From: Candidatus Omnitrophota bacterium | GTDB taxonomy: Bacteria; Omnitrophota; Gorgyraeia; Gygaellales; Profunditerraquicolaceae | Length of the DNA: 42,197 nt | Assembly (NCBI GenBank): GCA_026387355.1 | Contig: JAPLLW010000007.1 | Coordinates: 1 to 42,197 of the forward strand | Direction: 5' to 3' | Shown: positions 1 through 42,197 of the stretch, in pieces | Layout: each line of letters begins with the position of its first letter | Numbering within the stretch: position 1 is the stretch's first letter | Notes under the pieces: generated by a model | Seen by the model: only the letters and a program-made list of their open reading frames with translations | What the model was told of the DNA's origin: nothing | Databases searched by the model: none | Translations under genes and position numbers: made by a program

Positions 1-49
1 TTATATCCTTGGTCTTGAGTCTATAATGGATTTAATTGATGCAAAATGA
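1..49 (+). CDS. aroQ: C-terminal end of probable type II 3-dehydroquinate dehydratase (partial)
   Basis: An open frame enters from the left edge and ends at the TGA at 47-49. Its last 15 residues read YILGLESIMDLIDAK. Type II dehydroquinate dehydratases end with a similar segment (SYILALEAI-like) after the active-site region, and aroQ commonly precedes pepP-efp-accB-accC. The stop overlaps the ATG of the next gene (ATGA). The rest of the gene lies outside the window, so the identification rests on a short tail plus gene order. The aroB gene at 16575 is consistent with a shikimate pathway in this genome. Confidence 0.45.
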   Translation, partial: YILGLESIMDLIDAK

Positions 50-1104
50 AATGCATAAACATACTATTAAATCGATTGAAGCAGGAAAGCCTCGATGCGC
101 TAATTGTTTCTTCAGCTGCAAATATATCCTACCTTAGCGGTGTCATTGCAAACGACGCCTATCTGTTAGTCTCTAAAAAAGAAACAATATATTTTACCGA
201 TTCAAGATACACGCAAGAGGTTAAGCCTAAGCTAGCAGGGAAAATGAGCCTGAAGAGGGCGAATGGTTCTGTCTTTGAGTTAATTGCCAAAAGCTGTCTT
301 GATTTAGAGTTAAGCCGGGTAGGTTTTGAAGAAAGAAGCCTACCCTTTGCGGAATATAAGAAGACCAAAGAGCGTTTAAAGGGCAAGGCATATTTAGTTC
401 CTACGTATAATCTAGTTGAAAATCAAAGGCAGATAAAGAATGCTGAAGAAATCTCTAAAATTAGGGAAGCACTTAAGATTACCGCGCAGGCTCTAGATTT
501 TATCAAAGGCTTTATCAAGCCAGGGGTAAAAGAGCTTGAAATTGCTGCTGAATTAGAGCGTTTTATCCACTATAAAGGTGCTCAGGGAGCAGCTTTTGAG
601 ATAATTGTCGCCTCCGGGGTAAATTCTGCCTTTGCACACCATAAGCCGACACAGAAGAGATTGCAAGATGGCGAGTGTTTGCTTATTGATATGGGTGTTG
701 AGTGTTCCGGCTATAAATCCGACTTGACAAGGGTATTCTTTTTAGGTAAAATCAATAGTCTTAGTCGGAAGATTTATGAAATTGTTCTTAAGGCGCAAGA
801 AAAAGCAATCAAAAAAATTAGGCCTGGTGAAGAGATATCCAGGATTGATGCTTTAAGCCGTAAGTATATAGCCGACAATGGGTACGCTCAGTTCTTCGGT
901 CATAGTTTAGGGCATGGCGTTGGCCTTGAAATCCATGAAGCCCCTTCAGTATCGGGGAAAAACGATGCCCTACTTAAGGCGGGGATGGTTTTTACAGTTG
1001 AGCCGGCGATATATCTGCCGGGTAAGTTTGGTATAAGGATTGAGGATATGATATTAGTAACCGAGAAAGGGTATGAGGTGTTAAGTGTCGCTATCAATAA
1101 ATGA
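46..1104 (+). CDS. pepP: Xaa-Pro aminopeptidase-like M24 metallopeptidase
   Basis: 352 residues with a creatinase-like N-terminal domain (about 1-125) and a C-terminal pita-bread M24 domain. The dinuclear metal site is visible in order: the Asp in LLIDMGVECSGYKSDLTRV (about 215-230), the His in FGHSLGHGVGLEIHEAP (about 285-300), and Glu residues in FTVEPAIY and GIRIEDM. These mark an aminopeptidase that removes N-terminal residues preceding proline, probably in the cytosol. The ATG overlaps the stop of the preceding frame. The C-terminus overlaps efp by 20 nt, as in the common pepP-efp gene pair. The length is normal for short bacterial PepP/PepQ-type enzymes. Confidence 0.9.
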   Translation: MKCINILLNRLKQESLDALIVSSAANISYLSGVIANDAYLLVSKKETIYFTDSRYTQEVKPKLAGKMSLKRANGSVFELIAKSCLDLELSRVGFEERSLPFAEYKKTKERLKGKAYLVPTYNLVENQRQIKNAEEISKIREALKITAQALDFIKGFIKPGVKELEIAAELERFIHYKGAQGAAFEIIVASGVNSAFAHHKPTQKRLQDGECLLIDMGVECSGYKSDLTRVFFLGKINSLSRKIYEIVLKAQEKAIKKIRPGEEISRIDALSRKYIADNGYAQFFGHSLGHGVGLEIHEAPSVSGKNDALLKAGMVFTVEPAIYLPGKFGIRIEDMILVTEKGYEVLSVAINK

Positions 1105-1648
1105 AATTAAGTCAGGCGTGACTATCCTAGTTGATGATGTGGTTTATGTTGTTGTTGACGCCCAGCATGTAAAGCCAGGGAAGGGGTCAGCTTTCGTACG
1201 TGCAAAATTAAGGAATATGAAGAATGCAAATATACAGGAGAAGACATTCCGCGGAGATGAAAAGATAGACCAGGCTTTTGTGGAGGAGAGGAAACTCCAG
1301 TATCAATATAAATCCGGTCACCTCTACCACTTTATGGATCAGGATAACTATGAAGAGATTGCTGTCCCTGAAGAGGCGATAGGAGAAAATGTCAAGTTTC
1401 TTAAGGATAATATCGAAGTAACCGGTAATTTTTATAAAAGTGAAGCGCTTACCGTTAATCTGCCTAATTTTATAGAGGTGCATATTGTTCATACTGAACC
1501 CGGGATCAAGGGTGATACAGCTAAAAGCGGGACTAAGCCGGCAGAGATAGAGACAGGGGCAACTATTCTTGTTCCATTATTCGTTAATGAAGGCGATAAG
1601 ATTAAGGTAGATACTCGAAGCGGTGGATATGTAGAAAGGGTAAATTAA
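1085..1648 (+). CDS. efp: Elongation factor P
   Basis: 187 residues, the usual EF-P length, with three beta-barrel (KOW/OB) domains. EF-P binds ribosomes stalled at polyproline stretches and promotes peptide bond formation. The exposed loop of domain I reads HVKPGKGSAFVR, which puts a lysine at position 33, the usual site of post-translational modification. No modifying enzyme is seen in the window. The C-terminal domain has the typical GDTAKSGTKPAEIETGATILVP-type segment. The start is a GTG preceded by GAGGTG (1075-1080) four bases upstream, which supports a start inside pepP. Confidence 0.95.
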   Translation: MSLSINEIKSGVTILVDDVVYVVVDAQHVKPGKGSAFVRAKLRNMKNANIQEKTFRGDEKIDQAFVEERKLQYQYKSGHLYHFMDQDNYEEIAVPEEAIGENVKFLKDNIEVTGNFYKSEALTVNLPNFIEVHIVHTEPGIKGDTAKSGTKPAEIETGATILVPLFVNEGDKIKVDTRSGGYVERVN

Positions 1649-1662
1649 AGAGGGAGCCTTAG

Positions 1663-2115
1663 ATGAATATTAAAGAAATAAGAGAGATGATAAACCTGAT
1701 GAATGAAAATGGCTTGATCGAGCTAGAGATTGAGAAAGAAGGTATGCGTATCAGGCTTAAAAAGACAGGTTCGGGCGTGGATGGTTTTAGCGGTCCGATT
1801 GTTGTCGAAAGAGAACAGATCCCCCAGGTTACGCAAAAACAATTTACAGAAGCTTCTAAGGAATCTTTGTTTAAGTCTGTAGAGATTAAATCTCCGATGG
1901 TGGGTACTTTTTATCGCGCCCCAAGTCCTGAAGCTGCATCATATGTAGAAGTAGGGCAGGTTATTGAGCCGGGTCAAGTAATTTGCATAATTGAAGCAAT
2001 GAAGCTAATGAATGAGATAAAATCAGAGATTAAGGGAAAGATCTTAGAAATTCTTGTTGATAATGCTGAGCCAGTTGAATTTGGCCAACCCGTATTCTTA
2101 GTCGAGCCGGTATAA
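1663..2115 (+). CDS. accB: Biotin carboxyl carrier protein of acetyl-CoA carboxylase
   Basis: 150 residues. The N-terminal half (1-75) is the usual variable region with an acidic/basic helix. The C-terminal biotinyl/lipoyl domain (about 76-150) carries IIEAMKLMNEI, where Lys114 is the biotin attachment site. The protein shuttles carboxybiotin between biotin carboxylase and the carboxyltransferase in malonyl-CoA synthesis. An AGAGGGAG ribosome binding site precedes the ATG. accC follows after only 6 nt, so the two are surely cotranscribed. The carboxyltransferase subunits are not in the window. Confidence 0.95.
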   Translation: MNIKEIREMINLMNENGLIELEIEKEGMRIRLKKTGSGVDGFSGPIVVEREQIPQVTQKQFTEASKESLFKSVEIKSPMVGTFYRAPSPEAASYVEVGQVIEPGQVICIIEAMKLMNEIKSEIKGKILEILVDNAEPVEFGQPVFLVEPV

Positions 2116-2121
2116 AATAAT

Positions 2122-3483
2122 ATGTTCTCAAAAATTCTCATTGCCAACCGAGGCGAAATAGCCTTAAGAATTATCCGCGCTGCTCACGAGCTAGGAATCC
2201 GCACCGTAGCTGTTTATTCGCAGGCGGATAGAAATTCCCTGCATGTACGTTTTGCCGATGAAGCTATTTGTATCGGTCAGCCACCATCCTCGAGCAGTTA
2301 TTTAAATATCCCCGCAATTATAAGTGCCGCAGAAATTACTGATGTAGAAGCAATACACCCCGGATACGGCTTTTTAGCTGAGAATGCCCACTTCGCGGAG
2401 ATCTGCGAATCCTGCAAGATTACCTTTATAGGTCCCACTCCGGAAAATATCCGGTTGATGGGTGATAAAATGGCAGCGCGTACAACTATGCATAAGGCAG
2501 GTTTGCCGATAGTGCCGGGCAGTGCCGCTGCAATCAAAACTAAAGAAGAGGCGCTTAAGACTGCAAAGTTAATTGGATATCCGGTGATTATAAAAGCAAC
2601 TGCTGGCGGTGGCGGCAAGGGTATGCGCATTTGCCATAATGATCTTACGCTAGTCTCTAGTATTATAACTGCTCAATCAGAGGCAGAAGCAAATTTCGGT
2701 AATTCCAATGTCTATATAGAGAAATATATTGAAGAGCCCCGTCATATCGAGGTGCAGATTATTGGAGACAAATCCGGCCATGTCTTGCAATTAGGTGAAA
2801 GAGATTGCAGTATCCAGAGAAGGCATCAAAAGCTACTTGAAGAGTCACCTTCCAGCGTGGTTGACAGTAAGATGCGTAAGCGCCTAGGAGAACTAGTGCT
2901 TAAGGGGATGAAGTCTATAAATTATGTAAGTTGCGGGACTATAGAGTTTCTCTTAGATGAGAAAACTAATAATTTTTATTTTATGGAGATGAATACGCGT
3001 ATTCAGGTTGAGCATCCGGTTACCGAAATGGTCACAGGAATTGACCTGGTTAAGGAGCAGATTCGTGTTGCCGCAGGAGAAAAATTAAAATTACATCAGG
3101 AGGATATTCACATTAATGGTTCAGCCATTGAATGCAGAATTAATGCAGAAGATCCGGATAATAATTTTATGCCTTCCCCGGGTAAAATTGAGACTTTGAT
3201 TTTACCTGGCGGGCCGAATGTGCGAGTGGATACGCATATTTACGCAGGTTATGAGATTCCGCCTTTTTACGATTCGTTAGTGGCGAAATTAATTGTCAGG
3301 GGAGATAATCGTCAAGAGGCGATTAAAACTATGCATAGGGCATTGAGTGAGTTTCATATTTCTCCTATAAAGACAACTATCCCGTTTCATCTTAAGCTTA
3401 TGGAGAACCCGCTTTTTTTGAAAGGTGATATTTCTACGCATTTTGTCCAGGATTTGCTGAAAGAGGAAGCAAAGAAAGTTTAA
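2122..3483 (+). CDS. accC: Biotin carboxylase subunit of acetyl-CoA carboxylase
   Basis: 453 residues, full length. The N-terminal domain begins [19 protein letters not shown]. The ATP-grasp domain includes the glycine-rich loop [11 protein letters not shown] (about 160-170), [13 protein letters not shown] and [15 protein letters not shown], with the metal-binding Glu and catalytic Arg, and a C-terminal biotin carboxylase domain follows. The enzyme carboxylates biotin on AccB using ATP and bicarbonate. It lies directly downstream of accB, and the next gene starts two bases after the stop. Confidence 0.96.
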
Positions 3484-3485
3484 AT

Positions 3486-3839
3486 ATGTCGCAGGAAGAA
3501 TCCCGCACAGATCTTGGTCTTATTCGTATACACAGAAATGCAATTGCTTGCGTTGCTTCTTTAGCAGCCCTTGAGATTGAAGGGGTAAAACGTATTACCG
3601 GAACATTTCGTAGTAGCGTTATGCAATTATTGGGAAAGAATAATTCCTCGGCAATACGAGTTGAGATTAACAAAAGCGAGGAAGTAAAAGTTGATATCCC
3701 CTTATTTATCAAGTACGGTTTTAATATTCCGGATATAGCTAATAGGGTACAAGAGAATGTGCGTCAGGCGTTAGAGAAGATGACCAATCTCTCTATTAAA
3801 GAGATTAATATTAATGTCCAGGGGATAGAAAGGATTTAG
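3486..3839 (+). CDS. Asp23/Gls24 family envelope stress protein
   Basis: 117 residues. The pattern LGLIRIHRNAIACVASLAALEIEGVKRI, then a long-strand segment and C-terminal INVQGIERI, is typical of the Asp23/Gls24 (DUF322) family. Such proteins are cytosolic and are tethered to the membrane by AmaP in Firmicutes. Here the next gene (3843) is an AmaP-like protein, so the pair is conserved. The gene begins 2 nt after accC and 3 nt separate it from its neighbour. The exact function is not established; it is linked to cell-envelope homeostasis in Firmicutes. Confidence 0.85.
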   Translation: MSQEESRTDLGLIRIHRNAIACVASLAALEIEGVKRITGTFRSSVMQLLGKNNSSAIRVEINKSEEVKVDIPLFIKYGFNIPDIANRVQENVRQALEKMTNLSIKEININVQGIERI

Positions 3840-3842
3840 CCA

Positions 3843-4442
3843 ATGAGGATATTTACGGTCTTAGGAGTTATTTTTTACGCAGGGGTAATTATCTTAGTCG
3901 GTATAAGCCTAGTTATCTTCTCTTTAAACTTACTTCAGGTGCAGGATATAAGCAATCTGCTAAGCTTTGCGCAGGTGAATAATAATCTTAGGATTATTAT
4001 CGGGCTTTCCGGGGTCTTACTTATGCTTATAAGTCTTTCCTTCGCGCAATTAATTTTAGGCCGCCTGCAACGGGAAAAAACCATTGCCTTTACTACTTCA
4101 ACGGGAGAGGTAACTATTGCATTATCTGCGGTTGAAGATTTAATCCGAAGGCTAGCTGGTATAATCCCTGAGATAAAAGAGTTGCGACCGGATGTGATTG
4201 CTACTAAAAAGGGGATTATTGTTGATTTAAGGGTGGTCTTAAAAAGAGAGGCTAATATACCGGAGCTTACTTCTAGGCTTCAGGAAATTACAAAATCCAA
4301 GATTCAGGAGGTTTTAGGAGTTGAGGAACAGATCACTGTGAAAATACATATTGCAAAGATAGTCGGCTTAGAGGATAAGAAAAAAAGAGAATTTGAGAAA
4401 GAAGAACCAACGGTGCCGTTTAGCGGTTACGGCAGAGCATAA
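3843..4442 (+). CDS. amaP: AmaP-like alkaline shock response membrane anchor protein
   Basis: 199 residues with two predicted membrane helices (about 7-29 and 49-71), followed by a cytosolic Asp23-like domain (about 85-172) that contains the GIIVDLRVVLKREANIPEL segment typical of the AmaP/DUF322 family. The last 25 residues are charged. In Firmicutes AmaP anchors Asp23 at the membrane, and the adjacent Asp23 gene supports the same role here. The gene is in an operon with accBC and the phosphofructokinase. Confidence 0.8.
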   Translation: MRIFTVLGVIFYAGVIILVGISLVIFSLNLLQVQDISNLLSFAQVNNNLRIIIGLSGVLLMLISLSFAQLILGRLQREKTIAFTTSTGEVTIALSAVEDLIRRLAGIIPEIKELRPDVIATKKGIIVDLRVVLKREANIPELTSRLQEITKSKIQEVLGVEEQITVKIHIAKIVGLEDKKKREFEKEEPTVPFSGYGRA

Positions 4443-4453
4443 AGGAGAACCAG

Positions 4454-5485
4454 ATGGAAAGGATAGGAATACTTACAGGCGGTGGTGATTGTCCGGGATT
4501 AAATCCGGTAATTAGAGCAGTAGTGAGAAAGGCATTATTAGATGGTTACGAGATTGTTGGAATAAAAAATGGCTGGAAGGGCTTGGTAGAAAATGACACT
4601 CTTCCATTAGATATGGATGCGGTATCCGGAATTTTACCTAAAGGCGGTACTATATTAGGCACCTCCAGAACTAATCCTTATAAAAAAGAAGGTGACTTAC
4701 AAAAGGTAAAAGATAATTTTAAGAAGATGAATTTATGCGCGTTAGTTGCGGTTGGCGGAGAAGATACGCTAGGTGTTGCTTCCAAGCTAACCAAAGACGG
4801 GATACCTAATATTGTTGGTGTGCCTAAGACTATAGATAATGATCTTTCAGCTACTGATTACACATTTGGTTTTGATACGGCTTTAAATGTTGCTATGGAG
4901 TGTATTGATCGACTGCATACTACCGCTGAAAGTCACCATCGTATTATTGTAGCTGAAGTAATGGGTAGGCATGCTGGTTGGATTGCTATTGAGGCAGGTA
5001 TTGCCGGTGGCGCAGACGTAATTCTTATTCCGGAAATTCCTATAGATATTGAAGAGGTCTGCAGCGTGATAAAAAGAAGGCATGAGCGTGGAAAGACATT
5101 TAGCATTGTTGTGGTGGCAGAAGGTGCGCAATTTAAAGATAGCGACCTTATTCTTCAAGAGCAGAAGCTGGATGCTTTTGGGCATGTGCGTTTAGGTGGA
5201 ATCGGAGAGGCCTTGGCGAATGAAATTGAAAAGAAAACAGGTTACGAGACAAGAGTAAGCGTGCTTGGGCATATACAAAGAGGAGGATCTCCTACAGCCT
5301 TCGATAGAGTTTTAGGCACTAGATTCGGAGTTAAAGCCGTAGAATTGTTAAAGGCAAAGAAATTTGGTAGGATGGTTGCGCTTCAGGGAGTTAAGATTAT
5401 AGACGTTCCATTAGAAGATGCAGTTAAGGAATTAAAGACTGTTGATATGGATCTTTATAATCTTGCTAAAGTATTTTTTGGCTAA
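4454..5485 (+). CDS. 6-phosphofructokinase, probably pyrophosphate-dependent
   Basis: 343 residues, a group III-type PfkA-fold enzyme that phosphorylates fructose 6-phosphate. The N-terminal donor loop is GGGDCPGLNP, and the catalytic TIDND motif is at 126-130. Two donor-determining positions carry the pyrophosphate-type residues: GGEDT at 101-105, with Asp104 where ATP enzymes have Gly, and PKTIDND, with Lys125 where ATP enzymes have Gly. MGRHAGWIA and the sugar-phosphate-binding HIQRGG are also present. From known structure-function work on this family these residues block ATP and favour PPi. An AAGGAG site lies before the ATG. Confidence 0.88.
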   Translation: MERIGILTGGGDCPGLNPVIRAVVRKALLDGYEIVGIKNGWKGLVENDTLPLDMDAVSGILPKGGTILGTSRTNPYKKEGDLQKVKDNFKKMNLCALVAVGGEDTLGVASKLTKDGIPNIVGVPKTIDNDLSATDYTFGFDTALNVAMECIDRLHTTAESHHRIIVAEVMGRHAGWIAIEAGIAGGADVILIPEIPIDIEEVCSVIKRRHERGKTFSIVVVAEGAQFKDSDLILQEQKLDAFGHVRLGGIGEALANEIEKKTGYETRVSVLGHIQRGGSPTAFDRVLGTRFGVKAVELLKAKKFGRMVALQGVKIIDVPLEDAVKELKTVDMDLYNLAKVFFG

Positions 5486-5497
5486 AAGGGAGTAACA

Positions 5498-6067
5498 ATG
5501 AGAGAAAGAGTCAAGGATATTATTCTTGAGAGTATTCAGATTAAAGAAGAATTGCTTAAAAGCGGAATCAGCCGGATACTTGAAATCTCGCAAATTATAA
5601 TTGAAGCGCTTAAAAAAGGCGGAAAACTGATTATATTTGGAAACGGCGGATCTGCTAGCGATGCCCAGCATATTGCAGCTGAACTTGTAGGAAGATTTAA
5701 AAAAGATAGGCCGGCGTTAGCTGCGATAGCCTTAACAACCAATACTTCTATAATTACAGCTTTAGCTAATGATTTTGGCTATGATGTAATTTTCTCCAGG
5801 CAAATTGAAGCGTTGGCAGATAAGCGTGATGTTGTATTTGGTATTTCTACAAGCGGTAAGGCAAAGAATGTAATTATAGCGATTAAGCAGGCTAAGAAGA
5901 TGGGGTTTAAAACAATTGCTCTAACCGGGGGTGATGGAGGAGAACTGGCAAAGATCGCGGATATTTCTTTAATCGTCCCGTCTTCTGTTACAGCCCGTAT
6001 TCAGGAAGCCCATATCGTAATAGGGCATATTATATGCGAATTAATAGAAGAAGAGAGTTTTTCTTGA
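5498..6067 (+). CDS. gmhA: Sedoheptulose 7-phosphate isomerase (SIS domain)
   Basis: 189 residues, normal GmhA length. The SIS domain shows FGNGGSASDAQHIAAELVGRF (about 48-68) with the catalytic Glu. The sugar-phosphate site appears as GISTSGKAKNV, and QEAHIVIGHIICELIE near the C-terminus holds the catalytic His. The enzyme makes D-glycero-manno-heptose 7-phosphate, the first step to the ADP-heptose of LPS inner core. It overlaps the next gene, the matching nucleotidyltransferase, by 4 nt, which strongly supports a heptose pathway and a Gram-negative type envelope. Confidence 0.9.
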   Translation: MRERVKDIILESIQIKEELLKSGISRILEISQIIIEALKKGGKLIIFGNGGSASDAQHIAAELVGRFKKDRPALAAIALTTNTSIITALANDFGYDVIFSRQIEALADKRDVVFGISTSGKAKNVIIAIKQAKKMGFKTIALTGGDGGELAKIADISLIVPSSVTARIQEAHIVIGHIICELIEEESFS

Positions 6068-6537
6068 GTAAGATTAAATCATTAGAAGCCCTTAGTAAGC
6101 AGATAGATAAACTTAAGAAGGCTGGTAAGGTGGTTGTGTTCACAAATGGATGTTTCGATATTTTGCACTACGGTCATGCCAAATATCTGCAGGATGCAAA
6201 GAATAAGGGTGATTGTCTTGTGGTTGCGGTAAACTCTGATTCTTCAGTAAAAAGAATTAAGGGAAATTTTCGACCTATAGTTTCTCAGAAAAATCGTCTT
6301 GGCCTATTGGCTGCTTTAAGCAGCGTAGATTACCTAATATTATTTAACGAAGATAATCCTCTTAGGCTTATAAGAAGAATTAAGCCGGATATATTGATAA
6401 AGGGTGCGGATTGGAATAAAGCTAATATCGTAGGGAGCGATTTTGTCAAAGGTTATGGCGGGAGAGTTTTGACTATAAAATTGGTAAAGGGTCTTTCTAC
6501 AACCAGCCTGATTAATAAGATTGTTAAAGCGCGCTAA
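6064..6537 (+). CDS. rfaE2: D-glycero-beta-D-manno-heptose 1-phosphate nucleotidyltransferase (RfaE domain II)
   Basis: About 157 residues of the cytidylyltransferase fold. TNGCFDILHYGHAKYL holds the HxGH nucleotide-binding signature, and LIKGADW and a C-terminal GLSTTSLINKI motif match the stand-alone second domain of HldE/RfaE. It activates heptose 1-phosphate with a nucleotide. I prefer the TTG at 6064, which overlaps the gmhA stop (TTGA) and has a purine-rich GAAGAGAG before it. An in-frame ATG at 6034 lies 34 nt inside gmhA with no visible Shine-Dalgarno. The kinase domain (HldE domain I) is not in the window. Confidence 0.88.
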   Translation: MSKIKSLEALSKQIDKLKKAGKVVVFTNGCFDILHYGHAKYLQDAKNKGDCLVVAVNSDSSVKRIKGNFRPIVSQKNRLGLLAALSSVDYLILFNEDNPLRLIRRIKPDILIKGADWNKANIVGSDFVKGYGGRVLTIKLVKGLSTTSLINKIVKAR

Positions 6538-6961
6538 GACAAATAGTGTTATTAGGATTATCGACGCAAATATTAACCGTAGCAAAGAAGGTTTGCGGGT
6601 ATGCGAAGAGATATGCCGTTTTATCCTGGATAGCCGGACGCTTATGCTTGAAATTAAGAAGATAAGGCACCAGATTGATATAGGAGTTAAAGATTTAGCT
6701 TCTAGGGAAAGCTTGCTTAAAGAAAGAGCTAGCCTCAAAGATGTAGGAGAGAAAATATACATCAATGAGTTAAGAAGAAATAGCGTTAAAGATGTTTTTT
6801 CCGCCAATATACAAAGGGTCAAAGAATCAATCAGGGTTTTAGAGGAATTTAGCAAACTAATTAATATTAAATCCGCGCTTAAGTTTAAAAGTGTAAGGTA
6901 TAAAATATATGAGATCGAGAAAAAGGCTGCTAAAAGAATCTCGGCTCTATCTGCTCATTGA
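6521..6961 (+). CDS. ThiD2-domain protein of thiamine synthesis
   Basis: 146 residues, almost entirely helical. RIIDANINRSKEGLRVCEEICRF near the N-terminus and RVKESIRVLEEFSKL near the C-terminus match the ThiD2 domain usually found fused to the N-terminus of ThiE. ThiD2 has been proposed as an alternative hydroxymethylpyrimidine-phosphate kinase. The start is taken as the TTG inside the end of the preceding gene; the ribosome binding site is weak. The 3' end overlaps thiE by 53 nt in another frame. Removal of one A from the A5 run at 6920-6924 would fuse the two genes, so this may be a split or frameshifted ThiD2-ThiE. Confidence 0.75.
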   Translation: MLKRAKTNSVIRIIDANINRSKEGLRVCEEICRFILDSRTLMLEIKKIRHQIDIGVKDLASRESLLKERASLKDVGEKIYINELRRNSVKDVFSANIQRVKESIRVLEEFSKLINIKSALKFKSVRYKIYEIEKKAAKRISALSAH

Positions 6962-7544
6962 TAGGAAGATTATAAGACCGCCGGTTTTACCAATTGTTAA
7001 AAAGTTAAAAGGCTCTGGCGTAGATATAATTCAGTTTAGGGATAAAAGATCTCCTAACCTAAGAATTTTAAGGGAAGCTGTAATTTTAAGCAGGGCCCTA
7101 AAGAAAACACGCACTCTTTTTATCATTAATGATTATTTAGAAATAGCCCTACTTTCCGGAAGCGACGGTCTGCATCTAGGTCAGTCAGATATGCCTGTTA
7201 AGCTGGCTAGAAGAATTCTCGGAAAAGACAAATTAATCGGAGTATCTTGCTCTAACTTAAAACAGGCGCTAAAGGCACAAAGTGAGGGAGCAGATTATAT
7301 AGGCATAGGTCCGGTTTTTAAATCAGCTACTAAACCCCAAGCTAAGGCGATAGGCTTAAAAGGAATTAAGGGTTTAGATAAAATAAAGATACCTGTTTTT
7401 GCTATCGGAAATATAAATTTGAATAATTTATCAAAGATAATCGCTTGCGGGATAAATAGGGTAGCAGTTACTCGGGCGATCCTAAAAGCCAAAAATATAA
7501 CTAAAGCAGCTAGCTGTTTTTCTAAAGTATTAAAGAAAGTATAA
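6909..7544 (+). CDS. thiE: Thiamine-phosphate synthase
   Basis: 211 residues, TIM-barrel ThiE/TenI family. Seen in order: IIQFRDKR (substrate Lys/Arg), INDYLEIAL, DGLHLGQSD, the GVSCSNLKQALKA strand, DYIGIGPVFKSATK (pyrophosphate-binding loop) and PVFAIGNIN. It condenses HMP pyrophosphate with thiazole phosphate to give thiamine phosphate. The ATG lies within the ThiD2 frame; AAGG at 6894-6897 could serve as its ribosome binding site. The thiC start overlaps its stop (ATAATGA region), so translation is probably coupled. Confidence 0.88.
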   Translation: MRSRKRLLKESRLYLLIDRKIIRPPVLPIVKKLKGSGVDIIQFRDKRSPNLRILREAVILSRALKKTRTLFIINDYLEIALLSGSDGLHLGQSDMPVKLARRILGKDKLIGVSCSNLKQALKAQSEGADYIGIGPVFKSATKPQAKAIGLKGIKGLDKIKIPVFAIGNINLNNLSKIIACGINRVAVTRAILKAKNITKAASCFSKVLKKV

Positions 7545-8869
7545 TGACGCAATTAGAATACGCTAAAATAGGTAAACTTACTCCTCTAATGCGTAAAATC
7601 GCAAAAGTTGAAGGAGTTTTGCCTAAGCAATTATTAAATTATATAAAGACCGGTAAGGTTGTAATCCTGCAGAATAATTCCCACAATCTTAAAAAGCCCT
7701 GCGCAGTTGGTTTATCTCTGCGTACTAAAGTTAACTCCAATATAGGTACTTCAACCGATAAGTGTAGCATTAAGGATGAATTAAAGAAGCTGGCTGTATC
7801 AATAAAATACGGAGCTGACGCGGTTATGGATTTAAGCGTAGGCGGCTCTTTAAAAGCGATACGTAAAGAGATCCTAAGGCATTGCACTATTCCGCTGGGC
7901 ACAGTTCCAATTTATGAAATTGCCGTAAATGCGCAAGTTAGTAAGGGGACTTTTTTGAAATTCACTCCAACTGATATGCTCAGCGTTCTTGAGGAACAGG
8001 CAAAGCAAGGCGTTGATTTTTTTACCATTCATGCCGGAGTAACTAAAAATAATTTAGCTCTATTTAAGAAAAACAAAAGGGTCCTGGATATTGTTTCTAG
8101 GGGTGGAGCTATAATCGCCAACTGGATGAGTTATCATGAGGCAGAAAATCCTTTCTACGAATATTTTGACGAGATAATCGATATTGCTTATAAATATGAT
8201 GTGGTTTTATCACTCGGTGATGGGATGCGTCCGGGTTCAATTCTTGATGCTACAGATAAAGTGCAGATTGCAGAGCTTCAGACTTTAGGAGAGCTAGCGA
8301 AAATGGCAAGATCCAGGAATGTCCAGGTTATAATTGAAGGTCCGGGACATGTCCCTTTAAATCAAATTAAGGAAAATATTGTTTTAGAAAAAAAGCTTTG
8401 TGATCAGGCGCCATTTTATGTTTTGGGTCCTTTGGTAACGGATATAGCCAGCGGCTATGACCATATCAGCGCTTCAATCGGAGGCGCACTTGCTGCAAGT
8501 TTTGGCGCGGATTTTCTTTGTTATGTTACCCCAGCTGAACACTTGCGTCATCCTTCAATAGAAGATGTTAAAGAAGGGGTAATTGCTTCAAGGATTGCAG
8601 CTCATGCTGCTGATTTAGTAAAGAATAGAAAGTCTGCTATAAAATGGGATAGAGAAATGTCTTTGGCGCGCAAGGCGCGTGATTGGAAGAAGCAGATTAA
8701 GCTTTCCATAGATCCTGATAAGGCAAAAGAATATAGAAGGTCATCGCAGCCTAAGAATAGCGATGTATGTACAATGTGCGGGAATTATTGTTCAATTAAG
8801 CTGATGACGGAGTGCCTGCCTGCCGGCAGGCAGGGTCGGCCTACTGGCGGGAGTAATTTGCGGGCGTAG
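7544..8869 (+). CDS. thiC: Phosphomethylpyrimidine synthase
   Basis: 441 residues of the radical SAM superfamily enzyme that converts aminoimidazole ribotide to HMP phosphate. Typical segments are DAVMDLSVGG, DFFTIHAGVT, IANWMSYHEAENPFYEYFDEI, SLGDGMRPGS, IEGPGHVPL and GPLVTDIASGYDHI. The cluster-binding cysteines at the C-terminus read CTMCGNYCSIK. After this motif the protein ends with an unusual CLPAGRQGRPTGG tail encoded by a GC-rich palindrome (8815-8834). Its stop codon lies 8-10 nt inside the downstream tRNA gene, so the native stop was probably replaced when the palindrome inserted. It is the short form of ThiC, lacking the plant/proteobacterial N-terminal extension. Confidence 0.94.
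   Translation: MTQLEYAKIGKLTPLMRKIAKVEGVLPKQLLNYIKTGKVVILQNNSHNLKKPCAVGLSLRTKVNSNIGTSTDKCSIKDELKKLAVSIKYGADAVMDLSVGGSLKAIRKEILRHCTIPLGTVPIYEIAVNAQVSKGTFLKFTPTDMLSVLEEQAKQGVDFFTIHAGVTKNNLALFKKNKRVLDIVSRGGAIIANWMSYHEAENPFYEYFDEIIDIAYKYDVVLSLGDGMRPGSILDATDKVQIAELQTLGELAKMARSRNVQVIIEGPGHVPLNQIKENIVLEKKLCDQAPFYVLGPLVTDIASGYDHISASIGGALAASFGADFLCYVTPAEHLRHPSIEDVKEGVIASRIAAHAADLVKNRKSAIKWDREMSLARKARDWKKQIKLSIDPDKAKEYRRSSQPKNSDVCTMCGNYCSIKLMTECLPAGRQGRPTGGSNLRA
8815..8834. repeat. GC-rich 20-bp perfect palindrome in the 3' end of thiC
   Basis: Each half is CCTGCCTGCC or its complement, with no spacer. It is far more GC-rich than the surrounding DNA. Read in the thiC frame it encodes the CLPAGRQG peptide. 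Tails with this peptide are a familiar trace of a dispersed palindromic repeat in genomes from uncultured lineages (from memory). No second copy was noticed in this window. Confidence 0.8.
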
Positions 8870-8930
8870 TTCAATGGTAGAATGGCAGCTTCCCAAGCTG
8901 CAAACGGCGGTTCGATTCCGCTCGCCCGCT
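8860..8930 (+). tRNA. tRNA-Gly (anticodon CCC)
   Basis: 71 nt without encoded CCA. The acceptor stem GCGGGCG pairs with CGCCCGC at 8923-8929. The D arm GTTC/GAAT closes with a G-T pair. The anticodon stem GCAGC/GCTGC encloses loop TTCCCAA, giving anticodon CCC. The variable region is 4 nt (AAAC) and the T arm has the loop TTCGATT. It overlaps the last 10 nt of thiC, and the next gene starts 10 nt after it. Confidence 0.95.
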
Positions 8931-8940
8931 TTTAAAACTT

Positions 8941-9618
8941 ATGCAAAAGAATAAAATAAGAAACATTTTCATACTTGCAGTAATCTCTGTATTTATTTTA
9001 TCGGGTTGCGCAAGTATCTCAAGCGTAAATACCTCTTCGGTTCAGGTTAATAATTTGCCGGGTATTTATCATAACGTAGTAAAGGGAGAGACTCTATGGA
9101 AGATATCTAAGGTATACGGAGTTGATTTAGAAGAATTGGTCAAAATCAATCATATTACGGATGCAACTTCTATTGAGGTGGGACAAAAGATATTTATCCC
9201 GAGGCGTTTTAAACCGCAACCTCAGGCAGTTGAATATGGAGATAATGGTGATTTCACTTGGCCGCTGAAGGGGAAGGTGATCGCTACCTTTGGGCAGCAA
9301 ATTAACTATATGCTTAATAAAGGTATCAATATTCAGCCATATGGTTCAATAGATATAGTAGCTTCAAGATCGGGCAGAGTTGTTTTCTTAGGAGAAGATT
9401 TTGTCGGGTTTGGGAAGACAATAATTATTGATCACGGCGACGGTTTATTTACGGTTTACGGCAGGAATTCTTCTGTTTTTGTAAAAGCCGGAGATAACGT
9501 ACAGAAAGGCGCAGTAATTTCCAGAGCCGGATATAGCGGAAGAGACAAAAATACTTATTTGCATTTTGAGGTAAGGAAGGGGCAGGTTCCCCAGAACCCA
9601 TTATTTTATCTACCATGA
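8941..9618 (+). CDS. NlpD-like lipoprotein with LysM and degenerate LytM (M23) domain
   Basis: 225 residues. The signal peptide ends in a lipobox (FILSGCAS, Cys about 23). A LysM domain (about 40-87, YHNVVKGETLWKISKVYGV) binds peptidoglycan. The C-terminal M23/LytM fold (about 105-225) lacks most metal ligands: the usual HxGxD is KGINI, and the usual YAH is YGR. Only LHFEVR is intact. Loss of these residues is the mark of NlpD/EnvC-type activators of cell-division amidases rather than active endopeptidases. I infer an outer-membrane-anchored role in septal peptidoglycan hydrolysis. The 3' end overlaps the next gene by 4 nt. Confidence 0.85.
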   Translation: MQKNKIRNIFILAVISVFILSGCASISSVNTSSVQVNNLPGIYHNVVKGETLWKISKVYGVDLEELVKINHITDATSIEVGQKIFIPRRFKPQPQAVEYGDNGDFTWPLKGKVIATFGQQINYMLNKGINIQPYGSIDIVASRSGRVVFLGEDFVGFGKTIIIDHGDGLFTVYGRNSSVFVKAGDNVQKGAVISRAGYSGRDKNTYLHFEVRKGQVPQNPLFYLP

Positions 9619-11207
9619 ATAAAAGCGTATTTTTTGAACGTAAATCGTATCTAGAGTTACTAAATAAACGCGTAAGCGGTTTAAAAGATAATTACCGCCA
9701 GAATATCGCTATTATTGGGGATGAACTGGTAGGCAAGACTTCAATTATCTTTAAGTTTCTGGAAAAGTTTCAGGATCCGAATATTATTACTCTTTATTTT
9801 GAGGCAAGACCGGAGTCTTTGAATTCTTTTGCGCGTAGATTTATCGGTATCCTTTTGTATAATTTTCTCCTAAGAAGCGCGATGCCTTTAAAAGAAGATT
9901 TGGATTTCTTAATCGCTAAATCCGAGAAGTATATACCGCAGACAATTGAGAAGATCAGGTTAATTTTAAATAGCTTGAGCAAGAGGAAGAAGATCAATAT
10001 CTTTACGGATTTAAATTTATTATGTGAGCTTATACATCAGGAGACCGGAAAGTATTGCGTGGTTATTTTTGATGAATTTCAGAACCTGGAGAGTATTAAT
10101 ATCGCTACTCTTTATCGTGAATGGTCTAAGCTTCTGGTTACCAATAAGAATACTATGTATATAATTGTTAGCTCCATGAAGTTTAAGACAAAAAACATAC
10201 TCTCTAAGAATCTTTCCCTATTATTCGGAAACTTTGAGGTAGTAACTGTTGAACCTTTTGATATAAAGGTGAGTGAAGAATATCTGTTAAATAGACTAGA
10301 GGGGGTAAACATAAGTGCTCCCTTAAAAGATTTTATAGTTTACTTTACCGGTGGCTACCCCTTGTATCTGGAACTAGTGGTTAATGCAATACTTGAGAAT
10401 AAACAGATGGAGTTATGCGATATCCTGGAGAATATGCTTTTTGATTCTTCAGGAGCATTAAATCAAAGATTCTCTAATTATATAAAACGATTTCTAGACC
10501 TTTCTTTTGCTAACGATTATATATCTATCTTATATTTAATTGCTAGTGGTAGGAATAAGATTAAGGATATTGCGCACATCTTGCGCATGCAGAAGAAAGA
10601 TTTTATTTTACGTATGAATCATCTGCTTGAGCTTGACGCCATTGCGCGTAGCGGAGATTTCTTAAAGATCAACGATAGGGTATTTAACTATTGGATTAAA
10701 TTTGTTTATCAGGAGAAGCTCCATTCTTTAACCTTTGATGCCAGAAGTCAGAAGGCAAAATTGCGCGATAGCCTTAAAAGCATGATTCAGGAGTTTTTAG
10801 TTAACGCGCAAAAGCCGCTGGTAGAAAGGATGAATGAGCTTCTACGGCTTTTTGAGAACGAAATGGTGCAGATGGAGAGGAAGAAGGTGCGTCTGAATCA
10901 TTTTCGCGAAATAAAGCCTTTGGAATTCCATAGCAAGGTACTTAAGAACGGATTAATCGGCCGTTCCCAAGAGAGCCTTTGGATCGTAGCCGTAAAAGCA
11001 GATCTGTTGACCGAGGATGATATTGTGGAATTCTCCAGGGAGTGCAGGAGATATCGTCACAAGCTCCAAAGAAAGATAATTGTCACTCTTAAAGATATTG
11101 ACATGAATACCCGACTGCGTGCTTTGGAAGAAAAGATATGGACTTGGGATATTAATAGCTTAAACCAAATCCTTGATTTGTATTCAAGGCCAAGGGTGAT
11201 TGCGTGA
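9615..11207 (+). CDS. P-loop ATPase with C-terminal nuclease-like domain (archaeal ATPase/DUF234 type)
   Basis: 530 residues. An STAND/AAA-like ATPase domain has Walker A GDELVGKTS (about 35-43) and Walker B YCVVIFDEFQNL (about 147-158), then a helical/winged-helix region (about 290-370). The C-terminal portion (about 380-530), with HSKVLKNGLIGRSQESLWIVAVKAD, resembles the restriction-endonuclease-like DUF234 domain seen in MJ-type archaeal ATPases, but the usual catalytic D/ExK set is not clear. Function is unknown. It is translationally linked to the NlpD-like gene before it and to the phosphodiesterase after it (GTGA overlap). Confidence 0.65.
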   Translation: MNKSVFFERKSYLELLNKRVSGLKDNYRQNIAIIGDELVGKTSIIFKFLEKFQDPNIITLYFEARPESLNSFARRFIGILLYNFLLRSAMPLKEDLDFLIAKSEKYIPQTIEKIRLILNSLSKRKKINIFTDLNLLCELIHQETGKYCVVIFDEFQNLESINIATLYREWSKLLVTNKNTMYIIVSSMKFKTKNILSKNLSLLFGNFEVVTVEPFDIKVSEEYLLNRLEGVNISAPLKDFIVYFTGGYPLYLELVVNAILENKQMELCDILENMLFDSSGALNQRFSNYIKRFLDLSFANDYISILYLIASGRNKIKDIAHILRMQKKDFILRMNHLLELDAIARSGDFLKINDRVFNYWIKFVYQEKLHSLTFDARSQKAKLRDSLKSMIQEFLVNAQKPLVERMNELLRLFENEMVQMERKKVRLNHFREIKPLEFHSKVLKNGLIGRSQESLWIVAVKADLLTEDDIVEFSRECRRYRHKLQRKIIVTLKDIDMNTRLRALEEKIWTWDINSLNQILDLYSRPRVIA

Positions 11208-11692
11208 AAATAGTGGCTATTGCTGATACTCATATTCCTGAACGTTCGGATAAACTGCCTTTAGAATTATTGGAAGAGATTAAGCTTGCTGATGCAGTTA
11301 TTCACGCCGGAGATTTTGTAAGTTTAGAGCTATTTAAAGAATTAAAAGCTATCTGTAAACAGGTGATTGCGGTCAGGGGGAATATGGATGCCGGAGAATT
11401 AGCAAAAGAACTTCCGGAGAAAGAGATCTTTAAGGTCGGTAAATTTAGAATAGGGGTTATGCACGGATATGGCGCCCCGGGAAGGGTTGCGGAGCTGCTG
11501 CTCCTTGAGTTTAAGAAGGATAAATTGGATATGATCGTATTCGGTCATTCGCATACTCCTCTAAATGAGAAAATAGGTTCGGTGATTATGTTTAACCCGG
11601 GCAGTCCAACTGATAAAGTCTTTGCCCCTTATGTCTCTTATGGGGTAATTGAGATTGACGACAAGATTGAAGCAAAAATAGTTAAGCTATAA
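11204..11692 (+). CDS. YfcE/MJ0936-type metallophosphoesterase
   Basis: 162 residues. All metal-binding motifs of the calcineurin-like phosphoesterase family are present: ADTHIPE (DxH), HAGDFV (GD), VRGNMD (GNxD), MHGYG and FGHSHTP (GHxH). Members hydrolyse phosphodiesters, often cyclic nucleotides, in vitro; the physiological substrate is unknown. The GTG start overlaps the TGA of the preceding ATPase gene. Confidence 0.87.
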   Translation: MKIVAIADTHIPERSDKLPLELLEEIKLADAVIHAGDFVSLELFKELKAICKQVIAVRGNMDAGELAKELPEKEIFKVGKFRIGVMHGYGAPGRVAELLLLEFKKDKLDMIVFGHSHTPLNEKIGSVIMFNPGSPTDKVFAPYVSYGVIEIDDKIEAKIVKL

Positions 11693-11694
11693 AT

Positions 11695-12174
11695 ATGAAT
11701 AAACTTTGGGCGCCCTGGAGAATTAACTACATAAGAAATATCAAGCAAAAGGGTTGCGTATTTTGTAAGGGTAAAGGCAAAGATTCAAAGGCTTGCGTAA
11801 TATTTGAAACTGACTATGCCAGGGTTATGTTGAATATTTTCCCTTATAATAACGGACATATCTTAGTTGCTCCGGTTAGGCATGTAGCGAGGCTTGATCA
11901 ATTGAAGCAAAAAGAGGTATTAGGCTTATTCGCTGCTTTAACTAAGTCCCAAAAATTGCTGGATAAAGTTTTAAAGCCCAATGGTTATAATATTGGGATA
12001 AATTTATCCAGGAGCGCAGGCGCAGGGATTACCGGTCATTTGCATATACATATTGTTCCGCGTTGGATTGGAGACACAAATTTCATGCCTGTTCTTTTTG
12101 GCACAAAGGTTATTTCGCAATCATTGGATGAATTACGCAAACAGTTAAAAAATGCTTACGCAAAAACAAATTAA
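11695..12174 (+). CDS. HIT family hydrolase (Ap4A-type)
   Basis: 159 residues. It starts LWAPWRINYIR, followed by a GCVFCK zinc-binding pair and the histidine triad GHLHIHIVPRW (about 117-127). The length and the APWR start match the HIT subgroup annotated as diadenosine tetraphosphate hydrolase/phosphorylase. It is cytosolic. The 3' end overlaps the dGTPase-like gene by 23 nt. Confidence 0.88.
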   Translation: MNKLWAPWRINYIRNIKQKGCVFCKGKGKDSKACVIFETDYARVMLNIFPYNNGHILVAPVRHVARLDQLKQKEVLGLFAALTKSQKLLDKVLKPNGYNIGINLSRSAGAGITGHLHIHIVPRWIGDTNFMPVLFGTKVISQSLDELRKQLKNAYAKTN

Positions 12175-13306
12175 GAAGTTAGAGAATCTTACGCTTGCCA
12201 CTTATGCTGTAAAAAGTTCTGATAGCTTAGGTAGGGTTTATTCTGAGAAGGAGCATGCTTATAGGTCTAATTATCAGCGTGATCGGGATAGGGTAGTGCA
12301 TAGTGCTGCTTTTAGAAGGCTGGAATATAAAACTCAGGTGTTTGTGAATCATGAGGGGGATTATTATCGCACTAGATTAACGCATACAATAGAAGTTGCG
12401 CAGATAGCAAGGACTATAGCCGCAGCATTAAGATTGAATATTGATTTAACCGAAGCAATAGCCCTTGCCCATGATTTAGGGCATACTGCATTTGGTCATT
12501 CCGGTGAAGAGGCGCTCAATGAATTAATGACTAAAAGCGGCGGGTTCAATCATAATGCCCATGGGCTTAGGGTTGTAGAGTATCTTGAGGAAAGATACCC
12601 TGATTTCCCCGGCTTGAACTTAACTTGGGAGGTAAGGGAAGGGATAGTTAAGCATTCAACAACTTTTGATATAGCCTTAAAGATAAAAGGTTATTCTCAT
12701 AAAGAATTACCGAATCTCGAGACGCAGGTGGTTGATATTGCTGATGAAATAGCTTATGATAATCATGATCTCGACGATGGATTAACCTCCGGTTTAATCA
12801 AAGAGTCTGACCTTGAAAACCTAGCTATGTGGAACAGGATAAAAGTGAGCATACCTGATAAATATTCAAAATTATCTCCGGAAAAAAGGAAGTACCTGAT
12901 TATTAGATCGTTAATAAACTTGCAGGTTACAGATCTAATCACTGAGACCGAAAAGAATATTATCAAGCATAAACTTAAGTCTTATAAGGATGCCAAGAAG
13001 ATAGATAAAAAGATTGTTACTTTTAGTCAGGATATGCTAAAATTAAGGAGACCTTTACGAGAGTTTCTTATGGAGAGGCTCTATCAGCACTACAGGGTAG
13101 TGCGCATGAGCATTAAGGCAAAACGCTTTATCCAGGAATTATTTAAAGTTTATATTGATAATCCAAGGCAGTTACCGGCAGAAATCCAGAAGAGGATAAG
13201 TAAGGATGGCGTAAGAAGGGCAGTTTGTGATTATATCGCCGGTATGACCGATAGGTATGCACTAGATGAATACAAAAAATTATTTAACCCCTACGAAAAA
13301 GTATAA
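12152..13306 (+). CDS. dgt: dGTPase-like HD domain phosphohydrolase
   Basis: 384 residues. RVVHSAAFRRLEYKTQVFV and RTRLTHTIEVAQIARTIA precede the HD motif ALAHDLGHTAFGHSGEEAL. The Asp ligand occurs in VVDIADEIAYDNHDLDDGL. This is the shorter dGTPase-like class that removes triphosphate from deoxynucleotides in the cytosol. Its first codons lie within the HIT gene and its last 41 nt overlap the next gene, so the cluster is very compact. Confidence 0.88.
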   Translation: MLTQKQIKKLENLTLATYAVKSSDSLGRVYSEKEHAYRSNYQRDRDRVVHSAAFRRLEYKTQVFVNHEGDYYRTRLTHTIEVAQIARTIAAALRLNIDLTEAIALAHDLGHTAFGHSGEEALNELMTKSGGFNHNAHGLRVVEYLEERYPDFPGLNLTWEVREGIVKHSTTFDIALKIKGYSHKELPNLETQVVDIADEIAYDNHDLDDGLTSGLIKESDLENLAMWNRIKVSIPDKYSKLSPEKRKYLIIRSLINLQVTDLITETEKNIIKHKLKSYKDAKKIDKKIVTFSQDMLKLRRPLREFLMERLYQHYRVVRMSIKAKRFIQELFKVYIDNPRQLPAEIQKRISKDGVRRAVCDYIAGMTDRYALDEYKKLFNPYEKV

Positions 13307-14316
13307 AACCCTGATTTCTTCCATCCATAGTATATACAGGCTGGTAAATTCTACTTATGAATTGAAGGAACTAATTCCTAGGTTAGCCAGGCTAATCTCG
13401 CAGATATTAAACGCCCGCTATTGCCAGATAATTATGCTTGATCAGATTAAAATGCCTGATTAACGGAAAGAATAAGTCTCTTTCGGAGGAAAGGACAAAG
13501 ATTGTTAATAGACTTGAGAAAAGAATACTAAAAACTAGTTCTGTAATAGCGCAAGGCAATATTTTGGCTGCACCCTTAATTTCAGAAGACCTAATCGGTA
13601 TTATAGTGATTAAGCGCGATAAGAATTCGCCTCCCTTTGAAAGGTTTGATGAGGAAGCGCTTATGACTTTAGTGGAACAGGCGATAATCGGGATTAGGAA
13701 CCTGGAGCTTTACGAAGAGCAGGAGAAGATAGTTTTTGGAAGCATAAAATCTTTGGTTACATTATTAGACACCCGCGTGCCACAGGAATACACGCACTCA
13801 CCTTATTTTTCCCGTTTGGTAACCGCGATAGGCAACGAGATGCATTTGGATGATAAGCAGATTCAGAGCCTTAAATACGCCAGTCTTTTGCATGATACGG
13901 GAAAAGTGGATATCCCTCCGGAGATATTGACTAAAACTACTAAGTTGACCTCCAGGGAATACGATATTATTAAAAAGCATCCGCTGAAGGGTGCAGAGAT
14001 TCTCCGCCCTTTGCAGGTGCTTAAGCCGGTTATACCGATAATTATGCATCACCATGAAAAATTTGATGGCACAGGTTATCCGTCTAGATTAAAGAAGGGT
14101 CAGATTCCTGAGGGCGCACGAATTATGGCGGTTGCAGACGCTTTTGAAGCCATGGTTTACGGGAGGCCCTACCGCGAGAGAAAAGATATAGCTTCAGCAA
14201 TAAAAGAAATAAAGAAGAAGAGCGGAAGTCAGTTTGATCCTAGGGTAGTAGAAGCATTTCTAAAGGTTATCAAAAAGATTAACACCAAGGTTTATTTAAA
14301 ACAAAAAACGCGTTAA
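13266..14316 (+). pseudogene. GAF/HD-GYP domain protein split by a frameshift
   Basis: Two frames join into one protein. Frame A (13266-13463) encodes a GAF N-terminus ending ARYCQIIMLDQIK. Frame B, open from 13438 to 14316, continues with CLINGKNKSL, the rest of GAF (to about residue 160) and an HD-GYP domain. HD-GYP motifs are intact: LLHDTGKVDIPP, HHHEKFDGTGYP and MAVADAFEAM. Removing one A from the A4 run at 13449-13452 restores a single frame of about 349 residues. An intact protein would be a sensor that hydrolyses cyclic di-GMP. It may be a true pseudogene, an assembly error or two peptides; frame B could start from TTG at 13438. Confidence 0.75.
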
Positions 14317-14329
14317 TTTAATACTTTCT

Positions 14330-14875
14330 ATGGAAAGGCAATCCTCCTCGCAGTTAGAGTTATTCTCAGAAACAGGGGTGGTTAATGATTCAAGCAAGAA
14401 GCCTGTTTCTAGAAACCCGATTTTAACGCGTATCTGGAATCATGAGAAAACAATACTTGTGGTTATCTCTGTTTTGTTGGTTGGTATAATTTCTTTTTCG
14501 TTGGGAGTGGAAAAGGGTAAGCGTATGGTCTTAGCCGTCCAGGTTAACCCAGAAGTTGCAAAGGATGCATTAAGTGCAAATCCAGTAAGCGTACCCCAAG
14601 TGCAGATATTGGTTAAGAAGGAAGAGGTGCTTAAAGCCTCTAACCCAATCACGCAGCAGGGTTCTTTTACAATTCAGGTGGCTAGTTTTAAAACTAAGGA
14701 TAGTGCTCAAAGAGAAGCAGAGTTTTTGAAGAAAAAAGGGTTTAGCACGTTGTTTATAAACAAAAATAGCTACATAGTTTTATGCGTAGGAAATTTCCCT
14801 AATAAAGAAACTGCGCTTCCTTTATTATCGGAATTAAATAAACGTTATAGAAGCTGCTATATAAGGAGGTTATAA
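14330..14875 (+). CDS. SPOR domain membrane protein
   Basis: 181 residues. A charged cytosolic N-terminus (1-42) leads into one membrane helix (about 44-63), then a periplasmic linker and a C-terminal SPOR domain (about 107-181; FTIQVASFKTKDSAQREAEFL and a final YIRRL). SPOR domains bind denuded glycan strands at division sites. It has the DedD/FtsN-like architecture but no other recognisable domain. It sits directly upstream of the small basic protein. Confidence 0.85.
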   Translation: MERQSSSQLELFSETGVVNDSSKKPVSRNPILTRIWNHEKTILVVISVLLVGIISFSLGVEKGKRMVLAVQVNPEVAKDALSANPVSVPQVQILVKKEEVLKASNPITQQGSFTIQVASFKTKDSAQREAEFLKKKGFSTLFINKNSYIVLCVGNFPNKETALPLLSELNKRYRSCYIRRL

Positions 14876-14880
14876 AAGTC

Positions 14881-15168
14881 ATGTCAATACATCCGTCATT
14901 AACAATATCTGAAAAAGATAAAAAACAAAGATCAGTCTTAAAGCGCACAGAGCGTATCAGGGCTATGTCTGAAAAGGGCAAATGGATAGAGGGGGATATG
15001 GTTTACGGTTTGCCTAAGTTAAAGACTGTAAGGATCAAGATTAAGAAAGAGAAGGCAGAGAAGGTTGAGACTGCAGCTACCCCTGGAGCAACCGCTGAAG
15101 CAGCCGCACCTGCGTCCAAAGAGGCCCCAGCCGGGAAGTCAGCAGCTAAGTCTCAGGAAAAGAAATAA
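14881..15168 (+). CDS. Small basic protein of the PVC type (TIGR04137-like) with extended tail
   Basis: 95 residues. MSIHPSLTISEKDKKQRSVL, RTERIRAMSEKGKW and SVYGLPK-like VYGLPKLKTVRIKIKK match the small basic protein family known from Chlamydiae, Verrucomicrobia and related phyla, whose function is unknown (ribosome association has been suggested). The family core ends near residue 58. Here a further tail of about 37 Ala/Glu/Lys/Pro-rich residues follows. A perfect AAGGAGG (14863-14869) lies 11 nt before the ATG, suggesting strong translation. It is a useful lineage marker. Confidence 0.85.
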   Translation: MSIHPSLTISEKDKKQRSVLKRTERIRAMSEKGKWIEGDMVYGLPKLKTVRIKIKKEKAEKVETAATPGATAEAAAPASKEAPAGKSAAKSQEKK

Positions 15169-15171
15169 TTA

Positions 15172-15954
15172 ATGCGTTTGAGAAATCCAACTAGTAGATT
15201 TATTTTCTTAGTTCTGATTCTAATATTAGTTTATAATGTATCTTTTGCCGATGAGCTGACTCCATTTACCGGTGAGATTAATGCGAATAATATTAATTTA
15301 CGTTCAGACGCAACAACTTCTGCTTCCGTAATCGGGGTTTTAAATAAAGGTGAAAGGATAGAAGTTGTTTTGGCCTTGTATGAGTGGTATAAGATTCGCT
15401 TGCCTAAGAATCTGCCAATTTATATCAAGAAATCCCTCGCAAGCTGCATTGATTATAGCCAGCCTCAATCAACGCATGAATTAAAACCATGTTTAACTGC
15501 CAAGGTTTCAAATGATCGCGTTAATATCAGGGCTAAGCCTTCCGAATCATCTGCTATTGTAGGTGTTGCAGATAAAAATGAGATAATCAGCGTAATTGCT
15601 GAAGAAAGCTCCTGGTATAAAATCGAACCTGTCCAGAACAGTTTTGGGTGGATTCATAAAAAGTTTGTCGATATTGTCAAGCTAAGGCAGGAAAAGGTCA
15701 TTTCTCCCGCTATTATACAAGAAGAAAATCTTGTTGTGCTAAAAGGCGTAGTAAGACCTTACGGTAACGTTTTCAGGCGTAAAGCTACGCACAGACTTGT
15801 AACTGCGGATAATAAGGTTTTTCTGCTTAAAGGGAACCGTTCTAGTCTGAATGCTCTTAATCATAAAGAAGTAAAAGTAATCGGTAAAATAATCAGTCTA
15901 CAAGCCGCAAAGACGCCTATAGTAGAAGTAAGGATTATTGAGGTAGCTAGTTGA
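15172..15954 (+). CDS. Secreted protein with two bacterial SH3 domains
   Basis: 260 residues. A signal peptide (about 1-26, hydrophobic FIFLVLILILVYNVSFA) is followed by SH3b repeat 1 (about 33-88, NANNINLRSDATTSASVIG) and repeat 2 (about 108-165, SNDRVNIRAKPSESSAIVG). A C-terminal beta-rich domain (about 180-258) has GVVRPYGNVFRRKATHRLV and a final IVEVRIIEV. SH3b domains often bind cell-wall peptides, which suggests a periplasmic envelope role. The next gene starts in its stop codon (TTGA). Confidence 0.78.
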   Translation: MRLRNPTSRFIFLVLILILVYNVSFADELTPFTGEINANNINLRSDATTSASVIGVLNKGERIEVVLALYEWYKIRLPKNLPIYIKKSLASCIDYSQPQSTHELKPCLTAKVSNDRVNIRAKPSESSAIVGVADKNEIISVIAEESSWYKIEPVQNSFGWIHKKFVDIVKLRQEKVISPAIIQEENLVVLKGVVRPYGNVFRRKATHRLVTADNKVFLLKGNRSSLNALNHKEVKVIGKIISLQAAKTPIVEVRIIEVAS

Positions 15955-16568
15955 ACATATTAAGTATACTTTTGTATTTTGGTTTATCTTTCGGGCTGTT
16001 GATTATTGCTATTACCGTACACGAATTTGCTCATGGTTTTGCGGCTTATAAGCTTGGAGATAGCACTGCGAAATATTCAGGCAGACTAACCCTAAACCCG
16101 ATAGCGCATATAGACCTTATGGGGACAATTGTTGTGCCGTTATTATTAGTATTTGCAGGCATGCCTCCGATAGGATGGGCAAAGCCGATTCCCATAAATT
16201 ACTGGGCGTTAAGAAATCCAAAAAGAGATATTGTTATTGTTGGCGCAAGCGGGCCTATCTCAAATATAATATTAGCTGTTATTTTAGCAGTTATCATAAG
16301 AATAATACCTGTGCCTGTTCTACTCGGCACTGTGCTCATAAAATTAATCGAAATAAATGTAGCATTAGGGATATTTAATCTTATTCCTATACCGCCTCTT
16401 GATGGTTCACGCATATTGATGGGGCTACTTCCTGAGCCACTCGATGCGCAATATGCCAGCATTGAGCCATACGCAGCGATTATTTTAGTAGCGCTTGTTT
16501 GGCTAGGAGCCTTAAATTGGATACTCTGGCCTCTGGTTAGTATTATCTTAAAGTTTCTGGGGGTATAA
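15951..16568 (+). CDS. Site-2 protease family membrane metalloprotease (M50)
   Basis: 205 residues with about five membrane helices. The zinc motif HEFAH lies in the first helix (about 24-28), and the second metal motif occurs in LIPIPPLDGSRIL (about 146-158). NPIAHIDLMGTIVVP and GWAKPIPIN are typical of the short bacterial M50/rhomboid-like site-2 protease group. The substrate is unknown. The TTG start overlaps the stop of the SH3 gene by 4 nt. Confidence 0.88.
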   Translation: MNILSILLYFGLSFGLLIIAITVHEFAHGFAAYKLGDSTAKYSGRLTLNPIAHIDLMGTIVVPLLLVFAGMPPIGWAKPIPINYWALRNPKRDIVIVGASGPISNIILAVILAVIIRIIPVPVLLGTVLIKLIEINVALGIFNLIPIPPLDGSRILMGLLPEPLDAQYASIEPYAAIILVALVWLGALNWILWPLVSIILKFLGV

Positions 16569-16574
16569 TTTAGA

Positions 16575-17663
16575 ATGTGGATTAAAAAAGTTAAATTAGG
16601 TAAACGCTCTTATGATATAGTTGTAGGTAGAAATATAATCTCATCACTGGGTGCATGCATTAAGAAGCTGGATATCGGAGATCATGCTTATATTATAACT
16701 AATTCTTTAGTAAAGATGAAATATGCAAGTTCGATAACTTGCGCATTAAAGAAATCCGGCTTTAGTTCTACCATAAGAGAGATCCCCGATACTGAAAGAA
16801 GTAAGTCTATCGCAATTCTATCCGCGGTTATTAATGATTTAGCAAAGTCGGATTTAAGAAAGCGCACATTCATTATTGCTCTGGGCGGAGGCGTAGTCGG
16901 AGACTTAAGCGGCTTTGTCGCCTCAATATATAAGCGCGGTGTAGCGTACATTCAAATACCTACGACCTTGCTTGCTCAGGTTGATTCTGCTATAGGAGGT
17001 AAAACTGCCGTAGATTTAAAAGAAGGGAAGAATCTCATAGGCGCTTTTTATCAACCGGCACTTGTATTTAGCGATGTGAGTTTGCTTAAGAGCCTTGGGA
17101 TCCGACAGCTACGCTCAGGCCTTGCTGAAGCAATAAAATACGGGGTAATCAAAGATAAATCTTTATTTACATATTTAGAGAAGTGGTTTAAGGATATTCT
17201 TAAGCATAGAGAAGCGGCGTTAGAGTATATAGTTAAGCGCTCAAGTGTAATCAAGGCAGATATTGTTAGTCGTGATGAAAAGGAAGAGAAGGGCCTGCGC
17301 ACGATCTTAAATTTCGGTCATACTATAGGGCATGCTATTGAAGCTGCAACTGGTTTTAAAAAGTACTCTCACGGCGAAGCGGTGGCTCTGGGTATGCTTA
17401 TAGCAGTAGAGATAAGTCAAAGGCTTAAATATACCAGCCAAGGTTTAGCTACGAGGGTTGAAGCGTTAATTAATGCAGCGGGGTTACCGACAAGAATATC
17501 CGGGACATCTTTAAGAAGTATAATTAATGCGAGTTTTCGTGATAAAAAGTTTATTGGTTCTAGAAATAGATTTGTTTTAACTACCGGTTTAGGTAAAACT
17601 AAAATCGTAGAAAATATTCCTTTAAGAATAATTGAAGAGGTTTTAAAGGGAAGAATCGGTTAG
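16575..17663 (+). CDS. aroB: 3-dehydroquinate synthase
   Basis: 362 residues, full length. NAD-binding and metal-site motifs are present: IALGGGVVGDLSGFVASIY, PTTLLAQVDSAIGGKTAVD, KNLIGAFYQP, SGLAEAIKYG, NFGHTIGHAIEA and YSHGEAVALGM. It converts DAHP to 3-dehydroquinate, the second shikimate step. A probable aroQ tail is at the left edge. The gene is convergent with the GspB-like gene, separated by only 7 nt, with no visible terminator. Confidence 0.95.
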   Translation: MWIKKVKLGKRSYDIVVGRNIISSLGACIKKLDIGDHAYIITNSLVKMKYASSITCALKKSGFSSTIREIPDTERSKSIAILSAVINDLAKSDLRKRTFIIALGGGVVGDLSGFVASIYKRGVAYIQIPTTLLAQVDSAIGGKTAVDLKEGKNLIGAFYQPALVFSDVSLLKSLGIRQLRSGLAEAIKYGVIKDKSLFTYLEKWFKDILKHREAALEYIVKRSSVIKADIVSRDEKEEKGLRTILNFGHTIGHAIEAATGFKKYSHGEAVALGMLIAVEISQRLKYTSQGLATRVEALINAAGLPTRISGTSLRSIINASFRDKKFIGSRNRFVLTTGLGKTKIVENIPLRIIEEVLKGRIG

Positions 17664-17670
17664 TTGGTCT

Positions 17671-18162
17671 TTAGGAAGGGTTTGCAAGTTTTACAATCTT
17701 ACCGTTAAACTCCAGAGTTACTCCATCTAAATTAATTTCTTTTACTATTGCGTTATTGATATTATCTCCAACCCTAATTATGCGGTTGTTAATCAAGGCA
17801 TAACCGTCATCTTTTTCAAAGAATACACCACTTAAGAGTAGGGCGGGTCCGGGTATTTCAGCCACTGAGCTTAAAGTAGGAGAAGCCAAGCTTTCAGTGG
17901 CAGGGGTTCTGTTTTCCGTAGATTGGATTTGCGAAGATTCTCTTGGTTGCGCAACAGTCGAGGAGATTATATTCTTAGGGCGGGTGAAATAATTGAATGC
18001 ATAGTTACCCAGGAGCAGGCCTAAGCAGACTATAAATATGTATAAGTAAATTGGTTTAAATTTATGGGAAGGTTTGATTTGCGTAGGTATTCCAGGAAGA
18101 AAAACCTCCCTTTTATCCAAAGATTTATCCACTTTTTTTAAAGCGTCATAAATTATACTCAC
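17671..18162 (-). CDS. GspB-like type II secretion assembly protein
   Basis: 163 residues from the chosen GTG. The N-terminus SIIYDALKKVDKSL is the usual start of GspB/T2SSB proteins. One membrane helix (about 35-56) and a proline/serine-rich periplasmic linker lead to a C-terminal domain (about 105-160) with LSGVFFEKDDGYALINNRII and INLDGVTLEFNGKIVKL. An optimal GGAGG sits five bases before this GTG; an upstream in-frame ATG at 18195 lacks one. The start overlaps the end of the ExeA-like gene. GspA/GspB work together to insert the secretin through peptidoglycan. Confidence 0.8.
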   Translation of the reverse strand: MSIIYDALKKVDKSLDKREVFLPGIPTQIKPSHKFKPIYLYIFIVCLGLLLGNYAFNYFTRPKNIISSTVAQPRESSQIQSTENRTPATESLASPTLSSVAEIPGPALLLSGVFFEKDDGYALINNRIIRVGDNINNAIVKEINLDGVTLEFNGKIVKLANPS

Positions 18163-18982
18163 AACGTCCTCCAACGGCATACCCATTAAGTTCATCTAAA
18201 CATTTATTAATTATTGTTTTATCAATTGACCTGGTTTCGCAGGTAAAGCCGGCCAGAAGCGCTCTATCGCAAATCATATTAATCAAGCGAGGGGTGCCGC
18301 AGGAGAAATCTGTTATTGCGCTGATCGCTTCGTCACTAAACTCTATCCCGCTATTTAATCCCGCAAAATTCAAGCGGTGCTCGATATATTCACGGATCTC
18401 CTTACGCTCAAGTGGTAGGATATGGTATCTAACCATTATGCGCTGTCTTAGCTGACGTAATTCATAAAGGTTGAGTCTGGTATTTAATTCCGGCTGGCCT
18501 ACTAGAATTACCTGTAGCAGTTTTTCTTTTTCAGTCTCCAGGTTAGAGAGAAGGCGCACCTGTTCTAAGACAGCTGGCTTTAGATTCTGCGCCTCATCAA
18601 TAATTAGCACAATGTTATTACCAAGGTTTGACTCATTAAGCAGAAAAGCGTTCAATTCGCGGATCAGTCCTAAGCGCACTTTGCTTGAGGTTTTAATTCC
18701 GAAGTCTCTGACAATTGCGTCTAAGAGTTGTATCTCTGAGAAATGGGGGTTAAGGATAAGTGCGGTTTTTACATTTTTCTCAAGCTGATTAATGAAGAAC
18801 CTGCAGATAGTGGTTTTGCCTGTTCCTATCTCACCGGTTAATACGATGATGCCCTTACGTTGGCTTACTCCATAATGCAGATGAGCAAGCGCCTCTTTAT
18901 GTTTTGCGCTTAAGTAAAAGAAGTCAGGATCGGATGTGACGTTGAATGGTCTTTCTTTAAGGCCGTAAAATTTGCAGTACAT
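18146..18982 (-). CDS. ExeA/GspA-like AAA ATPase
   Basis: 278 residues. The start MYCKFYGLKERPFNVTSDP is characteristic of the ExeA/MshM family. Walker A TGEIGTGKTT (about 49-58), Walker B IVLIIDEAQNL (about 123-133) and sensor motifs GQPEL and RLINMICDRALL are visible. No membrane or peptidoglycan-binding domain follows the ATPase, unlike full ExeA. A GGAG site and a good promoter (19000-19027) precede it. With the GspB-like partner it suggests a type II secretion or type IV pilus assembly module whose core genes are elsewhere. Confidence 0.85.
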   Translation of the reverse strand: MYCKFYGLKERPFNVTSDPDFFYLSAKHKEALAHLHYGVSQRKGIIVLTGEIGTGKTTICRFFINQLEKNVKTALILNPHFSEIQLLDAIVRDFGIKTSSKVRLGLIRELNAFLLNESNLGNNIVLIIDEAQNLKPAVLEQVRLLSNLETEKEKLLQVILVGQPELNTRLNLYELRQLRQRIMVRYHILPLERKEIREYIEHRLNFAGLNSGIEFSDEAISAITDFSCGTPRLINMICDRALLAGFTCETRSIDKTIINKCLDELNGYAVGGRCEYNL

Positions 18983-18999
18983 ATTTCTCTCCAGAAGTT

Positions 19000-19027
19000 A
19001 TTATATCAAAAAAAGATGAATTGTAAA
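19000..19027 (-). promoter_or_regulatory. Sigma70-like promoter for the ExeA/GspB pair
   Basis: On the - strand TTTACA (19022-19027), a 16-nt spacer and TATAAT (19000-19005). The predicted start site near 18993 leaves a short leader containing GGAG before the ATG at 18982. It lies divergent to the promoter at 19036. Confidence 0.6.
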
Positions 19028-19035
19028 GCACAGGG

Positions 19036-19064
19036 TTGACAGTGGTCTAAAACTGTGATATATT
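19036..19064 (+). promoter_or_regulatory. Sigma70-like promoter for the PilZ cluster
   Basis: TTGACA (19036-19041), a 17-nt spacer and TATATT (19059-19064). Predicted transcription starts near 19071, inside a longer open frame that begins at 19055, so the gene start must lie downstream; this supports the TTG at 19112. Confidence 0.65.
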
Positions 19065-19111
19065 TAACCAATGGAAGAACGCCACGGCTTCCCGCAAGAG
19101 GAGAAAAGGCA

Positions 19112-19456
19112 TTGATCAAGCCAGATGAAAGAAGACGTTTTGAGCGCGTGGAGTTAAGAGCAGATTTACGTTATCAACCAAGAGGTTCTGGATTAGAGTT
19201 TGTTAGTGCTGTTTCAAATAATGTGAGTACTGGCGGGATAGGATTTAATATTAATAGATTTCTCGCCCCTTCGACTACATTGAATCTGGAGTTTGATTTA
19301 TTGTCAAGAGTGCTTCATCCTGTAGGAAGAGTCGCATGGTGTTACTCAATACCTCATTCGGATAGGAACAGTTTAGGGGTTGAATTTGTAGAGCTTGATC
19401 CTATTGAAAAATGCTGTTTAGAATGTTTTATTAAGATGCAAACAGGGCAATTATAA
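19112..19456 (+). CDS. PilZ domain protein (first copy)
   Basis: 114 residues from the TTG that follows GAGGAG. The c-di-GMP binding signature is present: RRRFERVELR near the N-terminus and NVSTGGIGFN downstream (the N/DxSxxG element), then the beta-barrel with RVAWCY and SLGVEFVEL. It is a single-domain PilZ, presumably a c-di-GMP receptor or adaptor. It begins a cluster with a zinc-binding protein and a second PilZ gene. Confidence 0.85.
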   Translation: MIKPDERRRFERVELRADLRYQPRGSGLEFVSAVSNNVSTGGIGFNINRFLAPSTTLNLEFDLLSRVLHPVGRVAWCYSIPHSDRNSLGVEFVELDPIEKCCLECFIKMQTGQL

Positions 19457-19475
19457 GGAAAGGAAATCCAAGATT

Positions 19476-19667
19476 ATGGTTACTGAACAAGCTAAAACCC
19501 CTGCTGTTGCGGTAGAAACAAAACCAAAAGAGGAGAAGCAGACTAACTGTTTAAGCTGCAATAAGCCGATTAAGAAGATAAGGCGTTATTACCGGGATGG
19601 CAAATATTATTGTACTAAGAAATGCTGGGTTAGTTTTATCAAGAAATCAAAAAGCGAAGAAAAATGA
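19476..19667 (+). CDS. Small zinc-ribbon protein
   Basis: 63 residues. A flexible N-terminus (1-23) leads to NCLSCNKPIKKIRRYYRDGK and YYCTKKCWVSF, giving CxxC and CxxxC pairs separated by about 20 residues, a likely treble-clef or ribbon zinc site. The basic, aromatic-rich linker could contact nucleic acid, but no function can be assigned. Its stop overlaps the second PilZ gene. Confidence 0.7.
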   Translation: MVTEQAKTPAVAVETKPKEEKQTNCLSCNKPIKKIRRYYRDGKYYCTKKCWVSFIKKSKSEEK

Positions 19668-20062
19668 TAAAATCTGGAAGAGAGAGAAGAAAGCACCTAC
19701 GTTTAGATAAGAAATTACCTTTTAAGGTTGCGGTTGACGGTTATGATTTTTCTACAACTACAGAGAATATAAGCTGCGTAGGGGCTTATTGCCAGATTAA
19801 AAAGTATATTCCTCCGTTTACCAAGGTTATGGTTAAATTGTCGCTTCCTATTAAGGTAAATAATAATTCCAAGACTCACACCATTGATTGTGAGGGGGTA
19901 ATTGTCAGGACCGAGGATAAGGATAAAACAGGTTTTAACATTGCCATCTTTTTTAACCAGATAAAAGATAACCAGCGTAAAGTGATATCCGAATACATAA
20001 ATCAGTTTGTTCCTCAAGGTTCTTCCGCACCACGTCCTCCCAAATCCAGATGGGGAAAATAA
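19664..20062 (+). CDS. PilZ domain protein (second copy)
   Basis: 132 residues. RRKHLRLDKKLPFKV supplies the RxxxR motif and ENISCVGAYC the second element (Ser and Gly kept). Hydrophobic strands follow (VMVKLSLPI, CEGVIVR, GFNIAIFF) and a basic C-terminal tail. It differs clearly from the copy at 19112, so this is not a recent duplication. The end overlaps the DUF4416 gene by 13 nt. Confidence 0.82.
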   Translation: MIKSGRERRKHLRLDKKLPFKVAVDGYDFSTTTENISCVGAYCQIKKYIPPFTKVMVKLSLPIKVNNNSKTHTIDCEGVIVRTEDKDKTGFNIAIFFNQIKDNQRKVISEYINQFVPQGSSAPRPPKSRWGK

Positions 20063-20577
20063 CCCGCGCTAAGCCTGTTAAGCTAATCGTCAGTTTCATA
20101 TTCAAAGAGGAGAAGTTTTTTAAGAAATCAAAGATTATTTTAACTAGGTACTTTGGAGAGCTTGATTTTGAGAGTTATAGCCTCCCTTTTGAATTCACTG
20201 ATTATTATAATGAAGAGATGGGTAGCGATTTAAAAAAAGTATTTGTAAGTTTTAAGAAATTAATATTGCCGGAACAACTCCCCCGCATCAAAAGGCTTAC
20301 TAACAAAATTGAAGATAAGCTTTCCAGAAAGAAAAAGCGCCAGGTGAATATAGATCCGGGATATCTTGATCAGGCTAAGCTTGTGCTAGCTTCAACAAAG
20401 AATTATGTGCACCGAGTCTACTTAAATGACGGTATATACGCAGAATTAACTCTTTTTTTCCAGGACAAAAGTTTCCAACCCTGGCAGTGGACTTACCCGG
20501 ATTACCGCACCCCTGAATATATCGGGATATTCAATCATATAAGAGAATTATTTGCAGATCAGGTAAAAAGCGTGTAA
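20050..20577 (+). CDS. DUF4416 family protein
   Basis: 175 residues. Conserved DUF4416 segments are easily seen: SLPFEFTDYYNEEMG, RQVNIDPGYLDQAKLVLAST, HRVYLNDGIYAELTL and WTYPDYRTPEYI. The family is widespread in Omnitrophica, Deltaproteobacteria and Nitrospirae, and its function is not known. It sits between a PilZ gene and a radical SAM gene, with 2 nt to the latter. Confidence 0.85.
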   Translation: MGKITRAKPVKLIVSFIFKEEKFFKKSKIILTRYFGELDFESYSLPFEFTDYYNEEMGSDLKKVFVSFKKLILPEQLPRIKRLTNKIEDKLSRKKKRQVNIDPGYLDQAKLVLASTKNYVHRVYLNDGIYAELTLFFQDKSFQPWQWTYPDYRTPEYIGIFNHIRELFADQVKSV

Positions 20578-20579
20578 TT

Positions 20580-21557
20580 ATGGAATCAATATTGCCGGCA
20601 TATCTCAAATCATATCAAAGTAAAGATTTATTTAAAAAAAGCGAATCTCTTTTTGGCATGCTTAAGTCTTGTTGTATCTGTCCGCGTAAATGCGGGGTCA
20701 ATCGCCTAGAGGGTAAATCAGGGTTTTGTAAAACTGGATTAAAGGCCAAAGTATATAGCTATATGGCCCATCACGGTGAAGAGCCGCCTATCTCTGGAGA
20801 GAAGGGTTCCGGGACAATATTCTTTGCTAATTGCAATATGAGTTGCGTTTATTGCCAGAACTATGAATTTAGCCAGTTGGGACAGGGTAAGGATACAGAT
20901 TCCGAAGAATTGTCCAGGTTTATGCTTGAATTGCAAGGGATGGGAAGTCACAATATTAACCTGGTAACTCCAACGCATGTTTTACCGCAAATCTTAAAAG
21001 CGCTAGAAATAGCAATTAGCAAAGGGCTTAATATACCGCTTGTCTATAATACCGGAGGATATGAATTACCGGAAATTATAAGGCTGCTGGATGGTATTGT
21101 TGATATCTATCTACCCGATATGCGCTATGGCGATGAGGAATCGGCAATAAAATATTCCTGCGCTCCTGATTATCCAAAATATAACCAGGAATCTGTAAAA
21201 GAAATGTATAGGCAGGTTGGTGTTGCGCTAATCGATAAGCAGGGTTTAATAGAGAGGGGGGTATTAATAAGGCATCTGGTTTTACCGAATAATATTTCAG
21301 GGACAGAGAAAATAATGAAGTTTATAGCTAGCGAGCTATCTCCTGAAACTTACATTAGTTTAATGAGCCAGTATCTACCCTATCATAAGGCATCTGAATT
21401 TAAAGATATCTCCCGGCGCCTAATAGAAAAAGAATACGAACAAGCCAAAGAGCTTATGAAAAAGTATGGTTTAAGTAACGGCTGGATACAGGAATCATAC
21501 GGCCTTGAGAGGTTTGCAGGCGTAAATATAAAACCGGCTTTAAGAAAAGACTTATGA
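20580..21557 (+). CDS. Radical SAM protein of the PflA/PflX type
   Basis: 325 residues. An N-terminal Cys-rich segment (CCICPRKCGVNRLEGKSGFC, about 31-50) and the [4Fe-4S] motif CNMSCVYC (Cys85, Cys89, Cys92) match the COG1313 group, a relative of pyruvate formate-lyase activase. LVTPTHVLPQ, YNTGGYE and DIYLPDMRYG are typical. The target is unknown; the family is suspected of activating a glycyl radical protein or modifying a cofactor. The stop overlaps the DUF2062 gene start (ATGA). Confidence 0.86.
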   Translation: MESILPAYLKSYQSKDLFKKSESLFGMLKSCCICPRKCGVNRLEGKSGFCKTGLKAKVYSYMAHHGEEPPISGEKGSGTIFFANCNMSCVYCQNYEFSQLGQGKDTDSEELSRFMLELQGMGSHNINLVTPTHVLPQILKALEIAISKGLNIPLVYNTGGYELPEIIRLLDGIVDIYLPDMRYGDEESAIKYSCAPDYPKYNQESVKEMYRQVGVALIDKQGLIERGVLIRHLVLPNNISGTEKIMKFIASELSPETYISLMSQYLPYHKASEFKDISRRLIEKEYEQAKELMKKYGLSNGWIQESYGLERFAGVNIKPALRKDL

Positions 21558-22000
21558 TACGAAAGTGCATAGATTGGTTGTATAAAAAACTTTTTAAGTT
21601 TAATGATACCCCCCAGAAAATCGCTTTGGGGTTAGGGATAGGGGTATTTACCGGGACTCTACCCGGAGTAGGGCCTTTAGCGGCATTATTTCTTTCGGTC
21701 ATATTTAAGGTAAACCGGGCCAGCGCATTAGCCGGGAGCCTAATTACTAATACCTGGCTAAGCGTAGTAACGTTTATCTTTTCAATTAAAATTGGTTCTG
21801 CTATACTAGGCTTAGATTGGCATAAGGTTTATGATGATTGCTCAGTTAAAATAATTGGATCTAATTGGTCGGGCTTACTAAAGTTATCTTTATTAAAAGT
21901 AATTCTTCCGGTTACTCTTGGTTACATCGTAATTAGTTTAAGCGCTGGTTTAATTTGTTATTTACTGGTTTTATTAATCCTAAAGTTTAAAAAACACTAA
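21554..22000 (+). CDS. DUF2062 membrane protein
   Basis: 148 residues. ALGLGIGVFTGTLPGVGPLAAL and the NRASALAGSLITNTWL segment are characteristic of DUF2062. There are about three membrane helices. The family often lies near glycosyltransferase or envelope genes and has no proven activity. It follows the radical SAM gene with overlap. Confidence 0.75.
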   Translation: MIRKCIDWLYKKLFKFNDTPQKIALGLGIGVFTGTLPGVGPLAALFLSVIFKVNRASALAGSLITNTWLSVVTFIFSIKIGSAILGLDWHKVYDDCSVKIIGSNWSGLLKLSLLKVILPVTLGYIVISLSAGLICYLLVLLILKFKKH

Positions 22001-22015
22001 ATGGGGAGGGGTAAG

Positions 22016-22516
22016 ATGGATATTAAAGGATTCATAAATAGAAACAAACGTGATTTTGATATCTCGGTATCATTAATCGGCGTTATCCCGCTTTTAGTCT
22101 TCCTATATTTGATAGTAATTAAAATTTCTTCTGTAAGGGTCTTAGTGGGTCAGATTGGCTATATAATACTGCTTACCATTATTGTTTTTATATGCGGTGT
22201 TGTGGTCGGTAAAAGGATGTTCCGCTCCTTTGTGGATGAGATTATGCATAAGGCCAAGCTTGCCGCAATCACCGAGACGGCTCTTGGCGTAGGTGACCAG
22301 ATCAATAATCCCTTAATGGCTATCAGGGGGAATCTTGAGATATTAGAAATGTATGCGTTAGAAAATAATGTTTTGACTAAGCAGATTGATAGAATAAAGA
22401 CTATAAAGGATAATTTTGAGCGTATAAGACAGATTACAGAGCATATGTCTAACCTGGCCAATCCAAAATCTACGACTATATACGGCAAGAGTAAGATGGT
22501 AGATTTTAGCGGCTAA
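22016..22516 (+). CDS. Membrane protein with degenerate histidine-kinase dimerisation domain
   Basis: 166 residues from the ATG at 22016, which follows a GGGGAGGGG ribosome binding site; an ATG at 22001 overlaps that site and is less likely. Two membrane helices (about 18-38 and 43-65) precede a HisKA-like four-helix segment (about 75-150). Where kinases have VAHEINNPL this protein has VGDQINNPLMAI, so the phosphoacceptor His is Asp. There is no ATPase domain. It ends with YGKSKMVDFSG. It is probably a dimerising or regulatory scaffold rather than a kinase. Confidence 0.7.
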   Translation: MDIKGFINRNKRDFDISVSLIGVIPLLVFLYLIVIKISSVRVLVGQIGYIILLTIIVFICGVVVGKRMFRSFVDEIMHKAKLAAITETALGVGDQINNPLMAIRGNLEILEMYALENNVLTKQIDRIKTIKDNFERIRQITEHMSNLANPKSTTIYGKSKMVDFSG

Positions 22517-22520
22517 ATTC

Positions 22521-24302
22521 ATGCACGCATTAACTCTTTTAATTGTAAGTCTGCTTGTTTTTGCTTTAGCGTACCGCTTCTACTCAAAGTTTATCATTAC
22601 CAAGATCCTTATTTTTAATGATAAGCGTCCTACGCCTGCGCATACCTTTAAGGATGGCAGGGATTATCATCCCACGAATAAGTTTGTGCTTTTTGGTCAT
22701 CACTTTGCAGCGATCTCCGGAGCAGGTCCTCTAATCGGTCCGGTATTAGCTGCGCAATTCGGTTTCTTGCCGGGTTTTTTATGGATTCTTATCGGAGCGG
22801 TTTTAGGCGGAGCTGTGCACGATATTGTTATCCTCTTTGCTTCGGTGCGTACAAAAGGCCTTTCTTTGACCAGGCTTGCGCGTAAGAGTATAAGCCCTAC
22901 CGCAGGCATTGTCACAGGGATAGCAATTTTGTTTATTATAATTACTGCCCTTGCTGGTCTTGCACTGGTCGTGGTTAATGCTTTAAGCGAAAGTTCTTGG
23001 GCCACTTTTACAATCGCTATGACTATACCCGCGGCTTTAGCGGTTGCATTATATATGTACAAATTGCGTCCGGGTAAGATTGTCGAAGCTTCGGTTATTG
23101 GAGTTTTGATAGTTACTGCCGGAGTAGTTTTTGGTGAGCCACTTTCAAAATCAATCTTTGGCCACTACTTTTTATTTACTAAACCAACCCTTTCCATAAT
23201 GCTACCAGTTTATGGCTTTATCGCTTCGATCTTACCTGTCTGGCTCTTGCTTTGTCCGCGAGATTATATGAGTTCTTATATGAAGATAGGGACGATTGCT
23301 CTTCTTGGTATAGGTATTTTTATTGTCAATCCGCATTTAAACATGCCGGCAGTAACTCAATTTGTGCATGGGGGTGGACCGATTATACCGGGAAAGGTCT
23401 GGCCGTTTGTTTGTATTACTGTTGCCTGCGGGGCAATTAGTGGTTTTCACGCTTTAATAGGCTCAGGGACTACCCCTAAGATGATCAATAAAGAGTCGGA
23501 TATGCGCATGATTGGTTTTGGCGCCATGTTGGTTGAGTCAGTAGTTTCGATTATGGCCTTGATTGCTGCAACCGTGCTTTTGCCCGGAGATTATTTTGCT
23601 ATCAATGTCCCAGTTGATTTATTCCATAAGCTTGGGCTTAGTACTACACATCTTGCACAGATTGAACAGATGACCGGCGAGGTTTTATCTGGTAGGACAG
23701 GAGGTGCTGTATCTTTGGCAGCGGGTATGTCAGTAATTCTTTCAGCTATCCCTGGGATGAAGGCGCTTATGGGCTACTGGTATCACTTCGCGATTATGTT
23801 TGAGGCAATGTTCGTCTTAACTACGGTTGATACAGGTACACGAGTAGCGCGATATATTCTTGAAGAATTAATAAAGTTAGCCAGGCCTAGATGGAAGGTG
23901 GGTAAATCGTTCCTGGGTATTGTTGCAAGCGCCGGAATTATTACTTTTCTCTGGGGGTATCTAGTGTATAATGGCGAGATCTCGACTATCTGGCCGATGT
24001 TTGGTGTGGCTAACCAGCTTTTGGCTACGCTTGCCTTATTAGTAGGTACGCTGTATATTCTAAAACACACTAAGAACTGGAAATATAGTTTAGTGACATT
24101 TTTACCAGCTATTTTTATGTTTGTAACAACCGTAACTGCAGGAGTATTAAATATTACCGGGAATTACCTTCTTAAGCATAATTTTCAGGGAAATTTAAAC
24201 GCCTCACTTTCTATAGTAATGATTGTTCTGGTTATAATTATATTCATTGAGTCTTTAAAGAAGATATACTCTTTGCGTTATAAACTTATCAAAATTCAAT
24301 AA
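22521..24302 (+). CDS. cstA: CstA family transporter
   Basis: 593 residues with many membrane helices. The N-terminal [20 protein letters not shown] and [21 protein letters not shown] segments are signatures of the carbon starvation CstA family. [12 protein letters not shown] occurs near the C-terminus. Related proteins import peptides or pyruvate when carbon is scarce. The start lies 4 nt after the degenerate kinase-like gene, and the next gene (gpmA) follows in 11 nt, linking uptake to lower glycolysis. Confidence 0.9.
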
Positions 24303-24313
24303 GGAGAAATTTT

Positions 24314-25063
24314 ATGTATAAGGTAGTCTTGATTCGTCATGGGGAGAGCACTTGGAATAAGGAGAATAGGTTTACCGGTTGGACTGATGTTGACCTCTCT
24401 GAAAAAGGCAGGAGTGAGGCGGAAAGAGGAGGAGAGGTTCTTAAAAATGAGGGCTATGTTTTTGATATTGCTTATACCTCGGTATTAAAAAGGGCAATTC
24501 GCACTCTTTGGATCGTGCTTGATAAGATGGACTTAATGTGGATCCCCGTGCATAATTCCTGGAGGCTTAATGAGCGGCATTATGGCTCATTACAGGGCTT
24601 GAATAAATCAGAGATGGCGGCTAAATTCGGAGAAGATCAGGTATTAATTTGGAGGAGAAGTTACGATGTTCCACCTCCTGCATTAAAAGCTGACGATGAG
24701 CGTTCGCCGAAGAACGACCCGCGCTATAATGATATAAACCCTAAGGATATTCCTTTAACCGAATGTCTTAAAGATACTGTTGCCAGGTTCCTCCCTTATT
24801 GGCATGAGACAATTGCGCCTACTATTAAATCCGGTAAGCGGGTAATTATTGCAGCGCATGGGAATAGCCTGCGCGCTTTAGTGAAGTATCTGGATAATAT
24901 CTCAGAAGAGGAGATCGTACATTTAAATATTCCAACCGGCATGCCTCTTGTATATGAGCTCGATGATAATCTTAAGGCTATAAAACATTATTATTTGGGC
25001 GATCCCGAGGAGGTTAAGAAGGCGATGGAGGCAGTTGCTGCCCAAGGTAAGGCTAAAAAATAG
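24314..25063 (+). CDS. gpmA: 2,3-bisphosphoglycerate-dependent phosphoglycerate mutase
   Basis: 249 residues, standard dPGM length. [20 protein letters not shown] holds the phosphorylated His. [17 protein letters not shown] and [16 protein letters not shown] complete the active site. It interconverts 3- and 2-phosphoglycerate. AAGGAG precedes the ATG. Confidence 0.95.
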
Positions 25064-25086
25064 CCGTTCTATTATTAAATTGGCTG

Positions 25087-25095
25087 TGTTATAAT
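25087..25095 (+). promoter_or_regulatory. Extended -10 promoter for the EF-hand gene
   Basis: TGT followed directly by TATAAT (25090-25095) gives an extended -10 element; no convincing -35 is present. Predicted start near 25102 leaves a leader of about 34 nt with AAAAGGAG before the ATG at 25136. Confidence 0.5.
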
Positions 25096-25135
25096 ATTGA
25101 TAATTAGATCGTAAGATTAGAAAAGGAGAGACAAC

Positions 25136-25540
25136 ATGTTTAGTTTAGCTAAAATTCAGGTTTTAGTTCCGTCTGCTATATTAATTGGCAGCCTAAATTC
25201 TTTTGCTCAGGTTCAAACTAATGTGCAAGTGACAACCCCTAAATTCCAACAGCTAGATATAGATGGCAACAATTTTATCACTAATAGCGAAATGCAAGCC
25301 TATCAAACTAAGAAATTCAATGAATTGGATAAGGATAAGAACGGAGTGCTTACCTCAAATGAACTAAAAGCAGATAAGGCTAAGGTATTTGCTGATGCGG
25401 ATAAGAATCAAGACGGAAAAGTTACTAAATCTGAAGCTACGGATCAATTTAAACAATATTTTGACACAATTGATAAGAATAACGATAATAAGATTTCGAA
25501 TACCGAGTTTAGTAATGGGGAGTTGATATTTAGATTTTGA
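25136..25540 (+). CDS. Exported EF-hand calcium-binding protein
   Basis: 134 residues. The N-terminal signal-like segment (about 1-24, ILIGSLNSFAQ) is followed by four EF-hand loops of 12 residues: DIDGNNFITNSE, DKDKNGVLTSNE, DKNQDGKVTKSE and DKNNDNKISNTE. All keep acidic or amide ligands at loop positions 1, 3, 5 and the Glu at 12. It probably binds calcium in the periplasm or outside the cell. It has its own promoter and terminator, so it is a single-gene unit. Confidence 0.82.
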   Translation: MFSLAKIQVLVPSAILIGSLNSFAQVQTNVQVTTPKFQQLDIDGNNFITNSEMQAYQTKKFNELDKDKNGVLTSNELKADKAKVFADADKNQDGKVTKSEATDQFKQYFDTIDKNNDNKISNTEFSNGELIFRF

Positions 25541-25557
25541 TACTAATTAATGATGAG

Positions 25558-25590
25558 CCCCCTGTGTAAATTACGATACAGGGGGTTTTT
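25558..25590 (+). terminator. Rho-independent terminator
   Basis: CCCCCTGT (25558-25565) pairs with ACAGGGGG (25578-25585) around a 12-nt loop, followed by five T (25586-25590). It ends the EF-hand transcript and lies just before the flavoprotein gene. Confidence 0.88.
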
Positions 25591-25614
25591 CATCTCGAGG
25601 ATAGGGTGAGGTTT

Positions 25615-26190
25615 ATGAAAGTTATAGCATTTAATGCAAGCGCTCGCAAAGACGGGAATACCGCAGTTCTTATAAATCAAGTGTTCAAGGAGCTTGAGAG
25701 AGAAGGGATTAAAACTGAGCTTATACAGCTTGTTGGTCAGAAAATTCAAGGGTGCGTAGGTTGCGGTAGCTGTTTTAAGTTAAAGAATAATAAATGTATA
25801 ATTACCGATGATCTAATTAATGAGTATATCGCAAAAATTATTCAGGCAGATGGCGTTATCATAGGCTCACCTACATATTTTGCAGATTGCACTGCAGGAT
25901 GCAAGGCTTTGATTGAGAGGGCCGGTATGGTTAACCGGGCAAATAGCGATTTGTTTAAGCGTAAGGTAGGGGTTGCAGTTGTTGCGGTAAGAAGAGCTGG
26001 GGCGATTCACGCATTTGATTCAATAAATCATTTTTTTACTATTAGCCAGATGATTATTGTAGGTTCTTCCTATTGGAATATTGGTCTTGGCCGTCAGATT
26101 GGCGAGGCAGAAAAGGACGAAGAAGGTTTAAGTACAATGAGTACATTGGGTAAGAATATAGCCTGGCTTTTAAAGAAGATTAACGGTTAA
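25615..26190 (+). CDS. Flavodoxin-fold NAD(P)H-dependent oxidoreductase / iron-sulfur flavoprotein-like
   Basis: 191 residues from ATG 25615. FNASARKDGNTAVL near the N-terminus is the FMN phosphate loop. GCVGCGSCFKLKNNKCIITDD (about 45-65 in this numbering) has cysteines spaced CX2CX2CX7C, similar to the compact cluster motif of iron-sulfur flavoproteins. IIGSPTYFADCTAGCKALIER is also family-typical. A GTG at 25606 with GAGG upstream is an alternative start. Redox role; partner unknown. Confidence 0.82.
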   Translation: MKVIAFNASARKDGNTAVLINQVFKELEREGIKTELIQLVGQKIQGCVGCGSCFKLKNNKCIITDDLINEYIAKIIQADGVIIGSPTYFADCTAGCKALIERAGMVNRANSDLFKRKVGVAVVAVRRAGAIHAFDSINHFFTISQMIIVGSSYWNIGLGRQIGEAEKDEEGLSTMSTLGKNIAWLLKKING

Positions 26191-26211
26191 GAAAAAATAT
26201 AAGGAGGATGA

Positions 26212-27162
26212 ATGTTTAGAGAGAAAATTAAGGTTTTAGATTGTACTATTAGAGATGGCGGTTTAATGAATAACCATGATTTTGATCTGCGTTTTGTACG
26301 CGAGGTCTATAAGGCGATTTCAGAAGCAGGGATAGACTATATGGAAGTTGGTTATAAGAATTCTAAGCGGCTTTTTAACCCAAGAGAGTATGGAAAATGG
26401 AAATTCTGCGATGATGAAGACATAAGCAAGGTTATCGAGGGGGTAGAGTCTAAAACAAAGATTTCGGTTATGGTCGATGTTGATAGAGTAGACGTGGAAG
26501 ATGTAGTTTCTAAAAAAGATAGTCCGGTAGATATGATTAGGGTTGCAACTTATGTTAAGGATGTGGATAAGGCGATTTATCTGGTGAATCATTTTGCGGA
26601 TAAAGGTTATGAGACGACCGTAAACATAATGGCTATCTCGCGGGCTTTGGATAATGAGCTTAATGAGTGCCTTGAGCAGCTTGAGAAAGAAAGCAAGGCG
26701 CAGATTGTTTATATTGTAGATAGTTTCGGCTCGCTTTATCAAGAGACAACCGAGTTTCTAATTAAGAAGGCAAAGAGTATTTTAAAGACTAAAGAAGTAG
26801 GGATGCATGCACACAATAATCAGCAACTTGCTTTTGGCAATACCATTGAGGCGATAATCCATAATGCTAATTATGTAGACGGCTCAATTTACGGTTTAGG
26901 TCGCGCAGCAGGGAACTGTCCAACAGAGCTCTTACTTGGTTTTCTCAAAAATCCTAAATATGATATTCGTCCGATTCTAGATGTGATTTCAAAAGAATTC
27001 GTACCACTACAGAAAAAGATTGAGTGGGGTTATTTTATCCCTTACGCTATAACCGGTATCCTTGATGAGCATCCGCGCACAGCGATTGCGCTTCGCGAGA
27101 GCGATAAGAAGGAGAATTACCGCGAGTATTACGAGAGCTTAGTAGGCGAAGACGAAGAGTAA
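26212..27162 (+). CDS. DRE-TIM metallolyase (HMGL-like aldolase domain protein)
   Basis: 316 residues. LDCTIRDGGLMNNHDF is the metal-binding DRE-type start (here RDG). MEVGYKNSKRLF, MHAHNNQQLAFGNT (HxH metal ligands) and GLGRAAGNCPTELL follow. This resembles the aldolase part of 4-hydroxy-2-oxovalerate aldolase and related enzymes, without the C-terminal communication domain. The following gene is a KDPG-type aldolase, so both may act on 2-keto acids. The substrate is uncertain. An AAGGAGG ribosome binding site precedes the ATG. Confidence 0.78.
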   Translation: MFREKIKVLDCTIRDGGLMNNHDFDLRFVREVYKAISEAGIDYMEVGYKNSKRLFNPREYGKWKFCDDEDISKVIEGVESKTKISVMVDVDRVDVEDVVSKKDSPVDMIRVATYVKDVDKAIYLVNHFADKGYETTVNIMAISRALDNELNECLEQLEKESKAQIVYIVDSFGSLYQETTEFLIKKAKSILKTKEVGMHAHNNQQLAFGNTIEAIIHNANYVDGSIYGLGRAAGNCPTELLLGFLKNPKYDIRPILDVISKEFVPLQKKIEWGYFIPYAITGILDEHPRTAIALRESDKKENYREYYESLVGEDEE

Positions 27163-27163
27163 T

Positions 27164-27802
27164 ATGGATATATCAAGCTTTAAGCAAAAGCCAATTCTGG
27201 GGATTTTAAGGGGAGCAGAAAGGGCTCAGATTGAGCCGTTAATTGAAGCGGTAATCGAGGCTGGACTTGAAACCTTAGAGATTACTATGAATACTTTCGG
27301 TGCTCCGGAATTAATACGCGAGGCAAAGCAGGCATCCGCAAACCGATTGACTCTTGGCGCAGGAACAGTGCTTAACATGAAAGATTTAAAAATCGCTCTT
27401 AAAAGCGGAGCTAGTTTTATTGTCATGCCGGTTTTGGCGAAAGATGTTGTAGGTTATTGCGTAAGAAATAAGATACCTGTATTCCCTGGAGCGCTTACTC
27501 CTCAGGAGATTTATCAAGCTTGGGATTCAGGCGCAACTATGGTTAAGGTTTTTCCTGCGAAATTATTCGGTCCTGAATATCTTCGTGAGATTAAAGCTCC
27601 GTTTAATAATGTAGAGCTATTGGCATGCTCAGGTGTTTCTCCTGATAATCTAAAAGATTATTTTGCATTTGGTGCAAGCGCTGTATCTTTTGGCGCTAGC
27701 GTATTTAGGAAAGATTGGTTGAAGAATAAAGATTTTAAGCAGATTGCCAGGAGAGTTAAAAGATTTATTGATGCCTGGGAAGCACGAAAGGAACAAAAAT
27801 AA
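27164..27802 (+). CDS. eda: KDPG/KHG-type aldolase
   Basis: 212 residues of the class I aldolase TIM barrel. PILGILRG, LETLEITMNT, LGAGTVLN, PVFPGALTPQEI and MVKVFPAKLFGPEYL (Schiff-base Lys in KVFPA) are in order. The Arg that binds phosphate/carboxylate in E. coli Eda (LRT) is Asn (MNT) here, so the true substrate may differ. No Entner-Doudoroff dehydratase is nearby. It begins 1 nt after the DRE-TIM gene. Confidence 0.85.
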   Translation: MDISSFKQKPILGILRGAERAQIEPLIEAVIEAGLETLEITMNTFGAPELIREAKQASANRLTLGAGTVLNMKDLKIALKSGASFIVMPVLAKDVVGYCVRNKIPVFPGALTPQEIYQAWDSGATMVKVFPAKLFGPEYLREIKAPFNNVELLACSGVSPDNLKDYFAFGASAVSFGASVFRKDWLKNKDFKQIARRVKRFIDAWEARKEQK

Positions 27803-28164
27803 TGACAATAGAAAAGAGGGAGTTTCATCGCATAAGCATTGCATGCAAAATAGCAATTGTTTTTAATGATAGCCGGCTAGTGGTTAATGCACATACAGAA
27901 AACATAAGCGCTGGCGGGATAATGCTTATTTTAGAATCAGGAGCCCAGCCGTTAGTCTCTGCTTTAGTAGATTTGGATTTATTCCTATGGAATGATAAAG
28001 AGCCATTAAAAAGTAAGGCTGAGTTAATGTGGCTAAATGAGATAACTCCAGTAGAAGTAAAGCCTCGTCTTTTTAATGTAGGTCTTCAGTTTGTAGTGAT
28101 ATCCGATTCTGATAAGGCCAAGATAAAGAACTTCGTTAATGGTGTAATTTCTTCGTGGCAATAA
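27802..28164 (+). CDS. PilZ domain protein (third copy)
   Basis: 120 residues. KREFHRISIACKI gives the N-terminal RxxxR-like element (one Arg replaced by Lys, KREFHR), and ENISAGGIMLIL gives the second element. The barrel strand NVGLQFVVI follows. It overlaps the stop of the aldolase gene by one base. It is the third PilZ protein in the window. Confidence 0.83.
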   Translation: MTIEKREFHRISIACKIAIVFNDSRLVVNAHTENISAGGIMLILESGAQPLVSALVDLDLFLWNDKEPLKSKAELMWLNEITPVEVKPRLFNVGLQFVVISDSDKAKIKNFVNGVISSWQ

Positions 28165-28173
28165 AAGATATTT

Positions 28174-28857
28174 ATGTTTAAACATAAAATCACGCCCGCC
28201 GTCCGCGCTCTTATTTTAACCATCCTAACTATATTTCCTTCAAATCTTTATGCTCAAAATCCGGAAGCTGAATTTTTAAATAAAGGTGCTCAACTTGCTA
28301 AAGATGGTAAATACAGCGAAGCTGTTGTTGCATTTGACAAAGCGATTGCTTTAAATTCTAACTATGCTATAGCTTACTTTGATCGCGGTTTAGCCAATAT
28401 TAAGCTGGATGAACTCAACCAGGCTATCTCTGATTTCAATAGGGCCATAGAATTAAAGCCAGATTATGCGGCTGCTTATAACGGTAGAGGGATTGCTTAC
28501 GCTCAGAAACAGGAGTATCCTGAATCGTTATCTGATCTGCTAAAAGCAAAAGCACTGGGATTTAAAGTAAATGAGGGGCTTCTGGCTGCGGTGGCTTTAA
28601 CCGGCAAGAGTAATATTGCGATAGAGATTGAGGCCAGGATTATTAATGTAGACTTAAGCAATTCCACGCTCGACCTGTTTAACCCACTGGGAAATGCTAA
28701 AGTTAAAGTACTCTCGGAAGCAGTTATTACCAAAGATGGTTCAAGCCTTAGGTTAAGCGATTTAAGAGAAGGTGATATGGTAGTAGTCCGGCTCGAAGAT
28801 AAAAACGAAGAGGGCAATTATATGACTAAGAAGATCACTTTTGGAATAAAGAAATAA
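28174..28857 (+). CDS. Exported TPR protein with C-terminal beta domain
   Basis: 227 residues. A signal peptide (about 1-28, LILTILTIFPSNLYAQ) and three TPR units (about 33-135; AVVAFDKAIALNSNYAIAYF, AISDFNRAIELKPDYAAAYN) are followed by a small beta domain (about 150-227; IEARIINVDLSNSTLDLF, LREGDMVVVRL) like the DUF5666-type modules. TPRs mediate protein contacts. No function beyond a periplasmic scaffold can be given. Confidence 0.78.
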   Translation: MFKHKITPAVRALILTILTIFPSNLYAQNPEAEFLNKGAQLAKDGKYSEAVVAFDKAIALNSNYAIAYFDRGLANIKLDELNQAISDFNRAIELKPDYAAAYNGRGIAYAQKQEYPESLSDLLKAKALGFKVNEGLLAAVALTGKSNIAIEIEARIINVDLSNSTLDLFNPLGNAKVKVLSEAVITKDGSSLRLSDLREGDMVVVRLEDKNEEGNYMTKKITFGIKK

Positions 28858-28877
28858 CAAACTTATTATTATGGATA

Positions 28878-29501
28878 ATGAGAAAATTGAAAATAAGAAC
28901 ATCGCTTAATGCAATCTTTAGAATCTCGCTTTTTGCCTGGCCTTTTTTGTGGTATGGTTCATACTTTATGTTCGATGCCCCTAGCTCAATGGGATCTGGC
29001 TACCAATGGGTAGTTTTTTATGCTATTCATTGGTATCCTGCGGTAGTTGCAATTTCACTCATCGGACGTTTTCTAGCTACCAAGCTTAGTAAGCTTAAAC
29101 TCGCTTCAATATTCAGGTATCTACCTTTTATTAACATTACGATTGTAGGTATCCCTCTAGCCGTTATGATTATTGTTACTCCTTTTTATATGATTGGTGA
29201 GATGGTAGGTCCTTTTTTGCCGCAGGTATATCGGTTTAAATGTCCGGATAGAAGAGCACTGGTGATAGAGGATGGCAAAGCGGTTGTACTTGAGCAGCAT
29301 ACGCTTACGATGACTACGAAAAGCTACATTGGCAAGATTGAGAATAATAAGTTCAATTTTACCGCAACCGATAGGGAAAATGAACTCTTTCGGAGAGATA
29401 AGAATGGTTTTGAATATATTTGCAACTGTAGGAATAGAAAGGGAAAATCCATAGTTGACCTGTATGGATTTACAAGAGAAAGTGTAGGGGAGGGTAAATG
29501 A
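28878..29501 (+). CDS. Membrane protein of unknown function
   Basis: 207 residues that I do not recognise. Four likely membrane helices occupy about 13-120 (SLFAWPFLWYGSYFMF, WYPAVVAISLIGRF, FINITIVGIPLAVMIIV). A hydrophilic C-terminal part (about 123-207) has KCPDRRALVIEDGKAVVLEQ and FEYICNCRNRKGKSIVDLY. Two CxxC-like or single cysteines are present but not a clear metal site. The next gene overlaps by 4 nt, so the two may act together. The start at 28878 is the ATG after a weak site. Confidence 0.6.
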   Translation: MRKLKIRTSLNAIFRISLFAWPFLWYGSYFMFDAPSSMGSGYQWVVFYAIHWYPAVVAISLIGRFLATKLSKLKLASIFRYLPFINITIVGIPLAVMIIVTPFYMIGEMVGPFLPQVYRFKCPDRRALVIEDGKAVVLEQHTLTMTTKSYIGKIENNKFNFTATDRENELFRRDKNGFEYICNCRNRKGKSIVDLYGFTRESVGEGK

Positions 29502-30322
29502 AAAAGATAATTATTTTCTTAAGCTTGATTGTAGCTTTATCTTCTTTTAATGTTGCATATGCAAAAAGAGAGCCTATGCCGGCAGGAACAGTCACCCGGT
29601 ATTATTCTGCCTATAAAGATTGGGAGCTTGAAGTAATCAATAGTCGTACACTCCTTGCTAGTAGCCCGGCTAAGGCCATCTACAAACATAAGGGTGTGGT
29701 AGTTTGGGAGAAGGCGTTGCTTGCAACTCCGGGTATTGTTAGTATAACTTATGACGGTAGATATATTGTCATGATATATTGGGATAATTTCGATGAAGAT
29801 TGGTATAGAAGTATGGCAATTTTCTCTCAGGACGGAGGGATGCTGAAAGAGTTTAATTTAGCCAAGAAATTCCCGGTTTCAATCAGGAAAACAGTCCTAT
29901 CAAAAGACGGGCATTATTTTGTAATAGCAAAAAGCGGCTCTGACAGTGCGCTGATTACACTTATCGATCTCTGGAAACAGGAGTTTCTCTGGGAGAAGAA
30001 ATATGGACTTCGCGAAATTGATAATTTACAATTATGTGATGACGGCGCATACCTGCTTTTAAGCACATATGATTTGTTTTGCCATGAGGAGAAATGGCGC
30101 GGCATGGAAAAGATTACTGTTTGTGACAAGCCAAGGAGACTGGAAGCTGTTTATATTAAGAGTTCGGGAGGGAAGGTTCTCTGGGCCCAGATTTTTGATC
30201 AAGGATATGCCTGGAATCAGAAGTTTATTCAATTATCATCAAGTGGTCTTAAGTTTTCTGTTTTTAACCTTAAGAAGAATAAGTGGTTAGATTTTGTAAA
30301 TGAAAATGGCAAGGTAGAATAA
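29498..30322 (+). CDS. Exported beta-propeller-like protein of unknown function
   Basis: 274 residues, not recognised as a named family. The signal peptide spans about 1-22 (IIIFLSLIVALSSFNVAYA). The rest is beta-rich with repeated short strands containing GxYxxx-type elements: TYDGRYIVMIYW, SKDGHYFVIAK, CDDGAYLLLSTY and SSSGLKFSVFNL. These look like four WD40/PQQ-like propeller blades. The gene overlaps the preceding membrane protein by 4 nt (ATGA). Confidence 0.6.
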   Translation: MKKIIIFLSLIVALSSFNVAYAKREPMPAGTVTRYYSAYKDWELEVINSRTLLASSPAKAIYKHKGVVVWEKALLATPGIVSITYDGRYIVMIYWDNFDEDWYRSMAIFSQDGGMLKEFNLAKKFPVSIRKTVLSKDGHYFVIAKSGSDSALITLIDLWKQEFLWEKKYGLREIDNLQLCDDGAYLLLSTYDLFCHEEKWRGMEKITVCDKPRRLEAVYIKSSGGKVLWAQIFDQGYAWNQKFIQLSSSGLKFSVFNLKKNKWLDFVNENGKVE

Positions 30323-30383
30323 GTAACTGTGTTGAAGAAAAATAACGTTTGATACAGAATAAAATGTCTAGCGTAGAACTGGC

Positions 30384-30800
30384 TTATTTTTTAATAGTTA
30401 TAGGCTTACCCTTTATCCCCATATAAAATACTATAATTTCTGCAGGAACCTTACCTTCATTCTTACCATAGTGCCATTTATTTACAACTTCAACGATAGG
30501 ATCACCAGCTTTTAGGTGCAGAATCTTTTTATTTTCTGTAAATACGGTAAGCTCTCCGCTTATTAATACTCCGGTATTTATTACAATATGTTTATGTAGC
30601 GGTAATTGTGTTCCTGGAGGAATTGTGATCTTTAAAATAGTAATTTCGGGCCTGCCTCTTGCATATTTTGGCAGAAGAGCACCATCCCAGCTTGAAGTTG
30701 TCTTTGCCAATACGCTAACTTCAGAAGTATCTAAATCCTTAGCCCAAATATTGCCGGATAGCAATAACGTCAAACATATTCCGTAAAGTATTCTTTTCAT
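30384..30800 (-). CDS. Exported cupin domain protein
   Basis: 138 residues. A signal peptide (about 1-20, YGICLTLLLSGNIWA) precedes a single cupin barrel (about 50-132). The first motif LPLHKHIVINTGVLISGELTVF (PxHxH...E-like G) and the second KWHYGKNEGKVPAEIIVFY are visible, with three His as likely metal ligands. The substrate is unknown. It is a lone - strand gene with a promoter whose start site coincides with the ATG. Confidence 0.78.
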   Translation of the reverse strand: MKRILYGICLTLLLSGNIWAKDLDTSEVSVLAKTTSSWDGALLPKYARGRPEITILKITIPPGTQLPLHKHIVINTGVLISGELTVFTENKKILHLKAGDPIVEVVNKWHYGKNEGKVPAEIIVFYMGIKGKPITIKK

Positions 30801-30806
30801 ATGTTA

Positions 30807-30835
30807 ATTCTACCACTCAAGTAGGTTTATGCCAA
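30807..30835 (-). promoter_or_regulatory. Promoter giving a leaderless cupin transcript
   Basis: On the - strand TTGGCA (30830-30835), a 17-nt spacer and TAGAAT (30807-30812). The ATG at 30800 is seven bases after the -10 element, so transcription should start at or next to the initiation codon, and no Shine-Dalgarno fits in between. Confidence 0.55.
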
Positions 30836-30918
30836 GAAAGAAAGTCAGTATCCAGAAAAGGATTGATTTAGAGTTTCTTATGGAGTAGGATATAGAAAAA
30901 TCTAAGGAGGAAGAAAAA

Positions 30919-31359
30919 GTGGATAAATATCTGGAGGCTGCTCTTGATGAGGCAAGGATTGGGCTAAAGGAGGGGGGCGTACCCATTGGTTCAGTAATTG
31001 TCCATAACGGTAAGATAATGGGTCGAGGGCATAATAGGCGCGTTCAAAAAGGGAGTGTTATTTTGCATGCGGAGATGGATGCGCTAGAAAATGCCGGCCG
31101 CCTAGCTAAACCCTTAGCATACGAGCACTGTACGCTTTACACAACCCTTTCTCCGTGTTCTATGTGTTCAGGCGCGATACTCCTTTATAAGATCCCGCAT
31201 ATTGTTATAGGTGAGAATAAGACATTTACGGGGGAAGAAGAGCTTTTGAAGTCAAGGGGGGTAAGGCTTGAGATTTTGCAAAATGAAGCATGCATTTCGC
31301 TTATGAAGGATTTTATTCAAAATAACCCGAGGCTTTGGAATGAAGATATTGGTAAATAA
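30919..31359 (+). CDS. Cytosine deaminase-like nucleoside/base deaminase
   Basis: 146 residues of the CDA fold. Zinc motifs are ILHAEMDALENAG (HAE) and TLSPCSMCSGAILLYKIP (PCxxC). The remainder resembles the fungal Fcy1-type cytosine deaminase: GRGHNRRVQKGSVILH, VIGENKTFTGE and the ending LWNEDIGK. It would deaminate cytosine to uracil in pyrimidine salvage. It starts at a GTG after a perfect AAGGAGG eight bases upstream. tRNA adenosine deaminase is less likely because of the C-terminal segment. A weak promoter (TTGATT 30863, TAGGAT 30886) may precede it. Confidence 0.83.
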   Translation: MDKYLEAALDEARIGLKEGGVPIGSVIVHNGKIMGRGHNRRVQKGSVILHAEMDALENAGRLAKPLAYEHCTLYTTLSPCSMCSGAILLYKIPHIVIGENKTFTGEEELLKSRGVRLEILQNEACISLMKDFIQNNPRLWNEDIGK

Positions 31360-32068
31360 AATAAAGCTTGGAAGAAAGTATTTATTATTTCCTTTATTCT
31401 TAGCCATAATCTTATCCGGATGCGCCCCAAGGTTTATTAGTCCGGAGAGAATTGCGCCTATAGAGCGTGAGAGGTATTCTTTGGGGACTCTGCAGAATCC
31501 GGTTGTTGATAGCAATATTGCTTTAGCTGAAGGTTTACGGAAATGGGCGCCTCTTAGTTTTAAGAGTAAACAGAGGCTGGTTGAGGTTTTGTATTATTCT
31601 TTTGATGGCAAAATTCACAAGGGCCAAATCATCATAAACAAAAGACTGGTAAGGGACATCCAAGAAATATTCAGTGTTATTTTTAGAACAAGGTTCCCTA
31701 TCCAATCGGTAATCCCTATCTCCCACAACCGTTTTTACAATAATGGTAAGTTTAACGATGATGATCAGTCGATGATGGTAAATAACACCTCCGGATTTAA
31801 TTACAGAACGGCAACAAGAAGTAAGAAGCTATCTATGCATGCTTACGGCTATGCCATTGATATTAACCCACTACAGAATCCTTATATAAAGCGAAGGGTA
31901 GTGTTGCCCCCGGGTGCAGTTTACAATATTAATAAGCCTGGGACGCTTACGCGAAACTCTCCTGTGGTTAAGACTTTTAAACGATTGGGCTGGGCATGGG
32001 GTGGAGAGTGGAAGTCTTTAAAAGATTATCAGCACTTTGAGAAGGTGCTTAAGTATGAATTTAATTGA
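31340..32068 (+). CDS. M15 family D-alanyl-D-alanine carboxypeptidase-like lipoprotein
   Basis: 242 residues. The N-terminal signal ends in a lipobox (IILSGCAPRF, Cys about 28). The M15/VanY-type domain has the zinc ligands in SMHAYGYAIDINPLQ (His and Asp) and DYQHFE (His), with GWAWGGEW between them. It probably cleaves D,D- or L,D- bonds in peptidoglycan stem peptides in the periplasm. The start overlaps the cytosine deaminase gene by 20 nt, and its end overlaps the next gene by 14 nt. Confidence 0.85.
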   Translation: MKILVNKIKLGRKYLLFPLFLAIILSGCAPRFISPERIAPIERERYSLGTLQNPVVDSNIALAEGLRKWAPLSFKSKQRLVEVLYYSFDGKIHKGQIIINKRLVRDIQEIFSVIFRTRFPIQSVIPISHNRFYNNGKFNDDDQSMMVNNTSGFNYRTATRSKKLSMHAYGYAIDINPLQNPYIKRRVVLPPGAVYNINKPGTLTRNSPVVKTFKRLGWAWGGEWKSLKDYQHFEKVLKYEFN

Positions 32069-32765
32069 TTTCGGATTCCAAAACTCAAATCTTTTCCAAA
32101 ATATGCCCCTTTTTGACGAAATTTCATATACCGGGCATAATGAAGATAAGCTCCGCCAATATAAGGCTATCCGCGAGGGTCAAGTCTGCGATATTCTGAC
32201 ATTAAATTTCATCCGACATGATGAGAAAATTCTTTGGGAGGCGGTTGAAGATTTTGTGAAGCGCAGCACAATAAATGCCGTATCAAGCGTACGGGGGGTT
32301 TTTATTTTTGACCTTTTGACTATCGATATTCACAAAGAAATTAAGAACTTTAAGCACTCCGAGTTTGCCGCTGTTATTGTTAATACGGCCGTTAAATTAG
32401 CTCCAGGCCAAATTAAGATGGTAAAATATTCTTCCGCTTATGCACTCATTCATAAAACTATTGAAGTTGATTGGGGGAAGATTAATTTTAAGACCGCTGT
32501 GAATGTATTTAAAGACAAGCCTGATTATCTAGATCTACTTATCAAATGGCTTTTGAAAGATTATACATATCCCCATAACCCGGTAATCCTTTTATTTAAC
32601 GATCTTAGCCAAAACCCCGTCTTTGATCTAAAAAACGAAACACAGCAAACACGGATAAAGAATGCTATTGATAAACTTATCCCTAATTCTATCGAGTTTA
32701 TCCCGGAAGTTTATATTCAGGATAAGCTTGGAGCAAGAGAACTTCTTTCCGAGTCTAAGTTGTAA
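32055..32765 (+). CDS. Protein of unknown function
   Basis: 236 residues from the ATG at 32055, which has GAAGGTG about eight bases upstream; an in-frame TTG at 32037 is possible. I do not recognise it. The composition suggests a soluble mixed alpha/beta protein: ILTLNFIRHDEKILWEAVEDF, VRGVFIFDLLTIDIHKEI, FAAVIVNTAVKLAPGQIKM and NPVILLFNDLSQNPVF. No membrane helix or signal peptide, no metal motif. It overlaps the M15 gene and precedes an S4 RNA-binding protein by 30 nt. Confidence 0.6.
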   Translation: MNLIDFGFQNSNLFQNMPLFDEISYTGHNEDKLRQYKAIREGQVCDILTLNFIRHDEKILWEAVEDFVKRSTINAVSSVRGVFIFDLLTIDIHKEIKNFKHSEFAAVIVNTAVKLAPGQIKMVKYSSAYALIHKTIEVDWGKINFKTAVNVFKDKPDYLDLLIKWLLKDYTYPHNPVILLFNDLSQNPVFDLKNETQQTRIKNAIDKLIPNSIEFIPEVYIQDKLGARELLSESKL

Positions 32766-32795
32766 TCTGAATAAAAGTAGTTTTATGGAGGCAAC

Positions 32796-33008
32796 ATGGA
32801 GTTTCAGCTGAAAGCTGATTTTATTGAACTGGATAATTTGCTTAAAAATATGAAACTTGTTGCGAATGGAGCTGAGGCAAGAGAGCATATCCAAGCGGCT
32901 AGAGTTAAGGTAAATGGCGAGGTTGAAAGTCGTATCCGTAGAAAGCTGCGCTTAGGGGATACCGTAGAATTTAAGGCAGAACAAATTAAAATTGTTAAAA
33001 CAAATTAA
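32796..33008 (+). CDS. S4-domain RNA-binding protein (YbcJ/YaaA type)
   Basis: 70 residues forming one S4 fold: FIELDNLLKNMKLVANGAEA, then AREHIQAARVKVNGEVESR with RKLRLGDTVEF. This is the small stand-alone YbcJ-like S4 domain that may bind structured RNA or ribosomes. A TGGAGG ribosome binding site precedes the ATG. The next gene overlaps by 17 nt. Confidence 0.88.
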   Translation: MEFQLKADFIELDNLLKNMKLVANGAEAREHIQAARVKVNGEVESRIRRKLRLGDTVEFKAEQIKIVKTN

Positions 33009-33228
33009 ACGTGATCTAGGGGTTCAGCCGATAGCCAAGATTATGACCGAGCTTGGACTTAAGGCAAACGATTTAGTGGTTAATTCAACTAAGCAGATTA
33101 CGCATAAGATGGTTAGCCGCGCGGTAAAAGGTAGACGTTTGAATCAAAAGATACAATACAGAATTCTAGAAGCGTTAAACAAAGTCTCCGGGAAGCAGTA
33201 TGAGCTAAAGGATATTTTTAATTATTAA
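32992..33228 (+). CDS. Small conserved protein with HTH-like character
   Basis: 78 residues starting at a TTG within the S4 gene. The pattern GLKANDLVVNSTKQITHKMV followed by SRAVKGRRLNQKIQ and the ending YELKDIFNY recurs in small conserved proteins of PVC-related bacteria (from memory). It is helical and basic, with a helix-turn-helix-like spacing, and may bind DNA or RNA. The neighbouring S4 protein makes an RNA link plausible; function is not known. Confidence 0.7.
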   Translation: MLKQIKRDLGVQPIAKIMTELGLKANDLVVNSTKQITHKMVSRAVKGRRLNQKIQYRILEALNKVSGKQYELKDIFNY

Positions 33229-33239
33229 AGGAATAACAT

Positions 33240-35132
33240 ATGGCATTAATCAGTATACAAAAAGCTAATCTTAAATTCAGTGGGCCGCTTATCTTTGATG
33301 AGTTGAGCTTACAAATTGAATCCGGAGAGCGGATTGCTTTGCTTGGCCGAAACGGCACAGGTAAAACCACGTTAATGAGAGTAATGGTTGGGGAGATCCC
33401 GCTTGATGAAGGTAAGATTATTATTCAAAAAGGTATTCAGGTAACACATTTACCGCAGGAAGTCCCCGTGGATATGGAGGGGAGTGTTTTTGACATTGTT
33501 CTTTCAGGCCTGGGGGAGCGCGCTAATCTTTTAAGCCAGTACCATCATTTAACTCACCGTCTTCATACAGAACATACCCCGGAATTATTAAAGCAGCTCG
33601 ATACGTTACAGTCTGAGCTAGATCGCACTAATAGTTGGGATGTGAATAATCAGGTTGAGTATGTTATTGAGAAGATGAAGCTTGATGGGGAGATGGATTT
33701 TAAGAGTCTATCCGGAGGGCAGAAGCGCCGCGTGCTTTTAGCCAGGGCATTAGTGATAAGGCCCGAGGTTTTACTCCTTGATGAACCTACAAATCACCTT
33801 GATATAGATTCGATTAACTGGCTGGAGGGGTTTCTCTCTAGCTATCCAGGTACTGTGTTTTTTGTTACGCATGACAGGATGTTTATGGAGCATCTGGCAA
33901 CCAGGATTATTGAGCTTGACCGCGGTAAACTTTATAGCTGGGAGTGTGATTATAAAATTTTCTTAGAGCGAAAACAGGCAGCCATGGATATGGAGGAAGC
34001 AGAGTGGAGCCATTTCGATAAGAAGTTAGCCGAAGAAGAAATCTGGATCCGTAAGGGAGTAAAGGCTAGAAGATGCCGCAATGAGGGAAGGGTTAAGGCT
34101 CTTGAGCGCTTAAGGGAAGAGAAGAAGACCCAGCATAAGCAAGATGGCCAGGTACGCATGCGGGCACAAAAATCTGTTATCTCCGGACAAAAGGTCATCA
34201 AAGCTTTTCAGCTAAGCTATGGTTATGGCAATAAATGTTTGATACAAGATTTCTCAACCCAGATTATGCGTCAGGATAAAATCGGGGTAATCGGACCTAA
34301 CGGAAGCGGAAAGACAACGCTCCTGCGTCTTTTATTGGGAAAGCTTGAGCCGCAGCGCGGAAAAGTCATCTTTGGAACAAATCTTGAGATTGCTTACTAC
34401 GACCAGTTGCGCGAGCAGTTAGATGAAGAAAAAACCGTTGCCGAAAATGTAAGCGATGGAAGTGACACTATAATTATTAATGGTAAGCCTAAACATATCC
34501 TTGGATATTTGCAGGATTTTCTCTTTGCGCCGGATCGATCCCGTACGCAAGTAAAGGTCCTTTCCGGAGGTGAACGCAATCGCTTGTTTCTAGCTCGGCT
34601 ATTTTCCAAGCCTTCTAATGTGCTGGTATTGGATGAGCCTACCAATGATTTGGATATTGAGACCTTGGAGCTTCTTGAGGAGTTGCTTCTTGAGTACACC
34701 GGGACACTCTTATTAGTGAGTCATGACCGCGCGTTCCTGAATAATGTGGTTACATCTACCATTGTTATGGAAGGCGAAGGTATAATCAATGAATATCCCG
34801 GAGGTTATGATGACTGGTTAAGTCAGCGTCAGCCGGTAGTAAATCCTGAGCCGGTAAAGATAAAAGTAAAGAAGGAGCCTGTAAAGATAAATAAGCCTAT
34901 TGTTCAACGTAAGCTTACCTACAAAGAGCAGCAGGAATTAGATAGCTTTCCAATAAAAATCGAGAAGTTAGAGGAGGAGCAGAAAAACCTCTACGCATTG
35001 TTTGCGGATTTATCTTTTTACGAAAAGCCTCCCGATGAAATCGCCCAAGATAAAGCCAGATCCGAAGCTTTATCCGAAGAGCTCCAAATCGCATACGATC
35101 GATGGGATTACCTGGCAGAGTTAGCAGAATAA
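33240..35132 (+). CDS. uup: ABC-F family ATPase (Uup-like)
   Basis: 630 residues with two ABC domains and no membrane domain. Walker A motifs are GRNGTGKTT (about 36-44) and GPNGSGKTT (about 351-359), signatures LSGGQKRR and LSGGERNR, Walker B VLLLDEPTNHLD and VLVLDEPTNDLD. The inter-domain linker is basic and helical. A C-terminal coiled coil (about 555-630) is the Uup DNA/ribosome-binding domain. ABC-F proteins act on the ribosome. AAGGA precedes the ATG. Confidence 0.92.
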   Translation: MALISIQKANLKFSGPLIFDELSLQIESGERIALLGRNGTGKTTLMRVMVGEIPLDEGKIIIQKGIQVTHLPQEVPVDMEGSVFDIVLSGLGERANLLSQYHHLTHRLHTEHTPELLKQLDTLQSELDRTNSWDVNNQVEYVIEKMKLDGEMDFKSLSGGQKRRVLLARALVIRPEVLLLDEPTNHLDIDSINWLEGFLSSYPGTVFFVTHDRMFMEHLATRIIELDRGKLYSWECDYKIFLERKQAAMDMEEAEWSHFDKKLAEEEIWIRKGVKARRCRNEGRVKALERLREEKKTQHKQDGQVRMRAQKSVISGQKVIKAFQLSYGYGNKCLIQDFSTQIMRQDKIGVIGPNGSGKTTLLRLLLGKLEPQRGKVIFGTNLEIAYYDQLREQLDEEKTVAENVSDGSDTIIINGKPKHILGYLQDFLFAPDRSRTQVKVLSGGERNRLFLARLFSKPSNVLVLDEPTNDLDIETLELLEELLLEYTGTLLLVSHDRAFLNNVVTSTIVMEGEGIINEYPGGYDDWLSQRQPVVNPEPVKIKVKKEPVKINKPIVQRKLTYKEQQELDSFPIKIEKLEEEQKNLYALFADLSFYEKPPDEIAQDKARSEALSEELQIAYDRWDYLAELAE

Positions 35133-35136
35133 ACAC

Positions 35137-35166
35137 TTGACAAACCACACAAATGTGTGGTATATC
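35137..35166 (+). promoter_or_regulatory. lexA promoter with embedded operator palindrome
   Basis: TTGACA (35137-35142), an 18-nt spacer and TATATC (35161-35166). Between them lies a perfect inverted repeat, ACCACAC-AAAT-GTGTGGT, at 35144-35161. A repressor bound there would block RNA polymerase, as expected for LexA autoregulation. It differs from the E. coli and Bacillus LexA boxes. The predicted start site is at about 35173, so the message would be leaderless. Confidence 0.65.
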
Positions 35167-35173
35167 TATAGGT

Positions 35174-35776
35174 ATGGAAAAGAAGCCATTTTTGACGCCA
35201 AAGCAGGAAAAGGTGCTTAATTTTATCCGTAAAAAAGTAGGGGAGAGGCTGCCTCCTACGATTAGAGAGATAGGAGAGGAGCTGGGATTTAAATCTACCG
35301 GAACAGTAAGGGATTATCTAAAGGCTTTAGTGCAGAAAGGATTGGTTAGGCGTATGAATAATAAATCTCGGGCAATCGAGTTAACTGAGCGCGCAAGTTT
35401 TAAGATCCCGATAATTGGTACCATAATGGCTGGGAAACCTGGTTTGGCTTATGAGGAAATTCAGGGTTATGTTGATGCCGATGATTTGTATCTTGGCCGC
35501 TTAGGCTTTGATGATGTTTTTGCGCTAAGGGTTAAAGGTGACAGCATGATTGATGCCGGAATCCTTGAAGGCGATATTGCAATTATCAAGAAACGTCCCG
35601 ATGCAAATAATAATGATGTAGTTGCTGCGCTGTTAGCTAATAATGAAGTAACTTTAAAGAGACTACGTAGTAAATCCGGTAAGTTCCATCTGGAAGCTGC
35701 AAATGCAAATTACCCGCCAATATTTGAAGAATTTAAAGTAATAGGAAAATTGATAACCGTCATAAGAAAATATTAA
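35174..35776 (+). CDS. lexA: LexA repressor
   Basis: 200 residues from the ATG at 35174; an in-frame ATG at 35153 lies inside the operator and is rejected. The N-terminal winged helix spans about 1-70 (LPPTIREIGEELGFKSTGTV). The autocleavage domain has the scissile Ala86-Gly87 (GTIMAGKPG), nucleophile Ser124 (VKGDSMIDAG) and general-base Lys162 (EVTLKRLR), with the 38-residue spacing normal for LexA. It represses the SOS regulon and is inactivated by RecA-stimulated self-cleavage. The genes after it form a translesion synthesis cassette. Confidence 0.95.
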   Translation: MEKKPFLTPKQEKVLNFIRKKVGERLPPTIREIGEELGFKSTGTVRDYLKALVQKGLVRRMNNKSRAIELTERASFKIPIIGTIMAGKPGLAYEEIQGYVDADDLYLGRLGFDDVFALRVKGDSMIDAGILEGDIAIIKKRPDANNNDVVAALLANNEVTLKRLRSKSGKFHLEAANANYPPIFEEFKVIGKLITVIRKY

Positions 35777-35778
35777 AC

Positions 35779-35854
35779 AAACGGGTCCTGTCTTGGGAGT
35801 GTCTCTCGCCGCAAATTTGCGGCTGCGAGCCACATCCCAAGCCACCCGTTTTTT
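35779..35854 (+). terminator. Nested hairpin terminator after lexA
   Basis: Outer stem AAACGGGT (35779-35786) pairs with ACCCGTTT (35844-35851) and continues into a T tract to 35854. Inside are CTTGGGA/TCCCAAG and, at the tip, CCGCAAA/TTTGCGG. The structure is larger than a simple intrinsic terminator and could also be a structured element or a decayed palindromic repeat. Confidence 0.7.
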
Positions 35855-35901
35855 AATCAGTATTATAAAATCCCGGTAAGTTTATAATAGGGTTGGTTAG
35901 T

Positions 35902-36213
35902 ATGCAACAACAAAATAGTTTTAGTCCGAAAGCACGCTGGGATAGATTTGAACCTGACAAGGCTGGGTTTAATGCTGATGCTTTGGATGAGAGAATCGAG
36001 GTTTTGGCGTTTTTTAAACATGCCAAAATATTCCCTAAGAGTTTTATCTGGAATAATAAAGAATATCAGATTGATAAAATTACCTACAATTGGCAAGAGC
36101 ATATTGGCCAGGCCTTGATCAATTACTTTTCGGTAAACTGCGCAGGCCAAATGTATCAGATCTCGTTTAATAATACAACCTTCCGCTGGCAGATAGATAA
36201 GATAATGCAATAA
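35902..36213 (+). CDS. DUF6504-like protein of the polymerase cassette
   Basis: 103 residues from ATG 35902. The N-terminus (1-50) is charged. The C-terminal part is a small beta domain, FIWNNKEYQIDKITYNW then MYQISFNNTTFRWQIDKI, like the DUF6504 domain often encoded beside ImuB-type Y-family polymerases in Actinobacteria. The similarity is by pattern of W/Y residues (FxWxxxxYxIxxIxxxW ... YxIxxxxxxxxWxIxxI) and is an inference. It lies between lexA and the polymerase gene. A TATAAT at 35883-35888 may drive it. Confidence 0.62.
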   Translation: MQQQNSFSPKARWDRFEPDKAGFNADALDERIEVLAFFKHAKIFPKSFIWNNKEYQIDKITYNWQEHIGQALINYFSVNCAGQMYQISFNNTTFRWQIDKIMQ

Positions 36214-36227
36214 TCGGGATAAATGAA

Positions 36228-36265
36228 GGTAAATGGGGTCAGAATTAATTCTGACCCCATTTACC
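36228..36265. repeat. 38-bp perfect palindrome (REP-like)
   Basis: The left half is GGTAAATGGGGTCAGAATT (36228-36246) and the right half is its exact complement (36247-36265), with no spacer. The TGGGGTCAGA core is familiar from palindromes near REP-associated (RAYT) transposase genes (from memory). It lies between the DUF6504-like gene and the polymerase gene and ends 7 nt before the polymerase ATG. Confidence 0.85.
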
Positions 36266-36272
36266 ATTAACT

Positions 36273-37376
36273 ATGATTTTGCATGTTGATATGGATGCTT
36301 TTTTTGCTTCAATTGAGCAGGCGATTAATCCGCGCTTGAAAGGGAAACCTTTAATTGTGGGTTCGCGTGGTAGCAAGATGCACACCGTAGTTTGCGCAGC
36401 TAGCTATGAAGCAAAGCACTTGGGGATACATTCAGGTATGCCTTCTAGGGACGCCTTTAATATCTGTCCGAATTTAGAGTTTGTGACAGCGGATCAGGCT
36501 AAGTACATATGGACTTCGGAGCAGATCTTTGAGCTCCTGAAAGGCTTTAACTCACCTTTAAATTATGCCTCAATTGATGAGTTTCAAATGGACCTAACTG
36601 GCATAAAAAATGCGGTAAGTTTGGGTAAAGAAGTTAAGCTGCAGATATATGCAAACTTTAACATCACCGCATCTGTTGGTATAGCCAAGAATTGGCTACT
36701 TGCAAAGCTTGCCTCTAAGCTAAATAAGCCGGATGGACTGACCCTGATTAATGATGAAAACTTTGAAGAAACTTTACGCGTTACTCCGCTAAATAAACTC
36801 TGCGGAATGGGTGGAAAAAACGGCCAGATTTTCATGAATCAGGGCTTAAAAACATGCTGGGATTTATACCTAAACTTACCGGAATTTATCAATAATAATC
36901 CCGGTAAGTTTGAAGAAAATCCCGGTAAGTCTAGTGAAAGTCCTAAATCAGTAAGCCATTCATATACACTGCCTAGGGTTGAAATAAACCCCCGGGTTAT
37001 TCAGGCTTGGATTAGGCTCTTATCTGAGATGGTTGGCGTGCGGTTAAGGCAGCAGAATTTGGTATGTAGAACTGTAAATTTATACCTAAGTGGGTCTGAA
37101 ATAGGCTCTTTAGGAGCTCAAAAAACAAGCCAAATTACTACTAATGACAGCTACGAAATCTACTCCAAATGCCTTAAGATAATGGCAAAGATGTCCCTAA
37201 AAAGGCCTAAAATCAGGGCTCTAGGGGTCTCTGTCAGTCAACTAAATCAAGCTGATAGCTCCCTTTTGCTTATTGAGGAAAAACAAAGGGAGTCTTTGAC
37301 TAGAGCTTTTGACCTGATTAATGGCCGCTTTGGAGAGGGGACAATTTACCCCGCAATAACTTCTTTTACCCGCTAA
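36273..37376 (+). CDS. dinB: Y-family DNA polymerase (DinB/ImuB-like)
   Basis: 367 residues. The catalytic Asp pair lies in HVDMDAFFASIEQ (Asp6, Asp8), and the third acidic site is YASIDEFQMDLTG. ASYEAKHLGIHSGMP and KLASKLNKPDGLT are typical palm/fingers segments. The little-finger domain starts near SHSYTLP. A linker with two NPGK units (about 207-222) is unusual. It performs error-prone translesion synthesis and is probably SOS-regulated through lexA. No Shine-Dalgarno is seen because the palindrome occupies the leader. Confidence 0.88.
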   Translation: MILHVDMDAFFASIEQAINPRLKGKPLIVGSRGSKMHTVVCAASYEAKHLGIHSGMPSRDAFNICPNLEFVTADQAKYIWTSEQIFELLKGFNSPLNYASIDEFQMDLTGIKNAVSLGKEVKLQIYANFNITASVGIAKNWLLAKLASKLNKPDGLTLINDENFEETLRVTPLNKLCGMGGKNGQIFMNQGLKTCWDLYLNLPEFINNNPGKFEENPGKSSESPKSVSHSYTLPRVEINPRVIQAWIRLLSEMVGVRLRQQNLVCRTVNLYLSGSEIGSLGAQKTSQITTNDSYEIYSKCLKIMAKMSLKRPKIRALGVSVSQLNQADSSLLLIEEKQRESLTRAFDLINGRFGEGTIYPAITSFTR

Positions 37377-37644
37377 GAAAATCTTTCATTAAACGCAAAA
37401 AATCCAGGTATTCTTATATAGGGATTTTCCTCTAACTGTTAAGCTTAAGAATGGCAGGTAAGTCTAAGTAAGCAAAAAATCCCTTATCCACAGGATAAAA
37501 ATGTATCTCTCCAACCTCTATATAAACATGGGTTTAGGGTAATATTCCCAGTATGCTTAAGTTAACATAATATGTATTATAGGAAGTTGATGAATAGGGG
37601 TTTTTGGGGTTTAAGCTAGCTTTAAGTAGTAATTATGGGTGTTT
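37377..37644. other. Non-coding convergent junction with dif-like site
   Basis: AT-rich region between convergent genes (the + polymerase and the - DUF134 gene). It holds a 28-bp dif-like sequence at 37560-37587 and one DnaA-box-like TTATCCACA at 37484-37492 within the inverted repeat TTATCC-ACA-GGATAA. A weak AAAATCC/GGATTTT hairpin (about 37408-37440) may terminate the polymerase transcript. No coding potential was seen. Confidence 0.6.
37560..37587. other. dif: dif site (XerC/XerD chromosome dimer resolution)
   Basis: Read on the - strand the parts are ACTTCCTATAA (XerC arm), TACATA (centre) and TTATGTTAACT (XerD arm). Compared with Bacillus subtilis dif as I remember it, this 28-mer has only three differences. 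The XerD arm keeps the strongly conserved TTATGTTAA core of E. coli dif. It lies where gene orientation switches from + to -, as expected at a replication terminus. No XerC/XerD gene is in the window. Confidence 0.8.
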
Positions 37645-37995
37645 CTAGAGTGGTTTCTTAAGGGTATTCTGGTACTGGTTAGGGTGTTCTTCGCGCGAAC
37701 TGAATACATAATGGCCACCTTGGATCTTTATTGTATCCCCGTTTACTAACGCATTAGCTAAACTTTTAAGTGCCTTCTTTAAGATTCGGCTGAGCGTTTG
37801 TTGGGATATGCGCATGGATTTGGCTGCCTCTTTTTGGGGCATTCCCATGTATATAACCAGCCTAATTGCTTCAAACTGGTCCATGGTAAGGTCAACCTCA
37901 TTTGGCCTGCCTGGCTTCCCCCTTGGGCTAAACTGGGCTATTTTGGGGTCAAGTCTGACTATCCGGTATTTTTTGGGCCTACCTCTTGTCTGCAT
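37645..37995 (-). CDS. UPF0251/DUF134 DNA-binding protein
   Basis: 116 residues. RGRPKKYRIVRLDP, VDLTMDQFEAIRLVIYMGM and SQQTLSRILKKALKSLANALV form the usual DUF134 pattern with a sigma-like helix-turn-helix (about 55-85). The family is thought to be transcriptional or metal-linked regulators. It has a GAGGAG site before the ATG, a palindrome GAGTACCTACTC (38053-38064) upstream and stands alone. Confidence 0.85.
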   Translation of the reverse strand: MQTRGRPKKYRIVRLDPKIAQFSPRGKPGRPNEVDLTMDQFEAIRLVIYMGMPQKEAAKSMRISQQTLSRILKKALKSLANALVNGDTIKIQGGHYVFSSREEHPNQYQNTLKKPL

Positions 37996-38077
37996 GACTC
38001 CTCGAGGGCGTATTTACTAGAACTTACCTAGATTTAACGCCGTATTTATTATGAGTACCTACTCGTAAATCTAACAG

Positions 38078-38116
38078 CTAAAAGCCTACTTCTTTAATCT
38101 AGAAGCAGGCTTTTAG
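38078..38116. terminator. Terminator hairpin below the CBM48-ParA operon
   Basis: CTAAAAGCCTACTTCT (38078-38093) pairs with AGAAGCAGGCTTTTAG (38101-38116) over 16 bp, with one G-U wobble when read on the - strand, around a 7-nt loop. It lies 4 nt beyond the end of the last gene of the leftward operon. The T tract is short (TTTT in the stem), so strength is uncertain. Confidence 0.6.
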
Positions 38117-38119
38117 AAA

Positions 38120-38305
38120 TTAAATTTCGTTTTCTTTAACTAACTTTCGGTAGTAATCCACGCATTTATGGCAAGTCTTATTTTTTTCATGCCACTGTGG
38201 ATGATCGCGCAGAATTAACTCAAGCAGGTATTCTTCGGTTCTAATGTGAGCAACACTGGCAAAGTCATCAATCTCTCGTTCGCAAATCTGGCACTTGTAC
38301 TTCAT
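38120..38305 (-). CDS. Small zinc-binding protein
   Basis: 61 residues. Two cysteine pairs, KCQICEREIDDF and KTCHKCVDYYRKL, separated by about 36 residues, plus His residues (DHPQWHEKN), indicate a zinc-binding knuckle. No function is known. Its ATG overlaps the stop of the SAP-like gene by 4 nt (ATGA), so the two are translated together. Confidence 0.68.
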   Translation of the reverse strand: MKYKCQICEREIDDFASVAHIRTEEYLLELILRDHPQWHEKNKTCHKCVDYYRKLVKENEI

Positions 38306-38487
38306 CTTAGGCAGTCAATTCTCCAGCAACAAACCATCTGGTCGCAGGCATTCTTCCTTGCCGTGCTAAAGCAGTCAAAGTTGCCTTCAGCCCGCTGGAT
38401 AGTCTTAATTAGCTCCTTTTTGGAGAGTCTCCAGGTATCTTTGATCCCTAGGTTCTTTGCCTTTTTTTCAATCTCTGAAAGTCTCAT
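38302..38487 (-). CDS. Small SAP-like domain protein
   Basis: 61 residues. MRLSEIEKKAKNLGIKDTWR then KKELIKTIQRAEGNFDCF is a SAP/Rho-N-like helix-turn-helix, followed by a cysteine cluster (ACDQMVCCWRIDC) at the C-terminus. I recall this GNFDCF...CxW pattern from small SAP-annotated proteins in several phyla. SAP domains bind DNA or RNA. It lies downstream of the histone-tail protein in the operon. Confidence 0.75.
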   Translation of the reverse strand: MRLSEIEKKAKNLGIKDTWRLSKKELIKTIQRAEGNFDCFSTARKNACDQMVCCWRIDCLR

Positions 38488-38500
38488 GACCCCTCCTTTT

Positions 38501-38911
38501 CTATACTTTATAAACTAAGTCGTGTTGTCTTACTCTAGAGTCAACCAAAAGCCCTATCTCTTGGCCAATTTTTGCCTGATTAACCGGCGCATGGTCAATT
38601 TGCATAGATGAAATAGTCTGTTTAAAGTCTGTTGTATGTCCCTTAATCTTGATTGTTGATCCTACTAATAAAGGAGCCTTAAGTTTTATAACCGCAGCCC
38701 GCACATGTGGAAAATAATGCGTAATAATCCCTACTGGCTTCTCTTTTGGTTTGATTTGTTTGGTTATGGGCCTTTTTTTAGATATACTTTTCTTAGCCGG
38801 CTTTCTTTTGATCGACTTTTTTTTGGTAACTTTTCTTACAATCTTCTTTTTGGCAGACTTTACCGGCTTTCTTTTAGTTACCTTTTTCTTTGCCTTCTTT
38901 TTTAAAGCCAT
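38501..38911 (-). CDS. Lysine-rich tail fused to an EF-Tu domain II-like barrel
   Basis: 136 residues in two parts. Residues 1-58 are histone H1-like, dominated by Lys/Arg with KKK and RKP repeats and few acidic residues. Residues 59-136 form a small barrel: GIITHYFPHVRAAVIKL, VGSTIKIKGHTTDFKQTIS, SMQIDHAPVNQAKIGQEIGL and a final DLVYKV, as in U32 peptidase C-termini and 'translation elongation factor-like' proteins. The tail should bind nucleic acid; the barrel's partner is unknown. AGGAGG precedes the ATG, and ParA-CBM48 lies 15 nt upstream. Confidence 0.72.
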   Translation of the reverse strand: MALKKKAKKKVTKRKPVKSAKKKIVRKVTKKKSIKRKPAKKSISKKRPITKQIKPKEKPVGIITHYFPHVRAAVIKLKAPLLVGSTIKIKGHTTDFKQTISSMQIDHAPVNQAKIGQEIGLLVDSRVRQHDLVYKV

Positions 38912-38926
38912 AAAGCACCTCCTTGT

Positions 38927-40015
38927 TTATATTTTAGCGTTTACTTCTACTAAGGAATCAACTGAGCCGTAAGGGTTAACCTCTTTTAGCGGATTTTTTG
39001 TGTCTTCTATCCAGTCTCCATCAACAATAAAGCGGTAGCGGTATTTACCGAACTTCAGGTTTAGTTTCTTGCTCCAGGTACCGTTATTTTGCATCATTCG
39101 GCTGTCATCATTGGTCTGCCAGTTATTGAATTCACCGGCAAGATAAACCTCTTTAGCATCAGGAGCGGATACAGAGAAAACAATCTCCGTAAACTTAGGG
39201 AGTTCTTTCTTTAATAGCTCTTTCATTTTCTTTTCTAAACCAAGCAAAGGAAGCGGTGTTTTTTCCTGGGTAATGATCTCCCGGGATAAAGAAAAATAAT
39301 CTTTGGCCCCGCGACAGTACTTATCATAGCTAAAGATATGGCTGCCATGGTTCTGGGCTTCTTTTAGCTTTACATTAACGTGGATAATGTTACTAAAAAG
39401 CGTATCTTTATAGCCAAGCTTAATTTTGTCCAACATCTTGAAAGAATGCGCAAGCCGGGAGTCAAAGTTAGTGACCAGTACCTTGTATTTAACATCATGA
39501 TTCAGGCGGTCCCTGACTAAATCGACTATGCTGATTAGCTGATCCAGTCCCTCAAGCGAAAATCTGCTTGCTTCAACTGGAATAATTACTTCATTAGATG
39601 CCCGGATAGCATTTATTGTCAAGATGCCTAGATTGGGTGGGCAGTCAATTAATACGTAATCATAGTTTCCTTTGAAATTATTCAAGGTATCCCTAAGGCG
39701 GGCTTCTCTGCCGATTTCGCCGGCTAACTCCTGTTCTAGGGTGCTTAAGATGATACTGGAAGGCGCTATATCAAAATCAGGGCTAATATTTTGGATGATA
39801 TCATCAAGTTTTGCTTTTTGATGCGCTATCTTTGATAGGGTATTATAAATGCTTAAAGAGGCCTTGATATTCAACCCTAATGTAGCATGCGACTGGGGAT
39901 CTAAATCAATTAAGAGAACTTTCCGGTTGTTGGTAGATAGTGACGCAGCTAAGTTAATTGCTGTAGTTGTCTTGCCGCAACCGCCCTTTTGATTAGTAAT
40001 AGCAATTATGCGCAT
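38927..40015 (-). CDS. ParA-family ATPase fused to a CBM48 glycogen-binding domain
   Basis: 362 residues. The ParA/MinD domain (about 1-255) has deviant Walker A KGGCGKTTT (Lys10, Lys15), switch I LLIDLDPQSHATLGL and Walker B YVLIDCPPNLG. After a short linker, residues about 276-361 form a CBM48/AMPK-beta-like domain: AGEFNNW (Trp299), RYRF and VDGDW (Trp335), at positions equivalent to the two glycogen-stacking Trp of AMPK beta. ParA proteins dimerise on the nucleoid with ATP and move cargo. The fusion suggests that the cargo is an alpha-glucan. It is in an operon with 40032-40595. No ParB is present. Confidence 0.9.
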   Translation of the reverse strand: MRIIAITNQKGGCGKTTTAINLAASLSTNNRKVLLIDLDPQSHATLGLNIKASLSIYNTLSKIAHQKAKLDDIIQNISPDFDIAPSSIILSTLEQELAGEIGREARLRDTLNNFKGNYDYVLIDCPPNLGILTINAIRASNEVIIPVEASRFSLEGLDQLISIVDLVRDRLNHDVKYKVLVTNFDSRLAHSFKMLDKIKLGYKDTLFSNIIHVNVKLKEAQNHGSHIFSYDKYCRGAKDYFSLSREIITQEKTPLPLLGLEKKMKELLKKELPKFTEIVFSVSAPDAKEVYLAGEFNNWQTNDDSRMMQNNGTWSKKLNLKFGKYRYRFIVDGDWIEDTKNPLKEVNPYGSVDSLVEVNAKI

Positions 40016-40031
40016 ACGATCTCCTTTCGTA

Positions 40032-40595
40032 TTACTTAAGCAACCTAATGTTATCTATGTAGAGAACGCCGGATTTTGCAGTGGCGTTCCATTCTTCAAC
40101 AGAAAAAGTAAGCGATGATAATTCAGACCAGTCACGGATAGTTTTGAACTCCGAAAGATTAATTTTATAATCCTGCCATTTACCACTGAGATCTTTTACG
40201 TATATTTCTGATTTTTCCTTAAAGGCATTGGTGAATTCTACCCTTAAAGAGATTTTTTCGCTAGGATGCACATTTTTTACAGCAAAAGCAAGCGATTTAA
40301 AGCGTCCTACATTTAGTTTGTTTAAGTTAATGGTGAAAGTCTCTTTTTTTGCAGGATTAAAGTTGAAGTTTATCTTGGAGGCGTCGTTTTGTAAAACTAA
40401 GGCAATTTCTGAAGACAGGCCGTTCTTCTTAAATAACGAAGTAGCTAAAGTAGAGCCTAAACCTACTACTAAGAATATACTTATGATAAAAAGATTCTTA
40501 AAGAGTCTAGGGTAGGCCTTATTTTTCTTCTTTTTTTTAGAAGAAGCGTCAAGATAAATCTTTGCTAAGTGCTCGTAGATATCCTTTTTATCCAT
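40032..40595 (-). CDS. Membrane-anchored carbohydrate-binding-like protein
   Basis: 187 residues. A 30-residue cytosolic N-terminus carries KKKKKNK. One membrane helix follows (about 33-54), then a C-terminal beta-sandwich (about 60-187) resembling galactose-binding-like carbohydrate modules: FTINLNKLNVGRFKSLAF, KWQDYKINLSEFKTI and VLYIDNIRLL, the usual ending of such modules. The positive-inside rule puts the sandwich in the periplasm. It lies 16 nt upstream of ParA-CBM48 and is the first gene after an excellent promoter. The short basic tail could stimulate ParA, as ParB N-termini do (inference). Confidence 0.7.
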   Translation of the reverse strand: MDKKDIYEHLAKIYLDASSKKKKKNKAYPRLFKNLFIISIFLVVGLGSTLATSLFKKNGLSSEIALVLQNDASKINFNFNPAKKETFTINLNKLNVGRFKSLAFAVKNVHPSEKISLRVEFTNAFKEKSEIYVKDLSGKWQDYKINLSEFKTIRDWSELSSLTFSVEEWNATAKSGVLYIDNIRLLK

Positions 40596-40607
40596 TTTAT
40601 TGGTTAA

Positions 40608-40636
40608 TTTATAACATAAAACCCGTTAGATGTCAA
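40608..40636 (-). promoter_or_regulatory. Internal promoter for the CBM48-ParA operon
   Basis: On the - strand TTGACA (40631-40636), a 17-nt spacer and TATAAA (40608-40613). The -35 element overlaps the end of the GH57 gene. The predicted start near 40601 gives a leader of about 6 nt before the ATG at 40595, with no Shine-Dalgarno, so translation is probably leaderless. The operon can be expressed apart from GH57. Confidence 0.7.
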
Positions 40637-42192
40637 GGGTTTAGAGGGCTATTTAAATAATCAGGAGGATTTTTGTTAATGATGATGTAAAAGTTAGTTA
40701 GGTGCCTACGGAATAGCTTATCGAATGATCCATCCGGGTCTTCCCCGTACCACCAGAACCAATCGCTTCCTTCAGCAATATATATCTGCTTCCAGGCTAA
40801 GGCTTCTTTTTCTTTTGTGATATCAGAGCCTAAATTATCCAGCTCTTTTCTTGCTTCAAGCAGCCAATCCCAGGCTTTAACCTTGTAAGGGTTGCCCATC
40901 CACTTATCGAAGTTTCCGTAGATCCATGATCCTGCAGTTAGATGCTTAATTTTTGATTTTGCGGGGTGATCTTTTAGATAATCAGTTACCGTGGTTGTAT
41001 TTATAAAGTGAGATTCTGATAAACGTGTATATAGTAGCTCAAGAAAATCATGGCCGTCATTAGTATAATATTCCCAGGCATTTTCTCCGTCCATTGCCAG
41101 GGTAACTAAGATGTCGTCTTTACTAAAAGCCTTATTTATGTTGGTTAGGTGTTTTATGAAGTCATCCACTGCATTTTCTGCTTTCCAGCTATGGTAAACA
41201 AATCCAAATAGGTCAGAAAGGTTGCGGTCGCGAAAGACAACATTCAGCTTTCCCTCTTCCCTGCTTAATAAATGCGGCTGATAAAGAAGTGCTGTGTCCC
41301 TTTTTTTCTTTTTTAATGATTTAAAGAGTATGGCTTCGTCTGTGACAATCCAATTGATCCCGGAGTTAATTATAAACGGAAGAATGCTTTCAGATACAGA
41401 TTCTTCTGATGGCCACATTCCTTGGGCAGGTATTGCGAATTTGTCATGATAAAATTTAACCGCGCTTTCAATCTGAAACTTAGCGTCAGCCGGATAACGA
41501 AATTCAGATTTAGGAAGCAGGCTCTTAAGATTTGCTTCTTTTGCGCTGTTAGTGCTGCAGAGTAGCGGTAATATTGGATGATAATACGGAGTAACACTTA
41601 ATTCAATCTGTCCTCTTTTGGCAAGTTTCTTATAAGTGGGGATGATTTCTTCTAAAATAATTAGCTGCTTATCTAAGACGATATGCTTGTCTTCTTCAGT
41701 ATAAAGCCTGCCTTTATTTACAATATTTCTTAATTCAGGGTAACTTTCTCTAAAAGACGGGTCTATCCAGGCTAGATTAAACCAGACTTGCAGATCCAGG
41801 TAATCCTGGGTATTAAACTCCTGTTTGTTTTGTTTCCTAAGGTACAATTCATAAAAACGCGGGAAATATGCGATAACCTTTTCCTTGTTAATGGAGAAGA
41901 AATTATTTAAGATAAAGGCTTTTTCGCTAGAGGTAAGGTCTTTTGCTTTTTTGTAAGAAAGCTCTAGATATCTATCTTTAATATTCCGGTTTGTATAATC
42001 AATGATCTGCTCAAGTAGCGAAGGAACCACATTAAAGGTAAGTTTTATTTTAGGGAAGTCTTTTAGCATTAGCGCCATATCAAGGTAGTCTTTGACTCCA
42101 TGAAGCCTTACCCAGGGTAGGTCAGTCTCATGGGTTAAGAGATCCTTGTAGTATGGTTGGTGCATGTGGAAGATAAAAGCCAAATGTATCAT
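40633..42192 (-). CDS. Glycoside hydrolase family 57 (alpha-amylase/glucanotransferase-like)
   Basis: 519 residues, cytosolic (no signal peptide). The start HLAFIFHMHQPYYKD has the GH57 region I HQP. Region III GMWPSEESVSES carries the nucleophile Glu263; region IV TLAMDGENAWEYY carries the acid/base Asp368. The C-terminal helical part has GSWIYGNFDKWMG. GH57 enzymes act on alpha-1,4- or 1,6-glucans such as glycogen or starch; exact specificity is not clear. It sits upstream of the ParA-CBM48 genes, a shared alpha-glucan theme. The ATG is 6 nt from the window edge, so the promoter is not visible. Confidence 0.9.
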   Translation of the reverse strand: MIHLAFIFHMHQPYYKDLLTHETDLPWVRLHGVKDYLDMALMLKDFPKIKLTFNVVPSLLEQIIDYTNRNIKDRYLELSYKKAKDLTSSEKAFILNNFFSINKEKVIAYFPRFYELYLRKQNKQEFNTQDYLDLQVWFNLAWIDPSFRESYPELRNIVNKGRLYTEEDKHIVLDKQLIILEEIIPTYKKLAKRGQIELSVTPYYHPILPLLCSTNSAKEANLKSLLPKSEFRYPADAKFQIESAVKFYHDKFAIPAQGMWPSEESVSESILPFIINSGINWIVTDEAILFKSLKKKKRDTALLYQPHLLSREEGKLNVVFRDRNLSDLFGFVYHSWKAENAVDDFIKHLTNINKAFSKDDILVTLAMDGENAWEYYTNDGHDFLELLYTRLSESHFINTTTVTDYLKDHPAKSKIKHLTAGSWIYGNFDKWMGNPYKVKAWDWLLEARKELDNLGSDITKEKEALAWKQIYIAEGSDWFWWYGEDPDGSFDKLFRRHLTNFYIIINKNPPDYLNSPLNP

Positions 42193-42197
42193 AGTAG

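Follow-up and report, generated by a model that had tools for sequence, protein, structure and literature searches.

A ParA-type ATPase fused to a CBM48 domain, conserved in Omnitrophota and other bacterial phyla, and the probable partner encoded beside it

The DNA analysed here, a stretch of 42,197 nucleotides from a Candidatus Omnitrophota contig (hereafter the window), carries a cluster of four genes on the same, reverse strand. In the order of transcription these encode a GH57 alpha-glucan enzyme of 519 aa (40633..42192), a protein of 187 aa (40032..40595), a ParA-type ATPase fused to a CBM48 domain (38927..40015) and a protein of 136 aa (38501..38911), separated by gaps of 37, 16 and 15 nt, and a porin-like gene lies further upstream, past the window edge. 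The initial annotation gave no strand and placed the GH57 gene next door to the ParA gene; GH57 is indeed nearby, but the 187-aa gene, which was overlooked, lies between the two. Of the 70 Omnitrophota loci with enough flanking sequence, 40 have a GH57 gene close to ParA, no more than 1.2 kb upstream of it; in other phyla none was seen among the direct neighbours of the fusion. The 136-aa product, whose gene lies near ParA in 54/70 Omnitrophota loci, begins with Lys-rich repeats like those of histone H1 and ends in a small domain that, by eye only, recalls domain 2 of EF-Tu; it matched nothing in Pfam or in a sequence search of the PDB. Another gene, absent from the window and encoding a 108-aa membrane protein that by eye is DUF4870-like, occurs near ParA in 32/70 Omnitrophota loci, lying there between ParA and the gene for the Lys-rich protein (e.g. 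L017:11120-11446). Rfam gave no match at the locus, and promoter and terminator scans returned no more than shuffled sequences did. Elsewhere in the window, a tRNA-Gly (CCC) was located at 8860-8930, between thiC-like and LysM/M23-like genes.

The fusion gene starts with ATG and encodes 362 aa. A ParA-type ATPase (residues 1-252) is followed by a helical linker (~253-273) and a CBM48/AMPK-beta-type domain (~274-360). In Pfam, AAA_31 matched residues 1-176 (E=4.3e-56), AMPK1_CBM (PF16561) matched residues 286-360 with 54.1 bits (cut-off 26.8), and CBM_48 (PF02922) scored 29.5 bits (cut-off 22.4). The PDB sequence search returned ParA 8ray_B (1.5e-53), Soj 1wcv (6e-38) and the AMPK beta-1 CBM 1z0n (2e-9). 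The AlphaFold2 model had a mean pLDDT of 92.5, with both domains at ~90-98 and a less certain linker (block pLDDT 61-75 across residues 251-280). Its ATPase part superposed on Soj/ParA structures at TM ~0.9 (target TM 0.91-0.94 for the best) and, as modelled, has the ParA/Soj fold. The initial reading of a ParA ATPase with an intact deviant Walker A and a C-terminal CBM48 domain was thus borne out by Pfam, by PDB matches and by a confident model. The deviant Walker A (KGGxxGKT with the signature Lys) is complete, as are the Walker A' and Walker B Asp residues: K10, G11, G12, G14, K15, T16, D39 and D124 are invariant in a curated alignment of 57 sequences from several phyla, in which the whole motif NQKGGCGKT is unvaried. 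The Cys of this motif (KGGCGKT) is Val in the Soj of the same genome. Arg187, the counterpart of which has a role in DNA binding in Soj, is also invariant.

The CBM48 domain combines the profile match with both stacking tryptophans, which had been correctly placed by the initial annotation. Trp299 lies in codons 296-299 (FNNW, 39119..39130, minus strand) and corresponds to W100 of AMPK beta-1; Trp335 lies in codons 332-335 (DGDW, 39011..39022, minus strand) and corresponds to W133. In the first alignment of 105 rows, W was found at the Trp299 position in 104 and at the Trp335 position in 103, the remaining two being gaps; the one non-W row was a mis-picked paralogue. Both residues were invariant in the curated 57-sequence alignment and were kept in members added later from Desulfobacteria, Rokubacteria and Myxococcota, with the exception of one member shortened by a stop. 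Other AMPK contact positions were mostly conserved. The glucan-contact tryptophans, essentially invariant in these alignments, appear to be under strong constraint, which is the pattern that glucan binding would demand, and the fusion CBM48 may bind alpha-glucan. The domain is close to the glycogen-binding domain of AMPK beta (1z0n, 2f15), but it is bacterial, sits on a ParA ATPase and lies outside any kinase complex. A standalone 91-aa protein of the AMPK1_CBM type is encoded beside an lpxI-like gene on another contig of the same genome (L202:1595-1870, contig C36); small standalone CBM48 proteins of this kind are present in most Omnitrophota relatives and are a possible source of the fused domain.

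Searches recovered full-length relatives of the fusion in most of 58 Omnitrophota relatives and, among the 80 matches listed, beyond which lay many more candidates, in metagenome-assembled genomes (MAGs) labelled Desulfobacterales, Syntrophaceae, Rokubacteria, Eisenbacteria, Auribacter, Planctomycetota and Myxococcota. The gene is also present in the complete genome of Velamenicoccus, a member of Omnitrophota. Because the same fusion recurs in most of the 58 relatives and across phyla, a chance or assembly fusion is excluded. The fusion is a conserved family that spans several bacterial phyla, with a patchy distribution outside Omnitrophota (in Desulfobacterota, Rokubacteria, Eisenbacteria, Auribacterota, Planctomycetota and Myxococcota): it was carried by 11/192 genomes in the class of one Desulfobacteraceae carrier, by 9/95 genomes of the Rokubacteria phylum and by 34/189 Myxococcota genomes. 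In a tree of ATPase domains, five Desulfobacteria paralogues without CBM48 formed a supported group adjoining the CBM-bearing members; one fusion event followed by one secondary loss of CBM48 would be the simplest reading of this tree, the backbone of which is weakly supported. Second ParA paralogues that lack the CBM48, lying in the same Desulfobacteria genomes as the fusion (L131-L135 and L184-L188), end in an acidic tail, and in L131 and L133 the adjacent partner carries an RGL- or LGRGL-type peptide.

The genome also has an ordinary Soj-ParB pair on a different contig (C26), and in the ATPase-domain tree a long branch with full support sets its Soj, grouped with those of related genomes, apart from the fusion family. 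At the fusion locus neither an adjacent ParB-type CTPase nor parS was found: no ParB occurs among the neighbours of the fusion and no parS-like site within 3 mismatches lies anywhere in the window, which agrees with the lack of ParB/parS context reported initially. Ordinary chromosome partitioning was ruled out as the role of the fusion, since Soj and ParB are located elsewhere and are phylogenetically separate. Compared with chromosomal ParA/Soj proteins (T. thermophilus Soj 1wcv/2bek, H. pylori Soj 6iub, ParA 8ray), the fusion shares the ATPase fold, the deviant Walker A and the Walker B at TM ~0.9 and 33-43% identity, but differs in its extra CBM48, in KGGCGKT instead of KGGVGKT, in the lack of ParB/parS at the locus and in its separate clade. 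The McdAB system of carboxysome positioning, which has a non-DNA cargo, offers a second likeness, as it also joins a ParA-type ATPase (McdA 6non/6nop) to an adjacent partner with a charged N-terminus; identity to McdA is, however, only 23-24%, and here there are no microcompartment genes, the partner is a membrane protein and the ATPase bears a carbohydrate module. An McdAB-type system was rejected, as neither an McdB partner nor microcompartment genes were seen among the window and neighbouring genes.

The 187-aa protein, encoded directly upstream of the fusion, is its probable partner and activator. Among the 75 Omnitrophota loci with enough flanking sequence, 73 have this gene, or a relative with a like layout, directly upstream of ParA, typically with a gap of ~17 nt. 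One cluster supplies 65 of these genes and a second, similarly laid out, 7; the last is that of L047, where the ParA ORF had been called too long and the locus was re-read manually. The protein consists of a basic N-terminal peptide (residues 1-18, with a helix at 3-18), a Lys-rich linker, a transmembrane helix (~35-55; 29-55 in the model) and a jelly roll (65-186), the last modelled at pLDDT >90. The Lys-rich side before the transmembrane segment predicts an N-in, C-out topology, that is, a single-pass (bitopic) membrane protein with an extracytoplasmic jelly roll. The partner matched nothing in Pfam, nor did its profile in a sequence search of the PDB; structure comparison of the model showed resemblance to CBM11, CBM30 and CBM28 modules. 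CBM11 and related jelly-roll modules (6r31) were matched in Foldseek at E=3e-7, though at a TM of only ~0.45. The N-terminal peptide MDKKDIYEHLAKIYLDAS (partner codons 1-18, 40542..40595, minus strand) is the most conserved block of the protein, with a mean entropy of 1.09 bits in residues 1-18 against 1.92 in the jelly roll and 2.74 in the transmembrane segment, and position 3 is K/R in 43 of 44 relatives. Judged by sequence only, the 187-aa protein has the short, basic N-terminal peptide expected of a cognate partner, and we consider that peptide the candidate ParA-activating element.

Outside Omnitrophota, the adjacent partner gene lies on the other side, after ParA, and its product has an unrelated body, which may be Cys-rich, degenerate MinD-like or AAA; in Pfam most of these proteins fell into no family, one had a degenerate MinD-like domain and one was an AAA_22 protein. 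An activator-like peptide, LGRGLEDISHIFLS or RDLADVLHYFLP and variants, was found just after ParA in 56 of 67 such loci, and no such motif was seen in the other 11. The strict form LGRGL..[IV] accounts for 26/67 loci, as against 0/2096 control stretches, and the remaining 30 peptide loci rest on a looser pattern that was written after viewing the sequences and had no separate control. LGRGL resembles the start of ParB, and the ParB of the Omnitrophota genome itself begins MERKALGKGIGALIP. A position-specific scoring matrix (PSSM) trained on the LGRGL-type peptides gave the window peptide a score of 0.27, inside the background, and so established no tie between YEHLAKIYLD of Omnitrophota and LGRGLEDISHIFLS of the other phyla. 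One matrix to cover the activator peptides of every phylum was thus not obtained, and no sequence homology of the peptides is claimed. Their equivalence, which is not proven, is suggested by position, charge and hydrophobic pattern only. In several phyla a further gene follows the ParA-partner pair (L068:5821-6627, L074:12165-12809, L085:7864-8538 and L145:2811-3425); its product of ~200-270 aa belongs to no Pfam family and, by eye only, resembles a degenerate PD-(D/E)XK fold.

DNA, carboxysomes, divisomes, flagella and chemotaxis clusters are all known cargoes of ParA/MinD ATPases, which in every case work with a partner protein: its N-terminus serves the ATPase while the remainder binds the cargo (PMC10241942). 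In characterised activators, among them that of PomXYZ of Myxococcus xanthus, the active part is a short peptide at the N-terminus whose basic residues are essential (PMC13170346). PomXYZ likewise has a ParA/MinD ATPase but different partners and no CBM48. The fusion and the peptide of its neighbour fit this layout, by analogy. We consider it probable that the fusion is a dedicated ParA-type positioning ATPase that forms a two-component system with the adjacent gene, apart from the Soj/ParB of the same genome. In such a system, the ATP-bound ParA-CBM48 dimer would spread over a surface, probably that of the nucleoid; the neighbouring protein would bind it through its short, basic N-terminal peptide and thereby trigger ATP hydrolysis; and the partner with its cargo would move or space itself along the resulting ParA gradient. 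Since the Omnitrophota partner is a membrane protein, the object positioned there would most likely be a complex of the membrane or envelope; a granule in the cytoplasm would be less likely, unless the pair serves to tether granules to the membrane. The CBM48 of the ATPase, a putative glycan-binding or glycan-sensing module, would couple the cycle to alpha-glucan, as load or as signal, with glycogen a candidate ligand in Omnitrophota. This fuller reading, an alpha-glucan-coupled ParA machine, present in several phyla, that uses the activator encoded beside it to position a complex of the membrane or cytoplasm, with glycogen as the Omnitrophota ligand, would be the first with a polysaccharide-binding ATPase; we offer it tentatively, with more doubt than confidence.

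The initial annotation had gone further and proposed glycogen as the cargo: the CBM48 would bind granules and ParA would spread them on the nucleoid for even inheritance, with the partner stimulating release. What stands of this proposal is a ParA distinct from the chromosomal one, constrained tryptophans and nearby alpha-glucan genes in Omnitrophota; glycogen as cargo is weakly supported, and partitioning of this kind now seems unlikely. The near-invariant W299 and W335, the mostly conserved AMPK contact positions and the proximity of GH57 in 40/70 Omnitrophota loci speak for it. GlgA was found in 57/59 family genomes, and the genome studied here encodes glycogen synthase; the former agrees with a glycogen role, but GlgA is too widespread there to have any discriminating power. 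Strong GlgA matches in Desulfobacteria were present in 6/11 fusion carriers and in 41/181 other genomes (Fisher p=0.027, kinship uncorrected), a weak association; the 5/11 carriers lacking such a match had weaker glycosyltransferase matches, and some had phosphorylase. Against the proposal, the strongest conserved partner is the adjacent activator-like protein, which in Omnitrophota is membrane-anchored, rather than a glycogen enzyme, and no glycogen enzyme was seen among the partners outside Omnitrophota. Moreover, searches for GlgA, GlgB, glycogen phosphorylase and GH13 found none in 12 Myxococcota carriers (G081, G085, G414, G458, G433, G503, G472, G494, G499, G404, G477 and G551), which are MAGs that may be incomplete and in which GH57 was not among the targets; the GlgA and GH13 searches were positive in most of 14 control genomes. 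All 12 CBM48 domains keep both tryptophans. The family is therefore not confined to genomes making or using glycogen, as far as these MAGs and targets show, and homologues in genomes without glycogen genes, named at the outset as evidence that would count against the proposal, occur in part of the family and not in Omnitrophota.

The same Myxococcota genomes bear on two other explanations. If the CBM48 no longer bound glucan and its tryptophan face were a contact for protein, either partner or cargo, the system would be unrelated to sugars; the retention of the tryptophans where known alpha-glucan enzymes were not found, and the existence of paralogue systems without a CBM, would then be readily accommodated. 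Yet not only both tryptophans but also basic and Asn/Asp contact positions are kept across distant phyla, as expected for glucan binding, and GH57 was not among the enzymes sought in those genomes, and we judge a pure protein contact about as improbable as granule partitioning. A little less probable than either is a glucan-gated regulator, in which the CBM48 would sense cytoplasmic alpha-glucan as AMPK beta does and switch the ATPase, and the partner would signal to the envelope (the operon with porin and GH57). The AMPK-beta-type domain, the porin and GH57 as operon neighbours, and the single-pass partner with a jelly roll of carbohydrate-binding type would suit such a regulator, but the partner-ParA pair persists where GH57 or porin is not nearby, and in a set of carriers no known glucan enzymes were found.

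No ParA-CBM48 protein or ParA-glycogen system, and no experiment on any member of the family, was found in the literature searched, most subscription papers being outside its scope, and the fusion is apparently an undescribed, conserved variant of ParA positioning systems. A conserved ParA branch that has a carbohydrate module built in, and a partner family of its own, would add a new type of cargo or control, and how a sugar polymer could steer, or be steered by, nucleoid gradients would become testable; the candidate activator peptide predicted here is concrete enough for direct synthesis and testing. If glucan is actively handled elsewhere, this would contrast with E. coli, in which glycogen gathers at the old cell pole and displaces the nucleoid (PMC12706056). 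The proteins known to join storage granules to the nucleoid, PhaM/PhaF/PhaH and AlgP, are not reported as ParA-based, and their granules are of PHB or polyphosphate (PMC13052382). The H1-like part of the 38501-38911 product recalls AlgP of polyphosphate granules.
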